Assembly (NCBI RefSeq): GCF_027925025.1
Contig: NZ_AP027058.1
Location: forward strand, 1,488,001 to 1,552,000
Source: Limnohabitans sp. MORI2
Lineage (GTDB): Bacteria > Pseudomonadota > Gammaproteobacteria > Burkholderiales > Burkholderiaceae_C
Length of the DNA: 64,000 bases
Direction of reading: 5' to 3'
Part shown: positions 1-64,000 of the stretch, piece by piece
Numbering within the stretch: the stretch's first letter is position 1
Layout: the number at the start of each line of letters is the position of its first letter
The notes under the pieces: model-generated
What the model was told of the DNA's origin: nothing
The model's input: the letters and a program-made list of their open reading frames with translations, nothing else
Databases searched by the model: none
Translations under genes and position numbers: made by a program

Positions 1-113
1 CCGGTTAGCAGATGCGACTGTGATCAGGATTGACCTAGTGCATCCAAGATTGTGCCACCGAAACCTAGCCGTGTGCGCTTTTTCTTATTGTTATCGCGTC
101 TTCAAGCCCCAAA
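1..113. other. Gene-free left edge
   Basis: This is the region downstream of the leftward propionyl-CoA synthetase gene, cut by the window edge. I see no credible coding sequence, RNA gene or hairpin terminator in it. Confidence 0.5.
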
Positions 114-2009
114 TCAAACGATTTGGTCTTTGATTTGTTGCAAAGCGGTTGGATCGTCGATGGTCGTCAAGTCACCTGGATCACGCTTTTCGCACACCGC
201 TTGGATGGCACGGCGCAGCAACTTGCCGCTGCGGGTCTTAGGCAAGGATGTGACGAAGATCACGCGAGCAGGACGGGCCACAGCGCCGAGCTGACCGTCC
301 ACCACCTTCATGACTTCGGCTTCCAAAGCTTTGTGAGCGGCTTCGTTGGTCAAACCAGAAGCGTCCTTGGCAATGGCAAACGCCATGGCCACTTGACCTT
401 TGAGCTGATCGGCCACACCCACCACCGCCACTTCAGCGATGTTGGGATGGCTAGAGATGCTCTCCTCGATTTCGCGGGTGCCCAAGCGGTGACCGGCCAC
501 GTTGATCACGTCATCGGTACGGCCCAAGATGAAGTAGTAGCCATCTTCATCACGCACAGCCCAGTCGAACGTGCTGTACACGAGCTTGTTGGGCACGGTC
601 TTCCAGTAGGTGTTGACGAAGCGGTTGTCGTCACCCCAAATGGTTTGCAAGTTACCGGGAGGCAGTGGGCCTTCAATGGTCAACACGCCTTTTTGGTTGG
701 CGCCTGTGAGCTCTTCGCCAGTTTGGTCGTCAACCAACTTCACGTTGTAGCCGTACACCGCCTTGCCGGGTGAACCAAACTTGCTCGGGGCTTTTTCAAC
801 GCCGTTGCAAATGGTCAAGATAGGCCAACCAGTTTCGGTTTGCCAGTAGTTATCGATGATGGCTTTGCCGTTGAGTCCTTCAGAAATCCACTTGGCGGTT
901 GGCTCGTCCAAAGGTTCGCCAGCCAAGAACAAGGCCTTGAGTGTGGACAAGTCGTACTTGGTGAGCAATGCTGGGTCTTGCTTTTTGAGCACACGAATCG
1001 CCGTGGGTGCGCTGAACATGACCGAGACTTTGTACTTCTCTACCAAGCTCCACCAGATGCCGCCGTCTGGGCGGATGGGTAGGCCTTCGTACATGATGGT
1101 GGCCATGCCGCCAATCAGTGGGCCGTAGATGATGTAGCTGTGGCCCACCACCCAACCGATGTCGCTGGTACAGAAGAAGGTCTCACCAGGTTTGCCTTGG
1201 TAGATGTTAGGAATGCTGGCCGCCAATGCCACGGTGTAGCCACCTGTGTCGCGCTGCACGCCTTTTGGCTTGCCTGTGGTGCCCGATGTGTACAGGGTAT
1301 AGCTGGGATGAGTCGACTCAACCCACTCGCAAGGCACCACCGCATCCATGTGCTTGGCACGCTCGGTGGCGTAGTCCACATCGCGGCCAGCCACTGGCGT
1401 GAAAGCCGCCAACTTGCGGTCCACCATGATGACGTTGCTGGGCTTGTGTGCCGACAAGTTGATGGCTTCGTCCAACAATGGCTTGTAAGGCACGCCTTTG
1501 CCACCGCGTGAACCCGCATCAGCACTGATGATGACTTTAGGCGAAGCATCTTCAATGCGAGTGGCCAAAGAATGAGAGGCAAAACCACCAAACACCACCG
1601 AGTGGATAGCACCCAAACGGGTACAAGCCAACATGGCAAATGCCGCTTCGGCAATCATGGGCATGTAGATCAAGACGCGGTCACCCTTGGTGACGCCCAA
1701 GTCTTTCAAAATCGCGGCCATGCGCTGCACTTCAGCGTGCAACTCGCGAAAGCTATAGGTGTGCTCTTGGTTGGTCTCGGTCGACACAAAGATCAACGCC
1801 GCTTGATCGGCGCGATCTTTCAAGTGACGGTCGACTGCGTTGTAGCAAATATTGGTTTTGCCACCCACGAACCACTTGGCAAAAGGCGGGTTGCTGTAAT
1901 CGCAGATTTGTTGCGGCTGGGTTTCCCAGTCCACCAATTTGGCCTGTTCAGACCAAAAAGCATCACGGTCCTCAATCGAACGGCGGTGAAAATCTGCGTA
2001 CGCAACCAT
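114..2009 (-). CDS. prpE: Propionate--CoA ligase (propionyl-CoA synthetase)
   Basis: A 631-residue ANL-superfamily enzyme that activates propionate with ATP and CoA to propionyl-CoA through an acyl-adenylate in the cytoplasm. The N-terminal acetyl-CoA-synthetase cap is followed by the P-loop-like TSGTTGKPKG at residues 241-250. That motif continues into VQRDTGGY, the signature that separates PrpE from acetate-specific Acs. The C-terminal catalytic lysine is K596 in TRSGKLLRR, which in this family is usually controlled by acetylation. The length is typical. The ATG is preceded by an AGGAGAG ribosome site. The gene stands alone, so its propionate partners (prpBC) are not in view. Acetate or acrylate could be side substrates. 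Confidence 0.93.
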   Translation of the reverse strand: MVAYADFHRRSIEDRDAFWSEQAKLVDWETQPQQICDYSNPPFAKWFVGGKTNICYNAVDRHLKDRADQAALIFVSTETNQEHTYSFRELHAEVQRMAAILKDLGVTKGDRVLIYMPMIAEAAFAMLACTRLGAIHSVVFGGFASHSLATRIEDASPKVIISADAGSRGGKGVPYKPLLDEAINLSAHKPSNVIMVDRKLAAFTPVAGRDVDYATERAKHMDAVVPCEWVESTHPSYTLYTSGTTGKPKGVQRDTGGYTVALAASIPNIYQGKPGETFFCTSDIGWVVGHSYIIYGPLIGGMATIMYEGLPIRPDGGIWWSLVEKYKVSVMFSAPTAIRVLKKQDPALLTKYDLSTLKALFLAGEPLDEPTAKWISEGLNGKAIIDNYWQTETGWPILTICNGVEKAPSKFGSPGKAVYGYNVKLVDDQTGEELTGANQKGVLTIEGPLPPGNLQTIWGDDNRFVNTYWKTVPNKLVYSTFDWAVRDEDGYYFILGRTDDVINVAGHRLGTREIEESISSHPNIAEVAVVGVADQLKGQVAMAFAIAKDASGLTNEAAHKALEAEVMKVVDGQLGAVARPARVIFVTSLPKTRSGKLLRRAIQAVCEKRDPGDLTTIDDPTALQQIKDQIV

Positions 2010-2041
2010 CTATCTCTCCTAAAAACGAATCTGTACTGAAT

Positions 2042-2070
2042 TCATAATTATGAGAAGGACGGACTTGCAA
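2042..2070 (-). promoter_or_regulatory. Possible sigma70 promoter of prpE
   Basis: On the minus strand a TTGCAA -35-like hexamer (2070-2065) is followed after 17 bases by TTATGA (2047-2042). It lies about 33 bases upstream of the prpE start. Both boxes are imperfect, so this is a weak call. Confidence 0.35.
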
Positions 2071-2101
2071 CAAGCTGACTTTTCAGGTGGGTAGTTACCC
2101 T

Positions 2102-2704
2102 TTATTTCACCAAGGCTTGGATTTCTCTGAACGGGTCAGCCTCTGCGGTACGCAGCCATTCAAACAGCACCATCTCGGTCGTGACCAACTCAGCCCCAGC
2201 GCCAGCCAATCGGTCAAAGGCCGCATCGCGGTTGCGCTCAGTACGAGAACCGCAGGCATCCGTGACCACCCAAACGGAATACTCTTCTTCCAGCAAATCC
2301 AATGCGGTTTGCAGCAAGCAAATATGCGCCTCACAACCCGCAATCACAATGCTTTGACGGGTGGGCTCTTGCGGCACGGCCTTTTGTAAATGCTTAGGCA
2401 AGCTGCGGGCATTGCCAGCGGGTGCGCGTGCTGCCGGACGTAACAGTTCGCTCAATCCGTCCGCACAAGCACTAAAGCTCATCTTCGCAATGGTGCGGCG
2501 GCACAAGGCACGCAACTCTGCTGGGTTTTGACCCAGCTTGTCTGGGTTTTGCTCTGTGCCGTAGGTCGGCACTTCCATCCAATGCGCCGATTGCGCCAGA
2601 CGCATCGCGTTGGCCAGCACCAAATCAGCTTCAAAAATGGCGGGCATCAGGCGGGCTTGGTAGTCCACCAGCACGAGTTGGGATTCTTGGTCGTCGAGCA
2701 ACAT
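2102..2704 (-). CDS. Isochorismatase-family cysteine hydrolase
   Basis: A 200-residue alpha/beta cysteine hydrolase of the isochorismatase/YcaC type. The expected D-K-C triad is visible: D14 in LVLVDYQ, K74 in TIAKMSF, and nucleophile C129 in GCEAHICL. The ATG at 2704 is preferred over an in-frame ATG 32 codons upstream, because the family domain begins at once with LLDDQESQLVLVD and the extension has no family resemblance. The substrate cannot be read from the sequence, since members hydrolyse nicotinamide, isochorismate, carbamoyl groups and other amides. It has no signal peptide and is cytoplasmic. It is divergent from the next gene and appears monocistronic. Confidence 0.85.
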   Translation of the reverse strand: MLLDDQESQLVLVDYQARLMPAIFEADLVLANAMRLAQSAHWMEVPTYGTEQNPDKLGQNPAELRALCRRTIAKMSFSACADGLSELLRPAARAPAGNARSLPKHLQKAVPQEPTRQSIVIAGCEAHICLLQTALDLLEEEYSVWVVTDACGSRTERNRDAAFDRLAGAGAELVTTEMVLFEWLRTAEADPFREIQALVK

Positions 2705-2780
2705 GCAAGTTACAAAGTAAGTGAATGAATACGTCAAGTATCGACGATGCGAAACCCAGCACAAATCAAAAGCGTCTACT

Positions 2781-2796
2781 TTAGGATTAACCCTAA
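2781..2796. promoter_or_regulatory. Short inverted repeat in a divergent intergenic region
   Basis: TTAGG (2781-2785) and CCTAA (2792-2796) form an inverted repeat with a six-base spacer, between the divergent isochorismatase and NlpC/P60 genes. The 9-mer TTACAAAGT also occurs twice, at 2710 and 2810. These could be operator sequences, but no regulator is encoded nearby. Confidence 0.3.
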
Positions 2797-2862
2797 TCAA
2801 ATCAACAACTTACAAAGTTTTTGTGATCATTTTTCACAGGAAACAAGTTAGAATGGCGAGTT

Positions 2863-3399
2863 ATGTTGAAACGTCTCCTCCTCATCCTTTGCTGCGTCGC
2901 CAGTGCACATGCTGCACCGTCGAACAATGCGGCAGACGATATTGAGCGCTATTTGGCCGAGCGCGGCATCGTCGCGCAAATGGACCAGATGCGTCAATCG
3001 GTGGGAGATAAGGCCTCTGATTTGGTCGGTAACGCCATGACCTTCTTGGGCGTTCCTTACCGTCGCGGCGGAACCAATGCAGCCACAGGCTTTGACTGCA
3101 GCGGTTTTGTACGCTCCATGTTCGAACAAACTGTGGGCAAAGTACTGCCCCGCCGCGCCAGCGAGCAAGCAGCAGTCACAGAAAAAATCGACAAACAAGA
3201 CCTGAAGCCTGGCGACTTGGTGTTCTTCAACACCATGCGTCAAACCTTCAGCCATGTAGGGATTTATGTGGGTGATAACAAGTTCATTCACTCACCTCGC
3301 CCCGGCAAGCAAGTCCGCGTCGAAGATATGCGTGATGCTTATTGGGAGCGTCGTTTTACGGGCGCGCGCCGCGTGCCTGCAACTGGCAACGACAACTAA
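2863..3399 (+). CDS. Secreted NlpC/P60 (C40) cell-wall peptidase
   Basis: A 178-residue periplasmic protein with a Sec signal peptide (MLKRLLLILCCVASAHA) and a C-terminal NlpC/P60 domain. The catalytic Cys-His-His set is C79 in FDCSGFV, H131 in FSHVGIYVG and H143 in FIHSPRPG. Such enzymes cut peptidoglycan stem peptides, typically D-Glu-gamma-mDAP bonds. It resembles a second NlpC/P60 protein at 38492-38983, which is a lipoprotein. There is no strong Shine-Dalgarno sequence. A TAGAAT -10-like box sits only 14 bases before the ATG, so the mRNA may have almost no leader. The family is certain; the exact peptide specificity is not. Confidence 0.88.
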   Translation: MLKRLLLILCCVASAHAAPSNNAADDIERYLAERGIVAQMDQMRQSVGDKASDLVGNAMTFLGVPYRRGGTNAATGFDCSGFVRSMFEQTVGKVLPRRASEQAAVTEKIDKQDLKPGDLVFFNTMRQTFSHVGIYVGDNKFIHSPRPGKQVRVEDMRDAYWERRFTGARRVPATGNDN

Positions 3400-3417
3400 A
3401 CCTTTCGGCTTGAGGCA

Positions 3418-4197
3418 TTAAAACCGCTCACCTTCGGCAAGGTAGCGCCAAGCGCCCTCTTCTAAATCCCCCAAATTCACACGCCCCATGCGGATGCGGC
3501 GCAATGCCAAAATTTCCAAACCTGCAAGTTCACACAGGTAAACCGCTAGACCCAGGTGCGAGCCTTTCACCGCCAAGCGCAGCTTGCTGCGATCGCGCTT
3601 GCTGCTGTTCACGCTGATTTTGAATTCGGGCAAACGCATGCGCTCGTCGCGCATGGCACGTTCAATCGGACGCAAGGCGTCAGGCATCACTTCACCACGT
3701 ACGTCCACGATCAGCTCTTGCTCGATGAAGGCCATGTCCTCGATCAATTTGCGCTGCACCCGAAAGTCTTGGGTAAACACGATCAATCCTGTGGCTTCGT
3801 ACTCCAACGGCACACTGGCATCTAGCTTGGTCAAATGACTTTTTAAGAAACGCACACCACTGTGGTCATACTTGCTGTGGCGCTCCAGTGTGAGCAAGTT
3901 GCGTACGTCTTGGGAGCCTCTGGGAGCAGGCTCTAAGCCATCCGTCCACCCCGCAGGCTTGTTCAAAATCAATGTGACCGACATGAGGTTGAGCAAACTC
4001 GCATTTGCATCGATGGTCACTTTTTGTGTGGTTACGCGATGCTGCGGCTCCTGCACCACCACCCCCTCCACACGCACAAAGCCGGCCTCTATGTACTGCT
4101 CTGCGTCACGGCGTGAACAGTCGCGCAGTTGCATGACACGTTTGGAAAGGCGTTCGCCTTCGGTTGGGCGCTTGGCCATGGATTTGCTGGAATTCAT
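3418..4197 (-). CDS. S4-domain RsuA/RluF-type pseudouridine synthase homologue, probably inactive
   Basis: A 259-residue protein with an N-terminal S4 RNA-binding domain (residues 16-60) and an RsuA/RluB/RluF-type synthase fold (from ILNKPAGW at 77-84). Enzymes of this family carry G-R-L-D before a GL pair, and the Asp is the nucleophile. Here the gapless equivalent at 129-138 is VPLEYEATGL, so Asp is replaced by E132 and Arg by Pro. The conserved KxY that follows also appears as EQE (159-161). It therefore looks like an RNA-binding pseudoenzyme, or a subfamily with different chemistry. K125-L126-D127 could be read as the motif only with an eight-residue insertion. It is divergent from the acyl-CoA synthetase. 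Confidence 0.8.
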   Translation of the reverse strand: MNSSKSMAKRPTEGERLSKRVMQLRDCSRRDAEQYIEAGFVRVEGVVVQEPQHRVTTQKVTIDANASLLNLMSVTLILNKPAGWTDGLEPAPRGSQDVRNLLTLERHSKYDHSGVRFLKSHLTKLDASVPLEYEATGLIVFTQDFRVQRKLIEDMAFIEQELIVDVRGEVMPDALRPIERAMRDERMRLPEFKISVNSSKRDRSKLRLAVKGSHLGLAVYLCELAGLEILALRRIRMGRVNLGDLEEGAWRYLAEGERF

Positions 4198-4266
4198 AAG
4201 GGCTGAATCCTCCCACAGTTAATCGTTGTATCGTTCAGCCATTCAGCTCTTTGTGGAGAGATTTCG

Positions 4267-5817
4267 TTGAACTTGGCTCATTTACTTCAGCGCATGGCGC
4301 GACAGTTCCCCAACCGCGCGGCTATTTTTCACGGCACACAGGCTGTGGCAACTTACGCGCAATGGGCGCAACGCTGCGCGCATTTGGCCCAACAATTTAA
4401 AGAGGCCGGCTTGCAGCCCGGCGATCGCATCGCCCTGTTCATGCACAACCATCCACGCTACCTTGAGGTGCTATTTGGCGCATGGTGGGCCGGTCTGGCC
4501 GTGGTGCCTATCAATGCCAAGTTGCATGTGCGCGAAACGCAATGGATCCTCGACAACGCACAAGCCAGTTGGGCCTTTGTGACATCCGACATCACCACCG
4601 ATACAGAGCAACAACTCACGGGCTTGCAACGCGTCATTGATGTCGACAGTGCGCAAGCGAATGAGCTATGGGCCATGCCTACCGCAAGCGATGAGCCCCC
4701 TGCAAAACCCATCATCGAACGGGAGTCAAACGACCTTGCTTGGTTGTTTTACACCAGCGGTACTACGGGCCGCCCTAAGGGTGTGATGATCACCCACCGC
4801 AATTTGATGACCATGGGCCTGGCCTACTTCACCGATGTGGATGCGGTGGCTGCGCAAGATGCCATCGTCTACGCCGCCCCCATGTCACACGGCGCAGGCT
4901 TGTACGCCATCCCACATGTGATGGCTGGCGCACGCCATGTGGTTCCCGCGTCTGGTGGTTTTGACGCAGCGGAGTTGTTTGAACTCGGACAGTCTGTTGG
5001 GCCACTCTCCATGTTTGCCGCACCCACCATCGTCAAACGCTTGGTCGACCACGCCGAACACACATCACTCACACCCACAGACTGTGCACGCGCCTTCAAG
5101 ACCATCGTTTATGGCGGTGCCCCCATGTATGCCGCAGACATTCAGCGCGCCCTGCGCATCATGGGGCCTCGTTTTGTGCAAATCTATGGTCAAGGTGAAA
5201 GCCCGATGGTGGGCACGGCGCTCTCTCGCTTTCATTTGAGCGACACCACACACCCCGAGCACGCGCAACGCTTAGCCTCGATCGGCGTGGCACAAACACC
5301 GGTACAAATCCGCATCACCGATGAACATGGCAATGACCTGCCCTTGGGCGAAGTGGGTGAAGTGCTCATCCAAGGCGACAGCGTCATGGCCGGTTACTGG
5401 CGCAACCCAGAAGCCACGCAAGCGGCCATTCGCGATGGCTGGTTGTTCACGGGTGACATGGGTTGCTTAGACGCGCATGGTTTTCTCACGCTGAAAGATC
5501 GCAGCAAAGACCTCATCATCAGCGGCGGCTCCAACGTGTACCCACGCGAAGTAGAAGAAGTACTGTTGCAAGCCCCAGGCGTGAGCGAAGTGGCTGTGGT
5601 GGGCGCACCTGACCCCGAGTGGGGTGAAGTCATCGTCGCTTTTGTGGTGGCGCAACCAGGCAGCACCGTTAGCGCCAAAGACCTAGACGCTTACTGCCTT
5701 AACGAAATCGCCCGCTTCAAACGCCCCAGGCGCTATGAATTGGTCGACAGCTTGCCCAAAAACAACTACGGCAAAGTACTCAAAACAGAGCTGCGCCAAA
5801 GACTCGCCCAGTCCTAG
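4267..5817 (+). CDS. AMP-dependent acyl-CoA synthetase/ligase
   Basis: A 516-residue ANL enzyme that adenylates a carboxylic acid and transfers it to CoA. The motif FYTSGTTGRPKG lies at 161-172, a GDM/RSKD hinge region follows, and the C-terminal catalytic lysine is K503 in NNYGKVL. The short N-terminus and overall length fit medium/long-chain or aryl acid CoA ligases (FadD/MenE-like) rather than Acs. Translation starts at TTG (4267) behind a GGAGAG site, and no upstream ATG is in frame. The VOC protein begins 17 bases after the stop, so the two are probably cotranscribed. The substrate is unknown; cyclohexane-carboxylate- or fatty-acid-type substrates are possible. Confidence 0.87.
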   Translation: MNLAHLLQRMARQFPNRAAIFHGTQAVATYAQWAQRCAHLAQQFKEAGLQPGDRIALFMHNHPRYLEVLFGAWWAGLAVVPINAKLHVRETQWILDNAQASWAFVTSDITTDTEQQLTGLQRVIDVDSAQANELWAMPTASDEPPAKPIIERESNDLAWLFYTSGTTGRPKGVMITHRNLMTMGLAYFTDVDAVAAQDAIVYAAPMSHGAGLYAIPHVMAGARHVVPASGGFDAAELFELGQSVGPLSMFAAPTIVKRLVDHAEHTSLTPTDCARAFKTIVYGGAPMYAADIQRALRIMGPRFVQIYGQGESPMVGTALSRFHLSDTTHPEHAQRLASIGVAQTPVQIRITDEHGNDLPLGEVGEVLIQGDSVMAGYWRNPEATQAAIRDGWLFTGDMGCLDAHGFLTLKDRSKDLIISGGSNVYPREVEEVLLQAPGVSEVAVVGAPDPEWGEVIVAFVVAQPGSTVSAKDLDAYCLNEIARFKRPRRYELVDSLPKNNYGKVLKTELRQRLAQS

Positions 5818-5834
5818 TGGTATCGTGCTGCCCC

Positions 5835-6542
5835 ATGCAGACACAAATAGACCACCTCGTCATCGTTGCCAAAAATTTAGAACAAGGCGTGCAATGGTGC
5901 GAAGCCACTCTGGGCATCACGCCTGGACCCGGCGGCGAGCACACGCTCTACGGCACACACAACCGCTTGTTCAAGGTTGCATCCCCCGCTCACCCGATGG
6001 CCTACGTCGAAATCATCGCCATCAACCCAGCTTCTGTACGGCCCAAACGCGCTTGCCCCACTCGCTGGTACGACATGGACAACCCAGCCCTGCAAAAAGC
6101 CGTAGCCAAAGAGCCGCGCTTGGTCCACTTTGTGGTCAACACCCCCGACATCCGTGCCGCACGCATGGCCATTCGCATGCAAGGCATCGACCGCGGCCCC
6201 GCTATCCCCTGCAGTCGCCGCACCAACCGTGGCACGCTCAATTGGCAAATTTCTGTGCGCGCGGATGGACAGCGTTTGTTCGACGGCTGTATGCCCACGC
6301 TCATTCAATGGGGCAAGCCCGATGCCACCGACCCGCTGAAGCTACACCCACGCAACACCCTCACTCGCTCGGGTGTGACGCTACAAAGCATTGAAGTGAA
6401 CCACCCTAGTGCAGACAAATTGCAGGGTGCTTATGACGCGATTGAACTCAAGCACATCGCAGTGACCGAAGGCCCCGCGAATTTGAAAGCCACCTTGCAA
6501 ACCCCCAAGGGGCTGGTTGTTTTGTCCAGCAACGGCATTTGA
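5835..6542 (+). CDS. VOC-family protein with glyoxalase-like domain
   Basis: A 235-residue protein beginning IDHLVIVAKNLEQGVQWCEATLG, a typical first beta-alpha unit of the vicinal-oxygen-chelate fold. It has two repeated halves, consistent with one full glyoxalase-like domain of the larger kind. The ATG at 5835 is chosen over an in-frame GTG overlapping the previous stop, because the fold starts directly after it. It follows the acyl-CoA synthetase closely and is likely in the same transcript, which hints at a shared catabolic role. The reaction and substrate cannot be inferred. No signal peptide is present. Confidence 0.78.
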   Translation: MQTQIDHLVIVAKNLEQGVQWCEATLGITPGPGGEHTLYGTHNRLFKVASPAHPMAYVEIIAINPASVRPKRACPTRWYDMDNPALQKAVAKEPRLVHFVVNTPDIRAARMAIRMQGIDRGPAIPCSRRTNRGTLNWQISVRADGQRLFDGCMPTLIQWGKPDATDPLKLHPRNTLTRSGVTLQSIEVNHPSADKLQGAYDAIELKHIAVTEGPANLKATLQTPKGLVVLSSNGI

Positions 6543-6573
6543 GCAACTCGCTTGAATCGCCCGGCCTATTCAC

Positions 6574-7749
6574 TCATCCCTCCTCGGGCAACGTTGCCAG
6601 CAGCACCAGACCCGCCGTCATCACAAAAGCCGTCAACCACAGCGCACCCTTAAACGTGCCGGTGGTCTGCGCCATATGACCTGCAATCACGGGGGCTAGG
6701 ATTTGCGCAACGCCATAGCTCAGCGTGAGCTTGGCCATCGCTTTGCCTGGGTTGTTAGGCGCCCTGCGTCCTACCAAAGCCAACGTCATGCTCACAATGC
6801 CAATAAAAGTTGCGCCATAACCCACAGCACCCGCCAACGCGGCCCACAACGCACCCGACATCGCGGGCAACATGACCGAGAGCGTTTGCAAACAAAACGC
6901 CAACAGCAAAGCCCGCTTGTCACCCACACGCCGCGCGACCAAATCCCAAATGAAAACTGCTGGCATGGCCGCCATGCCGACCATTGCCCAAGCCAATGGG
7001 CCTTGACCTGCTAGTGCTGGCTCGCGCTCGACAATTGCCACGGTGAATGTGGCGCTGATCACAAATCCCCAACCCGCCGCAAAGTAGCTGGTCAACATCG
7101 TCCACGCCCAACGGCGTGAGCCCAAGCCTGCTGCAGGTGCTGCGTCATGCGCCACCACCACCTGCGGCGGCACAGGCGGACGCCACTTCCAAGCGGGCAC
7201 AAAAAACACCAAGCCCAGCGCGGCAAACGCTAGCCATTGGTCCGACCATATGGGCCACACCTGCGACAAGCCCCACGCGCCCATGGCCGACACCACAATG
7301 CCCAGGCCTAAACCAATGAAATACAAACCGAGCTCAGGCCGGCGGCCTTGGCGCATGAGCCAACCCAACACCAAGCCAGAGCCCAACAACATGCCGGTTG
7401 CGCCGCACAAGCCACCGATGTAGCGAATCAAAGCCCAGGCAGGCATCCAACTGGTCAGCGCCATCGCAGCCACCGTGATCAAGGCCATCCACAAACCCGC
7501 GCTGTAGAGCCAATGCCGCCAGCGCACATCGTCAATCCATGTGGCCGCTAACGCACCGCTCATGTAACCGGCGTAATTGATGGCGGCCAAACCACCTGCG
7601 GCGGCATCGGTCAATCCCGTTTGGGCTTGAAGGCTTGGCAACAGAGGCGTGTAAGCAAAGCGAGCCAAACCGATGGTCAGCACCAAGCCGCAAATGCCGC
7701 CTGTGATGACTTGCCAAGGATGAAGGTGTTTATTTTGCAAACCAAGCAT
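6574..7749 (-). CDS. YbfB/YjiJ-family MFS transporter
   Basis: A 391-residue integral inner-membrane protein with about 12 hydrophobic segments. The N-terminus, including GLVLTIGLARFAYTPLLP, matches the YbfB/YjiJ group of major facilitator carriers, whose substrates are mostly unknown. Its start overlaps the end of dusC by 20 bases, so it is translated from the dusC transcript. It converges on the VOC gene with only about 30 bases between stops and no visible hairpin. No substrate can be inferred from the neighbourhood. Confidence 0.82.
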   Translation of the reverse strand: MLGLQNKHLHPWQVITGGICGLVLTIGLARFAYTPLLPSLQAQTGLTDAAAGGLAAINYAGYMSGALAATWIDDVRWRHWLYSAGLWMALITVAAMALTSWMPAWALIRYIGGLCGATGMLLGSGLVLGWLMRQGRRPELGLYFIGLGLGIVVSAMGAWGLSQVWPIWSDQWLAFAALGLVFFVPAWKWRPPVPPQVVVAHDAAPAAGLGSRRWAWTMLTSYFAAGWGFVISATFTVAIVEREPALAGQGPLAWAMVGMAAMPAVFIWDLVARRVGDKRALLLAFCLQTLSVMLPAMSGALWAALAGAVGYGATFIGIVSMTLALVGRRAPNNPGKAMAKLTLSYGVAQILAPVIAGHMAQTTGTFKGALWLTAFVMTAGLVLLATLPEEG

Positions 7750-8683
7750 CTATGTCTTTGGGGCTGGTCAAGGTGCGCACATACATGTAGGCATCCTCTG
7801 CCTCGGGGTAATGCTTGCGCAAAAAATTCAACCACTGCTTCAAGCGCCCTGCTCTGTGCCGCTCGCTCACATGGCCCGACACAATTTGCCAAAACGTGTA
7901 TAGGTGCGGCGGCAGATCTTGCCATTGAACTGGCACAGAGGGTGCGGGCAAACCTTGCGCTGCAGCGTCGTGCGCTTGAATGGCCCAGCCCAGTCCGGGG
8001 TTCGCAACCATGCCTCGCCCCAACATCAAGTCAAAGCAACCCGACTCAGCACGTGCTTGCAAGGCATCTTGCACATTCCAAATTTCGCCATTCGCCACCA
8101 ACGGTGTTTTCACCTTGGCCTTGATATCTGCAATGCGGTGCCAATACGCGGGCGGACGATACGCGTCAGCCTTGGTGCGGGCGTGCACCACAATTTCGCT
8201 GGCCCCGCCCGCCTCTAAGGCCAAGGCGCATTCTTCGGCAGTGCTGTCGTCGTTGAAGCCTAAGCGCATCTTGGCCGACACCACTTGGTGGGCTGGCACT
8301 GCAGCGCGGACGGCTCGCACGATTTGGTACAGAACCTCTGGGTCTTGCAGCAGCACCGAGCCACCGCCGTGGCGATTGACCTGTTTGGCGGGGCAACCAA
8401 AGTTGAGGTCCACCCCATCGCAGCCCATGCCAGCCACACGCGCGGCGTTGTCAGCCAAACACTGGGGGTCTGACCCCAATAACTGTGGGCGCACAGGCAC
8501 GCCCGCAAAGGTGCGGCCACCGTTGGTTAGCTCGGGCACGATGCGCAAAAACGTGCGCTCGGGCAGCAAGGTGCCGCTGACACGGATGAACTCCGACACA
8601 CAACGGTCCACCCCGCCAATGCGGGTCAGCACGTCGCGCAGCACAAAGTCGAGCAGGCCCTCCATCGGGGCAAGAATGAGCAT
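7730..8683 (-). CDS. dusC: tRNA-dihydrouridine(16) synthase
   Basis: A 317-residue FMN enzyme that reduces uridine 16 in the tRNA D-loop using NADPH. It has the TIM-barrel opening MLILAPMEGLLD, the catalytic cysteine C97 in LNFGCPAKQVNRHGGG, and a C-terminal helical tRNA-binding domain. Its length and the short N-terminus favour DusC over DusA or DusB. The ATG at 8683 begins directly at the barrel. It is the first gene of a two-gene unit with the MFS gene, which overlaps it by 20 bases. Confidence 0.9.
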   Translation of the reverse strand: MLILAPMEGLLDFVLRDVLTRIGGVDRCVSEFIRVSGTLLPERTFLRIVPELTNGGRTFAGVPVRPQLLGSDPQCLADNAARVAGMGCDGVDLNFGCPAKQVNRHGGGSVLLQDPEVLYQIVRAVRAAVPAHQVVSAKMRLGFNDDSTAEECALALEAGGASEIVVHARTKADAYRPPAYWHRIADIKAKVKTPLVANGEIWNVQDALQARAESGCFDLMLGRGMVANPGLGWAIQAHDAAAQGLPAPSVPVQWQDLPPHLYTFWQIVSGHVSERHRAGRLKQWLNFLRKHYPEAEDAYMYVRTLTSPKDIDAWFAK

Positions 8684-8804
8684 GGATTTGGGAGTTAGAC
8701 AAAGAAGGCTGCACGCAGCGAAGGCATTACTCTACCCAACTCTGAGCCGCGCTAGATTTACTGGGACAATAGCGGGCTTTACTGAAATCTGAATTGTTCC
8801 CCGA

Positions 8805-9329
8805 ATGTCCAACCTGACAACTGTTGAAGTCCGTCCCGCCACGATGCGCGACGCCGCCAAAATCGCCGAGCTGTACGCAGCCACCGCCAAAGAAGCTTTC
8901 AAAACCATGCAAACGGGCAGCAAAGTCTTGCCCGTACCCGAAGAAAAAAACACCGTTTACTGGCGCGAAGCTATTGAATTTGCTGAACCCCAAGTGCAAG
9001 TTGCCGTGGACGGCAGCAAGATTGTGGGCTTTGTGGGCTTTGACCGTTCACGTGACAAAGGCACGCCCAACACCATGGGTGAAATTTGGGACATCTATGT
9101 CGATGCCGCTTACTGGGGCCAAGGCGTAGGCCTGGCGTTGTGGGATGCTGCCCGTGAAGGCCTGCAAGACGAAGGCTGCACCCATGTGTCTATCTGGGTG
9201 CCCATCGCCAATGACCGCGCCATGCGCTTTCACGAACTGGCGGGTTTCAAACGCGAAATGTCGAGCGCCAAGACTGTGCCCATGGGCCCTGTCAAGGTCG
9301 AAGAGATTCGCCTAAAGCAATCGCTTTAA
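8805..9329 (+). CDS. GNAT-family N-acetyltransferase
   Basis: A 174-residue GNAT-fold protein. Strand-helix order is RPATMRDAAKIAELY at the N-terminus, then WDIYVDAAYWGQGVGLALWDAA (positions about 103-124), which carries the acetyl-CoA pyrophosphate loop (Q/R-x-x-G-x-G/A variant WGQGVG). The AND-AMRFHELAGF helix typical of the family's C-terminus follows. It transfers an acetyl group from acetyl-CoA to an amine; the substrate is unknown. It is 34 bases upstream of the J-domain gene and on the same strand, so it may head that operon. Confidence 0.85.
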   Translation: MSNLTTVEVRPATMRDAAKIAELYAATAKEAFKTMQTGSKVLPVPEEKNTVYWREAIEFAEPQVQVAVDGSKIVGFVGFDRSRDKGTPNTMGEIWDIYVDAAYWGQGVGLALWDAAREGLQDEGCTHVSIWVPIANDRAMRFHELAGFKREMSSAKTVPMGPVKVEEIRLKQSL

Positions 9330-9363
9330 TTTCTCAACCGCTGTCATTCACCAAGAGTTTCAC

Positions 9364-9648
9364 GTGTCTGAACACTACGCCGCCTTAGGTCTCAAAAGCG
9401 ATGCCTCGCTGTCGGACATCAAACGCGCGTTTCGCCAAAAAGCCTCGCAGTTTCACCCCGACCGCAACAGCGACCCCGATGCACCTGCACGTTTTCGTGA
9501 GGTGCAAGAGGCCTATGACGTGCTGTCAGACGACGACAAACGCAAAGCCTATGACGACAACCGTCGCCGTAACTTATTGGACGACCCCGCGCAAACTGCA
9601 CGCGAAATTTGGGGCGCGTATTTTCAGCAAGTGCTAAACCGCTCCTAA
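9364..9648 (+). CDS. Short J-domain (DnaJ-like) co-chaperone
   Basis: A 94-residue protein that is almost entirely a J domain. YAALGL opens helix I and the essential HPD tripeptide is H31-P32-D33, followed by the helix III-IV segment. It lacks the G/F, zinc-finger and C-terminal client-binding regions of DnaJ, so it is a class III J-protein that would stimulate DnaK ATPase at a specific client. The start is GTG at 9364. It leads three acidic proteins I do not recognise, which are the obvious candidates for clients or partners. Confidence 0.87.
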   Translation: MSEHYAALGLKSDASLSDIKRAFRQKASQFHPDRNSDPDAPARFREVQEAYDVLSDDDKRKAYDDNRRRNLLDDPAQTAREIWGAYFQQVLNRS

Positions 9649-9678
9649 CTCGCACGTACTGGCACAGGCCCACACACC

Positions 9679-10221
9679 ATGAGCATTTCTCCCTTTTTCC
9701 AAGAACTGCGCACGGCTTACCAAGCCGAGCTGGACGATCTGAACTCAGATTCAGAAGGCCACTACATCCTCGACAAGCGTTTGGCTGAAAAGCGCCAAGA
9801 GCTAGAGTTCCTGTTGCAGATGATGGATCTCAGCCCCGAGATGGTGGCTGTGGTGTTGCACCAAGCGTTTGAATTCCATGAGCCTGAGTTGATGGACCAC
9901 TTCATCACCTTAGACGCGGATGATTTGCTGAGCTGGGACACCTTGTCTGAAGGCGTGCGCATTGCACCTTGGGCACAACCCATCGTCGACAAAATCTTGG
10001 CCGAGCCTGTGGGCGCTTGGTTCATGAGCGTGGCCGCAGCCCTGGAGTACATGCACGGCACGCCGATGCGACGCAGCACGGGTGCCGCCGATGCCGATGA
10101 AGACTTGGAAAACGTCGAACGCGGCGACCAAGCCGAATCGGACGAAGAGCGCGAGGCCCGCGAACGCGAAGAAGCAGGCAACGCGTGGATGGTTGAACAA
10201 GGCTTCGACAGCAAAGAATAA
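9679..10221 (+). CDS. Uncharacterised acidic protein, J-protein operon
   Basis: I do not recognise this 180-residue protein. It has no signal peptide or membrane segment. The first 120 residues look helical and mixed in charge, with aromatic FFQELRTAYQAEL near the start. From about residue 125 it becomes a highly charged, low-complexity acidic tail (ADADEDLENVERGDQAESDE). It lies 30 bases after the J-domain gene and 12 before the next acidic protein. The shared acidic tails of the two genes suggest a common assembly or nucleic-acid mimicry, but that is inference. Confidence 0.7.
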   Translation: MSISPFFQELRTAYQAELDDLNSDSEGHYILDKRLAEKRQELEFLLQMMDLSPEMVAVVLHQAFEFHEPELMDHFITLDADDLLSWDTLSEGVRIAPWAQPIVDKILAEPVGAWFMSVAAALEYMHGTPMRRSTGAADADEDLENVERGDQAESDEEREAREREEAGNAWMVEQGFDSKE

Positions 10222-10233
10222 ACAGGTGACCCC

Positions 10234-10989
10234 ATGACCGACAAAACAAATGCCATTGCACTGATCACCAAAACACAAAGCCTCATCGCCGCAGGCGACA
10301 TCACAGGCGCAGAAGCGGCACTGGTCGAACTGGCCGATGCCGAAGGCGACCAAGCGCTGATGGTGGTGCTAGAGCAGCTGCCCCCCAAAGACATCTTGGC
10401 CGTGATTCGCGAGTACGACACCTCCAAAGAATCGGTCATCAACCTGCTGGTCACGCCCGAGCAATTTGCGCGTGCCGTGGTGATTGAAAAACAATACAAA
10501 GACCTCACACGAACCCACTTGCGCGGCATGATGAACTCCATCATCTTCCGCGAGGATGCCGACCCCATTGAGTTCCTCACCGCGATTGGTGATTTGGAAG
10601 GTGGCGCTGAAGCGCTGGCCGATTACTTCAGCGAAAAGTGGAGCCGCATCGAAGCCTTCGCCCGCACCGGCACGTTTGACACCATGGAAGACGACGGTGA
10701 CATGCTGTCTGAAAGCGCCCTGCTCGGCTCAGCCTATGTGAAGCCCCGCGTCGAAGAAGACGAAGTGGCCGACCAAGACTGGATGCAACTCGCGTGGATC
10801 TTGCGCCACAAAATTCCAGACCTCTTCATCGAAATGCTCTTGGTGCTGCGCGCCAAAGCACGCGCCTTTGATGCGGGCCTCTCTGACGAAGAAGAGGAAG
10901 AAGACGATGGCAAGGTCGAGACCAGCGCCACCGACCGCGGCCAAGCCACACCCGCTGCGCGTGACTCTGACGAAGAATCCGCGATCTAA
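10234..10989 (+). CDS. Uncharacterised acidic protein with Glu/Asp-rich tail
   Basis: A 251-residue soluble protein of no family I recognise. The N-terminal part has short Ala-rich helices (residues 8-40) reminiscent of helical repeats. The middle holds long amphipathic helices, and the C-terminus carries a run of Glu and Asp (SDEEEEEDDGK, about 217-227) followed by a disordered tail. It sits 12 bases behind the preceding gene and 14 bases before the next, so the three are cotranscribed. It has no catalytic motif I can identify. Confidence 0.7.
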   Translation: MTDKTNAIALITKTQSLIAAGDITGAEAALVELADAEGDQALMVVLEQLPPKDILAVIREYDTSKESVINLLVTPEQFARAVVIEKQYKDLTRTHLRGMMNSIIFREDADPIEFLTAIGDLEGGAEALADYFSEKWSRIEAFARTGTFDTMEDDGDMLSESALLGSAYVKPRVEEDEVADQDWMQLAWILRHKIPDLFIEMLLVLRAKARAFDAGLSDEEEEEDDGKVETSATDRGQATPAARDSDEESAI

Positions 10990-11003
10990 GCTGACTAGCC
11001 ACC

Positions 11004-12206
11004 ATGACGCAATCCATCGCCATCTTTGATGACCGCCCTTTCTTCGAAAAAGCGCTTGCCTACGGCGTGCAACATGGCATCTTGGACGCTGCAAAGTTAG
11101 AAGCCATTCAAACCGATGCGCCCAAAGGCATGGTGCAAATTGCGCGCTACTTTGGCAGCGAGTTTTTGCGCCCCGAGCTTGAAAAAGCCAAAGACCGCAT
11201 CGTCAATTTGGTCAGCCTCACGCTTGAAATTCAAAGCGGTGGCGACTTACGCAAAGCCGCTGAGCACTTGCGCGAGCACTCGTTCATGTCGCGCTCGAAG
11301 GCTGCATCAGACATGCTCAAAGCCCTCATCGTCATGCCGCAAAACACGCACTTTGGCATGAACGAGCATGGCGGCTTCAGCGACAAACACATCCCACACT
11401 TGGCCAAGTGGTCGCTCTGTAATTTGGCTGACTACCAAGCTGAGCTGGCCAAGCGCCAACAAGTGGCGCACGTCATCGACGCCGCCATTTGGATGGCCGA
11501 TCAACTGGGCTTGCACGCCGATGATTTAGAAGAAGCGGGCTGCGATGCCGAGGCCGTCATTCGTACGGCATTGCTGGCAGCTGCAACCAAACACAAAGAA
11601 ATGCCAGACTGGGTGGCCTTCCAAAAAATCATCGCCACCCTGCGCAAACCCAGTGCCACCAAAGCCATCAACTTGACTGCGCCTAAAAACCTGCCTGCCG
11701 AATTCAAAGCTGCCGTCGAACAAGTGCGACAAAGCGTTGAGGCTGACTTGCCCAAAATCTTGGATGCCAAACTCACACCGCAAAAGTTGTTCAACCAAAC
11801 GCCTGCTTTTGTAGGCCGCTACTTTTGGGTGGAAGACGGCTTGTCTGAGGTGGACCACTTTGACCGCCAAACTTCTGCCGCATGGTCCAAAGCCACGGGT
11901 GGCCACAGCGACGACAGCTCATTGCTCACCCTCTTCTTGTGCATTGCCACGGGCAGCACGGGCAAAACATTGCTGAGCGAAAAAACCGCTGCCACGCTGG
12001 TTCGCAAAATCCGCAAATCCGGCGTGCAGCCCGAACTGGCCACCGCGTTCATCCAAGCCAATGCACCGGCTGAACATCAAGACGATTACATCGATATGTG
12101 GGAGACCTTCATCGATGAATCACTCGACACGCTGGCCAGTGACCACGACTACAAACTGCATGATGCACTGGCGCTGCTGCGCCGCGAGTGCAACGTCGCT
12201 GAATAA
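11004..12206 (+). CDS. Uncharacterised 400-residue helical protein, J-protein operon
   Basis: A soluble, mostly helical protein without recognisable domain, signal peptide or membrane segment. It begins MTQSIAIFDDRPFFEKALAY and ends LALLRRECNVAE. It has few cysteines and no visible nucleotide-binding loop. It is the last of three unknown proteins behind the J-domain gene, and the DTW-domain tRNA modification gene begins 3 bases after its stop, so translation is probably coupled. I can offer no function. Confidence 0.7.
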   Translation: MTQSIAIFDDRPFFEKALAYGVQHGILDAAKLEAIQTDAPKGMVQIARYFGSEFLRPELEKAKDRIVNLVSLTLEIQSGGDLRKAAEHLREHSFMSRSKAASDMLKALIVMPQNTHFGMNEHGGFSDKHIPHLAKWSLCNLADYQAELAKRQQVAHVIDAAIWMADQLGLHADDLEEAGCDAEAVIRTALLAAATKHKEMPDWVAFQKIIATLRKPSATKAINLTAPKNLPAEFKAAVEQVRQSVEADLPKILDAKLTPQKLFNQTPAFVGRYFWVEDGLSEVDHFDRQTSAAWSKATGGHSDDSSLLTLFLCIATGSTGKTLLSEKTAATLVRKIRKSGVQPELATAFIQANAPAEHQDDYIDMWETFIDESLDTLASDHDYKLHDALALLRRECNVAE

Positions 12207-12209
12207 GCT

Positions 12210-12932
12210 GTGCCTCACGCTGTTTCTCGTTTACGCGCAGCCCGCCTCACCCGCAGCGTCAAACCCTTTCTAGCCCGAGGCGGCCCTAAAGGTGAACGCT
12301 GCAGCGGCTGCCGCTTGGTCCCCTCGCACTGCATCTGTGCTCTGAGACCCGACGTGCCCACACGCGCAGGCATGTGTTTGCTCATGGCCGACATCGAGCC
12401 ACTCAAACCCAGCAACACCGGCTGGTTAATTGCCGATGTGGTAGCTGACACCTTTGCCTTTGGATGGGCGCGTACCGAAGTTGCCCCTGCACTGTTGGCG
12501 TTGCTGAACAATCCGCAATGGCAACCCTATGTGGTGTTCCCTGCTGAGTTTGCCGATGACACACGCGTTGTGCATGAGCTAACGCACAACGACAACAAGC
12601 GCCCCTTATTTATCTTGTTAGACGGCACGTGGGACGAATCCCGCAAGATGTTTCGCAAAAGCCCCTATCTGCAAAACTTCCCAGTGCTCAGCCTGCACCC
12701 CGAACAACTCTCACGCTACAAACTGCGTCGTGCTCAAAGCGAAGCGCACCTGTGCACCGCCGAAGTGGGTGCGATGTGCTTGGCGCTGGCCGAGGACACG
12801 CAAGCCGCCGAAGCCCTCAACGCCTACTTTGAAGTGTTCACCGAGCACTACCTCAAAGCCAAGCAACAACTGCCCGTCGATTTGGCAGATGACGTGCATC
12901 TGCGATTGCAGGCAGCCACCCACGCCGCGTGA
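12210..12932 (+). CDS. DTW-domain tRNA-uridine aminocarboxypropyltransferase (TapT-like)
   Basis: A 240-residue DTW-domain protein. Members add the 3-amino-3-carboxypropyl group from S-adenosylmethionine to uridine, giving acp3U in tRNA. A zinc-binding Cys cluster CSGCRLVPSHCIC is near residue 32, and the family-defining D-G-T-W stretch is in LLDGTWDESRKM. The start is a GTG only 3 bases after the previous stop, with no separate Shine-Dalgarno sequence, consistent with translational coupling. The position acted on (U47 or U20) cannot be told from sequence alone. Confidence 0.85.
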   Translation: MPHAVSRLRAARLTRSVKPFLARGGPKGERCSGCRLVPSHCICALRPDVPTRAGMCLLMADIEPLKPSNTGWLIADVVADTFAFGWARTEVAPALLALLNNPQWQPYVVFPAEFADDTRVVHELTHNDNKRPLFILLDGTWDESRKMFRKSPYLQNFPVLSLHPEQLSRYKLRRAQSEAHLCTAEVGAMCLALAEDTQAAEALNAYFEVFTEHYLKAKQQLPVDLADDVHLRLQAATHAA

Positions 12933-12947
12933 ACGACAATCAAGACT

Positions 12948-13886
12948 ATGGCTATTCAATGGTTCCCCGGACACATGCACCTCACGCGCAAGGCGATTGG
13001 GGAGCGCATCAAAGAGATTGACGTTGTCATCGAAATGCTCGACGCCCGTTTGCCGGGTTCTAGCGCCAACCCGATGCTGGCCGAGCTGATCAAAAGCAAG
13101 CCCGCGCTCAAGATTTTGAGCAAGCAAGATTTGGCAGACCCAGCCCGCACCGCCTTGTGGCTGGCCCACTACAACGCCATGCCCGGTGTGCGTGCCATTG
13201 GCTTAGACACCAGCATGACGTCCCCCGCCAAAGCGCTGATTGATGCTTGCCAACAACTCGCCCCCAACCGTGGCGGCATGGTCAAACCCATGCGCGTGCT
13301 CATTTGCGGCATTCCCAACGTGGGCAAGTCCACCCTCATCAACACACTCAAAGGCAAACGCGCGGCCAAGACGGGTGACGAAGCTGGCGTGACCAAAACC
13401 GAGCAACGCATTGCCTTGGCCGATGACTTTTATTTGTACGATACCCCCGGCGTGCTCTGGCCACGCATCATCGTCGAGCAAAGCGGCTTCAACCTCGCGG
13501 CCAGCGGCGCGATTGGCGTGAACGCGTTTGACGAAGAAACCGTCGCGCTTGAGCTGCTCAACTACCTCATTCCCCACTACCCCAACGAACTCAAACAGCG
13601 CTACTCCATCGACGACGTGGCCAGCCACACCGATGAAGAAATGTTGGAGGCCATTGGCCGCAAACGCGGCGCGGTGCAAAGCGGTGGGCGTATTAACCTC
13701 ACCAAAGCCGCGCACATCGTCATTCACGATTTCCGCTCAGCCGCATTGGGCCGTGTCACGCTAGAAACGCCAGAAGAATTTGCAGCTTGGTTAGCCGAAG
13801 GCAAACAAGCCGATGCCGAACGCGCTGTGCGTAAAGAAGCAATTGAGAAAAACAAGAAAACGGCGTTCAAATCTAAGAAGCGTTGA
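12948..13886 (+). CDS. ylqF: Ribosome biogenesis GTPase, YlqF/RbgA type
   Basis: A 312-residue circularly permuted GTPase. Motifs occur in the order G4 (SKQD, 58-61), G1 (GIPNVGKST, 121-129), then G3 (DTPG, 165-168), the diagnostic arrangement of the YlqF/YjeQ/YawG class. The N-terminus WFPGHMHLTRKAI is the YlqF hallmark. In Bacillus the family matures the 50S subunit. The C-terminal tail is Lys-rich, fitting rRNA contact. It starts 15 bases after the DTW gene and is followed 12 bases later by an exonuclease, making an RNA-themed operon. Confidence 0.9.
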   Translation: MAIQWFPGHMHLTRKAIGERIKEIDVVIEMLDARLPGSSANPMLAELIKSKPALKILSKQDLADPARTALWLAHYNAMPGVRAIGLDTSMTSPAKALIDACQQLAPNRGGMVKPMRVLICGIPNVGKSTLINTLKGKRAAKTGDEAGVTKTEQRIALADDFYLYDTPGVLWPRIIVEQSGFNLAASGAIGVNAFDEETVALELLNYLIPHYPNELKQRYSIDDVASHTDEEMLEAIGRKRGAVQSGGRINLTKAAHIVIHDFRSAALGRVTLETPEEFAAWLAEGKQADAERAVRKEAIEKNKKTAFKSKKR

Positions 13887-13898
13887 GATCAGTCACAC

Positions 13899-14492
13899 AT
13901 GACACAACGCCGCGACACCCCCGACAAAGAAGCCATCGCCCTGCTTCCAGAGTTTCCTCGTTTGGGGCTTGACCGCATCACCTTGGTCAACACCGGCCAA
14001 CAAGCGCAGCAGGCTCACGATGCGTTGATTGCCTCACAAGCTTGGGGCTTTGACACTGAATCGAAGCCCACCTTTCGCGTGGGCGAAGCATCTGATGGCC
14101 CGCATGTGTTGCAACTCGCCACGGGCGAACGCGCTTGGGTGTTTCAGCTGCACGACCCCGAGTGCCGCGCTGTCGCTGCCGACTTGTTAGCGCGCGAAGG
14201 CATTGCCAAAGCAGGCTTTGGTTTGGGCGACGACCGCAAACGCATCATCCAAAAATTTGGTGTGGAGCCTGCGGGCATTTTGGAACTGAACACCATTTTC
14301 AAAGCCCAGGGCTATCGCAAAGAAATGGGCGTCAAAGGCGCAGTGGCTGTGCTGTTCAACCAGCGTTTTCAAAAGTCAAAAAAGGCCGGCACCAGCAATT
14401 GGGCCAATTTGCGCTTGAGCGCATCGCAGCTGGTTTACGCCGCCAACGATGCGTATGCCGCCTATCGCGTGTGGGAAGCTTTGAAGCTTTAA
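13899..14492 (+). CDS. RNase D-like 3'-5' exonuclease
   Basis: A 197-residue DEDDy exonuclease domain. ExoI is WGFDTESKP (D52, E54). ExoIII is YAANDAYAAY at 180-189, with the Tyr-x3-Asp spacing of DEDDy enzymes (Y180, D184). There are no HRDC domains, so it is smaller than RNase D and closer to the stand-alone 3'-5' exonuclease group. It is the last gene of the J-protein/TapT/YlqF run. RNA is the likely substrate given its neighbours, but DNA is not excluded. Confidence 0.85.
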   Translation: MTQRRDTPDKEAIALLPEFPRLGLDRITLVNTGQQAQQAHDALIASQAWGFDTESKPTFRVGEASDGPHVLQLATGERAWVFQLHDPECRAVAADLLAREGIAKAGFGLGDDRKRIIQKFGVEPAGILELNTIFKAQGYRKEMGVKGAVAVLFNQRFQKSKKAGTSNWANLRLSASQLVYAANDAYAAYRVWEALKL

Positions 14493-14518
14493 AACCTTTA
14501 TCAACACGGTGTCTCGTG

Positions 14519-14539
14519 TGTGTCTGCACGCAGGACACA
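14519..14539. promoter_or_regulatory. Imperfect inverted repeat upstream of FAH-family gene
   Basis: TGTGTC-TGC (14519-14527) and GCA-G-GACACA (14530-14539) form an inverted repeat with one bulged base, in the 105-base gap before the FAH gene. No T-run follows, so it is more like an operator than a terminator. No regulator is adjacent. Confidence 0.3.
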
Positions 14540-14597
14540 TCCCTCCTAAGATGTTTTAAATTGGTCCAAGACAAACCATTCATCTCAGGAGAACACT

Positions 14598-15470
14598 TTG
14601 CGCATCGCTACTTTCAAGCTCAACGGTCAACGCCACGTCGGCCAAGTTTCTGCAGACGGCAAACACGTCACCGCGTTTGCGCTCACCGAAGACCAAGCCC
14701 ATCACGGCGCGCAGCCCATCATCGATGCACTCGCCGCTGGACATGCGCTGCCTGAGCTGGCAGGCACACCACACGACATCACACACGTGCACCTCGAAGC
14801 GCCCTTGCCTATTCCGCGCCGCAACGTGTGGTGCGTGGGCCGCAATTACCACGCACACGCCAAAGAGCTGCAAGCCTCAGTCTTCAAAGACAGCAACACA
14901 GACACCAAAGCATGGCCCATCGTCTTCACCAAAGTGCCCGAGTGCGTGGTCGGCCCAACTGACGATGTGCACCTGCCAGGTGCAGCCATCTCCGAACAAA
15001 TTGACTACGAAGCTGAATTGGCCGTGGTGATTGGCAAGGGCGGCAAGAACATCACCCAGGCTGACGCCATGAGCCATGTGTTTGGCTACACCGTGGTCAA
15101 CGACGTGACCGCACGCGATGTGCAAATGCGCCACCAACAATGGGACATGGGCAAGTCGTTTGACACCTTCTGCCCCATGGGTCCGTGGATCGTTACGGCT
15201 GACGAAGTCGATGGCCGCAACACCCGCGTGCGCTGCTGGGTGAATGGCGAGCTACGCCAAGACGGCCCCACAGAGAACATGATTTTCGACATCCCCACCT
15301 TGATCGAAACCATCTCACGCGGCATCACGCTCTACCCTGGTGACGTCATTGCCACGGGTACACCAGCCGGTGTGGGCATGGGCCTCAACCCTCCCCGCTA
15401 CATCGCCAAAGGTGATGTGATCCGCGTCGAGATTGACGGCGTGGGCAGCATCGAAAACCGCTTCGTTTAA
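14598..15470 (+). CDS. Fumarylacetoacetate hydrolase family protein
   Basis: A 290-residue FAH-superfamily enzyme. It has the acidic metal ligands in YEAELAVVIG (E138, E140), the GRNYHAHAKEL loop (81-91), VNDVTARD, and the C-terminal GDVIATGTPAGVGM. Members hydrolyse or decarboxylate fumarylpyruvate-, acetopyruvate- or oxopent-4-enedioate-type substrates, using Mg or Mn. The start is TTG behind a strong CAGGAG site. Two Bug-type binding proteins follow, suggesting that a carboxylic acid is taken up and then cleaved, though the compound is unknown. Confidence 0.87.
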   Translation: MRIATFKLNGQRHVGQVSADGKHVTAFALTEDQAHHGAQPIIDALAAGHALPELAGTPHDITHVHLEAPLPIPRRNVWCVGRNYHAHAKELQASVFKDSNTDTKAWPIVFTKVPECVVGPTDDVHLPGAAISEQIDYEAELAVVIGKGGKNITQADAMSHVFGYTVVNDVTARDVQMRHQQWDMGKSFDTFCPMGPWIVTADEVDGRNTRVRCWVNGELRQDGPTENMIFDIPTLIETISRGITLYPGDVIATGTPAGVGMGLNPPRYIAKGDVIRVEIDGVGSIENRFV

Positions 15471-15531
15471 AACTAAAAAAGCAGGCAAGCATGCACTTGA
15501 CCTGCTAGCGAACAACCGAAGGAGACAAGAC

Positions 15532-16509
15532 ATGGAACGACGTCAACTGATTCGCGCCGGACTCAGCGCTGCCATGGCTGTTGCATTCAGCTTCAGCGCT
15601 TTCGCACAGAGCTATCCCACGAAACCCATCACCATGGTCGTGCCCTTCCCGCCGGGCGGTGTGGCTGACACGGTGGGCCGACCTGTGGCTGAAGCCATGT
15701 CGCGCTACTTGAAGCAACCCATCGTGGTGGAAAACAAAGGTGGCGCAGGTGGTGGCATTGGCATGGCGCAAGTGGCCAAGTCCAAGGGCGATGGCTACAC
15801 CGTGCTCATGTCGCTGTCCTCACTCGTGGTGCTGCCTGAAGCAGACAAAATTTTGCAGCGTGCCCCGCTGTATCAGGTGAACCAACTCAAGCCCATTGCA
15901 CGCTTCACCGCTGACCCCACCGTGCTGGTGGTGCGCGCTGACAGCCCTTGGAAAACTTATGCCGAATTCATTGCGTACGCCAAGGCCAATCCAGGAAAAA
16001 TTTCGTTTGGTTCGTCTGGTAACTACGGCACCATGCATGTGCCGATGGAGCAGCTCAAGTCGGCCACGTCTACTTTCATGCTGCATGTGCCCTACACCGG
16101 GGCTGCCCCTGCAGTGTTGTCGTTGCTCGGTGGGCAAATCGACGCTGTCTCCACGGGGCCTGCCAGCGTGAAGCAACAAATTGCTTCCGGCAAGCTGCGT
16201 GCCTTGGCGCATTGGGGTGAAGGCCGCTTGGCCAGCATGCCCGAAGTGCCTAGCTTCAAAGAGTTGGGCGTGCCCATTCAATACTCGCAGTGGTCGGGCA
16301 TGTTTGTGCCTGCCGACACGCCTGCCGCCGTGATCGACAGCTTGCGCCAAGCCGCCAAGTTTGCCGCGCAAGACCCACGGGCCGTGGCTGCACTCACAGC
16401 CTCTGGCACCTCGTTCATGTACCAAGATGCCGCTGACTTTGAGCGCTTCGTGCAAGCCGATGCCAAAGAAATGACAGCCCTCGTGACACGCATTGGCAAA
16501 GTTGACTAA
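15532..16509 (+). CDS. Bug/TctC tripartite tricarboxylate-type substrate-binding protein
   Basis: A 325-residue periplasmic protein with an N-terminal signal sequence (RRQLIRAGLSAAMAVAFSFS, Ala-x-Ala cleavage before QSYPTKPI). The mature start S-Y-P-x-K-P-I and VPFPPGGVADTVGR are classic Bug-family features. The ATG at 15532 follows AAGGAGAC and is preferred to an upstream in-frame start inside the FAH gene. No TctA or TctB membrane components lie nearby, as usual for the expanded Bug families of Burkholderiales. The ligand is unknown; carboxylates are typical. Confidence 0.9.
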   Translation: MERRQLIRAGLSAAMAVAFSFSAFAQSYPTKPITMVVPFPPGGVADTVGRPVAEAMSRYLKQPIVVENKGGAGGGIGMAQVAKSKGDGYTVLMSLSSLVVLPEADKILQRAPLYQVNQLKPIARFTADPTVLVVRADSPWKTYAEFIAYAKANPGKISFGSSGNYGTMHVPMEQLKSATSTFMLHVPYTGAAPAVLSLLGGQIDAVSTGPASVKQQIASGKLRALAHWGEGRLASMPEVPSFKELGVPIQYSQWSGMFVPADTPAAVIDSLRQAAKFAAQDPRAVAALTASGTSFMYQDAADFERFVQADAKEMTALVTRIGKVD

Positions 16510-16534
16510 ACCTTCCACATCACGGAGACATCAC

Positions 16535-17503
16535 ATGATTCAACTGCCACGTTCGCTCAAACTCATCGCCGTTGCTTTGGCGCTTGGCTGTGGCCTTGCT
16601 CACGCGCAAAGCTACCCCAACCGTCCCGTGAAAATCGTCGTGCCATTTGCTGCAGGCGGTCCTGCTGACAACTACGCCCGCTTCATGGCGCAACGCTTGA
16701 GCGATGAGCTCAAGCAACCCTTTGTGATTGACAACAAGCCTGGCGCTGGCTCCATCATCGGCACAGACTTCGCAGCCAAGTCACCCGCTGACGGCTACAC
16801 CTTGTTGATGATGTCGAACGCTCACACCGTCAACGAGTCGCTCATCCCCAACAAGCCCTTTGGTTTGATGAAAGACTTTGTGGGCATTGCGCCCGTGAAC
16901 TACTCCAACTTGCTGCTGGTGGTTCACCCCTCTGTGCCAGTGAAAAACGTGGCCGAACTCGTGGCCTTGGCCAAGTCCAAACCGGGCAAGCTCAACTACG
17001 CCTCGTCTGGCAACGGCACGCCGTACCACATGGCGGGCGAGCTGTTCAAACACATGGCCGGCATCAACATGACGCACATCCCCTACAAGGGCAGCTCGGG
17101 TGCTCGCACCGACATCGTGGGCGGCCAAGTCGATGTGATGTTTGACGCCGAAACCACCATGGCTGAATTTGCGCGTAACGGCCAAGTGCGCATGCTGGGC
17201 GCCACAGGCGCTGCACGCTCTACCAACTTGCCTGATGTCCCCACCGTGGCTGAAACCGTGCCCAAATACGAAGCCACCATTTGGTTAGGCATCATGGCCC
17301 CCAAAGGCACGCCCGCTGACATCGTGAACAAGCTCAACGCTGAGATGCGCAAGATCGTCAACAACCCAGACGTCAAAGCTGCTTGGGCCAAACAAGGCGC
17401 TGTGCCCATGTCGATGACCGTGGCTGAGTTTGACCAATACCTCAATGCCGACATTGCCAAGTGGGCAAATATCGTCAAAGTGTCGGGCGCAAAAGCCGAC
17501 TGA
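16535..17503 (+). CDS. Second Bug/TctC substrate-binding protein
   Basis: A 322-residue paralogue of the previous gene, with its own signal peptide (LKLIAVALALGCGLAHA) and mature start QSYPNRPVKIVVPFAAGGPADNYAR. It begins 25 bases after the preceding stop with a GGAGAC site. Two adjacent but clearly diverged Bug genes suggest they bind different ligands or serve different transporters or sensors. No membrane permease is encoded in the window. An unusual ModA-like protein follows 23 bases later. Confidence 0.9.
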   Translation: MIQLPRSLKLIAVALALGCGLAHAQSYPNRPVKIVVPFAAGGPADNYARFMAQRLSDELKQPFVIDNKPGAGSIIGTDFAAKSPADGYTLLMMSNAHTVNESLIPNKPFGLMKDFVGIAPVNYSNLLLVVHPSVPVKNVAELVALAKSKPGKLNYASSGNGTPYHMAGELFKHMAGINMTHIPYKGSSGARTDIVGGQVDVMFDAETTMAEFARNGQVRMLGATGAARSTNLPDVPTVAETVPKYEATIWLGIMAPKGTPADIVNKLNAEMRKIVNNPDVKAAWAKQGAVPMSMTVAEFDQYLNADIAKWANIVKVSGAKAD

Positions 17504-17526
17504 CCACCACACACAGAAAGAACACC

Positions 17527-18216
17527 ATGCATGTATTGAGTGGCGGCGCAGCCGCAGCCGTGGTCAAAGCGGTACAAGCCGAATATGAAAAAAGCACAGG
17601 CGACACCGTGCACGGCACCTTCAGCGCGGTGGGCCAAATGCGCGACCAACTCGTGGGCGGTACGCCTTGCGATGTGGTCATCCTCACCAAACCACTCATT
17701 GAGCAACTCGTTGCCTCGGGGCATGTGGTGGCGGGTAGCGCGCGCTCGTTAGGCAAGGTGAAAACAGGTGTGGCGGTGCGCACAGGCACAAAACACCCTC
17801 AGGTCAAAACACGCGAACAACTGCACGCTGCCATGAGCGCCGCACAAGGCATTTACTTTCCAGACCCCGACAAAGCCACCGCCGGTATTCACTTCATGAA
17901 CGTGCTTAAAGCATTGGGCTTGGATGAAACCATGCGCAGCAAATTTCGCGTCTTCCCCAACGGCGCAACCGCCATGGGCGAAATGGTCAAGAGCACCGAG
18001 AGCGGTTTGATTGGCTGCACCCAAGTCACCGAAATCAACTACACCCAAGGCGTGGACTTGGTCGATGTATTGCCCGCTGAGTTTGAGCTGAGTACCGACT
18101 ACACCTTGGGCATTTGCACCCACGCGAAAAACCCAGCGCATGCTGAGCTGTTGGCCGATTTGCTAACGGGCGCTGCTTCTGCAGCGGTGCGCCAACAAGG
18201 TGGGTTTGAGTTTTAA
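17527..18216 (+). CDS. ModA-like substrate-binding-domain protein lacking a signal peptide
   Basis: A 229-residue periplasmic-binding-protein-2 fold resembling molybdate-type extracellular binding proteins. The N-terminus MHVLSGGAAAAVVKAVQAEY starts directly at the first strand, whereas exported ModA proteins carry about 20 extra residues. The later FPDPDKATAGIHF and STESGLIGCTQVTEI segments are typical of the fold. The ATG at 17527 has an AGAAAG-type site. An in-frame start upstream would add a hydrophilic stretch, not a signal peptide. It may be a cytoplasmic ligand sensor, or reach the periplasm by another route. Confidence 0.75.
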   Translation: MHVLSGGAAAAVVKAVQAEYEKSTGDTVHGTFSAVGQMRDQLVGGTPCDVVILTKPLIEQLVASGHVVAGSARSLGKVKTGVAVRTGTKHPQVKTREQLHAAMSAAQGIYFPDPDKATAGIHFMNVLKALGLDETMRSKFRVFPNGATAMGEMVKSTESGLIGCTQVTEINYTQGVDLVDVLPAEFELSTDYTLGICTHAKNPAHAELLADLLTGAASAAVRQQGGFEF

Positions 18217-18236
18217 ACCAACTCTAAAATTGGGGC

Positions 18237-19130
18237 ATGTCTGCCCCTACAAACCCAAGCGCCGCCACACAATCTGACACCTCCAGCTCAGTGCTGGAAT
18301 TTGCCAACTGCCAGTGGCGCGTGCGCAGGCCCAAGCCTTTTGTGTTGGTGATTGAAGGAGAAGTAGGCCAAGAAACTCCTAACGACTACCTGCACGACAA
18401 ACTTCTGCAACCCGAATGGCGCGAAGCTTTTTACAAACTGGTAGATGCTACGGGCCTGGTGGCGTGCCTAAACGTCCACACCCAGCACCCCACCTACCGC
18501 GATGTGCGCGGGCGCTCTAGCAAGGGGCGGCTGAGCCAAGGCGAGTACTACCACCACGACGGCTGCACGGGCCCCGTCAAGCCGCGCTTTGTGGAAATTC
18601 GCTGCCCCATCCAGCCGCAAACACGCGGCGTGGCCACGGCCATTGCGCCGCACCGCGATGTGGTCAAAGCCATGGTGCAAGTGCTGCCTGCCGAGCTGGC
18701 CGCCACATCCGCGCTGGCCACACAAGACATGAGCCCCGAAGCCTTGGAGCAAATGGACTACGCCGCGCTCGACCACCTGCAAGGCCTCATCACCCGTACC
18801 GTGCGCAAGAAGCTCAACGCCGAAGGCGCACGCAGCTACTTCCGCCAAGTCGATGCCGCCGCCAACGCCTACTTTGAACCTTGGGCCTTGGGCGAAAGCC
18901 GCTTGATTGCCAACGCCAACAGCGGCATCACCATGCAACACCGCCGCGCCTACCAAGCCCCACACACCGGCGGCGTGGCCAATGGCCACTTGGTCAAGCG
19001 CTGGACCAATGAAGAGCTGCTGCTACCCGGCCAAGTGGCAGACCTTGCCTTGATTACTGCGCTGTGCAGCGAAGAAGGTGATGAGGCGGATGGGGAGCGG
19101 GCTGAGGGGTGTTACCTCGGAGCGCATTGA
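18237..19130 (+). CDS. Uncharacterised protein, possible Fe(II)/2-oxoglutarate-type oxygenase
   Basis: A 297-residue soluble protein I do not firmly recognise. Y-Y-H-H-D-G at 104-109 provides an H-x-D (H106, D108), and ITMQHRRAYQAPH near 231-243 offers a distal His (H235) followed by Arg. That is the arrangement of TauD-like dioxygenases, but the spacing and surrounding sequence are not canonical. The C-terminus from about 278 is Glu/Gly-rich and different in codon use, and it ends 81 bases before the accessory island, so it may mark an island edge. It follows the ModA-like gene by 20 bases. Confidence 0.6.
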   Translation: MSAPTNPSAATQSDTSSSVLEFANCQWRVRRPKPFVLVIEGEVGQETPNDYLHDKLLQPEWREAFYKLVDATGLVACLNVHTQHPTYRDVRGRSSKGRLSQGEYYHHDGCTGPVKPRFVEIRCPIQPQTRGVATAIAPHRDVVKAMVQVLPAELAATSALATQDMSPEALEQMDYAALDHLQGLITRTVRKKLNAEGARSYFRQVDAAANAYFEPWALGESRLIANANSGITMQHRRAYQAPHTGGVANGHLVKRWTNEELLLPGQVADLALITALCSEEGDEADGERAEGCYLGAH

Positions 19131-19211
19131 TCTTGTCAAAGAAAAATCGCGCAGTAATGAGTCCTTAAAGACACTGGTATCTGAACTGCCCTTGAACCAA
19201 CGCCCATTGTT

Positions 19212-21656
19212 TCAAACATCAGAAAACACAAGTAATAGCTCTGCAACCACCATAACCTCATCGCCCAATTCAGAAGTAATAACAATTGGCTGATAGCCTG
19301 CATCACTAGAGTCTGGACTCAAAGTAATTCGGTTGTTCACATACTCCTCGTCTGAATTGAACTGCTTCTCGCTGTGATAAACCTTGACTGTAAAGCGCGC
19401 ACCTGTGTCAGGGCAATCAATACTGTGGTGCTGAACAACGACTACCTTTCCGTTTCGAGTACCGCCAGGATTAGCACGAAATAGGCACCACGCACCGTTT
19501 GGAATTCGGCGGTTCATGGATTCCCCAAGAACTTGGGCAACAAAAAGGCCAGGTTGGAAACTTAGCCAATCTGGTGGGGACACCCATGCCAAAGCTCCAT
19601 CGTCCAAGTTTTGGACCGAACTAAAGTTACCAGCTGCAAACTTCAAATCCAGCACCGGAATAGCATTAACACCTGCCATACGTTCAGGATCGCTCACGGT
19701 TTGCAATGGCAAATATGGCAAATCAGCGGGTACCGTTGTCCCTGGTAGTGGTTGATCTACAAGATTAGGAGACGCCGAATTTGAATGTTTGGCTGAAACC
19801 ATAAGTCGACTCCGCAAATGAGAGGCCAACGCAGGATCGGTACAGTAGACAAAACAGCCCTTCATTCCGCGAGTCATAAGCGTGCGGTATGTATTCTTAA
19901 TAATCCGATCAGCTAATTCTTTAGCATCCTGAGGCGCAGACTTTGCAAGGGACTTCAAACCTTTAACCGACTGATCTGATCGGGCTCGTTGGCTTACATC
20001 CGTAACGACATTGCCATCTGCAAAGCGTAAATCCTGCCCAATGATCACCCCAACATAGTCCAGCTCTAGGCCTTGACAGGTGTGAATACACCCCACCTCA
20101 GCTACTGAACTGGGAGCCATGATCCACAAACTTCCATCCTTGCTCAAATTCCAACGGCGTTTGTAATCGAACTCGGGCATCACAATATCCCAAGCTTCGG
20201 GAGTCTTCTTGCTAGGCCAAGTCCAGCAGTAACCCGCAACAACACGTGATCGATTGTTCCCAGCATTCTTTTGCTCAATCAAGCGATGCAACTCTGCTGG
20301 ACTATCGAGCACGCGCAGGTCGTACTCTGAAGTATCAAGCAAGGGGTTAGCTGTAGATCGAATGTCCAGTACGTCATCTAGCCAAGCTAAGTAGCCATCT
20401 GATCCTCTACACCGGAACTGAGACGCTAGTGAGAGCTGAGTAACCTCTGCATCCAAGAGTTGCGCCCATTGTTGTAAGACCTCGCTATGGCCGACGTCAT
20501 TCACCGTCACTACTTGATCATCATCGACAAAGAAAATACTGCAGCGAGCTGCCTGCATGAGCTCTTTGACTTGATGTTCACCTTGGTTGCGATAGAGTCC
20601 ACTTTTTTCATTCAGGCGATGGGCCTCGTCCACGATCAATACATCGTGGCTATCCTCCTCCGCCGTCATAAAGCTACCAGACCCCTTAAAGAGATTATTG
20701 AACCGTGTCTTGTTCATGGTGCCAGCAAGCCGTGCGGCATAGACTGCACGAGGGGCGGCATTCTTAGAGACATAGCTAACGTGCATCTGGCTCTGCAGCA
20801 AGCTACCCATTAAATTTAGAGCTACCACGGACTTTCCAGTACCAGGGCCACCCCGAACTATCACGACCTGCTTGCGATGCTCAGCACGTTTTGCAATATT
20901 CAGACAAGTTTCGTAAACAACCTTTTGATCATCCAACAATACAAACTCAGGCTTACCTTGCAGCAAAGCTCCAACGGCATCAGCCAATACTTTCGAAGGC
21001 TTGATACGACCATTTTCAATAGCGTAAAGAGTGTGACGTTTATCGCCATAGCGCACATGTTCGCGGATAAAGCTTTGAAGCTTGGCCTTTTCTTGAGCTA
21101 AGAACAAAGGCGCTCGCTTCACATGTGCAGAATAGTTCGGATGATCAATTTGCCCATCACGGGGGTAGTTGTGCAAGTACGCACAAGGCTGCAAACCAAT
21201 CGAACCTTCTTGAACAGCCGTATTGAAGTCCTCTAAATAAGCTGCATAAGACCAAGCTTGGTAACTTGGGTGCAAACCTTCGGTTTCACCACTACGCCCC
21301 CCTCGGTATGCCCAAACTAAGCCATCCTTATCGCTCACTCGTGCTGTTGACCATTGCTTCAACTCTACGATCACAACTTTAGGCTGGCGAAGCGCATCTA
21401 ATCCAGTGATTAAAAAGTCAATCCGCTTGGCACTCTGTGGCAACTGGTACTCAATAGCGACACCGATGTCATCTGGAATCTCCTCATCATGAAGCACCTT
21501 AGCCATTTCCATTAATGAGTACTTCCATGCCGCCATCTGAGGCTGCGCGGCGCCTTGACCTGAAACATTGCGCATTTGCTGCAGCAATACCTGCTCAATA
21601 TCGTCGTGCAAGGCGTGATGCAAAAACTCGCGCTTGTCTGATTGGTAAATAATCAC
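19212..21656 (-). CDS. DUF2075-type helicase fused to N-terminal nuclease and C-terminal LexA-like (S24) peptidase
   Basis: An 814-residue multidomain protein. Residues 60-105 look like a PD-(D/E)xK nuclease core (D80 in RIDFLITG, E98-x-K100 in VVIVELKQW). Residues 240-620 form a DUF2075/Schlafen-like superfamily 1 helicase with Walker A GGPGTGKS (269-276), Walker B VLIVDEAHR (339-347) and the late motif SSVAEVGCIHTCQGLELD. Residues 665-814 are a LexA/UmuD-like S24 domain: an Ala-Ala-Gly cleavage-site candidate (674-676), S713 in GESMNRRIPNGAW and K758 in FTVKVY, the complete Ser-Lys dyad. It is 20 bases behind the MazG gene. Activation by self-cleavage is inferred; a DNA-targeting defence role is plausible. 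Confidence 0.82.
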   Translation of the reverse strand: MIIYQSDKREFLHHALHDDIEQVLLQQMRNVSGQGAAQPQMAAWKYSLMEMAKVLHDEEIPDDIGVAIEYQLPQSAKRIDFLITGLDALRQPKVVIVELKQWSTARVSDKDGLVWAYRGGRSGETEGLHPSYQAWSYAAYLEDFNTAVQEGSIGLQPCAYLHNYPRDGQIDHPNYSAHVKRAPLFLAQEKAKLQSFIREHVRYGDKRHTLYAIENGRIKPSKVLADAVGALLQGKPEFVLLDDQKVVYETCLNIAKRAEHRKQVVIVRGGPGTGKSVVALNLMGSLLQSQMHVSYVSKNAAPRAVYAARLAGTMNKTRFNNLFKGSGSFMTAEEDSHDVLIVDEAHRLNEKSGLYRNQGEHQVKELMQAARCSIFFVDDDQVVTVNDVGHSEVLQQWAQLLDAEVTQLSLASQFRCRGSDGYLAWLDDVLDIRSTANPLLDTSEYDLRVLDSPAELHRLIEQKNAGNNRSRVVAGYCWTWPSKKTPEAWDIVMPEFDYKRRWNLSKDGSLWIMAPSSVAEVGCIHTCQGLELDYVGVIIGQDLRFADGNVVTDVSQRARSDQSVKGLKSLAKSAPQDAKELADRIIKNTYRTLMTRGMKGCFVYCTDPALASHLRSRLMVSAKHSNSASPNLVDQPLPGTTVPADLPYLPLQTVSDPERMAGVNAIPVLDLKFAAGNFSSVQNLDDGALAWVSPPDWLSFQPGLFVAQVLGESMNRRIPNGAWCLFRANPGGTRNGKVVVVQHHSIDCPDTGARFTVKVYHSEKQFNSDEEYVNNRITLSPDSSDAGYQPIVITSELGDEVMVVAELLLVFSDV

Positions 21657-21676
21657 AAACTATGCTCGATTAAGGT

Positions 21677-22030
21677 TTACAACGCGTCGTGTTTAGTGCT
21701 TCGCCCTTTGGCCTTCTCAACTGGGTAGCGTTGCTCGTTACGAGTGACCTTTTCATGAGCAGCTTTAGGTAGGTCAACCTGCAACGCATTGGCGAGTTGC
21801 ACTAGATACAACAGCACATCTGCCATTTCATCTGTAACCGCAGCCAATTGCTCAGAACTCAATGAACGGCTTTGTGCTTCCGTCAACCATTGAAATGGCT
21901 CCAACAGTTCTCCAGCCTCTACGACTAAGGCTGACGCTAGATTTTTTGGAGAATGGAATTGCGCCCAATCTCGCTCTTGGGCAAAGTCAGCCAATCGCTT
22001 CGAGAGTGCCAATAAAGTATCTGGATGCAT
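21677..22030 (-). CDS. MazG-like nucleotide pyrophosphohydrolase
   Basis: A 117-residue all-alpha NTP pyrophosphohydrolase. The metal-binding signature is complete: E38-x-x-E41 in EAGELLE and E68-x-x-D71 in DEMADVLLYL. The size fits the single-domain iMazG/RS21-C6 (dCTPase-like) group that hydrolyses (d)NTPs to monophosphate and pyrophosphate. It is immediately upstream of, and presumably cotranscribed with, the nuclease-helicase-S24 gene. In that setting it could deplete nucleotides during infection or clean modified nucleotides, but this is inference. Confidence 0.87.
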   Translation of the reverse strand: MHPDTLLALSKRLADFAQERDWAQFHSPKNLASALVVEAGELLEPFQWLTEAQSRSLSSEQLAAVTDEMADVLLYLVQLANALQVDLPKAAHEKVTRNEQRYPVEKAKGRSTKHDAL

Positions 22031-22106
22031 AAGATAAAGTACAAATTCAGCTTGAAATTTATTAAGATTTTCTCATCAATAGTGAAGACACGGATTTAAC
22101 GTAGTT

Positions 22107-22206
22107 TGCGGCGATAAAACCACATATTCACCGCAAAATATGCATTGAATATCTTGCACATGAGGCGCATTCACCGCATAATCACCGCATGAATAGCGGC
22201 GATAAA
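22107..22206. promoter_or_regulatory. Repeated TGCGGYGA operator-like elements at the fic start
   Basis: TCACCGCA occurs at 22128-22135, 22171-22178 and 22182-22189, the last overlapping the fic ATG. Its complement form TGCGGCGA is at 22107-22114, followed by TAAA. GCGGCGATAAA recurs at 22196 just inside the gene. Five copies in both orientations within 100 bases, across the divergent mazG/fic region, look like an autoregulatory operator. The Fic protein's own C-terminal winged-helix segment is a candidate binder. Confidence 0.5.
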
Positions 22207-23373
22207 CTTTATATCTGGCAGCAAGACACTTGGCCCAAGTGGACTTACGCGCACACGCGCTTGGCCCCACTACTGGCGCAAGTGCACCACGCACAAGGCC
22301 TGCTGCTGGGCCGCATGCACGACATTGGCCTAGAGCAACGCAACCAAGCCACTCTGCGCGTACTAACCGAAGACGTGATCAAGACCAGCGAGATCGAGGG
22401 CGAAATGCTCAACCCCGAGTCGGTGCGCTCGTCCATCGCCCGCCGCTTAGGCGTGGACATTGGCGCACTGGCCCCCACCGACCGCCATGTGGATGGCGTG
22501 GTGGACATGGTGCTAGACGCCACTCAGCAGCACGACCAAGCACTGACAGTGCAGCGCCTGTGCGGCTGGCACGCCGCCCTCTTCCCTACTGGCTATAGCG
22601 GCATGACGCCCATCCGCGTGGGTGCGTGGCGCAACGACGCACAAGGCCCCATGCAAGTGGTGTCTGGCCCGCCGTACCGCCCACGCGTGCATTACCAAGC
22701 CCCGCCTGCGAATACGCTAGATGCTGAAATGGCTTTGTTCCTAGATTGGTTCAACACCGCCAGCCAAGACGACCCGCTGATCAAAGCCGGGCTGGCCCAC
22801 TTGTGGTTTGTAACGGTGCACCCGATGGACGACGGCAATGGCCGCATGGGCCGCGCCGTGGGCGACTTGGCATTGGCCCGCGCCGAAGGCACAGCACAGC
22901 GCTACTACAGCCTGTCGGCGCAAATCCAGCGCGAGCGCAAAGACTATTACAACCAACTCGAACGCACCCAAAAAGGCACGCTGGACGTGACCGATTGGCT
23001 AGAGTGGTTTTTGGGTTGCTTGCTGCGCGCCGTGCAAGGCGCACAAGGCACGCTGTCTGCCGTGCTGAGCAAAGCCAACTTCTGGCGGCAATGGGCCGAC
23101 ACACCCATGAACGAGCGACAAATCAAACTGCTCAACAAACTGCTAGATGGCTTTGACGGCAAGCTCACCACCAGCAAGTGGGCAGCGATTGCCAAATGCT
23201 CGCAAGACACTGCTCTGCGCGACATCACCGAGCTGCTAGAGCGCGGTGTGTTGATGCGGTCTGAGGCGAGTGGGCGGAGTACGAGTTATGAAATTCGATC
23301 AATGCCGGTTGATGCATTTGGCAGCATCAAGCAAGGTTTGAATGAGGCTATTGCTCACGCAAAAAATCAATAA
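22189..23373 (+). CDS. Fic-family protein (class II, N-terminal inhibitory helix), predicted AMPylator
   Basis: A 394-residue Fic protein. The core motif HPMDDGNGRMGR is at 211-222 (catalytic H211; the canonical third residue is Phe, here Met). The inhibitory motif [S/T]xxxE[G/N] is T66...E70-G71 in KTSEIEGE, placing it in class II. Residues 310-375 form a winged-helix-like region (KWAAIAKCSQDTALRDITEL) that could bind DNA. Fic proteins usually transfer AMP to a hydroxyl side chain of a target. The ATG overlaps a TCACCGCA repeat, and I see no Shine-Dalgarno sequence. It is divergent from the mazG/helicase pair. Confidence 0.88.
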   Translation: MNSGDKLYIWQQDTWPKWTYAHTRLAPLLAQVHHAQGLLLGRMHDIGLEQRNQATLRVLTEDVIKTSEIEGEMLNPESVRSSIARRLGVDIGALAPTDRHVDGVVDMVLDATQQHDQALTVQRLCGWHAALFPTGYSGMTPIRVGAWRNDAQGPMQVVSGPPYRPRVHYQAPPANTLDAEMALFLDWFNTASQDDPLIKAGLAHLWFVTVHPMDDGNGRMGRAVGDLALARAEGTAQRYYSLSAQIQRERKDYYNQLERTQKGTLDVTDWLEWFLGCLLRAVQGAQGTLSAVLSKANFWRQWADTPMNERQIKLLNKLLDGFDGKLTTSKWAAIAKCSQDTALRDITELLERGVLMRSEASGRSTSYEIRSMPVDAFGSIKQGLNEAIAHAKNQ

Positions 23374-23394
23374 CCACTGAGCTGGCAGAACGTA

Positions 23395-23430
23395 AAGAAG
23401 CCGCCAACCCTTTCAGGTTGGCGGCTTCTT
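23395..23430. terminator. Bidirectional rho-independent terminator between fic and lpdA
   Basis: A 15-bp perfect stem (23395-23409 with 23416-23430) encloses a six-base loop. Its outer end is AAGAAG/CTTCTT, giving short T-rich tails on both strands. It lies between convergent genes and probably serves both. Confidence 0.8.
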
Positions 23431-23449
23431 TGTTTGCAGCGCGAAGCGT

Positions 23450-25279
23450 TTACTTCTTGCTAGGCGGCAAGTCCGTGCAGCTACCGTGCGCCACTTCTGC
23501 CGCCATGCCGATGCTTTCGCCCAGCGTGGGGTGTGGGTGGATGGTCTTGCCAATGTCGATGGCGTCTGCGCCCATCTCGATGGCCAAGGCCACTTCGCCA
23601 ATCATGTCGCCCGCGTGCGTGCCCACCATGCCGCCGCCGAGGATCTTGCCGTGGCCGTGGGCCTCGGGTGAATCGTCAAACAGCAGTTTGGTCACGCCTT
23701 CGTCGCGGCCATTGGCAATGGCGCGGCCCGAGGCGGTCCAAGGGAACAAGCCCTTTTTCACCTTGATGCCTTGCGCTTTGGCTTGGTCTTCGGTCAAGCC
23801 CACCCAGGCCACTTCGGGGTCGGTGTAGGCCACGCTTGGGATGACGCGTGCGTTGAACGCCGCAGCGGCCAAGTCTTTGTCGCCCTTCAACTCTCCTGCA
23901 ATCACCTCAGCCGCCACGTGTGCTTCGTGCACCGCTTTGTGCGCCAACATGGGCTGGCCCACGATGTCGCCAATAGCGAAGATGTGCGGCACGTTGGTGC
24001 GCATTTGAATGTCAACGTTGATGAAGCCGCGGTCGGTCACGGCCACGCCTGCTTTGTCGGCAGCAATTTTGTTGCCATTGGGCGTGCGGCCCACGGCTTG
24101 CAACACGAGGTCGTAAGTGCCTTCGCTCTTCGTGCCGTCCAACCCTTCAAACTGCACCTTGATGCCTTCGGGTGTGGCTTGCGCGCCCACCGTTTTGGTC
24201 TTGAGCATGATGTTGTCAAAACGGCCTTGGTTCATCTTTTGCCAGATCTTGACCAAGTCGCGGTCCGCACCTTGCATGAGGCCGTCCATCATTTCCACCA
24301 CATCCAAGCGTGCGCCCAGTGTGCTGTACACGGTGCCCATTTCTAGGCCGATGATGCCACCGCCGACGATGAGCATTTTCTTGGGCACTTCTTTGAGGGC
24401 CAATGCACCGGTGCTGTCGACCACGCGTGGGTCTTTGGGCATGAAAGGCAAATGCACCGCTTGCGAACCCGCGGCGATGATGGCGCGTTTGAACGCCACC
24501 ACTTTTTTGCTGGCCGTTTTCTCTTGGCCTGTGCCTGTGGTTTCTTGCACTTCAATGTGGTTTGCGCCCACAAAGTTGCCGTAGCCACGCACGATGCTCA
24601 CCTTGCGCATCTTGGCCATCGCGCCCAAGCCGCCGGTGAGTTTGCCAATCACCTTTTCTTTGTGGCCGCGCAGCTTGTCGATGTTGACCACTGGCTTGCC
24701 AAAGTCCACACCGAGGTCGCCCAAGTGCGCCACCTCGTCCATCACCGCTGCCACGTGCAGCAAAGCTTTGGATGGGATGCAACCCACGTTCAAACACACA
24801 CCGCCCAAGGTGGGGTAACGCTCGACCACCACCACGCTCAAGCCGAGGTCGGCCGCACGGAAGGCGGCGGAGTAACCACCGGGGCCACCGCCCAACACCA
24901 TCACATCGCATTCGATGTCGGCGCTGCCACCGAACGACGAAGCTGTGGGTGCAGGCGCAGCCGCCACGGGGGCAGCAGGCGAAGCAGCGGGGGCAGGTGC
25001 GGGCGCGGGTGCTGCAGCAGGTGCAGGAGCCGAAGATGCACCCTCACCGTCTAACACCAACACCACAGAGCCTTCGCTCACTTTGTCGCCCAGCTTGACC
25101 TTGAGCTCTTTCACCACGCCCGCGTGTGAGGATGGAATTTCCATCGACGCTTTGTCGGACTCCACGGTGATGAGCGATTGCTCAGCCTTGACGGTGTCAC
25201 CCACTTTGACGAGCAACTCAATCACGGCCACTTCGTCGAAGTCGCCGATGTCTGGAACTTTGATATCAATCAGTGCCAT
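23450..25279 (-). CDS. lpdA: Dihydrolipoyl dehydrogenase (PDH E3) with N-terminal lipoyl domain
   Basis: A 609-residue flavoprotein that reoxidises dihydrolipoamide of pyruvate dehydrogenase with NAD+. Residues 1-78 are a lipoyl domain (K43 in ESDKASM), joined by an Ala/Pro linker (80-112) to the E3 core. There are FAD-binding GGGPGG (130-135) and redox-active C162 and C167 in [13 protein letters not shown]. The C-terminal His segment [14 protein letters not shown] is complete. The extra lipoyl domain is usual in some betaproteobacterial PDH E3 subunits and is almost the same sequence as the first AceF domain. It is the third gene of aceE-aceF-lpdA, 9 bases after aceF. Confidence 0.95.
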
Positions 25280-25288
25280 ATCAAATCC

Positions 25289-26944
25289 TTAGAGAAGAAC
25301 GCGACGGAAGTCGCTGAGGATTTGACCGAGGTACGCATTGAAGCGTGCCGCTGCTGCGCCGTCGATGACGCGGTGGTCCCACGTCAAGCTCAGAGGCAAC
25401 ATCAAACGTGGCTGGAAGGCCTTGCCGTCCCACACGGGTTCCATGGTGCTCTTACACACACCGAGGATGGCCACTTCGGGCGCGTTGATGATGGGCGTGA
25501 AGTACTTGCCACCAATGCCGCCGAGGCTAGAGATGGTGAAGGTTGCGCCGGTCATTTCCGCGGGGCCGAGTTTGCCGTCACGTGCTTTCTTGGCCAGCTC
25601 TGACATTTCTTGGCTGATTTGCAGCACGCCTTTTTTGTCGCAATCACGGATGACGGGCACCATCAAACCATTGGGCGTGTCAGCGGCAAAGCCGATGTGC
25701 CAGTAGTTTTTGTAGACCAGTGCATCGCCATCGAGCGAGCTGTTGAACTCTGGGTATTTCTTGAGCGCGGCCACGCAAGCCTTGATCAAGAACGCCAGCA
25801 TCGTGACTTTGACGCCCGACTTTTCGTTCTCTTTGTTGGTCGACACACGGAAGGCTTCCAACTCAGTGATGTCAGCATCGTCATGGTTGGTGACGGCTGG
25901 AATCATGATGGCGTTGCGCAACAAATTAGCGCCGCTGATCTTTTTGATGCGGCCCATTTCTTTGCGCTCGATGGGGCCGAATTTGGCGAAGTCAACCTTC
26001 GGCCATGGGATGAGACCCAACGCTGCACCATCGCCACCAGCAGAGCCACCTTTGGCAGCTTGCGCCTTGGTTTGTGTCGCGCCAGACATGACAGATTTGG
26101 TGAACGCTTGCACGTCACTTTGTGTGATGCGGCCTTTGTGGCCTGTGCCTTTGAGCTCTTCCAACGGCACACCGAGTTCGCGTGCGAACTTGCGTACTGA
26201 AGGTGATGCATGTGGCAGGCCCAAGGTCGTACCACCAGGTGCGTGCGCAGGCGCTGCCACGGCAGCCACCGCAGCAGCAACGGCTGTGGGTGCAGCGACA
26301 GCCGCAGGTGCAGCGGCGACCACAGCAGAAGCGGCAGCGGCCACAGGCGCAGCAGCGGCAGACACCGTGCCTTCGAGAATGGCCAACAAGTCACCAATGT
26401 TGACCTTGTCGCCCACTTTGACCTTGAGCTCTTTCAACACACCCGCGTGTGACGATGGAATTTCCATCGAGGCTTTGTCAGACTCCACGGTGATGAGCGA
26501 TTGCTCGACCTTGATGCTGTCGCCAGGCTTCACAAACACTTCGATGACCGCGACGTCTTTGAAGTCGCCAATGTCTGGCACGTGAATTTCAATGGGGCCC
26601 GATGCTGATGGCGCTGCGGCCACGAGGGCAGCGGCTGCAATTGGGGCTGGTGCAGCGGCTACAGGAGCAGCTGCTGCAGGTGCGGCTGCTGAAGCTGCGG
26701 CAGCACCAGCGGCTTCCACCACCAACACCACTGAGCCTTCTTTGACCTTGTCGCCCAAAGCCACCTTGAGCTCTTTGACCACACCGGCTGTGCTCGATGG
26801 AATTTCCATCGAGGCTTTGTCTGATTCGACGGTGATGAGGGACTGTTCCGCTTTCACGGTGTCGCCTACTTTGACCAGCAGCTCGATGACTGCGACTTCG
26901 TCGAAATCCCCGATGTCCGGGACTTTTACTTCTACCAATGCCAT
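25289..26944 (-). CDS. aceF: Pyruvate dehydrogenase E2, dihydrolipoamide acetyltransferase
   Basis: A 551-residue E2 core subunit. It has two lipoyl domains (1-78, K43; 117-192, K157) joined by Ala-rich linkers, a peripheral-subunit-binding domain (SPSVRKFARELGVPLEELKG, near 250), and a C-terminal acetyltransferase domain with the DHRVIDGAAAARF catalytic His-Asp motif. It accepts the acetyl group from E1 and transfers it to CoA. Gram-negative E2s often have three lipoyl domains; here the third is carried by LpdA. It starts 18 bases after the aceE stop. Confidence 0.95.
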   Translation of the reverse strand: MALVEVKVPDIGDFDEVAVIELLVKVGDTVKAEQSLITVESDKASMEIPSSTAGVVKELKVALGDKVKEGSVVLVVEAAGAAAASAAAPAAAAPVAAAPAPIAAAALVAAAPSASGPIEIHVPDIGDFKDVAVIEVFVKPGDSIKVEQSLITVESDKASMEIPSSHAGVLKELKVKVGDKVNIGDLLAILEGTVSAAAAPVAAAASAVVAAAPAAVAAPTAVAAAVAAVAAPAHAPGGTTLGLPHASPSVRKFARELGVPLEELKGTGHKGRITQSDVQAFTKSVMSGATQTKAQAAKGGSAGGDGAALGLIPWPKVDFAKFGPIERKEMGRIKKISGANLLRNAIMIPAVTNHDDADITELEAFRVSTNKENEKSGVKVTMLAFLIKACVAALKKYPEFNSSLDGDALVYKNYWHIGFAADTPNGLMVPVIRDCDKKGVLQISQEMSELAKKARDGKLGPAEMTGATFTISSLGGIGGKYFTPIINAPEVAILGVCKSTMEPVWDGKAFQPRLMLPLSLTWDHRVIDGAAAARFNAYLGQILSDFRRVLL

Positions 26945-26962
26945 GTTGTGTCTCCCGATTTG

Positions 26963-29662
26963 TTATGCGTACAGCGGGTTGATCTTGTCGGTTTTGATGC
27001 CGTACTTTTTGATGGCTTCAGCCACTTGTGTTACTGGCACAGTGCCTTCTTCGCTGAGGGCTTTGAGGGCTGCGACCACGATGTAGTGGCGGTTGACTTC
27101 AAAGTGCTCGCGCAGCTTGCTGCGGAAGTCGGAACGACCGAAGCCGTCTGTGCCCAACACTTTGTAGGTGCGGCCTTTGGGGATGAACGGACGAATCTGT
27201 TCGGCGTAGGCTTTCATGTAGTCGGTCGAGGCGACCACGGGGCCAACGTAGGGGTCCAACTGTTGCGCCACGAAAGGCACCTTCGGTGTCTCGGTGGGGT
27301 GCAACAAGTTGTAGCGCTCAGCGTCTTGGCCGTCACGTGTGAGTTCGTTGAAGCTTGGGCAGCTCCACACGTTGGCAGCGACGCCCCAATCGGCGGCGAG
27401 CAAATCGCGTGCGGCCATGGATTCGCGCAAGATGGTGCCCGAGCCCAACAAGTTCACGCGTGGTGCGTTCTTCTTGCCTTCGCCTTGTTGCAGCAAGTAC
27501 ATGCCTTTGATGATTTGCTCTTCGGTGCCGGCTTTGAGGCCGGGCATGGCGTAGTTTTCGTTCAACAAGGTCAAGTAGTAGAAGACGTTGTCTTGCTTCT
27601 CGACCATGCGCTTCAAACCGTGGTGCAAGATGACGCCAACTTCGTGTGCGAAGGTGGGGTCATACGACACGCAGTTCGGGATGGTGTTGGCCATGATGTG
27701 GCTGTGACCGTCTTCGTGCTGCAAGCCTTCGCCGTTCAGAGTGGTACGGCCCGATGTGCCGCCCAACAAGAAGCCGCGTGCTTGCATGTCGCCAGCGGCC
27801 CATGCCAAGTCGCCAATCCGTTGGAAACCAAACATCGAGTAGTACACGTAGAACGGAACCATGATGCGGTTGCTGGTGGAGTAGCTAGTAGCCGCTGCAA
27901 TCCAGCTCGACATACCGCCGGCTTCGTTGATGCCCTCTTGCAAGATTTGGCCAGCCACGTCTTCTTTGTAGTACATCACTTGGTCTTTATCGACCGGTGT
28001 GTATTGCTGACCCGCTGGGTTGTAAATACCGATTTGACGGAACAAACCTTCCATACCGAAGGTACGGGCCTCGTCCACAAGGATAGGCACCACGCGTGGG
28101 CCCAAAGCTTGGTCACGCAAGAGCTGCGTGAGGAAGCGCACATACGCTTGTGTGGTGGAGATTTCACGGCCTTTGGCGGTGGGCTCCATCACCGACTTGA
28201 AGATGTCGAGCGATGGCACGGTGAAGCTTTCATCCGCTTTTGTACGACGGTGTGGCAAGTAGCCGCCCAAGGCCTTGCGGCGCTCGTGCAGGTAACGCAT
28301 TTCGGGCGTGTCATCTGCAGGCTTGTAGAAAGGAATCTTCGACAGCTCGCTGTCTGGGATTGGAATGTTGAAGCGGTCACGCATGTACTTGATGTCTTCA
28401 TCCGTGAGCTTCTTGGTTTGGTGCACGTTGTTCTTGCCCTCGCCTGCTTTGCCCATGCCAAAACCTTTGACGGTCTTGATGAGCAACACGGTGGGTTGGC
28501 CTTTGGTGTTGACCGCTTCGTGGTAAGCCGCGTACACCTTCTGTGGGTCGTGACCGCCGCGCTTCAAAGCCCAAATTTCGTCGTCGCTCATGTGGGCAAC
28601 CATCTCGAGCGTGCGTGGGTCACGGCCGAAGAAGTGCTTGCGCACATAAGCACCGTCGTTGGCTTTGAACGCTTGGTAGTCGCCATCCAAGGTGTCCATC
28701 ATCAACTTGCGCAACGCACCGTCTTTGTCGCGGGCCAAGAGCTTGTCCCACTCACTGCCCCACAAGAGTTTGATGACGTTCCAGCCTGAGCCACGGAATT
28801 CACCTTCGAGTTCTTGCACGATCTTGCCGTTGCCGCGCACAGGGCCGTCCAAACGTTGCAAGTTGCAGTTGACCACGAAGATCAAGTTGTCGAGTTTTTC
28901 GCGAGCGGCCAAACCGATCGCACCCAAGGATTCAACTTCATCCATCTCACCGTCGCCGCAGAACACCCACACCTTGCGGTTTTCGGTGTTGGCGATGCCA
29001 CGTGCGTGCAAGTACTTCAAGAAGCGCGCTTGGTAAATGGCCATCAATGGGCCAAGACCCATCGACACTGTGGGGAACTGCCAGAACTCAGGCATGAGTT
29101 TGGGGTGTGGGTAGCTGGACAAACCTTTGCCATCTACTTCTTGACGGAAGTTGAGCAATTGCTCTTCGGTCAAGCGGCCTTCAAGGTAAGCACGGGCGTA
29201 AACGCCGGGAGACACGTGACCTTGGATGTACAAACAATCGCCACCGTGGTTTTCGTTTTCAGCATGCCAGAAGTGGTTAAAGCCCGCACCAAACATGTGG
29301 GCCAATGAAGCGAATGAACCGATGTGACCGCCGAGGTCGCCCCCGTCTTCGGGGTTGTGGCGGTTGGCTTTGACCACCATCGCCATCGCGTTCCAGCGCA
29401 TGTAAGCGCGCAGGCGTTCTTCAATTTCGATGTTGCCGGGGCAATGGGCTTCTTGATCGGGTTCGATCGTGTTGACGTAACCCGTGGTGGCAGAGAACGG
29501 CATGTCGATGCTGCTCTCGCGTGCATGTTCGAGCAGTTGCTCTAACAAGAAGTGCGCGCGCTCAGGCCCTTCTGCATTGATGACGGCGGACAACGCGTCC
29601 ATCCATTCACGCGTTTCTTGGCTGTCCACGTCGGTGCGCAGATCGTTCGGTTGTGCTGACAT
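26963..29662 (-). CDS. aceE: Pyruvate dehydrogenase E1 component (homodimeric)
   Basis: An 899-residue thiamine-diphosphate enzyme that decarboxylates pyruvate and reductively acetylates lipoyl groups. The ThDP/Mg motif GDGEMDE (near residue 236), continuing to VVNCNLQRLDG, is clear. The length matches the single-chain AceE rather than the alpha/beta type. The ATG at 29662 follows AGAGGAGAC and is preferred over an in-frame ATG 18 codons upstream with no family sequence. It heads the aceE-aceF-lpdA operon and is divergent from a sensor kinase across a large inverted repeat. Confidence 0.95.
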   Translation of the reverse strand: MSAQPNDLRTDVDSQETREWMDALSAVINAEGPERAHFLLEQLLEHARESSIDMPFSATTGYVNTIEPDQEAHCPGNIEIEERLRAYMRWNAMAMVVKANRHNPEDGGDLGGHIGSFASLAHMFGAGFNHFWHAENENHGGDCLYIQGHVSPGVYARAYLEGRLTEEQLLNFRQEVDGKGLSSYPHPKLMPEFWQFPTVSMGLGPLMAIYQARFLKYLHARGIANTENRKVWVFCGDGEMDEVESLGAIGLAAREKLDNLIFVVNCNLQRLDGPVRGNGKIVQELEGEFRGSGWNVIKLLWGSEWDKLLARDKDGALRKLMMDTLDGDYQAFKANDGAYVRKHFFGRDPRTLEMVAHMSDDEIWALKRGGHDPQKVYAAYHEAVNTKGQPTVLLIKTVKGFGMGKAGEGKNNVHQTKKLTDEDIKYMRDRFNIPIPDSELSKIPFYKPADDTPEMRYLHERRKALGGYLPHRRTKADESFTVPSLDIFKSVMEPTAKGREISTTQAYVRFLTQLLRDQALGPRVVPILVDEARTFGMEGLFRQIGIYNPAGQQYTPVDKDQVMYYKEDVAGQILQEGINEAGGMSSWIAAATSYSTSNRIMVPFYVYYSMFGFQRIGDLAWAAGDMQARGFLLGGTSGRTTLNGEGLQHEDGHSHIMANTIPNCVSYDPTFAHEVGVILHHGLKRMVEKQDNVFYYLTLLNENYAMPGLKAGTEEQIIKGMYLLQQGEGKKNAPRVNLLGSGTILRESMAARDLLAADWGVAANVWSCPSFNELTRDGQDAERYNLLHPTETPKVPFVAQQLDPYVGPVVASTDYMKAYAEQIRPFIPKGRTYKVLGTDGFGRSDFRSKLREHFEVNRHYIVVAALKALSEEGTVPVTQVAEAIKKYGIKTDKINPLYA

Positions 29663-29735
29663 GCTTGTCTCCTCTTGTTGCACTGTTTTGACTCGAATGT
29701 ACGGAGTTTCGCACAAATTTTAAAAATTTCAAATA

Positions 29736-29784
29736 GCGGACATTGATTTCTTATTATGAAATTCAATAATTACTCAGTGTCCGC
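29736..29784. promoter_or_regulatory. 49-bp nested inverted repeat in the aceE/kinase divergent promoter
   Basis: GCGGACATTGA (29736-29746) and TCAGTGTCCGC (29774-29784) match at 10 of 11 pairs. Inside them TTATT (29751-29755) pairs with AATAA (29765-29769). Both pairs are symmetric about position 29760. It lies 30 bases before the kinase ATG and about 75 bases before aceE, so it could be a shared operator or a leader hairpin. It does not look like the PdhR consensus. Confidence 0.55.
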
Positions 29785-29813
29785 GTTTACCCTCGCGCAT
29801 AAACTCAGAGGAC

Positions 29814-32321
29814 ATGCAAAAAACATCGACCCTCCCGTTTCTTCAAGCACTGATAGGCCATTGGCGCACCTGGTGGCGCAAACAAACCCCCAATCGTCAA
29901 GACCGCTTTGCATTCATGGCGCCACTGGCTGCCGTGGTGCTGTTCATGGCCGCTATCACCACCGCGTTTTGGTACCTGCGCTATGAGGAAATCATGAGAG
30001 AGCAAGAGGTGGTCCGCCGCGATGTGGAGTACGCCCAACAACGTTTGCGTTTGCGCTTGCTAGATAAACAAGAGCAAATCATGCGCATGGCGCGTGACAT
30101 TGCCAACAGGGAAACCGATAGCAGAGCCTTCGCAACCGACGCACAAAGTCTGTTAAATCAAAGTCCTGAATTGGCAAGCTTGACGTGGGTCGATGCGCGT
30201 CAACGCGTGCACGCCAGTTACGCCAGTGCAAGCAACAACTCAACCATGAGTTTTGTAACGGGGGCACTGGTTGCCCATCACGAAACGCTCACCACTCTTC
30301 AGCTTGCCCGTGATTTGCAGCAACCTGTTTACTCACAACCCATTCTTGAGAAACGAACAAGTACAGCGCCATACACGCACTTGCAGTTGCACGTCCCCAT
30401 CTTGAACCATGGCAAATTTGAAGGCGTCTTGCTGGCTGAGTACACCTTAGATGGCATGTTGCGCTTTGCAGTACCCAACGAAATTGCCAGCCGCTACGCT
30501 GTATCGCTACGCGATGTGAACAACACCGTGTTGGCAGGACAAGCCAACAAAGCACGTCCCAAAGTGACCGAGGTCCTGCCGTGGTTGTTTCAAACCAACG
30601 AATATGAAGTGCCCATCACACCCGTGGGCTATGCACTCTCACTCCACGCACAGGCCTACCGCACCTCACAGGGTTTGATTGGCAACGGCGTGTTTTGGTT
30701 GGTGGCTGTGCTCAGCGCCATGACCGCATGGATGTTGATTGGCACCTGGCGACACACCCGCCGCCGAGTGCAAGCACAACAAGCCTTGGTGGCCGAAACC
30801 AACTTTCGCCGCGCGATGGAAAACTCCATCCTCACCGGCATGCGCGCCATGGACCTCAAAGGCCGCATCACCTATGTGAATGCCGCGTTTTGCCAAATGA
30901 CGGGCTGGACCGAAGAAGAATTGGTAGGTCGAGTGCCCCCCTTCCCCTACTGGCCAGATGAAGACCGCGAAACCTTAGAGCAAAAGCTCAACCAAGAACT
31001 GCAAGGCGAAACCACCAGCAGCGGTTTTCAAGTGCGCGTCAAGCGTAAAAACGGCGAAGTGTTTGATGCGCGCTTGTATGTTTCTCCCTTGGTTGATGCA
31101 CGCGGGCAACAAACCGGCTGGATGACGTCGATGACCGACATCACCGAGCCCAACCGTGTGCGCGAACAACTTTCAGCCGCACATGACCGGTTCACCACGG
31201 TGTTAGAGGGCTTGGATGCATCTGTGTCAGTGGCCCCCTTGGGCAGCAAAGAATTGTTGTTTGCCAACAAGCTCTATCGCCAATGGTTCGCCAACACAAC
31301 GCAGGGTCACTTAAGCTTGGTCACACAGGCAGGCCAGCCACGCAACGTCAGCACTTCAGAAGCCGCGGACGACGACGGAATTGACCAAGACGATGGGCTG
31401 ATGGGACTGCCCACCGAAGGCATCACCGAGACCAAAGCAGAAAACGCAGAAATTTTTGTACCTGAACTAGGCAAATGGCTAGAGGTGCGCTCGCGTTACC
31501 TCAACTGGGTGGATGGGCGCTTGGCCCAAATGGTGATTGCCTCAGACATCACCCCACGACGCAACGCCGAAGAGCAGGCACAAGTGCAAGCCGAGCGTGC
31601 GCAATCGGCTAGCCGACTCATCACCATGGGTGAAATGGCGTCCAGCGTGGCGCATGAGTTGAACCAACCCCTCACGGCCATCAACAACTATTGCAGCGGC
31701 ATGATGTCGCGCATCAAATCCAACAACTTGAACGAAGAAGAGTTGCTCAAGGCCTTGGAGAAAACCGCACACCAAGCGCAGCGCGCAGGACAAATCATTC
31801 ATCGCATTCGCAGCTTTGTGAAACGCAGCGAACCGAATCGAACCGCCTCCGATGTCTCCCTGATGGTGGCGGAAGCCGTGGAATTGGCGGGTATCGAAAT
31901 GCGCCGGCGACAGGTCAGACTCACCCAGGTGGTAGCGGCACGCTTGCCTTCCATTAACGTTGACCCCATCTTGATTGAACAAGTCTTGGTGAATTTGATG
32001 CGCAACGCGGCCGAATCGATTGACCTCGCCCAACGCCCACTCACGCGCCGCGATGTAGAGCTAAAGGTATTACCGCGCAGCGAAGAAGGTCAACCTGTGA
32101 TCGAATTTTCAGTCACCGACACCGGTCGAGGCCTCCCCCCAGAGGTGATGGAGCATTTGTTTGAAGCGTTCTTTTCGACAAAATCCGAGGGCATGGGCAT
32201 TGGCCTGAATTTGTGCCGATCCATCGTCGAGTCGCACCAAGGCCGGATGAAGGCCGAGAACCTCTACAATGCTGAGGAAATAACGGGTTGCCGGTTTTCC
32301 TTTTGGCTACCGGTCCGATAG
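29814..32321 (+). CDS. Membrane PAS-domain sensor histidine kinase
   Basis: An 835-residue inner-membrane kinase. TM1 (about 33-55) and TM2 (about 292-311) flank a roughly 235-residue periplasmic sensor region. A PAS domain (about 330-445) and a second divergent PAS-like region (about 455-580) follow. HisKA has phospho-acceptor H614 in SSVAHELNQPL, and the HATPase domain has DTGRGLP and GMGIGLNLC. The architecture resembles FixL/TtrS/DctB kinases. The partner regulator starts 14 bases after its stop. It is divergent from aceE, so control of pyruvate dehydrogenase or carbon/redox genes is possible but not shown. Confidence 0.9.
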   Translation: MQKTSTLPFLQALIGHWRTWWRKQTPNRQDRFAFMAPLAAVVLFMAAITTAFWYLRYEEIMREQEVVRRDVEYAQQRLRLRLLDKQEQIMRMARDIANRETDSRAFATDAQSLLNQSPELASLTWVDARQRVHASYASASNNSTMSFVTGALVAHHETLTTLQLARDLQQPVYSQPILEKRTSTAPYTHLQLHVPILNHGKFEGVLLAEYTLDGMLRFAVPNEIASRYAVSLRDVNNTVLAGQANKARPKVTEVLPWLFQTNEYEVPITPVGYALSLHAQAYRTSQGLIGNGVFWLVAVLSAMTAWMLIGTWRHTRRRVQAQQALVAETNFRRAMENSILTGMRAMDLKGRITYVNAAFCQMTGWTEEELVGRVPPFPYWPDEDRETLEQKLNQELQGETTSSGFQVRVKRKNGEVFDARLYVSPLVDARGQQTGWMTSMTDITEPNRVREQLSAAHDRFTTVLEGLDASVSVAPLGSKELLFANKLYRQWFANTTQGHLSLVTQAGQPRNVSTSEAADDDGIDQDDGLMGLPTEGITETKAENAEIFVPELGKWLEVRSRYLNWVDGRLAQMVIASDITPRRNAEEQAQVQAERAQSASRLITMGEMASSVAHELNQPLTAINNYCSGMMSRIKSNNLNEEELLKALEKTAHQAQRAGQIIHRIRSFVKRSEPNRTASDVSLMVAEAVELAGIEMRRRQVRLTQVVAARLPSINVDPILIEQVLVNLMRNAAESIDLAQRPLTRRDVELKVLPRSEEGQPVIEFSVTDTGRGLPPEVMEHLFEAFFSTKSEGMGIGLNLCRSIVESHQGRMKAENLYNAEEITGCRFSFWLPVR

Positions 32322-32335
32322 GTTGGAGTTCTTTG

Positions 32336-32962
32336 ATGAGTTTGATTCCCAAAAAAGGTACGGTCTACGTGGTAGACGACGACGAGGCCGTCCGTGATTC
32401 CTTGCAATGGTTGCTCGAAGGCAAGGACTACCGCGTTCGCTGTTTCGATTCTGCTGAAACCTTCCTCAGCAGATACGACCCACGTGAAGTAGCGTGCTTG
32501 ATCGTGGACATCCGCATGGGTGGCATGACCGGCCTCGAATTGCAAGACCGTTTGGTCGAACGCAAGTCGCCACTGCCTATCGTGTTCATCACTGGTCACG
32601 GCGATGTGCCCATGGCCGTGGACACCATGAAAAAAGGCGCCATGGATTTCATCCAAAAGCCTTTTGACGAAACTGCCTTGGTCAATTTGGTCGAACGCAT
32701 GCTGGCGCAAGCCAACACCTCGTTTGCCGAATACCAGCAGGCTGCTAGCCGCGACGCATTGATGTCCAAACTCACCACGCGTGAGTCCCAAGTGCTTGAA
32801 CGCATCGTGGCAGGTCGCTTGAATAAACAAATTGCAGACGACTTGGGTATCAGCATCAAAACTGTAGAAGCGCACCGAGCCAACATCATGGAAAAGCTCA
32901 ACGCCAATACGGTCGCCGACTTGCTTAAAACAGCCCTCGGACAAAACGCGGCAAAAGCTTAA
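32336..32962 (+). CDS. FixJ/NarL-type two-component response regulator
   Basis: A 208-residue response regulator. The receiver has acidic pocket D14-D15-D16, phospho-acceptor D58 in CLIVDIRMGG, and K108-region FIQKPFDE. The C-terminal LuxR-type helix-turn-helix is LTTRESQVLERIVAG...IADDLGISIKTVEAHRANIM. The ATG at 32336 has a GGAG site; an upstream in-frame start would lie within the kinase gene. It is the cognate partner of the kinase, and a stem-loop terminator follows 22 bases after the stop, closing the operon. Confidence 0.92.
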   Translation: MSLIPKKGTVYVVDDDEAVRDSLQWLLEGKDYRVRCFDSAETFLSRYDPREVACLIVDIRMGGMTGLELQDRLVERKSPLPIVFITGHGDVPMAVDTMKKGAMDFIQKPFDETALVNLVERMLAQANTSFAEYQQAASRDALMSKLTTRESQVLERIVAGRLNKQIADDLGISIKTVEAHRANIMEKLNANTVADLLKTALGQNAAKA

Positions 32963-32984
32963 AACCCTGCGGTTCGACCCTCAT

Positions 32985-33011
32985 AAAACGCCCGTACATC
33001 ACGGGCGTTTT
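32985..33011 (+). terminator. Rho-independent terminator after the response regulator
   Basis: An 11-bp perfect stem, AAAACGCCCGT (32985-32995) with its complement (33001-33011), encloses a five-base loop and ends in TTTT. Confidence 0.85.
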
Positions 33012-33041
33012 CAATTCAACTTTTGAAAATTGCATACAAAC

Positions 33042-33902
33042 ATGACTGCACAACTCATTGACGGCAACGCCCTCTCCAAACAACTGCGCGCCCAAGTCGC
33101 TGCCGACACGGCGGTCCTCAAAGCCAAGGGACTCACCCCCGGCTTGGCCGTAGTCTTGGTGGGCGACAACCAAGCCAGCCAGGTGTATGTGCGCAACAAG
33201 GTCAAGGCGTGCGAAGACGCGGGTCTGCATTCGGTGCTTGAAAAATACGAAGCCACCATGACCGAGGCCGAGTTGCTCGCTCGTGTGGACGCACTCAACC
33301 ACGACGACAGCATTCACGGCATCTTGGTGCAACTGCCCTTGCCTGCGCACATCGATGCGCAAAAAGTGATTGAAGCCATCAGCCCCGCCAAAGACGTGGA
33401 CGGTTTTCACATTGCCAGCGCCGGTGCGTTGATGACCGGCATGTCTGGTTTTTGGCCTTGCACACCGTATGGCTGCATGAAGATGCTCGAGAGCATTGGC
33501 TATGACCTCAAAGGCAAACATGCCGTGGTGATTGGCCGCAGCAACATCGTGGGCAAGCCGATGGCATTGATGCTCTTGCAAAAAGACGCCACCGTGACCG
33601 TGGCGCACTCGCGCACCCAAGATTTGAAAGCGCTCACCCTGCAAGCCGACGTCGTCGTAGCCGCCGTGGGCAAACGCAATGTGTTGACAGCCGACATGGT
33701 CAAACCCGGCGCGGTTGTGCTGGATGTGGGCATGAACCGCAACGATGAAGGCAAGCTTTGCGGTGATGTGGACTTTGACGGCGTGAAAGAAGTGGCGGGC
33801 TACATCACCCCTGTGCCGGGTGGGGTTGGCCCCATGACCATCACAATGCTCTTGGTCAACACCTTGGAATCAGCGCAACGGGCCTTATCTGAGAAGCACT
33901 AA
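33042..33902 (+). CDS. folD: Bifunctional methylene-THF dehydrogenase / methenyl-THF cyclohydrolase
   Basis: A 286-residue cytoplasmic enzyme that interconverts 5,10-methylene-THF, 5,10-methenyl-THF and 10-formyl-THF with NADP. Active-site [14 protein letters not shown] supplies the Y-x3-K pair. The signatures [10 protein letters not shown] and the Rossmann segment [18 protein letters not shown] are intact, as is the C-terminal [12 protein letters not shown]. The ATG at 33042 is preferred over a TTG four codons earlier. It starts just after the terminator of the two-component operon and is followed 16 bases later by the M3 oligopeptidase gene. Confidence 0.95.
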
Positions 33903-33918
33903 ATTTTTAGATCGATTT

Positions 33919-35973
33919 ATGTCACACGCCAATCCACTGCTCAACTTCGTTGACCTCCCGTTGTTCGACAGCATCGAACCCGCACACATCGCGCCTGCTT
34001 TGGACGAACTGTTGCCTGCCGCAGATGCTGCTCTCGAGCAAGTGACGGCCGTCGACTTTCCTGCCGAGTGGAGCCGCATGGCTTCGGTGCTGGATGTGGC
34101 CACCGAACGTTTGAGCCGCGCATGGGGCGCCATCAGCCACTTGCACAGCGTGGCAGACACACCTGAGCTGCGCGCCGCTTATGCAGAGGCCCTGCCCCGT
34201 GTGACAGAGTTTTGGACCCGTTTGGGCGCAGATGAGCGCTTGTACGCCAAGTACAAGACCATGGATGTGAACAGCCTCAACGCAGAGCAAAAGCATGCCC
34301 ACAGTTTGGCCATGCGCAACTTTGTGTTGTCAGGTGCAGAGCTCACAGGCTCAGCCAAAGAGCGCTTTGCAGCCATTCAAGAACGCCAAGCAGAGCTGAG
34401 CCAAAAGTTCAGCGAGAACGTGCTCGACGCGACCGATCAATGGTCAGCCATCGTCGCCGCCGAAGAGTTGGCCGGTGTGCCAGACGACGTGTTGCAAACC
34501 ACACGCGCAGCGGCTAAGAAGGATGGCGTGGCTGGCCACAAGCTGAATTTGAAAATGCCGTGCTACCTGCCCATCATGCAGTTTGCGCACAGCTCGTCAC
34601 TCCGCGAGAAGCTCTACCGCGCTTATGCCACGCGGGCGTCAGACCAATCTGAAGCCGTGCAAGCCGACAAGCCTGAGCAAGACAACACGAAGTACATCCA
34701 AGAAATTTTGGCTCTGCGCCAAGAAGAAGCCGAGCTGCTCGGTTACGCCAACTACGCCGAGGTGTCGCTGGCCGCCAAGATGGCGCAGTCGCCCGCCGAG
34801 GTGATGGCCTTCTTGCGCGACCTCGCCAAACGCGCCCGCCCCTACGCCGAGCAAGACGTGACCGAAATGCGCGCCTTCGCAGCTGAGCACCTGAACCTGC
34901 AAGACCCACAACCGTGGGACTGGCCGTACATCGGCGAGAAGCTCAAAGAAGCGCGCTACGCCTTCAGTGAGCAAGAAGTCAAACCATACTTCACTGCGCC
35001 TAAGGTGTTGGCAGGTTTATTCAAGATTGTGGAAACCTTGTTTGAGGTGAGCATTCGCCGTGACTCCGCGCCGGCTTGGCACCCTGCTGTTGAGTTCTAT
35101 CGCATCGAACGTGCGGGCCAACTGGTAGGCCAGTTCTACCTCGACCCAGGCGCACGCGCAGGCAAACGTGGTGGCGCGTGGATGGACGATGTGCGCGCAC
35201 GCTGGTTACGCCCCGACACAGGTGCATTGCAAACGCCTGTGGCGCACTTGGTATGCAACTTCGCTGAAGGCGTGAACGGCAAGCCCCCGCTCTTGACGCA
35301 TGACGATGTCATCACCCTCTTCCACGAATGCGGCCACGGCTTGCACCACATGCTCACGCAAGTGAACGAGCGTGATGTTTCTGGCATCAGCGGCGTGGAG
35401 TGGGATGCGGTCGAGCTGCCCAGCCAGTTCATGGAAAACTTCTGTTGGGAGTGGAGCGTTCTGCGCCATATGACGGCACATGTGGATACGGGCGAACCGT
35501 TGCCCCGCGAGCTGTTCGACAAAATGCTGGCCGCCAAAAACTTCCAAAGCGGCTTGCAAACGCTGCGTCAAATCGAGTTCTCGCTCGTGGACATGCGCTT
35601 GCACACCGAGGGCGAAAAAGCCCAAGACTTCATGCAAGTGCTGCGCGATGTGCGCGCCGAAGTCGCCGTGCTTCAAGCCCCAACTTGGGGACGCACGCTA
35701 CACACCTTCAGCCACATCTTTGCGGGCGGCTATGCGGCGGGCTACTACAGCTACAAATGGGCCGAGGTACTGAGCGCCGATGCCTATGCCGCCTTTGAAG
35801 AAACCGCCGCTGCCGATGGCACACCCAGCATCGACACCGGCCGCCGGTACCGAGAAACCATCCTAGAAGTAGGCGGTAGCCGCCCAGCGATGGAGTCGTT
35901 CAAAGCCTTCCGTGGCCGCGAACCTCAGCTGGATGCTTTGCTCCGCCACCAAGGTATGAGCGCCGCGCATTGA
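33919..35973 (+). CDS. prlC: M3-family oligopeptidase A
   Basis: A 684-residue zinc metallopeptidase of the thimet/oligopeptidase A family that degrades signal peptides and other short peptides in the cytoplasm. The metal motif HECGH is at 469-473 in TLFHECGHGLHHML. The second-ligand helix with VEWDAVELPSQFMEN and the C-terminal FSHIFAGGYAAGYYSY substrate loop are present. Length is as expected. It follows folD by 16 bases on the same strand. Dcp is a relative, but the sequence around the zinc site fits PrlC. Confidence 0.92.
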   Translation: MSHANPLLNFVDLPLFDSIEPAHIAPALDELLPAADAALEQVTAVDFPAEWSRMASVLDVATERLSRAWGAISHLHSVADTPELRAAYAEALPRVTEFWTRLGADERLYAKYKTMDVNSLNAEQKHAHSLAMRNFVLSGAELTGSAKERFAAIQERQAELSQKFSENVLDATDQWSAIVAAEELAGVPDDVLQTTRAAAKKDGVAGHKLNLKMPCYLPIMQFAHSSSLREKLYRAYATRASDQSEAVQADKPEQDNTKYIQEILALRQEEAELLGYANYAEVSLAAKMAQSPAEVMAFLRDLAKRARPYAEQDVTEMRAFAAEHLNLQDPQPWDWPYIGEKLKEARYAFSEQEVKPYFTAPKVLAGLFKIVETLFEVSIRRDSAPAWHPAVEFYRIERAGQLVGQFYLDPGARAGKRGGAWMDDVRARWLRPDTGALQTPVAHLVCNFAEGVNGKPPLLTHDDVITLFHECGHGLHHMLTQVNERDVSGISGVEWDAVELPSQFMENFCWEWSVLRHMTAHVDTGEPLPRELFDKMLAAKNFQSGLQTLRQIEFSLVDMRLHTEGEKAQDFMQVLRDVRAEVAVLQAPTWGRTLHTFSHIFAGGYAAGYYSYKWAEVLSADAYAAFEETAAADGTPSIDTGRRYRETILEVGGSRPAMESFKAFRGREPQLDALLRHQGMSAAH

Positions 35974-35976
35974 GCA

Positions 35977-36681
35977 TCACCAAGGAATCGGTGCGCCTTT
36001 GTAGTCCACAAAGTGCGCAGCTGCTTTCGCTGGCAAACTATCCAAAGCACTGAGTAAACCCGCCACCGATTGCGCGGGCGTGAGGCAGTCTTGCGCGTTC
36101 ACAAACGGCGCTGACAAATTGGATGCCACTGTGCCCGGCTGCATGGCGGCCACCACAAGTTGTGGGCGTTTGCGTGCAGCCTCAATGGCTGCGGTTTGCA
36201 ACACCATGTTCATTGCCGCTTTGGCTGCACGATAGCCATACCAGCCACCTTTGCCGTTGTCGCTGATGCTGCCTACACGTGCCGATAGCTTGGCGTAGAT
36301 GCTGCGCTCATCGGTGACCAGCAAAGGCACAAAGTGTTTGAGCAACAACGCAGGCCCAATGGTGTTGACTTCAAACGCACGGGCCAGTTGCGCAACATTG
36401 AGCGCGCCCATGTGTTTTTCTGGCCCATGCCCGTCGATCGTGAGTGCACCAGTGGCATCGATGATGAGGTGAAACGGACCTTGAGACGTCGAAGCGAGTT
36501 CAGCCGCCGCAGCCGCGATGCTGACCTCGTCCTCTAAGCGAAATGCAGGCTGCGAGCTACGCGACAGACCCACCACATGCGAGCAAGCCGCATCGGTTTG
36601 CAAAGCGTCAACAAACGCTCGCCCCAGCGCACCCGATGCGCCCAACACCAATGCGCAGTATGACGGGCCTAGGCTTTTCAA
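35977..36681 (-). CDS. Short-chain dehydrogenase/reductase (C-factor-like SDR)
   Basis: A 234-residue SDR. The N-terminal cofactor loop is [13 protein letters not shown] and the catalytic Y-x3-K is in [11 protein letters not shown], with a Ser earlier in the SARVGSISD segment. I place the start at TTG 36681. This codon overlaps the rpiA stop as TTGA and begins the chain right before the Rossmann strand, whereas ATG codons upstream lie inside rpiA and would add a non-SDR tail. Translation would be coupled to rpiA. The substrate is unknown. It converges on the oligopeptidase gene with three bases between stops. Confidence 0.78.
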
Positions 36682-37364
36682 AACTCTAGCGTTTTCACAC
36701 CGGCAGAGGTGCCCAGCAAACACACCTGCGCTTTTTGATACGCAAACACGCCAACCGTCACCACGCCCGGCCATTGGCTGACGGTGGCTTCAAATGCCAC
36801 GGGGTCGGTGATTTTGAGACCCGTCACATCGACGATGTGTTGGCCGTTGTCAGTGACCAAAGGTTGACCGTCTTTCATGCGCACTTTGCCCGCACCGCTC
36901 ATCGCCGCGAATTGGCGAATGATTTGCGCACTCGACATCGGGATAACTTCTACAGGCAACGGAAACGCGCCGAGCGTATCGACCAACTTGCTTTCATCGG
37001 CGATGCACACAAATTTTTTGGACAATGCGGCCACAATTTTTTCGCGGGTCAACGCCGCGCCGCCGCCTTTGACCATGTGGCCTTGGTGATCGATTTCGTC
37101 TGCACCGTCGATATAGACCGACAGGCTTTGCACCTCTGTCGCGTCAAACACTGGGATGCCCAAGGCTTGCAAGCGTTCGGTGGAAGCCACTGAGCTGGAC
37201 ACCGCGCCCTTGATTTGGTCTTTCATGCTGGCCAGTGCGTCAATGAATTTGTTGACCGTGGAGCCCGTGCCCACGCCCACCACCTCGCCAGGCACCACGT
37301 ATTGCAGCGCGGCTTGGCCGACCAAAGTTTTCAATTCATCTTGGGTGAAAGTGGGAGTGCTCAT
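36678..37364 (-). CDS. rpiA: Ribose-5-phosphate isomerase A
   Basis: A 228-residue isomerase that interconverts ribose-5-phosphate and ribulose-5-phosphate in the pentose phosphate pathway. Family signatures are [15 protein letters not shown], the catalytic DGADEID and [14 protein letters not shown]. Length is normal. The ATG at 37364 lies 44 bases from the divergent pyrD start, so the two share a short promoter region. The SDR gene overlaps its stop by four bases. Confidence 0.94.
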
Positions 37365-37408
37365 CGGCGAAAATCCAGCAAAGAAGTTTTCAAAGTCTGA
37401 GATTATCC

Positions 37409-38491
37409 ATGTCGTTACTGCCCTACTCGCTCGCCCGTCCGTTCTTGTTTGCCATGGACGCCGAAACTGCCCACGAACACACGCTGGCCATGTTGGCCCT
37501 CACGCAAAACACGCCGCTGTCTTGGGCCTACTGCCAAGAGCGTGTGCAAGACCCCATTCAACTGGCTGGCTTGAAGTTCCCCAACCGCGTAGGGTTGGCC
37601 GCAGGCTTGGACAAAAACGCGCATTGCATCGACGGTTTGGCCGCCATGGGTTTTGGCTTTGTTGAAGTGGGCACGGTCACGCCCAAGGGCCAGCCGGGTA
37701 ACCCCAAACCACGCATGTTCCGTTTGTCCGAGGCCAACGCGCTCATCAACCGTTTGGGCTTTAACAACGAAGGCCTAGATGCGTTTTTGGCCAATGTGCA
37801 GCAAGCGCAGTTCCGCCACAAGGGCGGTGACACGCCCATGCTGCTCGGCCTGAACATTGGCAAAAACGCCGTCACGCCCATCGAGAACGCGGTAGATGAC
37901 TACCTGATCTGCTTGAACGGCGTGTACCCGCATGCCGACTATGTGACGGTCAACATCTCCAGCCCCAACACCAAAAACCTGCGCGAACTGCAAAGCGACG
38001 AAGCACTGGATGCCTTGATTGCTTCCGTGGCCCAGCGCCGCAACGAACTCGCGCAACAACACGGCAAGCAAGTGCCGGTGTTCATCAAAATCGCGCCCGA
38101 CTTAGACGAAGCCCAAGTGGCCGTGATTGCGGCCACCTTGAAGCGCCACTGCGTCACGCCCGACACAACGCTGGCCAACAGCTTGTGGGGCGTGATTGCC
38201 ACCAACACCACCATTGCCCGCGATGCGGTGCAAGGTTTGGCGCATGCCGAAGAAACAGGTGGCCTATCAGGTGCGCCAGTGCTTGAGAAAAGCAATGCGG
38301 TCATTCGCCAGCTGCGTGCAGCGATGGGACCGAACTTTCCCATTATTGGCGTGGGCGGCGTGCTCAGCGGCGCAGATGCGGTGTCGAAAATTGAAGCGGG
38401 CGCGAACGTAGTGCAGATTTACACCGGCTTGATTTACAAAGGCCCTGCACTGGTCAAAGAAGCGGCTCAAGCGATTCGCAATCGCACTTGA
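37409..38491 (+). CDS. pyrD: Quinone-dependent dihydroorotate dehydrogenase (class 2)
   Basis: A 360-residue FMN enzyme on the cytoplasmic face of the inner membrane that oxidises dihydroorotate to orotate with ubiquinone. It has the N-terminal amphipathic extension ([19 protein letters not shown]) of class 2 enzymes, the substrate/FMN stretch [15 protein letters not shown] with the base Ser, and the late [13 protein letters not shown] phosphate loop. Its stop codon is immediately followed by the stop of the opposite-strand NlpC/P60 gene with no spacer, so the two transcripts must overlap at their ends. Confidence 0.95.
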
Positions 38492-38983
38492 TCACGCAAA
38501 CACGGTGCGATAACCCTCAAATCGCTTGGACCAATAGGCATTGTTCAAGCGCTCGGTTTTCACACCTGTGCGCTCGTTGGCTGCATGCACAAATTTCCCG
38601 TCGCCAATGTAGATGCCCACATGTGAGAACGATGGTCCAAGTGTGTTGAAAAACACCAAGTCACCTGGATGAGCTTGAGACACTTCGATGGCGCGCGTGG
38701 CCTCAGCCATTTGCGCGGCACTACCTTTCAAGGCAATGCCTGCCGACTCTCTGTAGACAAACGTCACCAAGCCTGAGCAGTCAAAACCGGTGTGGAGTTT
38801 TTTGCCGCCGTAGGTGTAGCCACGATCAAGCATGGCCATGGCTTGCATGACGATGTCTTGGCGCTTGGCTGGGTTATTGGGATAGCTCTGCGACGTGGAG
38901 GACGACTTGCGCGACAGCGACGAACACGCAACTAGCAAGGGCGTGAGACAAGCACTGAGAAACAAGCGTTTGTTCATACGCAT
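38492..38983 (-). CDS. NlpC/P60 peptidase lipoprotein
   Basis: A 163-residue envelope lipoprotein with signal LFLSACLTPLLVAC and lipid-attached Cys at C20. The C-terminal NlpC/P60 domain has C69 in FDCSGLV, H121 in FSHVGIYIG and H133 in FVHAANE. It resembles the Spr/MepS peptidoglycan endopeptidases and the exported protein at 2863-3399. Two Met codons (38983 and 38977) are equally possible starts. It ends base-to-base against pyrD and is separated by a terminator from the phasin gene upstream. Confidence 0.87.
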   Translation of the reverse strand: MRMNKRLFLSACLTPLLVACSSLSRKSSSTSQSYPNNPAKRQDIVMQAMAMLDRGYTYGGKKLHTGFDCSGLVTFVYRESAGIALKGSAAQMAEATRAIEVSQAHPGDLVFFNTLGPSFSHVGIYIGDGKFVHAANERTGVKTERLNNAYWSKRFEGYRTVFA

Positions 38984-39014
38984 GACTTTACTGCAAGGCG
39001 TTCACACTACCAAG

Positions 39015-39037
39015 AAAAACGGCCCCCGAAGGAGCCG
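39015..39037 (-). terminator. Rho-independent terminator downstream of the phasin gene
   Basis: On the minus strand CGGCTCC (39037-39031), a TTCG tetraloop and GGGGCCG (39026-39020) form a seven-pair stem with one G-T pair, followed by TTTTT. The UUCG loop and T-run make this a convincing terminator for phaP. Confidence 0.82.
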
Positions 39038-39067
39038 CATTTCGAAGGTCTTGGAGAACCTTAAAAA

Positions 39068-39613
39068 TTAACGCTTTTTCGCAGCAGGCTTGGCTGTCTT
39101 CAAAGCAGTTTCAGTCAAGTTTTTGTAGTTGGCTTCAGCAACATCGGTGGCTTGCTTAACAGCTTTTTGCACAGATTCCAACGCGTTGTTGCCGGCGGCA
39201 ACAGCGGTTTTGAATGCGGCCACAGCAGCTTCAGAACCAGCAGGTGCATTCTTGGCAGCGTTGTCCACCATGTCGTGGAAAGCTTTTTGAGCTTCTGCCA
39301 CTTTAGATTCCAAGTGACCTTGGAAGTGTGAGCCAGTACCGTTGGCGATCTCGACCAAATGACGGTTGTAGGCCACAGCCTTTTCGGCCAAAGGCTGGAA
39401 CAAGCTGGCTTGCAAAGCCAACAACTCTTGCGCGTCTTTCACTGTCAACACAGCATTGGCTTGTTTTTGAGAGTCAGCCAATGTGGTTTTAGCAGCAGCC
39501 AAGTTCAACTCGATGAGTTGCTCAACGCCAGAGAATGCTTTGTTGGTCAAACCAACCAAAGTTTCCAAGTTGGCTTTGTTCGCAGCGATTACTTGTTCAG
39601 GTGTCAAAGTCAT
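39068..39613 (-). CDS. phaP: Phasin family protein (PHB granule coat)
   Basis: A 181-residue amphipathic helical protein that coats polyhydroxybutyrate granules. The opening TPEQVIAANKANLETLVGLT, followed by AFSGVEQLIELNLAAAKTTL, is characteristic of the betaproteobacterial phasin family. The C-terminus is Lys/Ala-rich (TAKPAAKKR). It has no signal peptide. It is monocistronic, with its own promoter, an operator-like palindrome at the predicted transcription start and a strong terminator. This is consistent with PhaR-type repression known for phasin genes. Confidence 0.92.
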   Translation of the reverse strand: MTLTPEQVIAANKANLETLVGLTNKAFSGVEQLIELNLAAAKTTLADSQKQANAVLTVKDAQELLALQASLFQPLAEKAVAYNRHLVEIANGTGSHFQGHLESKVAEAQKAFHDMVDNAAKNAPAGSEAAVAAFKTAVAAGNNALESVQKAVKQATDVAEANYKNLTETALKTAKPAAKKR

Positions 39614-39675
39614 TTCATATCTCCAAAATTTAAAAGGATGTTCAAACTGCTCCGAACCTGCCCAAGTGGCTTAAG

Positions 39676-39696
39676 TTATGTTGCAGTGCAGCATAA
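39676..39696. promoter_or_regulatory. Palindromic operator of the phasin gene (PhaR-like)
   Basis: A 21-bp near-perfect palindrome with half-sites TTATGYTGCA around one central base (9 of 10 pairs match). It lies at about +1 to +20 of the predicted phaP transcript, where a repressor would block initiation. TGCA-rich sites are typical of PhaR, the PHB-responsive repressor; phaR itself is not in the window. Confidence 0.6.
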
Positions 39697-39701
39697 GAGG
39701 T

Positions 39702-39729
39702 ATTTTAGAGACAAGTTGGCCTTTGACAA
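39702..39729 (-). promoter_or_regulatory. Sigma70 promoter of the phasin gene
   Basis: The minus strand has TTGTCA (39729-39724), a 16-base spacer and TAAAAT (39707-39702). The expected start is right at the edge of the 39676-39696 palindrome. Confidence 0.6.
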
Positions 39730-39788
39730 GCCTTTCGCCCCCACTGGGTGCGCTTTTAGAGCTGACAGACTAAATCCTTCCCAAAGCC

Positions 39789-40316
39789 TCATTCCACGCT
39801 GTGCGCCCAGTGGTTTTTCCATTGCAAGCGGTATTGCTCAGCCAAGTCTTCAGATTTCAGCACGAGGAAATTCTCAGCATTACGGCTAGCTGCCGAGTTG
39901 GTGAAATTAAAGCTCCCCGTGATGACAATCGCTTGGTCGATGACCATGACCTTGTTGTGCGCAATAGCATGTTTGCCATCTTGGCGCAGCTCTATCTGCG
40001 CATCGCTCAAAACACCTATGACATAGCGGTTCGAGCTTTGGCTTTTCTGATCCAACAAGACCCGTACCCTCACACCCCGCTCATGGGCTCGTACCAAAGC
40101 TTGGGCAATGCCGTTGTGCGTGAACCCATAGGCTTGCACCAACACCTCACGCTCGCTCGCATCAATGGCTTTGACAATGGCCACCGCCGCATTGGCAGGC
40201 GGTGTGAAATACACACCCAACACCTCCACATCCATGTCTAAATGATCTGACTGGGCGTGAGCATGGAACGTCAACCAGCTCAAAGCAAAAGCTGACAAAT
40301 ACACAAAAAATCTCAT
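39789..40316 (-). CDS. Exported phospholipase D-like nuclease (Nuc/EndA type)
   Basis: A 175-residue protein with a signal peptide (FFVYLSAFALSWLTFHAHA) and one HKD motif: H120-x-K122-x4-D127 in HNKVMVIDQAI, continuing GSFNFTNSAASRNAEN. Single-HKD proteins of this size (Nuc of Salmonella) dimerise to form the active site and are secreted or periplasmic non-specific nucleases. The ATG at 40316 begins the signal sequence; the longer reading frame upstream is not family-like. It is divergent from an MFS gene. Plasmid-type conjugal Nuc homologues are relatives, but no such genes are nearby. Confidence 0.85.
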   Translation of the reverse strand: MRFFVYLSAFALSWLTFHAHAQSDHLDMDVEVLGVYFTPPANAAVAIVKAIDASEREVLVQAYGFTHNGIAQALVRAHERGVRVRVLLDQKSQSSNRYVIGVLSDAQIELRQDGKHAIAHNKVMVIDQAIVITGSFNFTNSAASRNAENFLVLKSEDLAEQYRLQWKNHWAHSVE

Positions 40317-40409
40317 AGTCGCAATCCTAAACTGCCAACTACGAATTTCTAGACTTTGACTTACACGCGACAGCGCAGATGGATCGCGGGCGGTAAAGTC
40401 ACACTCGTT

Positions 40410-41627
40410 TTGAAAAAAATCACACCCACTTCCCACGCCCTCTCGCCCAGCACACGACGGGCGATTTTTTTGTTATCACTGGCCACCTTCTCTAGCATGG
40501 CCTTGCAACGCATCTGCGACCCCATGCTGCCTGAGTTATCACAGGTATTTCAGGCTTCCATCAGCGAGGTATCGCAAGTCATTTCGATGTTTGCCATCAC
40601 CTACGGCTTGATGCAACTGTTCTATGGACCTGTGGGTGATCGATTTGGCAAATACCGAGTGGTGATGCTCGCCGCCATGATGTGCAGCGTGGGCGCTTTG
40701 CTCTCGGCGCTGAGTATGAATCTAGCGTTCTTGGTGGCTGCGCGTATGGGATCAGCTTTGGCCGCAGCCGCCATCATTCCGCTATCGCTGGCTTGGGTGG
40801 GTGACGTGGTGAATTACGAGCAACGTCAAGAGACGCTGGCCCGTGTAGGTTTGGGCACCATGCTCGGCATCACCGCAGGGCAGTTATTCGGCGGCTTGCT
40901 CACCGACACTTTGGGTTGGCGCTGGGCATTTGGCTTGATGGCCCTGACATTTGCCAGCGTGAGTTTTTTGCTGTGGCAACAACTCCCACACTTAGAGCAG
41001 ATCCCCCCTCACGGGCATGCTCGGTCGGGGTTTTTCAAACAACTTCAAGAAGTGGCACACGATGCTTGGGCTCGCACGCTACTGACCATCGCGATGCTGG
41101 AAGGTGCCATGATCTTTGGCTTATTGGCCGTGACTGCCTCGCACTTGCACCACACCCATCACATCTCACTCACACTGGCAGGCGGCACAACGGCACTGTT
41201 TGGTTTGGGTGGCATGGCTTATATGGCCGCCGCAAAATCGGCAATCCGACGCTTTGGTGAAGTGGGTTTGGCCAAGTTTGGAGGCCTGTACTTTGGCATT
41301 GCTTTTGGGGTCGTCGCATTTTGTCCATGGTGGCAACTGGCCTTGCCCTCGTGTTTTATGGCGGGATTTGGATTTGCCATGTTTCACAACACCATGCAGG
41401 CCAAGGCCACACAAATGGTGCCCACGGCGCGCGGTACGGGCGTGACCTTATTTGCCGGTTTTTTGTTCTTAGGCCAATCTTTGGGCGTTTTGCTGTTCGC
41501 GACCTTGATGAACCACTTCAGCTCTGCCCATGTATTGGGAGCAGTCGCCATGGGGGTGATACTGCTCGGTGTGTTTTTTGCACAGGTCATTGCCAAGCGC
41601 AACGCCACACAAGCTGACCACGCTTAA
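40410..41627 (+). CDS. MFS transporter
   Basis: A roughly 405-residue, 12-TM major facilitator protein with the DHA1-type loop DRFGKYRVVMLAAMM between TM2 and TM3. It resembles multidrug or sugar-efflux MFS proteins; the substrate is unknown. The start is uncertain. No ATG precedes the first TM, and the candidates are TTG 40410 (chosen) and TTG 40356, which lies in a TTGACT sequence that looks more like a -35 box. The DnaQ-like gene follows 9 bases after its stop. Confidence 0.75.
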   Translation: MKKITPTSHALSPSTRRAIFLLSLATFSSMALQRICDPMLPELSQVFQASISEVSQVISMFAITYGLMQLFYGPVGDRFGKYRVVMLAAMMCSVGALLSALSMNLAFLVAARMGSALAAAAIIPLSLAWVGDVVNYEQRQETLARVGLGTMLGITAGQLFGGLLTDTLGWRWAFGLMALTFASVSFLLWQQLPHLEQIPPHGHARSGFFKQLQEVAHDAWARTLLTIAMLEGAMIFGLLAVTASHLHHTHHISLTLAGGTTALFGLGGMAYMAAAKSAIRRFGEVGLAKFGGLYFGIAFGVVAFCPWWQLALPSCFMAGFGFAMFHNTMQAKATQMVPTARGTGVTLFAGFLFLGQSLGVLLFATLMNHFSSAHVLGAVAMGVILLGVFFAQVIAKRNATQADHA

Positions 41628-41636
41628 CATTGCACT

Positions 41637-42548
41637 ATGACTCAAGACCTCGAACAACTCGCCCAACAACTTGAACAACATCCAGACTACCGCGTGCTTC
41701 GCCGACTCGTACCGGGTCGTGTGTTCAATACGCCAGCCCCTGGTCAGAAACTCAGCAAAGGCATCGTGCTAGACACCGAAACCACCGGCTTTGATGTTGC
41801 CAACGACCGCGTGATTGAGTTGGGCATGCTGGCCTTTGAGTTTGATCCCGTGTCAGGCGTGGTCTATCGCGTCACCGATGTGTTGGACGAGTTGGAAGAT
41901 CCAGGCTTTCCAATCCCACCTGCCACCACGGCCGTGCACCACATCACCGATGACATGGTGAAGGGCTTGCGCATTGACGACTCACGCGTGGCTGAGTTTT
42001 TAAAAAATGTGGACGTGGTGATTGCCCACAACGCCCAATTCGACCGCCCCTTCGTCGAAGCCCGCTGGCCTTTGTTTGAACAACTCAACTGGGCTTGCAG
42101 TATCAAAGACATCGACTGGCGCGAAGAGGGTTTTGGCTCTGCCAAACTGGAATATTTGCTCACCACCCAAGGCTATTTCTATGAAGCCCACCGTGCCGAA
42201 GCTGATTGTTGGGCTTTGTTGGAGTTACTCAACTTGGTGTTGCCACAAAGCCAACAAACTGCTCTGCTAGCTGTCTTGCTCACGTTGAACCAGCCGCAGC
42301 AGAAGGTGTATGCCATCAACTCCCCGTTTGAAACCAAAGACAAACTCAAAGCCCGCAACTACCGATGGTCTGCCGACCTGCGCTGCTGGAGCCGTGTGCT
42401 GGCGGGCGATGCTGAAATGAAACAAGAGCTGGAATGGCTCAAGCATCATGTGTATGGAGGTCGTAGTGCACGCGTAGAACTCGAGACGTCGGGTGGCAAA
42501 GTGCGCTACTCGAACCGCGTGGGCCACAAAGAAGTGGTGACGCTATAA
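41637..42548 (+). CDS. DnaQ-like DEDDh 3'-5' exonuclease
   Basis: A 303-residue protein with a PolC/DnaQ exonuclease domain. ExoI is VLDTETTGFD (D46, E48), ExoII is VIAHNAQFDRPFVEARWP, and ExoIII is AHRAEADCWALLELL with the DEDDh His. After about residue 200 there is an extra C-terminal region (FETKDKLKARNYRWSADLRCW) seen in stand-alone epsilon-like proteins that are not the replicative proofreader. Its role is probably DNA repair or RNA processing. A terminator follows. It is likely cotranscribed with the MFS gene. Confidence 0.85.
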   Translation: MTQDLEQLAQQLEQHPDYRVLRRLVPGRVFNTPAPGQKLSKGIVLDTETTGFDVANDRVIELGMLAFEFDPVSGVVYRVTDVLDELEDPGFPIPPATTAVHHITDDMVKGLRIDDSRVAEFLKNVDVVIAHNAQFDRPFVEARWPLFEQLNWACSIKDIDWREEGFGSAKLEYLLTTQGYFYEAHRAEADCWALLELLNLVLPQSQQTALLAVLLTLNQPQQKVYAINSPFETKDKLKARNYRWSADLRCWSRVLAGDAEMKQELEWLKHHVYGGRSARVELETSGGKVRYSNRVGHKEVVTL

Positions 42549-42584
42549 GCTTCAATCACGCTTTTAAGCATGCCAACCACCAAC

Positions 42585-42610
42585 AAAAAGCCGGGCTAGC
42601 CCGGCTTTTT
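42585..42610. terminator. Bidirectional rho-independent terminator
   Basis: AAAAAGCCGGG (42585-42595), loop CTAG and CCCGGCTTTTT (42600-42610) form an 11-bp perfect hairpin with T-runs on both strands, between convergent genes. Confidence 0.9.
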
Positions 42611-42613
42611 GTT

Positions 42614-42982
42614 TCAGTAGTTGGTAGGTTGCCAAGGCACTTGGCAAGTTGGAACGTTCGGGTAGAACTGTTGCGAGGTGGGACAAAAATACGCCACACG
42701 ACTCGGAGGGGCGTATTGCTGCTGCACCACCACTTGCTGCGGCATCACATAGCTCGGTGTGCTGGCTGCGTATATGGCACTCCCGACAATGGCAGCACCA
42801 AGCACAGGACCAACCCAATTTCGGCCCCAATCACCTCGATAGCCATGGTCGACACGGTAGCCACCATGCACAGCGCCGTAATGGCCGCCATAGCCACTAC
42901 CATGGCCGTAGCCATGCGCCTGCGCTGGCAGCGCCAACACGGTGGACAACAAACAAGCAAAGAGGACTGAGGCGCGTTTCAT
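42614..42982 (-). CDS. Small exported Gly/Tyr/His-rich protein with glycine-zipper segment
   Basis: A 122-residue protein with signal peptide (VLFACLLSTVLALPAQA), a His/Gly/Tyr-rich segment (GYGHGSGYGGHYGAVHGGY) and one hydrophobic glycine-zipper stretch (VGPVLGAAIVGSAIYA, about 57-72). The two-Cys tail is YFCPTSQQFYPNVPTCQVPW. It is a paralogue of the next gene; both end in Y-x-C-x(5)-Q-Y/F-x-P-x-V-x-T-C. Function unknown; outer-membrane or periplasmic placement is likely. It starts 4 bases beyond the shared terminator. Confidence 0.75.
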   Translation of the reverse strand: MKRASVLFACLLSTVLALPAQAHGYGHGSGYGGHYGAVHGGYRVDHGYRGDWGRNWVGPVLGAAIVGSAIYAASTPSYVMPQQVVVQQQYAPPSRVAYFCPTSQQFYPNVPTCQVPWQPTNY

Positions 42983-43056
42983 AAAGAACTCACTCGGTTA
43001 AGAAGTGTTTCTACAACGCGCGGTGCGAACAAACGGATGACAGCTTGACAAAAACC

Positions 43057-43419
43057 TCAGCGCATCACCACCAGCCAAGGACTGACACAGGTTTGCACCA
43101 CGGGAAAGTATTGCCCTGTCTCGCGGCAATAGTAGGCCTCGACCGGCTGAGCCACGGGTTGACCATTCACCCATTGGGTCGGCTGGGGACTGGTCACAAC
43201 CACAGCTGGCGGCGTGGTGACGATCACAGTCGAAGGCTGCACAGGTCGCGACAAATAAATGGATGTCCCCACAATGGCTCCACCCATCAACGCAGGGCCC
43301 CAGAAGTAGTCGCCACGGTAATAACCTCCGCGATACCCGCCATGTGGGCCGTGGGCCATGGCGGTACCAGCGGTAGCTGCCAACAACAAACTCAAAGCCA
43401 GAGTGCGAAATTTAGTCAT
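43057..43419 (-). CDS. Small exported glycine-zipper protein, paralogue of the neighbour
   Basis: A 120-residue protein with signal peptide (LALSLLLAATAGTAMA) and a short HGPHGGYRGGYYRGDY stretch. A hydrophobic segment GPALMGGAIVGTSIYL aligns with the neighbour's glycine zipper, and there is a Pro/Val/Thr-rich linker. The C-terminal tail YYCRETGQYFPVVQTCVSPW is homologous to that of the 42614 gene. The ATG at 43419 begins the signal sequence. Tandem duplication of this gene is the simplest explanation. Function unknown. Confidence 0.75.
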   Translation of the reverse strand: MTKFRTLALSLLLAATAGTAMAHGPHGGYRGGYYRGDYFWGPALMGGAIVGTSIYLSRPVQPSTVIVTTPPAVVVTSPQPTQWVNGQPVAQPVEAYYCRETGQYFPVVQTCVSPWLVVMR

Positions 43420-43455
43420 AGCTTGCTCGCTTTCTTTCAATATGCCGATTGTGGT

Positions 43456-44814
43456 CTAGGTATGTAAACCATTCATTAAGTTTTCTAAAGCCAAGGCCAC
43501 CCCGGCTAGCTGCGCATCTTGCCCAGCCAAGCCCGACACCATCAAGCCCACCGGCAATTCGCCTGCCTCATGGCAAGGCAAACTCCACGCGCAGCCGTCC
43601 ATGTAATTGATGGTCGAAGGGTTTCGCAGCAACAAGCGGTTGACTTTGAAAAAAGCCTCGTCGTCTGTGAGAAGTGGCTGCGTGAGCGGCGCAACGATGG
43701 GCACTGTGGGACACAACATCGCATCAAAGCCGTGCAGCGTTTGTTGGGCCGCGGCTATCCAAGCATGACGGCGGTTGTGCAACTCTAGGTAGTCTTGTGC
43801 AGTGATGCCTTTACCCAACATCATGCGGGCGACCACTCGGGGATCGATCTGATGCCCCCCGCGCTCTAGACGTGCGTGATGCGCCGCGTAGCCCTCGATT
43901 GGCGAAAAACCACCCGGCATGCTCAGCGCGGCAATGTCGCCCAATGCTTTGAACGGGATCTCCACCACCATCGCTCCCGCATCGCTGATGCGGCGCAAAG
44001 TTCGTGCAAAGGCTTGTGCCACGGTAGCGTCCACATCATCCATCATCAAGGTTTGTGGCACAGCAAATCGCAGACCGCGCAAGTCAGTGGCATCGGTGGG
44101 CAATGGTTGTTGCGACAACACCGAATCCACCGCGAGACAAGCACTCACCGACCGGGTGATGCTACCCACCGTGTCCAGCGTGCGCGACAGCTCCATCACC
44201 CCCGTGCACGGAATACGCACTTGTGTGCTTTTGTAACCCACCAAACCGCACAGCGCAGCAGGAATGCGAATCGATCCGCCCGTGTCTGTACCAATGCCAG
44301 CATCTGCCATCCCCAAAGCTACCGACACTGCGGCGCCCGATGACGAACCACCGGGCACGCGCGCATGTGAGGGATCAGCAGGGTTAACAGGCGTGCCATG
44401 GTGTGGGTTGATGCCCACGCCCGAGAAAGCAAACTCGCTCATATTGGTTTTACCCAGCAGCAGCGCACCAGCATCGCGCAAACGCTGCACCACAGGTGCG
44501 TCACGCAACGCGGGGGCTTCACCTGCACACACCACGCCACCAGCCAGAGTGGTTTCGCCCGCCACGTCAATGTTGTCCTTGAGGGTGACACACACGCCGT
44601 GTAAAGCCCCTAGGTGACGGCCGTCTGTCACCTGAGCATCGCATTGCTGTGCGGTGGCCTGTGCACTATCGGCGTAGAGCTGGGTGAAGACATGTTGTGC
44701 TGACGGTTGGGCCGCAACTTCCAACGCATGCGCCACACGCTGCGCAGCAGAACTCGATGTATCAAAACAAGCTTGGGTCATGCGCTGGATTCTGCCTGAT
44801 GCGCTTGTGTTCAT
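43456..44814 (-). CDS. Amidase signature family enzyme (GatA-like)
   Basis: A 452-residue amidase with the Ser-cisSer-Lys triad: K79 in VTLKDNIDVAG, S157/S158 in PGGSSSG, and S181 in GTDTGGSIRIP. GatA itself is usually longer and clustered with gatB and gatC, absent here, so this is more likely a stand-alone amidase acting on a small amide or urea-like substrate. The ATG at 44814 has a GAGG site eight bases upstream; M12 is an alternative. No signal peptide. Divergent from the DCC gene. Confidence 0.85.
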   Translation of the reverse strand: MNTSASGRIQRMTQACFDTSSSAAQRVAHALEVAAQPSAQHVFTQLYADSAQATAQQCDAQVTDGRHLGALHGVCVTLKDNIDVAGETTLAGGVVCAGEAPALRDAPVVQRLRDAGALLLGKTNMSEFAFSGVGINPHHGTPVNPADPSHARVPGGSSSGAAVSVALGMADAGIGTDTGGSIRIPAALCGLVGYKSTQVRIPCTGVMELSRTLDTVGSITRSVSACLAVDSVLSQQPLPTDATDLRGLRFAVPQTLMMDDVDATVAQAFARTLRRISDAGAMVVEIPFKALGDIAALSMPGGFSPIEGYAAHHARLERGGHQIDPRVVARMMLGKGITAQDYLELHNRRHAWIAAAQQTLHGFDAMLCPTVPIVAPLTQPLLTDDEAFFKVNRLLLRNPSTINYMDGCAWSLPCHEAGELPVGLMVSGLAGQDAQLAGVALALENLMNGLHT

Positions 44815-44861
44815 GCCCCTACCTCACGCACTGCTTTGTTCGTGCGTGCTAGCCTATACCT

Positions 44862-45275
44862 ATGTCCGATGCAATAGACACCCCCGCCCCTGAACTCACG
44901 CTCTACTACGATGGCCAATGCCCGTTGTGCGTGGCTGAAGTGGAGTTTTTGCAAAGCCGAAATTCGACTGGCCAACTGGCTTTTGTCGACATCACCCAAG
45001 CTGGCTTTGCAGCGGCTGGTCACAACATCTCGTGCGAAGCTGCGATGGCGCAGATACATGGCCGAACAGCCGACGGTCAAGTGCTGGTGGGCGTACCTGT
45101 ATTTGCAGCCGCCTACAAACTGGCCCGACTACCTGTGCTGGCATGGTTGTTGTCACGCCGCTGGCTCATGCCCGTGTTGCAACCTGCTTATGTGCTGTTC
45201 GCCAAACACCGCCAAACCATCTCTAGGCGCATTGGGGCGGGTGTTTTGCGCTTTTCCAAGCGTTTTTTGCGTTGA
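44862..45275 (+). CDS. DCC-family thiol-disulfide oxidoreductase-like protein
   Basis: A 137-residue DCC (DUF393) protein. The thioredoxin-like first strand and motif LYYDGQCPLCVAEVEF holds D-G-x-C-P-L-C, the family signature, with the likely redox CxxC. A hydrophobic C-terminal half (LARLPVLAWLLS) may touch the membrane. Substrate and partner are unknown. It lies between an amidase and a zinc-ribbon protein and appears independent of both. Confidence 0.83.
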   Translation: MSDAIDTPAPELTLYYDGQCPLCVAEVEFLQSRNSTGQLAFVDITQAGFAAAGHNISCEAAMAQIHGRTADGQVLVGVPVFAAAYKLARLPVLAWLLSRRWLMPVLQPAYVLFAKHRQTISRRIGAGVLRFSKRFLR

Positions 45276-45357
45276 TTTTTGAGGTTTTTCTGCCCCGCTT
45301 GCCAGAACGGTTGATAAATTTGCGAAAATATCATCTTTGCCTCGAGAACTACAACGA

Positions 45358-45618
45358 ATGTCACGCCCAGAAAAAACAGAAATCTCCAACGATGGTTTGC
45401 GCTACAAGTCGAAAAAAGGCGGTTCACCCTTCGAAGGCCTTGGCCGCACTGGCGACACCATGAGCTGCATCAAATGCGGCATCCACAAACCCCGCAACAA
45501 TGGCTCCTTCAAGCGCATCTTGGGTTCATCCATGTTTGTGTGCTTTGACTGCAGCCCGCCCAAAAAAGACGCCGACGCAGCCGCCCCTGCAGCGACCAAA
45601 GAAAAAGCCAAGGCTTAA
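45358..45618 (+). CDS. Small zinc-ribbon protein
   Basis: An 86-residue protein with four Cys in two CxxC knuckles (C-I-K-C and C-F-D-C, about 25 residues apart), consistent with a zinc ribbon. The N-terminus is basic and the C-terminus is an Ala/Lys-rich tail. The ATG at 45358 is favoured over one seven codons earlier, where the reading is not family-like. A strong terminator follows. Function unknown; nucleic-acid or ribosome binding would be typical of such proteins. Confidence 0.68.
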   Translation: MSRPEKTEISNDGLRYKSKKGGSPFEGLGRTGDTMSCIKCGIHKPRNNGSFKRILGSSMFVCFDCSPPKKDADAAAPAATKEKAKA

Positions 45619-45633
45619 TTCTTGATACCTCAT

Positions 45634-45662
45634 AAAAAAGCGGCTCGTTGAGCCGCTTTTTT
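45634..45662 (+). terminator. Rho-independent terminator after the zinc-ribbon gene
   Basis: A 13-bp perfect stem (45634-45646 with 45650-45662) encloses loop GTT, with six A at the start and six T at the end. Confidence 0.9.
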
Positions 45663-45674
45663 ATTGCACCAAAG

Positions 45675-45699
45675 AAAAAGGCCCTTGCAAGCAAGGGCC
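45675..45699 (-). terminator. Rho-independent terminator of parE-parC
   Basis: On the minus strand GGCCCTTGC (45699-45691) pairs with GCAAGGGCC (45688-45680) around a two-base loop, followed by TTTTT. It lies 24 bases past the parC stop. Confidence 0.85.
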
Positions 45700-45722
45700 G
45701 TTTCTATTTGGCTAGCTGCAAG

Positions 45723-48061
45723 TTACTCCACCCGCACCACCGCATTGGGCTTAAAGCCCAAGTCAGCCACTTTGCCCTTCTTGGCGCGTGCCGCTTTAGC
45801 ATTATTCAAGCTGCGAATTTCTAGCGTTTCTTCGCGCACTTTGCCGCCACGGCCAATGCCTTCAATGCGCACGCTGCGTGTATACGCAGCCGCGCCCGCC
45901 AAGGTGTCTTTGGCTTCTAGGTCAATCAGCATCAAGCCGCGACCGCCCTTTTCCATCGCCTTGAGTTCAGACAACTCAAAGGTCAACACGCGGCCACCTG
46001 CTGAAGCGCACGCCACATGTGTGGCAGCAACGAACGGTTGAGAGCCAGAGCCACCGCTCACAGGCGATGGGCGACACACGGTTTCGCCGTCGCCTAAGGA
46101 CACAAAGGCTTTGCCGCCTTTGTTGCGCGAGATCATGTGCTCGATGTTGGCCATGAAGCCGTAGCCACCCGTGCTGCTAAGCAAGTACGTGGCGCCTGCA
46201 GGGCCAGCGACATAGTGCAGCAATTGAGTGCCCGATTCCAAATCAATCAAAGTGGTTACGGGCTGGCCATCGCCACGCGCGCCGGGCAAAGCAGACACAG
46301 GCACAGAGTAGATCCGGCCATTGGAGCCAAACGCGATGAAGGTGTCCACCGTGCGGCACTCAAACGTGCCGTACAAGCCGTCGCCCGACTTGAAGGCAAA
46401 TGCGCTGGCTTCGTGGCCGTGGCCCGTACGCGCGCGCACCCAGCCTTTCTCAGAGACCACCACGGTCACAGGCTCGTCGATGACCTTGACTTCGGCCACC
46501 GCTTTTTTCTCTTCTTGAATGAGCGTGCGGCGTGGATCGGCAAAAGTCTTAGCGTCGGCTTCGATTTCCTTCACCATCAATCGGCGCAGCGCCGATGGGT
46601 TGCCCACGATGTCTTCCAACTTAGCTTGTTCGTCGCGCAAGTCTTTCAACTCTTGCTCAATCTTGATGGCTTCCAAACGTGCCAGCTGACGCAGGCGAAT
46701 TTCTAAGATGTCTTCGGCTTGACGCTCGCTGAGTTTGAATCGCTCGATCAGCGCCAGCTTAGGCTCGTCGCTGTTGCGGATGATGGCAATCACCTCGTCG
46801 ATGTTGAGCAACACCAACTGGCGACCTTCCAAGATATGGATGCGGTCCAACACTTTGTTCAAGCGGTGCTGCGAGCGACGCAGGATGGTGGCAGAGCGGA
46901 ACTCGATCCATTCGTTCAACATGTCGCGCAACGACTTGGGTACGGGGCGACCGTCAATGCCCACCATGGTGAGGTTAATGGACGACGAGGTTTCTAAGCT
47001 GGTATGCGCCAGCAAAGTGGTGATGAGTTCTTGCTGCTCAATGCGGCTGGTCTTGGGCTCGAACACCAAGCGCACCGGCGCGTCTTTGCTCGACTCATCG
47101 CGCACCACATCCAACACTGCCAACACGGTGGCCTTGAGTTGGGTTTGCTCAGCGCTCAGCGCCTTCTTACCCGTCTTGACCTTAGGGTTGGTGAGTTCTT
47201 CAATTTCTTCCAACACGCGTTGGCTGCTTACGCCAGGTGGCAGCTCGTTCACCACCAATTGCCACTGACCACGCGCCAAGTCTTCAATGACCCAACGTGC
47301 ACGCACTTTGAGCGAGCCACGGCCTGTGCGGTACGCATCGGCAATGTCAGACGCGCTGCTGATGATTTGGCCGCCACCGGGATAGTCGGGGCCGGGCAAG
47401 ATTTGCATCAGCTCGTCGTCGCTCAGCTTCGGGCTCTTGATGAGGGCGACGCACGCATCGGCCACTTCGCGCAGGTTATGGCTCGGAATTTCAGTGGCCA
47501 TACCCACCGCAATACCGCTGGCGCCATTGAGCAAAGCAAATGGCAAACGGGCGGGCAACTGCTTGGGCTCCTCGGTGGAGCCGTCGTAGTTGGGCTGGAA
47601 GTCGACCGTACCTTCGTCAATCTCGTCCAACAGCAGAGAAGTGATTTTGGCCAGTCGGGCTTCGGTGTATCGCATGGCCGCAGCGCCATCGCCGTCGCGC
47701 GAACCAAAGTTGCCTTGGCCGTCGATCAGGGGGTAACGTTGCGCGAAGTCTTGCGCCATGCGCACGAGGGCTTCGTACGCCGCGCTGTCGCCGTGCGGGT
47801 GGTAGCGGCCCAGCACGTCACCCACCACGCGGGCGCACTTGACGGGCTTGGCGCCTGAGTTGCCGTTAAAGCCCAAGCCCATGCGGGACATGGAATACAA
47901 AATGCGGCGCTGCACGGGCTTTTGGCCATCGCACACATCGGGCAAGGCGCGGCCTTTGACCACGCTGAGCGCGTACTCAAGGTAGGCGCGTTGGGCGTAG
48001 TGGCCCAGCGCGATGTCGCCGTCGTTATCGGCGGCAGGCAGTTCGGGGGTTAACAAATCGG

Positions 48062-48065
<4 letters not shown>
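45723..48065 (-). CDS. parC: DNA topoisomerase IV subunit A
   Basis: A 780-residue subunit that cleaves and religates DNA to decatenate chromosomes. The catalytic tyrosine is Y133 in RYTEARL. The quinolone-determining region reads HGDSAAYEA with S94 and E98, the sensitive-type residues. The C-terminal beta-pinwheel repeats end in EVRSLNN-like sequence. It overlaps the parE stop by four bases (48062-48065), giving tight translational coupling. GyrA is longer and has a GyrA-box, absent here. Confidence 0.95.
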
Positions 48066-50041
<1,976 letters not shown>

Positions 50042-50072
50042 GGGGCGGCATTGTAGACAGTTTCAAATTTGA

Positions 50073-50092
50073 TACTGTATAAAACAACAGAC
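50073..50092. promoter_or_regulatory. LexA (SOS) box upstream of parE
   Basis: CTGT (50075-50078), exactly eight bases, then ACAG (50087-50090), preceded by TA, matches the core CTGT-N8-ACAG of the E. coli LexA consensus TACTGT...ACAG. It sits 32 bases before the parE ATG and about 91 before the divergent MFS start. LexA binding itself is unproven. Confidence 0.6.
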
Positions 50093-50182
50093 CGACAGTT
50101 TTCGTGAATTCGCCCCATTGAAAGCGCCAACGTGAAAGCCCCCGTGACAGCGCTTTGCCAGCACATTGGTTAAAGTCAATGC

Positions 50183-51403
50183 ATGACCCACCCACACAAA
50201 ACCCTGCCCATGTGGCAAGTACTGGCCTGCGGGGCCGCCATCGTCACCTTGTCCATGGGCGTGCGCCACGGATTTGGTCTGTGGTTGCAACCCATCACCC
50301 AAGCCCAAGACTGGACCCGTGAAAACTTCGCGATGGCGATTGCCATTCAAAACCTGACCTGGGGTTTTGCGGGCATTTTCTCTGGCATGTTGGCAGATCG
50401 CTTTGGTGCGTTTCGCGTCATCGTCACATGCGCCGTCTTTTATGCCCTGGGCTTGTTGGGCATGGCTTATTCGTCAACGCCCGCGCTCTTCACGGCCACA
50501 GCCGGTGTCTTGATTGGCATTGCGCAAGCTGGCACCACCTATGCCGTGATCTACGGCGTGATTGGCCGCAACGTGAGCGCTGCGAAACGCTCATGGGCCA
50601 TGGGCGTGGCTGCGGCAGCGGGTTCGTTTGGTCAGTTTTTGATGGTGCCGACCGAGGGCTACCTGATCAGCACATTTGGTTGGCAAGAGGCGCTGGCATG
50701 GCTAGCCATGGCCGCACTGTTGGTCATCCCCTTGGCTTATGGTTTGCGCGAGCCAGGCTTTGCAGGCGGCGCTACGCCGCACCGTGAGCAGTCCATCATG
50801 CATGCACTGCGTGAAGCGTTTAACTACCGCAGCTTTCAGCTGCTGATGGCTGGCTACTTTGTGTGTGGCTTTCAAGTGGTGTTCATCGGTGTGCACATGC
50901 CCAGCTACCTGAAAGACCAAGGTTTGTCGCCCGAGGTGGCCAGCATTGCCTTGGCGCTGATTGGTCTTTGCAACGTATTTGGCACCTACATCTCTGGCAG
51001 CTTGGGCCAGCGTTTGGCCAAGCGCAAAATTTTGGCCTTTATCTATTTTTCGCGTTCAGTCGCGATCGTGCTCTTTTTACTGGCCCCCCTCACGCCCATG
51101 AGCGTGTACATCTTTTCTTCGGTCATGGGTTTGCTCTGGCTCTCCACTGTGCCGCCCACCAACGCGGTGGTGGCGCAGATTTTTGGCGTGGCGCATTTGT
51201 CCATGTTGGGCGGCTTTGTGTTCTTCAGTCACCAAATTGGCAGCTTCATGGGAGTGTGGCTGGGTGGCTACTTGTATGACAAAACCGGCAGCTACGACAT
51301 TGTTTGGTACATCTCCATCGCACTCGGTGTGTTTGCTGCCTTGGTAAATTTGCCCGTGAAAGAAACTGCCATCGAGCGTGCACCTGCCGCTGCGATGGCC
51401 TGA
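50183..51403 (+). CDS. MFS transporter (OFA/monocarboxylate-like)
   Basis: A 406-residue 12-TM carrier. It opens LACGAAIVTLSMGVRHGFGLWL and continues QPITQAQDWTRENFAMAIAI and GIFSGMLADRFGAF, similar to the oxalate/formate-antiporter and monocarboxylate-like MFS groups. Substrate unknown, probably an organic acid. It is divergent from parE across a region with a LexA-box match. A 46-residue membrane protein starts 8 bases after its stop, and the methyltransferase follows. Confidence 0.82.
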   Translation: MTHPHKTLPMWQVLACGAAIVTLSMGVRHGFGLWLQPITQAQDWTRENFAMAIAIQNLTWGFAGIFSGMLADRFGAFRVIVTCAVFYALGLLGMAYSSTPALFTATAGVLIGIAQAGTTYAVIYGVIGRNVSAAKRSWAMGVAAAAGSFGQFLMVPTEGYLISTFGWQEALAWLAMAALLVIPLAYGLREPGFAGGATPHREQSIMHALREAFNYRSFQLLMAGYFVCGFQVVFIGVHMPSYLKDQGLSPEVASIALALIGLCNVFGTYISGSLGQRLAKRKILAFIYFSRSVAIVLFLLAPLTPMSVYIFSSVMGLLWLSTVPPTNAVVAQIFGVAHLSMLGGFVFFSHQIGSFMGVWLGGYLYDKTGSYDIVWYISIALGVFAALVNLPVKETAIERAPAAAMA

Positions 51404-51411
51404 ATTTTCAA

Positions 51412-51552
51412 ATGATGCTCATCTCACGCACATGGATTCGCCAAGCCTTGATTGGCTTGGCCTGCTTCGCTGCGCTGGTGGCGGTGATGTCGATGTATTT
51501 GCAGCCCGAGTTTTTGCTGACTTTGGCGAATCAGGTATGGGGATGTTTCTAA
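51412..51552 (+). CDS. Small (46-residue) predicted membrane protein
   Basis: One hydrophobic helix (RQALIGLACFAALVAVMSMY) is followed by the tail FLLTLANQVWGCF. The tail resembles a C-terminus I have seen in small Burkholderiales proteins of unknown function. It sits exactly between the MFS stop (8 bases) and the methyltransferase start (1 base), which supports genuine translation. Function unknown. Confidence 0.55.
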   Translation: MMLISRTWIRQALIGLACFAALVAVMSMYLQPEFLLTLANQVWGCF

Positions 51553-51553
51553 G

Positions 51554-52111
51554 ATGAGTACGGTGCTTCACGGGCAAGAACCCACGTCGAATTGGGTCGC
51601 ACGATGGACCCACCTGCTGCCAGCGGGTTGCAGCGTGCTGGATATCGCCTGCGGCCACGGCCGTCATATGCGACATTTTGCGGCCTTGGACCATCCTGTC
51701 ACAGGCGTTGATCGCAACCCTGAAGCCATAGCCGCCGTCAGCTCCTTGGGTGAAACCATCTGTGCGGACATCGAAAACGGACCTTGGCCTTTGCCAGGGC
51801 GCACGTTTGGTTGCGTGGTGGTGACCAACTACCTGTGGCGACCACTTTGGCCACACATTTTGGCGAGCCTTGCGCCTAGCGGTGTACTCATCTATGAAAC
51901 CTTTTCTAATGGCAATGCATCGGTAGGCAAACCCTCTCGCCCTGATTTTTTGCTGCATCAGGGTGAATTGCTGAATGTGTGCAGGGACCTTCGGGTGGTG
52001 GCCTTTCAAGAGGTCTTCATTCCCCAACCCGATCGCTTTGTGCAACGCATCGTCGCCGTACGGGAAACGCAAGACACAGAAACACCCGTGCGTTACCCAC
52101 TTTCCAACTAA
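51554..52111 (+). CDS. Class I SAM-dependent methyltransferase
   Basis: A 185-residue Rossmann-fold methyltransferase. Motif I is VLDIACGHGRHMRHFA and motif II is VTGVDRNPEAI, with a short C-terminal half, so it is a small UbiE/Methyltransf_25-type enzyme. Substrate unknown. It begins one base after the small membrane protein's stop. The dapA gene starts downstream in a separate unit with a TAGAAT -10-like box at 52131. No signal peptide. Confidence 0.83.
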   Translation: MSTVLHGQEPTSNWVARWTHLLPAGCSVLDIACGHGRHMRHFAALDHPVTGVDRNPEAIAAVSSLGETICADIENGPWPLPGRTFGCVVVTNYLWRPLWPHILASLAPSGVLIYETFSNGNASVGKPSRPDFLLHQGELLNVCRDLRVVAFQEVFIPQPDRFVQRIVAVRETQDTETPVRYPLSN

Positions 52112-52166
52112 AAACAGCGTTTGCAATCGCTAGAATGAACGTTTTTCCTTGACCGAACTCGCGGAC

Positions 52167-53060
52167 ATGACACCCATTACCGGCAGCATCGTGGCTTTGA
52201 CCACCCCCATGCACACAGACGGCAGCGTCGACTACCCCACCCTGCGCAAATTGATTGACTGGCACATCGCCGAAGGCACCGACTGCATTGGCGTCGTGGG
52301 CACCACCGGCGAGTCCCCCACAGTGAATGTGGAAGAGCACTGCGAAATCATCCGCGTGTCTGTAGAACAGGCTGCCAAACACACCGAGCGTCATGTGCCC
52401 ATCATGGCTGGATGCGGCGCGAACTCGACCGCTGAAGCGATCGAGCTGGCCAAGTACGCCAAAAAGGTGGGCGCACATTGCCAGCTGCAAGTCGTGCCCT
52501 ACTACAACAAGCCCACGCAAGAAGGCCAATACCTGCACTTCAAAGCCATCGCCGAAGCGGTGGACTTGCCCGTGATTTTGTACAACGTGCCCGGCCGCTC
52601 AGTGGCCGATATGGCACACGACACCGTGCTGCGTTTGGCCCAAGTGCCCGGCATCGTGGGTATCAAAGAAGCCACTGGCAACATCGAACGCGCCGAGTGG
52701 TTGATTCGTGATGTGCCCAAAGGCTTTGCCGTGTACTCCGGTGACGATCCAACTGCCGTGGCATTGATGCTGTGCGGCGGCCAAGGCAACATCAGCGTGA
52801 CCGCCAACGTGGCCCCACGCTTGATGCACGAGCTGTGCATGGCTGCCATTGCGGGTGACGTCAAACGCGCCATGGAAATCCAATTTAAGTTGATGCCTGT
52901 TCACAAACACTTGTTTGTGGAAGCCAACCCCATTCCCGTGAAGTGGGCCATGCACCGCATGGGCCTTGCTGGCCCAACGCTGCGCTTGCCCATGACCGAG
53001 CTCACCAAGGCGAACGAGCCTGTGGTGGAAGGCGCATTGCGCGCTGCTGGTTTGATTTGA
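52167..53060 (+). CDS. dapA: 4-hydroxy-tetrahydrodipicolinate synthase
   Basis: A 297-residue class I aldolase that condenses pyruvate with aspartate semialdehyde in the lysine/DAP pathway. The Schiff-base K167 is in [11 protein letters not shown]139 is in VILYNVPGR, and the N-terminal [11 protein letters not shown] is typical. The ATG at 52167 is preferred over a TTG six codons upstream, because family members start ...[10 protein letters not shown] within about 6 residues. bamC follows 20 bases later, the conserved dapA-bamC pairing. Confidence 0.95.
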
Positions 53061-53080
53061 TTTTTGAAAAGGCCTTGGCT

Positions 53081-54178
53081 GTGAAAAATTCTTTTGCTTC
53101 AAATCGCACAGCAGTTGCGCTGACCACTTTGGTGTTGCTCAGCGGCTGCGGCTCCATCATGGATGGAGACAAGGTCAACTACAAAACCCAAGGTGGCACC
53201 AAAGTTGTGCCTCTCGACATTCCGCCGGACCTCACCCAACTGAATCGTGACACACGCTATGCAGTGCCGGGTAGCGCCGTGACGGCGAGTGGCATGGCCA
53301 ATCGTCCTGCGCCTACTGTTGCCGCTACAGCAGCCAAGCAAGTGAACGACGTGCGCATTGAGCGCGATGGCAAACAACGTTGGCTGGTGGTCAATCGATC
53401 AGCAGATGTTGTTTGGCCAATTGTTCAAGAGTTTTGGAAAGAAAACGGTTTTGAATACACCATTCAGCAGCAGCAACTTGGACTGCTAGAAACCGAGTGG
53501 GCAGAAAACAGGGCAAAAATTCCGCAAGATTTTGTGCGTCGAACGCTCGGCAAAGTTTTGGATGGACTCTACTCATCTGGCGAACGTGACAAATTTCGCA
53601 CCCGCATTGAACGCAACAACTCCGGCGGCTCTGATATCTTCATCACGCACCGTGGCATGAGCGAAGAATACAAAGACAACTCAAAAACCAGCACAATTTG
53701 GCAGCCTCGCCCTAATGACCCCGAACTCGAAGCGGAGTTCTTGAGCCGTCTGATGATCAAGCTTGGCGTGTCTGCTGAACAAGCTAAAACTGCAACTGCG
53801 CAAACAAATGCATCGCCTAACAAGACCTCTTTGGTGACAAAAGGCGATGCGACGCAGCTGAATATTCCCGATTCGTTTGATGTTGCATGGCGACGTGTTG
53901 GCCTAGCCTTAGACCGCACAGGCTTCACCGTTGAAGACCGAGATCGCGCTCAAGGCTTGTATTTTGTGCGCTATGTCGATGTCGCGGCGAAAGAGGAAAA
54001 AGGCTTCTTTAGCAAGATGTTCAGCAGCACCCCTGAGGCAGGCCCCGTCAAATATCGCATTTACGTGCGCAAACTTGACAGCCATACAGAGGTGAGCGTC
54101 TTGAATGCCTCGGGTCAGTCCGAAAACACCCCCGTGGCGCAACGGATCCTGAAATTACTCTCTGACGATTTGCAGTAA
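53081..54178 (+). CDS. bamC: Outer membrane assembly lipoprotein BamC
   Basis: A 365-residue lipoprotein of the BAM complex that inserts outer-membrane beta-barrels. The signal peptide ends in lipobox LVLLSGC, and the unstructured Asp/Pro-rich part (VPLDIPPDLTQLNRDTRY) that contacts BamD follows. Two helix-grip domains (about 90-215 and 240-365) come next. It starts at GTG 53081; no ATG lies between the dapA stop and the signal sequence. Its place after dapA matches the arrangement in enterobacteria. Confidence 0.9.
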   Translation: MKNSFASNRTAVALTTLVLLSGCGSIMDGDKVNYKTQGGTKVVPLDIPPDLTQLNRDTRYAVPGSAVTASGMANRPAPTVAATAAKQVNDVRIERDGKQRWLVVNRSADVVWPIVQEFWKENGFEYTIQQQQLGLLETEWAENRAKIPQDFVRRTLGKVLDGLYSSGERDKFRTRIERNNSGGSDIFITHRGMSEEYKDNSKTSTIWQPRPNDPELEAEFLSRLMIKLGVSAEQAKTATAQTNASPNKTSLVTKGDATQLNIPDSFDVAWRRVGLALDRTGFTVEDRDRAQGLYFVRYVDVAAKEEKGFFSKMFSSTPEAGPVKYRIYVRKLDSHTEVSVLNASGQSENTPVAQRILKLLSDDLQ

Positions 54179-54201
54179 CTGCTCTCAAGAGGGTTTGGCG
54201 C

Positions 54202-54987
54202 GTGCTGCGCTTTAAAAATCTTGGCAGCGGGAGCTCAGGCAACGCCACGTTAGTAGAAGCGCGAAGTGGCGTCCACACCACTCGCTTACTCATTGACTGC
54301 GGCCTTCGGCTGCGCGAACTTGAGGTTCGCCTGATTGAAGCAGGCACCTGTGTCGAAGAGATCGATGGCATCTTCATCACCCATGAACATGGAGATCACA
54401 TCGGCTGCGCGCGTAGTTTGACAAAACGATACGCTAAACCATTGTGGATGAGTCAAGGAACATGGCTAACCATTTCAAACGAGACGTGGCAGCCCTTTGA
54501 GCACATGGTGCGCTATGCAAAAGATGGTTGTGCTATCGAAATAGGCGCCTTACAGGCGATGCCCTTCACGGTGCCACATGACGCTAGGGAACCGCTCCAA
54601 CTACGCTGTAACGATGGGAATCGTCACTTAGGCGTTGTGACCGACTTGGGTCATGCTTCCTCGCATGTGGTTGATGCTCTACAAGGGTGCCATGCACTCT
54701 TGCTTGAGGCCAACCACGATCCAGCACTTTTAGAAGCATCGGCGTACCCTAATTTTTTAAAGCAACGCGTCGCTGGTCCTTGGGGACACCTAGCCAATCA
54801 GGCCGCGGCTGAATTGCTCGCTCGTATTCAACACCCTAAGCTGAAGCACGTTCAAGCCGCACACTTGAGCGAACGCAACAATACGCCTGCATTAGCACGT
54901 TTGAGCTTGAGCGAGGCTTTAGGGTGCGCACCAGAAGACATTGATGTCGCTGACCCAATCGATGGCTCTCATTGGATTGAGGTCTAA
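54202..54987 (+). CDS. Metallo-beta-lactamase fold hydrolase (YycJ/WalJ-like)
   Basis: A 261-residue MBL protein with the zinc motif H61-E-H63-G-D65-H66 in ITHEHGDHIG. The N-terminal FKNLGSGSSGNATLVEA is typical of the YycJ/RNase-like group. Such proteins are phosphodiesterases or nucleases (exonucleases at 5' DNA ends in some bacteria); the substrate is not known. The start is GTG at 54202, 23 bases after bamC. Cotranscription with dapA-bamC is likely. A bidirectional terminator follows. Confidence 0.85.
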   Translation: MLRFKNLGSGSSGNATLVEARSGVHTTRLLIDCGLRLRELEVRLIEAGTCVEEIDGIFITHEHGDHIGCARSLTKRYAKPLWMSQGTWLTISNETWQPFEHMVRYAKDGCAIEIGALQAMPFTVPHDAREPLQLRCNDGNRHLGVVTDLGHASSHVVDALQGCHALLLEANHDPALLEASAYPNFLKQRVAGPWGHLANQAAAELLARIQHPKLKHVQAAHLSERNNTPALARLSLSEALGCAPEDIDVADPIDGSHWIEV

Positions 54988-55017
54988 AAAAAAACCGCAT
55001 ACCGAATTAGCCATGAA

Positions 55018-55041
55018 AAAAGCCACCCACAGGTGGCTTTT
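55018..55041. terminator. Bidirectional rho-independent terminator
   Basis: AAAAGCCACC (55018-55027), loop CACA and GGTGGCTTTT (55032-55041) form a 10-bp stem with T-runs on both strands, between the convergent MBL and lipoprotein genes. Confidence 0.9.
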
Positions 55042-55061
55042 GCAGTCAGTTCGAAAACTGA

Positions 55062-55238
55062 TTACTTGCTGGCAGCGTCAGAAGCTGGTGCAGCGGCTTC
55101 AGAAGCAGCAGCAGAAGCGGCTTCAACTGGAGCAGAAGCTGCAGCAGGAGCGGCTTCAACAGCAGGAGCTTCTTTTTTGCCGCAAGCGACGAGAGCGGCA
55201 GCAGCCAACAAAGATGCCAACAGGATTGACTTGTTCAT
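55062..55238 (-). CDS. Small Ala-rich lipoprotein
   Basis: A 58-residue protein with lipoprotein signal (SILLASLLAAAALVAC), then GKKEAP and a tail made almost only of Ala, Ser, Glu and Pro. The ATG at 55238 has an AAGGA site 8 bases upstream. Such peptides (lpp-like or toxin-linked) are abundant in Burkholderiales but not assigned a function. It has an unusually elaborate promoter and a roughly 94-base leader with hairpins. Confidence 0.75.
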   Translation of the reverse strand: MNKSILLASLLAAAALVACGKKEAPAVEAAPAAASAPVEAASAAASEAAAPASDAASK

Positions 55239-55266
55239 TTCGATATTCCTTAAAGGGGGATGAAAA

Positions 55267-55282
55267 CAATTTCCGGAAATTG
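55267..55282. promoter_or_regulatory. 16-bp perfect palindrome in the lipoprotein leader
   Basis: CAATTTCC followed by its exact complement GGAAATTG, in the transcribed leader of the small lipoprotein. It would form an 8-bp hairpin with no loop in RNA, or serve as a protein operator in DNA. Confidence 0.5.
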
Positions 55283-55283
55283 C

Positions 55284-55299
55284 TGTGGTTTGCACCACA
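55284..55299. promoter_or_regulatory. Second leader hairpin of the small lipoprotein
   Basis: TGTGG (55284-55288) and CCACA (55295-55299) flank a six-base loop, adjacent to the preceding palindrome. Together they make a two-hairpin 5' leader. Confidence 0.4.
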
Positions 55300-55336
55300 A
55301 CCGAGCAGATGGACTCGAGCCCGCCAACTCAGACTT

Positions 55337-55367
55337 CAATTATAGGGTAAATCCTATAATTGTTCAA
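55337..55367 (-). promoter_or_regulatory. Promoter of the small lipoprotein with overlapping 26-bp operator palindrome
   Basis: On the minus strand TTGAAC (55367-55362), 17 bases, and a perfect TATAAT (55344-55339). The spacer and -10 are covered by a perfect inverted repeat: CAATTATAGG (55337-55346), six bases, then its complement (55353-55362). A protein bound there would compete with RNA polymerase. The predicted start leaves a roughly 94-base leader. Confidence 0.65.
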
Positions 55368-55401
55368 AAACAATGTCAGTTACGCGTCAATCTCACTAAA
55401 T

Positions 55402-56532
55402 TTAGTTTTTACCGTGCAACCAACCATCGTCACACCACTCCATCAGCAGGCTTAAAGCCTCAGAACTGGCATTTTTGAGCTCATCCTCTGTTAACTCTCG
55501 GCAATCTGCCAAACGGCGCATCAGCGCCGCATCCCGGCCTGCGGCTCGCCAACTGTCCCCATTCAGGAAGATATGGTGATCGTCGTACATCATCTTGCTT
55601 CGTCGGTCTAAACGCACAGAGACCAGTCGATCGGGCATCTCCCCCATCTCAAACCAGACATTGGCTTTGGGCTCTGTCAAATACTCGCCCAAAGCACGTT
55701 GAAGAGATTTAGGATCTTTTAACGATTTTTGCAACGCATTTTTTGCAAAATCAATCAATCCCTCAGGCATGGCCGCTGGCTTTGCAACAGCTGGTTGCGA
55801 AGCATCTTTGTACAAATCGCAGCCAACCGCATCTTCCGCGCCTTCGCTCAAGCGGACCAACAGTTCACGTGCCAAATCGCCGGCTTGAGGCACACGAAAC
55901 CCAATCGAGTAGGTCATGCACTCACCTTGTGCAATGCCATCGTGTGCGTAGCGCGGCGGCAAGTACAGCATGTCACCGGGGTTGAGCACCCAATCATGTT
56001 CGGGCTTGAAATTCGCCAAAATCTTCAGCGGCATATCGGGCACCAAGGACAAATCTTTTTGCCGACCAATGCGCCAGCGGCGCTGGCCGTGGGCTTGCAA
56101 CAAAAACACGTCATAGCTGTCAAAGTGCGGCCCTACACCGCCGCCTTCAGTGGCGTAGCTAATCATGACATCGTCTAGACGGGCGTCTGGGATGAAGCGA
56201 AATTGCTGCATCAAAGCAGCCACACGGTCGTCGTGCAAATCCACGCCTTGCACCAACAAAGTCCAGTCGCGGTCGGTGAGCTTGGGGATTGCGCGGCGTT
56301 TGAACGGGCCGCGCTGCATTTGCCAGTCGCGTTTGCCGCCATTGGAGCCAATCACCAAGCGAGATTCGACCTCGTTGTGTTCGGCCAAGTCGAACAGCTC
56401 AGGACGGCTGAGCAAGGCTTTGAATTCCGGAATGGCCTGGCGTACCAGCAAAGGTTTGCGCTGCCAATAAGTGCTCATAAATTCGGCGGGGCTGATGCCG
56501 CCGAGCAGGGTCAGGGGTTTATTCACATGCAT
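55402..56532 (-). CDS. roxA: JmjC/cupin oxygenase acting on ribosomal protein L16 (RoxA/YcfD-like)
   Basis: A 376-residue 2-oxoglutarate/Fe(II) oxygenase that hydroxylates an Arg of L16. The metal triad H136-x-D138 (GPHFDSYDVF) and H197 (PRYAHDGIA) sits on a cupin core, followed by the dimerising and winged-helix C-terminal domains typical of YcfD. The ATG at 56532 is used; the longer in-frame extension overlaps the divergent gene and is unlike the family. Its start is only 19 bases from the divergent SlyD-like gene. Confidence 0.88.
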   Translation of the reverse strand: MHVNKPLTLLGGISPAEFMSTYWQRKPLLVRQAIPEFKALLSRPELFDLAEHNEVESRLVIGSNGGKRDWQMQRGPFKRRAIPKLTDRDWTLLVQGVDLHDDRVAALMQQFRFIPDARLDDVMISYATEGGGVGPHFDSYDVFLLQAHGQRRWRIGRQKDLSLVPDMPLKILANFKPEHDWVLNPGDMLYLPPRYAHDGIAQGECMTYSIGFRVPQAGDLARELLVRLSEGAEDAVGCDLYKDASQPAVAKPAAMPEGLIDFAKNALQKSLKDPKSLQRALGEYLTEPKANVWFEMGEMPDRLVSVRLDRRSKMMYDDHHIFLNGDSWRAAGRDAALMRRLADCRELTEDELKNASSEALSLLMEWCDDGWLHGKN

Positions 56533-56551
56533 CGTGCGACAATTTTGCCCT

Positions 56552-57076
56552 ATGGAAATTACACAACACTGCGTGGTCGGCTTAACTTGGACCTTGAAAG
56601 ACACTTTGGGCGAAGTGCTCGATGAATTAGACAGCCCAGTTGAATTTTTAGTGGGTGGCGATGACCTGCTGGCCAAGATCGAAGAAGCCCTGCAAGGCCA
56701 CAGCGTGGGAGACCACATCGACTTGCAACTCGAACCCGAGGAAGCCTTCGGCGACTATGACGAAAACTTGGTGTTTTTAGAAGCGCGTTCGCGCTTTCCG
56801 AAAGAGCTGGAAGAAGGCCACACGCTTGAAGGGCACGCGCTGCCACAAGGCTGCAACCCAGATGCACCGCAAGATTTGCTCTACACCGTCACCGAGATCT
56901 ACCCAGAACACGTGGTGCTTGACGGCAACCACCCGCTCGCGGGAATTGCCATTCGCATTCACCTCGATGTGCAGGCTGTGCGTGAAGCCACGCAAGAGGA
57001 ACTTGAGCGCGGCACTTTAGGGACAGGCTTCTTCAAAATTGAGCCGCAAGCACCGGGTAGCGATCTGTTGCACTGA
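56552..57076 (+). CDS. SlyD-like FKBP-type peptidyl-prolyl isomerase
   Basis: A 174-residue FKBP with an inserted-flap (IF) region. The core has DELDSPVEFLVGGDDLLAKIEEALQG and the acidic LEPEEAFGDYDENLVFLEARSRFP. The catalytic/IF order matches SlyD. The His-rich metal-binding tail of E. coli SlyD is missing. The ATG at 56552 is chosen over in-frame codons that lie inside the divergent roxA. Cytoplasmic, with prolyl isomerase and chaperone activity expected. Confidence 0.83.
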   Translation: MEITQHCVVGLTWTLKDTLGEVLDELDSPVEFLVGGDDLLAKIEEALQGHSVGDHIDLQLEPEEAFGDYDENLVFLEARSRFPKELEEGHTLEGHALPQGCNPDAPQDLLYTVTEIYPEHVVLDGNHPLAGIAIRIHLDVQAVREATQEELERGTLGTGFFKIEPQAPGSDLLH

Positions 57077-57094
57077 GATCTATCTCTGCACATC

Positions 57095-57121
57095 AAAAAA
57101 GCAGCCCGAGAGCTGCTTTTT
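57095..57121. terminator. Bidirectional rho-independent terminator
   Basis: GCAGC (57101-57105), a six-base loop and GCTGC (57112-57116), flanked by six A and five T, lie between the convergent SlyD-like and dut genes. Confidence 0.85.
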
Positions 57122-57152
57122 GTTGGGCTCTTAACTTCGCATTGCCAACGTT

Positions 57153-57602
57153 TTACTTCTTACCGGTCGAGCCATAACCGCCCTCGCCGCGCTCGGTCGC
57201 GCCCGCAAACTCATTCACCACATTGAACTGGGCTTGCACCACTGGCACGATGACCAACTGCGCTAAACGCTCCATGGGTTCCAGTGTGAATGCCACATCG
57301 CTGCGGTTCCAAGCGCTGACCATGAGCTGGCCTTGGTAATCGCTGTCAATCAAGCCCACCAAATTACCCAACACGATGCCGTGCTTATGACCGAGGCCTG
57401 AGCGAGGCAAGATAAGCGCAGCATACGCAGGGTCGGCCAAATGAATGGCGATGCCCGTTGGCACCAATTGCCAAGCGTTAGGTTCGAGCGTGATGGGTGC
57501 ATCCAAACAAGCACGTAAATCTAAGCCAGCGCTGCCAGGTGTGGCGTATTGCGGCAGCTGTTCAGCCATGCGGGGATCGAGAATTTTGACGTCGAGTTTC
57601 AT
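57153..57602 (-). CDS. dut: Deoxyuridine 5'-triphosphate nucleotidohydrolase (dUTPase)
   Basis: A 149-residue trimeric dUTPase that makes dUMP and keeps uracil out of DNA. Motifs I-V are visible: [39 protein letters not shown], and the C-terminal [13 protein letters not shown]. Length is normal. The gene starts 32 bases after coaBC on the same strand, the usual pairing in this group. The ATG is 57602. Confidence 0.95.
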
Positions 57603-57634
57603 AGTGCTTCAAATGAAAAATTGAGTGTGAAAAA

Positions 57635-60565
<2,931 letters not shown>

Positions 60566-60585
60566 TTTTCAAAGGAATGCACGCC

Positions 60586-61443
60586 ATGAAACTTTGTGGA
60601 TTTGATGTCGGCCTCGACCAGCGTTTCTTTTTGATCGCAGGCACCTGCTCGATCGAAGGCTTGGAAATGTCCATTGACGTGGCCGGCCAACTCAAAGAGA
60701 TCTGCTCTGGTTTGGGCATCCCGCTGATCTACAAAGGCTCGTTCGACAAGGCCAACCGCTCGTCTGGCAACACCAAACGCGGCGTGGGTATCGATGCGGG
60801 CCTGAAAATTTTGGATGAAGTGCGTCGCCAATTGCACCTACCCATACTCACCGATGTGCATGACGAGTCGCAAGTCAAAACCGTAGCCAGCGTGGTCGAC
60901 GTGTTGCAAACGCCTGCGTTCTTGTGCCGCCAGACTGATTTCATTCGTGCTGTCGCGCAATCAGGCAAACCCGTGAACATCAAAAAGGGCCAGTTCTTGG
61001 CCCCTTGGGACATGAAAAACGTCATCGACAAAGCCCGCGCCGCTGCACGCGAAGCTGGCTTGCCCGAAGACAACTTCTTGGCCTGCGAACGCGGTGTGAG
61101 CTTTGGCTACAACAACCTCGTGGCAGACATGGTGAGCTTGGCTGAGATGCGCAAGTCAGGCGCCCCTGTGGTGTTTGACGTGACCCACTCGGTGCAAAAG
61201 CCAGGCGGCCAAGGCACCAGCAGCGGCGGTGCGCGCGAGATGGTGCCCGTTCTGGCCCGTGCAGGTGTGGCCGCAGGTGTGGCAGGCCTCTTCATGGAAA
61301 CCCACCCTCGCCCCTCAGAGGCTTGGTCGGACGGCCCCAACGCCGTGCCCTTGAACAAAATGAAAGCTTTGTTGGAAACATTGGTTGAACTCGACGCCGT
61401 GACCAAAAAGCACCCCTTCTTAGAAAACAACTTTGAGGCCTGA
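60586..61443 (+). CDS. kdsA: 3-deoxy-8-phosphooctulonate synthase (metal-dependent type)
   Basis: A 285-residue enzyme that condenses PEP with arabinose-5-phosphate to KDO-8-phosphate for LPS. The N-terminal IAGTCSIEG carries Cys21, the residue of the metal-dependent class, where the E. coli-type enzyme has Asn. Other signatures are [11 protein letters not shown] and the late [11 protein letters not shown] start at ATG 60586, 10 bases after AAAGGA; the ATG three codons earlier is too close to that site. It lies between pyrG and eno in a common arrangement. Confidence 0.93.
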
Positions 61444-61475
61444 GTGCCAAGCACACAGCCGAAAACCTTTTTTAA

Positions 61476-62783
<1,308 letters not shown>

Positions 62784-62792
62784 TCACGCGTG

Positions 62793-63065
62793 ATGTTGCG
62801 ACCACTCCACCTCGTGCTGATTGCCCTGCTGCTTGTGCTGCAGGGCCAGCTGTGGTTTGGTCGCGGCAGCATCCCTGACGTGATGCGCCTGCGTCAGACC
62901 TTAAAAGAACAAAATCAGCAGAACGCTGCTGCGCAGCTGGCCAACGACCGCCTCAGCGCTGAACTCCATGACCTCAAAGACGGTCTGGAAATGGTCGAAG
63001 AGCGCGCCCGCTCTGAAATCGGCATGGTCAAGCCGAATGAAGTCTTCGTGCAAATCGCGAAGTGA
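62793..63065 (+). CDS. ftsB: Cell division protein FtsB
   Basis: A 90-residue bitopic divisome protein with an N-terminal TM (HLVLIALLLVLQGQLWFG), then the coiled coil MRLRQTLKEQNQQNAAAQLAN and the family tail ERARSEIGMVKPNEVFVQI. It bridges FtsL and FtsQ at the septum. A GTG three bases upstream (62790) is an alternative start. Its stop overlaps the start of pnuC (63062-63065), so translation is coupled. Confidence 0.92.
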   Translation: MLRPLHLVLIALLLVLQGQLWFGRGSIPDVMRLRQTLKEQNQQNAAAQLANDRLSAELHDLKDGLEMVEERARSEIGMVKPNEVFVQIAK

Positions 63066-63676
63066 CCGAACTCCTTTTCTCGACCGCATTCACCCTTTGG
63101 GGCCTCGACACTTCTTGGCTTGAGCTCATCGCTGTGCTACTGGCCTTCGCGATGATTGTGTGCAACATCGTTGAATTGCATTGGGGTTGGCCTTTGGCCG
63201 CTATCAGCTCTGTGCTGTATTTCTTTTTGTTTTGGAGCCAACGCTTGTACGGCGACGCGCTGCTGCAAGTGCTATTCGTCGTCTTGGCTCTTTGGGGCTG
63301 GTCCGTGTGGCTGCGCGGCGTAGAGGGCGCGCCCTTACCCGTCACCCGCATGCCTGCGCGCCAGCGCTTCAACTTAGCTTGGATGGGCAGTTTGCTATGG
63401 CTAAGCACGGGAGCCGTGCTGCTGAACTTCACCGACACCGATGTGCCTTGGTGGGATGCCTTCCCCACTGCCTTCAGCTTGGTCGGCCAATATTTGCTGG
63501 CACACAAGCGCTTGGAAAATTGGGCGGTTTGGATCATCGTCAACATCGTCGCCGCTGGGTTGTTTGCGTGGAAAGGTCTGTGGCTCACCACGCTGCTCTA
63601 CCTCGTGTTCATTGCGCTCAGTGCGGTAGGCTGGCGCACTTGGCGCAAGCATGTCCAAGAGGAAGCGAGAGCATGA
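63062..63676 (+). CDS. pnuC: Nicotinamide riboside transporter PnuC
   Basis: A 204-residue inner-membrane protein of about seven hydrophobic helices. The PnuC signatures IVCNIVELHWGWPLAAISSV and WDAFPTAFSLVGQYLLAHK fit the SWEET-like fold. It imports nicotinamide riboside for NAD salvage. It starts at GTG, overlapping the ftsB stop, and its own stop overlaps the ATG of the NadR-like kinase (63673-63676). The overlap chain makes a coupled NAD-salvage cassette in an eno-ftsB context. Confidence 0.9.
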   Translation: MTELLFSTAFTLWGLDTSWLELIAVLLAFAMIVCNIVELHWGWPLAAISSVLYFFLFWSQRLYGDALLQVLFVVLALWGWSVWLRGVEGAPLPVTRMPARQRFNLAWMGSLLWLSTGAVLLNFTDTDVPWWDAFPTAFSLVGQYLLAHKRLENWAVWIIVNIVAAGLFAWKGLWLTTLLYLVFIALSAVGWRTWRKHVQEEARA

Positions 63677-64000
63677 AGATTGCGCTGCTCGGTGCTGAAA
63701 GCACAGGCAAGTCACAGCTGGCGCATGACCTGTGCGCACAGTTGCAGCAATCGGGTTTGGCGGTACACCGCGTGGACGAATACCTGCGTGAATGGTGTGA
63801 CATCCATCAGCGCACACCGCGTCAAGACGAACAGTTACACATCGTCGAAACACAAATGGCACGGGTACTCGCAGCGCCAGCGGATGCCGTGGTGATTGCA
63901 GACACCACACCGTTGATGACGGCTGTCTACAGTCAAATGTTGTTCAACGATGACAGCTTGAATGCCTTGGCCTTGGCGCATCAAGCGGTGTATGACGTCA
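63673..64000 (+). CDS. NadR-like ribosylnicotinamide kinase / AAA ATPase (partial)
   Basis: The first 109 residues of a P-loop protein cut by the window edge. The Walker A GAESTGKS (7-14) matches the NadR kinase-domain form. The segment DAVVIADTTPLMTAVYS likely follows the substrate loop. Its ATG overlaps the pnuC stop, which makes phosphorylation of imported nicotinamide riboside the probable role. The end of the gene is not in the window. Confidence 0.82.
   Translation, partial: MKIALLGAESTGKSQLAHDLCAQLQQSGLAVHRVDEYLREWCDIHQRTPRQDEQLHIVETQMARVLAAPADAVVIADTTPLMTAVYSQMLFNDDSLNALALAHQAVYDV

What the first reader, a model, noticed from the sequence alone, without database searches (positions are those of the whole stretch)
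19212..21656. A helicase-nuclease fused to a complete LexA-like autoproteolysis cassette
Seen: a PD-(D/E)xK-like core (D80, E98-x-K100), an SF1 helicase (269-347), then a C-terminal domain with Ala-Ala-Gly at 674-676, S713 in a GESM context and K758 in TVKVY. LexA/UmuD peptidases cleave an Ala/Cys-Gly bond with a Ser-Lys dyad placed in this same order. Inference: RecA filament or another signal could trigger self-cleavage, releasing or switching on the nuclease-helicase. I do not know of a studied system with exactly this fusion.
Basis: partly seen in the sequence, partly recalled or inferred. Interest (0 to 1): 0.78.

Follow-up and report, generated by a model that had tools for sequence, protein, structure and literature searches.

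The report
Nuclease-helicase with built-in LexA switch
A bacterial DNA-cutting motor protein, sitting where some close relatives keep anti-virus genes, carries a tail that looks fully equipped to cut itself the way SOS-response proteins do; the same kind of tail turns up on other DNA-targeting proteins, which hints at an untested direct link between DNA damage and bacterial immunity.

Summary

Beyond the finding: the gene follows a MazG-like gene and lies at a site that in sister species is empty or holds CcdAB, type I R-M plus Avs3a, an HsdR piece or a candidate defence pair. The tail is optional: 41 of the 80 lack it, and the tree needs at least 7 changes. Related tails sit on SauUSI-like PLD-helicase-DUF3427, methyltransferase-HNH and GIY-YIG-like helicase proteins, with the cleavage residues nearly always kept.

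Most likely a portable self-cleaving switch on defence nucleases. Cleavage, trigger (RecA?) and direction (on or off) are untested. Ten open-access paper searches turned up no described case.

The parts
19212..21656 (-). 814-aa fused nuclease-like / SLFN-g3 helicase / S24 peptidase protein
   Evidence: AlphaFold2 model mean pLDDT 85.7, pTM 0.73
21162..21479 (-). PD-(D/E)xK-like nuclease core, residues 60-165: D80, E98-x-K100, Q133-xxx-Y137
   Evidence: all five residues invariant in 79 of 79 aligned relatives; predicted strands 78-86 and 92-100, helix 130-144, strand 154-161; fold not tested alone
19836..20873 (-). Schlafen group 3 DNA/RNA helicase domain (SF1), residues 262-607
   Evidence: Pfam PF09848, E 2.3e-105; structure matches to SLFN11, UvrD, Dda, RecD2
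19215..19679 (-). LexA/UmuD-like Peptidase_S24 domain, residues 660-814
19629..19637 (-). putative self-cleavage site A674-A675-G676 (cut expected between 675 and 676)
   Evidence: aligns with E. coli LexA G85 and UmuD G25; residues 673-681 have pLDDT under 50 in the full model; checked by translation
19518..19520 (-). S713, putative nucleophile
   Evidence: aligns with LexA S119 / UmuD S60; 37 of 37 tailed relatives
19383..19385 (-). K758, putative general base
   Evidence: aligns with LexA K156 / UmuD K97; 37 of 37 tailed relatives
21677..22030 (-). MazG-like nucleotide pyrophosphohydrolase, upstream gene of the presumed two-gene operon (20-base gap)
   Evidence: Pfam MazG-like 2e-13; ExxE...ExxD present; directly upstream in 27 of 34 tailed rows (window included) with more than 600 bases upstream
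22189..23373 (+). Fic/DUF4172 protein, divergent neighbour at the same variable site (association only)
   Evidence: Pfam Fic 1.3e-13, DUF4172 1.1e-33; PADLOC SoFic 2.5e-41; a SoFic match also at this site in G048
18237..19130 (+). conserved gene that bounds the variable site on the left
   Evidence: 85-92% identical in 6 of 11 sister genomes searched
23450..25279 (-). dihydrolipoamide dehydrogenase-like gene that bounds the variable site on the right
   Evidence: 88-91% identical in 7 of 11 sister genomes, 80% in 2 more; name by reading the sequence, not from a family search

Best explanation
A mobile defence-type gene pair, MazG-like plus nuclease-helicase, in which the nuclease-helicase carries a LexA-type self-cleaving tail as a one-shot, post-translational control switch. 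A cellular signal, most plausibly the RecA-ssDNA filament that forms when phage or host DNA is damaged or stalled, pushes the flexible loop with A675-G676 into the S713/K758 site. The chain is cut, separating a 675-residue nuclease-helicase from the S24 domain. Shown here: the domains, the conserved residues, the predicted LexA fold, the gene-pair and defence-site context, and repeated gain or loss of the tail. Inferred: that it cuts itself, that RecA is the trigger, and that the cut changes activity. I slightly favour release/activation (about 0.4) over shut-off (about 0.3), because the cut product would contain everything that the natural tail-less relatives have, so it looks like a complete enzyme.
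Against: No cleavage, RecA contact or defence has been measured. L060 and L061 keep Ser and Lys but not the contiguous A-G; 2 of 120 DUF3427 fusions have A-A-S; of the 103 methyltransferase-HNH-type proteins one has Ser for Gly and one Asn for Lys. 41 of 80 fetched loci have no tail, so the switch is optional. MazG is not next to every copy. In 398 genomes of the phylum the tail profile (E up to 1e-20) was found in only 5, each time on a Schlafen-helicase protein, so the wider spread of cargo rests on other phyla. The PADLOC best stretches cover only part of the protein, so it is not a recognised defence gene.
Confidence: 0.68

Rival explanations
1. Safety brake: cleavage destroys the enzyme. 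When the host's own DNA is damaged, RecA filaments trigger the cut; the new C-terminus (hydrophobic-Ala-Ala) is a ClpX signal as in LexA, and the nuclease-helicase is degraded. This would be a built-in form of restriction alleviation.
For: The product would end in V/I/L/F/M-A-A in 21 of 36 tailed rows counted (window included; L060 and L061 left out). LexA's fragment ends VAA and is a ClpX substrate (recalled). ClpXP removal of HsdR after damage is described in passages of PMC12707154 and PMC11109961. The tail also sits on SauUSI-like restriction architectures, which recognise their target themselves and might gain more from a brake than from a trigger.
Against: The A-A before the Gly is also what the peptidase itself needs, so the degron likeness is confounded. 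14 of 36 rows would end A-A-C and one A-A-A. Tail-less relatives persist. EcoKI restriction alleviation did not need the SOS response (passage in PMC11109961).
Confidence: 0.3
2. The S24 domain no longer cuts; it is kept as a dimerisation or docking module, for RecA, MazG or DNA-repair partners.
For: S24 domains dimerise (recalled); L060 and L061 keep Ser and Lys but not the usual A-G bond.
Against: Docking alone would not be expected to keep Gly, Ser and Lys in nearly all members examined of three fusion families.
Confidence: 0.12
3. Constitutive maturation: the tail is clipped off soon after synthesis without any signal, or the S24 domain cuts other proteins in trans.
For: UmuD and LexA can also cut in trans (recalled); nothing here shows that cleavage is regulated.
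Against: A tail that is gained and lost so often is unlikely to be needed for folding; LexA-type sites are normally held back until triggered (recalled).
Confidence: 0.1
4. The gene pair is a DNA-repair or plasmid-maintenance system rather than defence.
For: SF1 helicases, RecB-like nucleases and S24 proteins are common in repair (recalled); no phage assay was found.
Against: Patchy presence: 2 of 61 genomes of the genus, 7 of 398 of the phylum, one of them the GIY-YIG-like variant; located at a site that holds type I R-M, Avs3a or CcdAB in sister species.
Confidence: 0.2

Closest known systems
LexA / UmuD / lambda CI (Peptidase_S24, Ser-Lys self-cleavage)
   Same: Predicted fold, Ser-Lys dyad and [A/C]-G bond in the same order
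   Different: N-terminal partner is a nuclease-helicase; longer loops between strands than E. coli LexA or UmuD in the alignment; separate branch from the LexA/UmuD rows in the S24 tree
Schlafen group 3 / DUF2075 helicases, tail-less form with MazG
   Same: Same nuclease-helicase core at 50-58% identity, often the same MazG neighbour
   Different: No S24 tail in 41 of 80 fetched loci
SauUSI-type modification-dependent restriction enzymes (PLD - helicase - DUF3427)
   Same: A related S24 tail is fused to this architecture in the 120 proteins listed (L067's own among them); some listed members are partial
   Different: Unrelated nuclease and helicase; the passages seen describe SauUSI with nuclease, ATPase and DUF3427/SRA-like domain only
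Dna2 / AddAB-type nuclease-helicases
   Same: RecB-like motifs (D, ExK, QxxxY; motif names recalled) with an SF1 helicase; Dna2 and AddAB appear in the structure lists
   Different: Schlafen-type helicase, MazG partner, S24 tail; patchy accessory gene
Nhi, AbiO and PDC-S41 (PADLOC)
   Same: Best-scoring stretches lie at residues 237-605, in and just before the helicase
   Different: No best stretch covers the nuclease-like part or the S24 tail; PDC-S41 has three stretches of which only the best was shown

Membership tests
Peptidase S24 (LexA/UmuD/CI) | Profile match above curated cut-off | tested here: met
   27.0 bits against 23.3
Peptidase S24 (LexA/UmuD/CI) | Ser-Lys dyad | tested here: met
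   S713, K758; 37 of 37 tailed relatives
Peptidase S24 (LexA/UmuD/CI) | Ala/Cys-Gly cleavage bond N-terminal to the Ser | tested here: met
   A675-G676; A-[AC]-G in 35 of 37 tailed relatives
Peptidase S24 (LexA/UmuD/CI) | LexA fold | tested here: met
Peptidase S24 (LexA/UmuD/CI) | Self-cleavage, stimulated by RecA filament | not testable with these tools
   needs purified protein
LexA repressor | N-terminal helix-turn-helix DNA-binding domain | tested here: not met
   N-terminal part is nuclease-like and helicase; no such Pfam match
Schlafen group 3 helicase (PF09848) | Profile match over the whole domain, Walker A and B | tested here: met
   profile 1-354 of 354, E 2.3e-105; K275, E344 in 79 of 79
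PD-(D/E)xK nuclease, RecB-like | D, ExK and QxxxY residues | tested here: met
   invariant in 79 of 79; motif definition recalled
PD-(D/E)xK nuclease, RecB-like | Fold of the domain | tested here: inconclusive
   strand order fits, but the structure list barely covers residues 1-138
MazG-like pyrophosphohydrolase (neighbour) | Profile match and ExxE...ExxD | tested here: met
   2e-13; motif
Nhi / AbiO / PDC-S41 defence genes | Full-length match to the PADLOC model | tested here: inconclusive
   best stretches cover part of each model; PDC-S41 (1.8e-19) has three stretches, one shown
SauUSI-like type IV restriction (the sister fusion in L067, not the window protein) | PLD nuclease, SF2 helicase and DUF3427 in that order | tested here: met
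   Pfam on L067:8262-11711; activity not testable
Anti-phage defence system | Protects cells from phage | not testable with these tools
   context only

The most novel reading that the evidence does not exclude
A portable, RecA-responsive self-cleavage tail has been attached to several unrelated DNA-attacking proteins (PD-(D/E)xK-Schlafen helicase, GIY-YIG-like Schlafen helicase, SauUSI-like type IV enzymes, methyltransferase-HNH proteins). It forms a general, non-transcriptional output of the SOS signal that directly switches immune nucleases on or off.
Probability: 0.35. Interest if true: 0.87.

Novelty: new variant of a known kind. Interest (0 to 1): 0.68.

Why it matters
S24 self-cleavage is best known for repressors and for UmuD (recalled). 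If it also controls immune nucleases, the cell's DNA-damage signal would act directly on the activity of its defence enzymes by protein cutting, without new transcription. That makes an open question testable: how are DNA-cutting defence systems restrained when the host's own DNA is damaged, or woken when a phage replicates? The tailed and tail-less natural pairs, and several fusion partners, are ready-made controls.

Tried and rejected
Transcriptional SOS control: CTGTN8ACAG with up to 1 mismatch gave 22 matches in the window against 27 expected, none between the operon and the Fic gene. In the 300 bases upstream, 5 of 81 loci had a one-mismatch site, all five tail-less, none the window. Not supported; only this one consensus was tried.

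A separate S24 gene that serves the tail-less forms: near tail-less helicases S24-like proteins were found only in L067 (fused to the DUF3427 protein), L035 (UmuD-like, E 0.0017) and, weakly, L070 (E 0.18); further hits were at E 1.5 or worse. Not a general rule.

S24 match as an artefact of a lone Pfam hit: rejected by the LexA-free profile and the separate model. In the full-length model's structure lists helicases fill most of the 50 rows shown, and no S24 protein appears there.

Viral or plasmid origin: one relative in viral contigs whose match stops at residue 618, four phage records whose matches stop by 620, and, of 41 plasmid records, one with most of the protein (Halomonas).

RecA contact residues: not tested; no model coordinates were available in the Python box.

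Papers: ten searches. Most listed papers were seen as listings only. Passages were seen of PMC3874153, PMC7159879, PMC12839542, PMC12707154, PMC11109961 and PMC3710099. A preprint on bacterial Schlafens in anti-phage defence, cited in PMC12839542, was not held, so its content is unknown to me.

Not classified: the 31.5-kb stretch at the same site in G011 (L094, L095), of which I saw only open frames.

Full report
What is there. The ORF at 19212-21656 (minus strand, GTG start) encodes 814 residues. Pfam gives a Schlafen group 3 helicase at 262-607 (E 2.3e-105) and Peptidase_S24 at 672-762 (E 3.8e-6, 27.0 bits, cut-off 23.3); no listed match covers the nuclease-like N-terminus.

Conservation. 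A genome-contig scan found 241 relatives and kept the best 80. By reading frame 37 are over 700 aa (tailed), 41 are 610-648 aa (tail-less), one is frameshifted (L076) and one is cut by the contig end (L079). D80, E98, K100, Q101, Q133 and Y137 are invariant in the 79 aligned rows, which leave out L076. S713 and K758 are invariant in 37 of 37 tailed rows. A-[AC]-G is contiguous in 35 of 37; L060 and L061 carry an insertion between AA and G, which the column count hid and one search showed. The protein search scored 7996 relatives; in the 120 listed, the closest and all tailed, A-A-G/S/K is 120 of 120.

The core. Full-model comparisons list SF1 helicases and human SLFN11/SLFN14, mainly over residues about 217-620. 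The N-terminal fold was barely tested there. Invariant D, ExK and Q-xxx-Y with the predicted strand order fit a RecB-like PD-(D/E)xK nuclease; the motif names are recalled.

The gene pair. A MazG-like gene (21677-22030) lies 20 bases upstream, with ExxE...ExxD intact. In the neighbour scan (counts by reading its printed rows), a MazG relative lies within 100 bases upstream in 27 of 34 tailed rows with more than 600 bases upstream, the window included. It does so in 21 of 38 rows of the script's short class, which contains the frameshifted L076. One more tailed row (L045) and two more short rows (L067, L072) have it further away. Only open frames of at least 70 aa were scanned, so misses are possible.

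Gain and loss of the tail. On a tree of the nuclease-helicase core (80 rows, quick method) the tailed and tail-less labels need 10 changes, at least 7 forced by well-supported branches; shuffled labels need about 27, so the label is clustered but not of single origin. L079, cut by its contig end, was labelled tail-less there. L021 (tailed) and L080 (tail-less) are sisters. The tail is therefore an optional module.

The same module elsewhere. A profile of the tail found a related domain in a 1149-aa neighbour of a tail-less copy (L067; E 3.7e-50); Pfam reads this neighbour as PLD, ResIII helicase, DUF3427, S24. [quoted passage not shown]). A search with this tail gave 952 proteins; the 120 listed carry DUF3427, and 117 of them keep A-A-G/S/K, one has V-A-G, two have A-A-S. 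A second neighbour (L011) is methyltransferase-HNH-S24. Its tail search gave 103 proteins, nearly all with a methyltransferase domain and many with HNH_4, one a TPR-S24 protein; 101 of 103 keep A-G/S/K, one has Ser for Gly and one Asn for Lys. A 732-aa protein (L097) joins a weak GIY-YIG match (20.2 bits, cut-off 22.6), a Schlafen helicase and the tail; two further genomes of 398 hold relatives of it, one matched over its full length. In a tree of 60 S24 domains the helicase tails (Schlafen and DUF3427) separate from the five LexA/UmuD rows; the tool warns of long branches, above all for the methyltransferase-HNH row. Whether there was one or several captures is unresolved. Against a wide spread in the window's own phylum: the tail profile at E up to 1e-20 was found in 5 of 398 genomes, each time on a Schlafen-helicase protein.

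Genomic site. The gene is rare: 2 of 61 genomes of the genus, the other one tail-less, and 7 of 398 of the phylum at E up to 1e-60, the window and the L097 variant included. Both flanking genes were sought in 12 genomes, the window's own included. Seven hold both on one contig. The space between them is about 0.13 kb in G052, 0.7 kb in G041, 2.0 kb in G033, 2.4 kb in G057, 4.3 kb in the window, 17.7 kb in G048 and 31.5 kb in G011. The contents are CcdA/CcdB in G041, a PADLOC candidate pair PDC-M43A/B in G033 (weak, 3.8e-10 and 4.1e-7), a type I HsdR lacking its N-terminus in G057, and Fic plus type I R-M plus Avs3a in G048. The G011 stretch was not classified. This is an accessory-gene site with a strong defence flavour.

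Control. The genome holds RecA and one other S24 protein, LexA-like in sequence and tree. No LexA-box-like site was found upstream of the operon. Control through the tail would be post-translational.

Mechanism. I take self-cleavage at 675/676 by S713/K758 as the best reading of the conservation; it has not been measured. RecA as trigger follows from the family (established for LexA, UmuD, CI; recalled). The direction is open. Release is slightly favoured because tail-less relatives end 0-37 residues past residue 612, so the 675-residue product would contain all that they have. Shut-off is favoured by the LexA precedent and by the hydrophobic-Ala-Ala end of the product in 21 of 36 rows, a likeness confounded with the cleavage motif itself.

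Novelty. Databases already name the domains side by side (for example 'DUF2075 family protein/SOS-response transcriptional repressor LexA'), so the fusion is visible to annotation. Ten paper searches in the open-access library turned up no description or study of it, with the limits given under Tried and rejected. I rate it a new variant of a known kind: a known switch on new cargo.

Noticed in passing
L067:8262-11711: PLD-helicase-DUF3427 protein (SauUSI-like architecture) with the same kind of S24 tail; the tail search gave 952 proteins (120 listed, several named as Bacteroidota).
   Followed up: partly
L011:2279-4567: Methyltransferase-HNH-S24 fusion upstream of a tailed helicase; 103 proteins found with its tail, one of them a TPR-S24 protein.
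   Followed up: partly
L097:2371-4569: GIY-YIG-like nuclease (below Pfam's cut-off), Schlafen helicase and S24 tail in one 732-aa protein; the nuclease part differs while the tail is kept.
   Followed up: partly
window 19131-23449: Variable chromosomal site that holds type I R-M plus Avs3a, CcdAB, an HsdR piece or a candidate defence pair in sister species, and is nearly empty in one.
   Followed up: yes
window 22189-23373: Fic/DUF4172 protein; a similar protein lies at the same site in G048 (L093:734-2026); PADLOC SoFic match to both.
   Followed up: partly
window 18237-19130: 297-aa conserved protein (85-92% identity in 6 of 11 sister genomes) with no Pfam, NCBIfam or PADLOC match.
   Followed up: no
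L008, L017, L019, L024, L032, L035, L045, L053, L059, L073, mostly upstream of mazG: Loosely linked family of neighbour proteins in 10 of 80 loci, 8 of them tailed; two of three members scanned are TPR-rich (L059, L073), the third (L019) had no Pfam match. Perhaps an extra component.
   Followed up: no
L060, L061 C-termini: Two tails keep Ser and Lys but have eight residues between AA and G, so the usual scissile bond is missing; natural non-cleaving variants?
   Followed up: no
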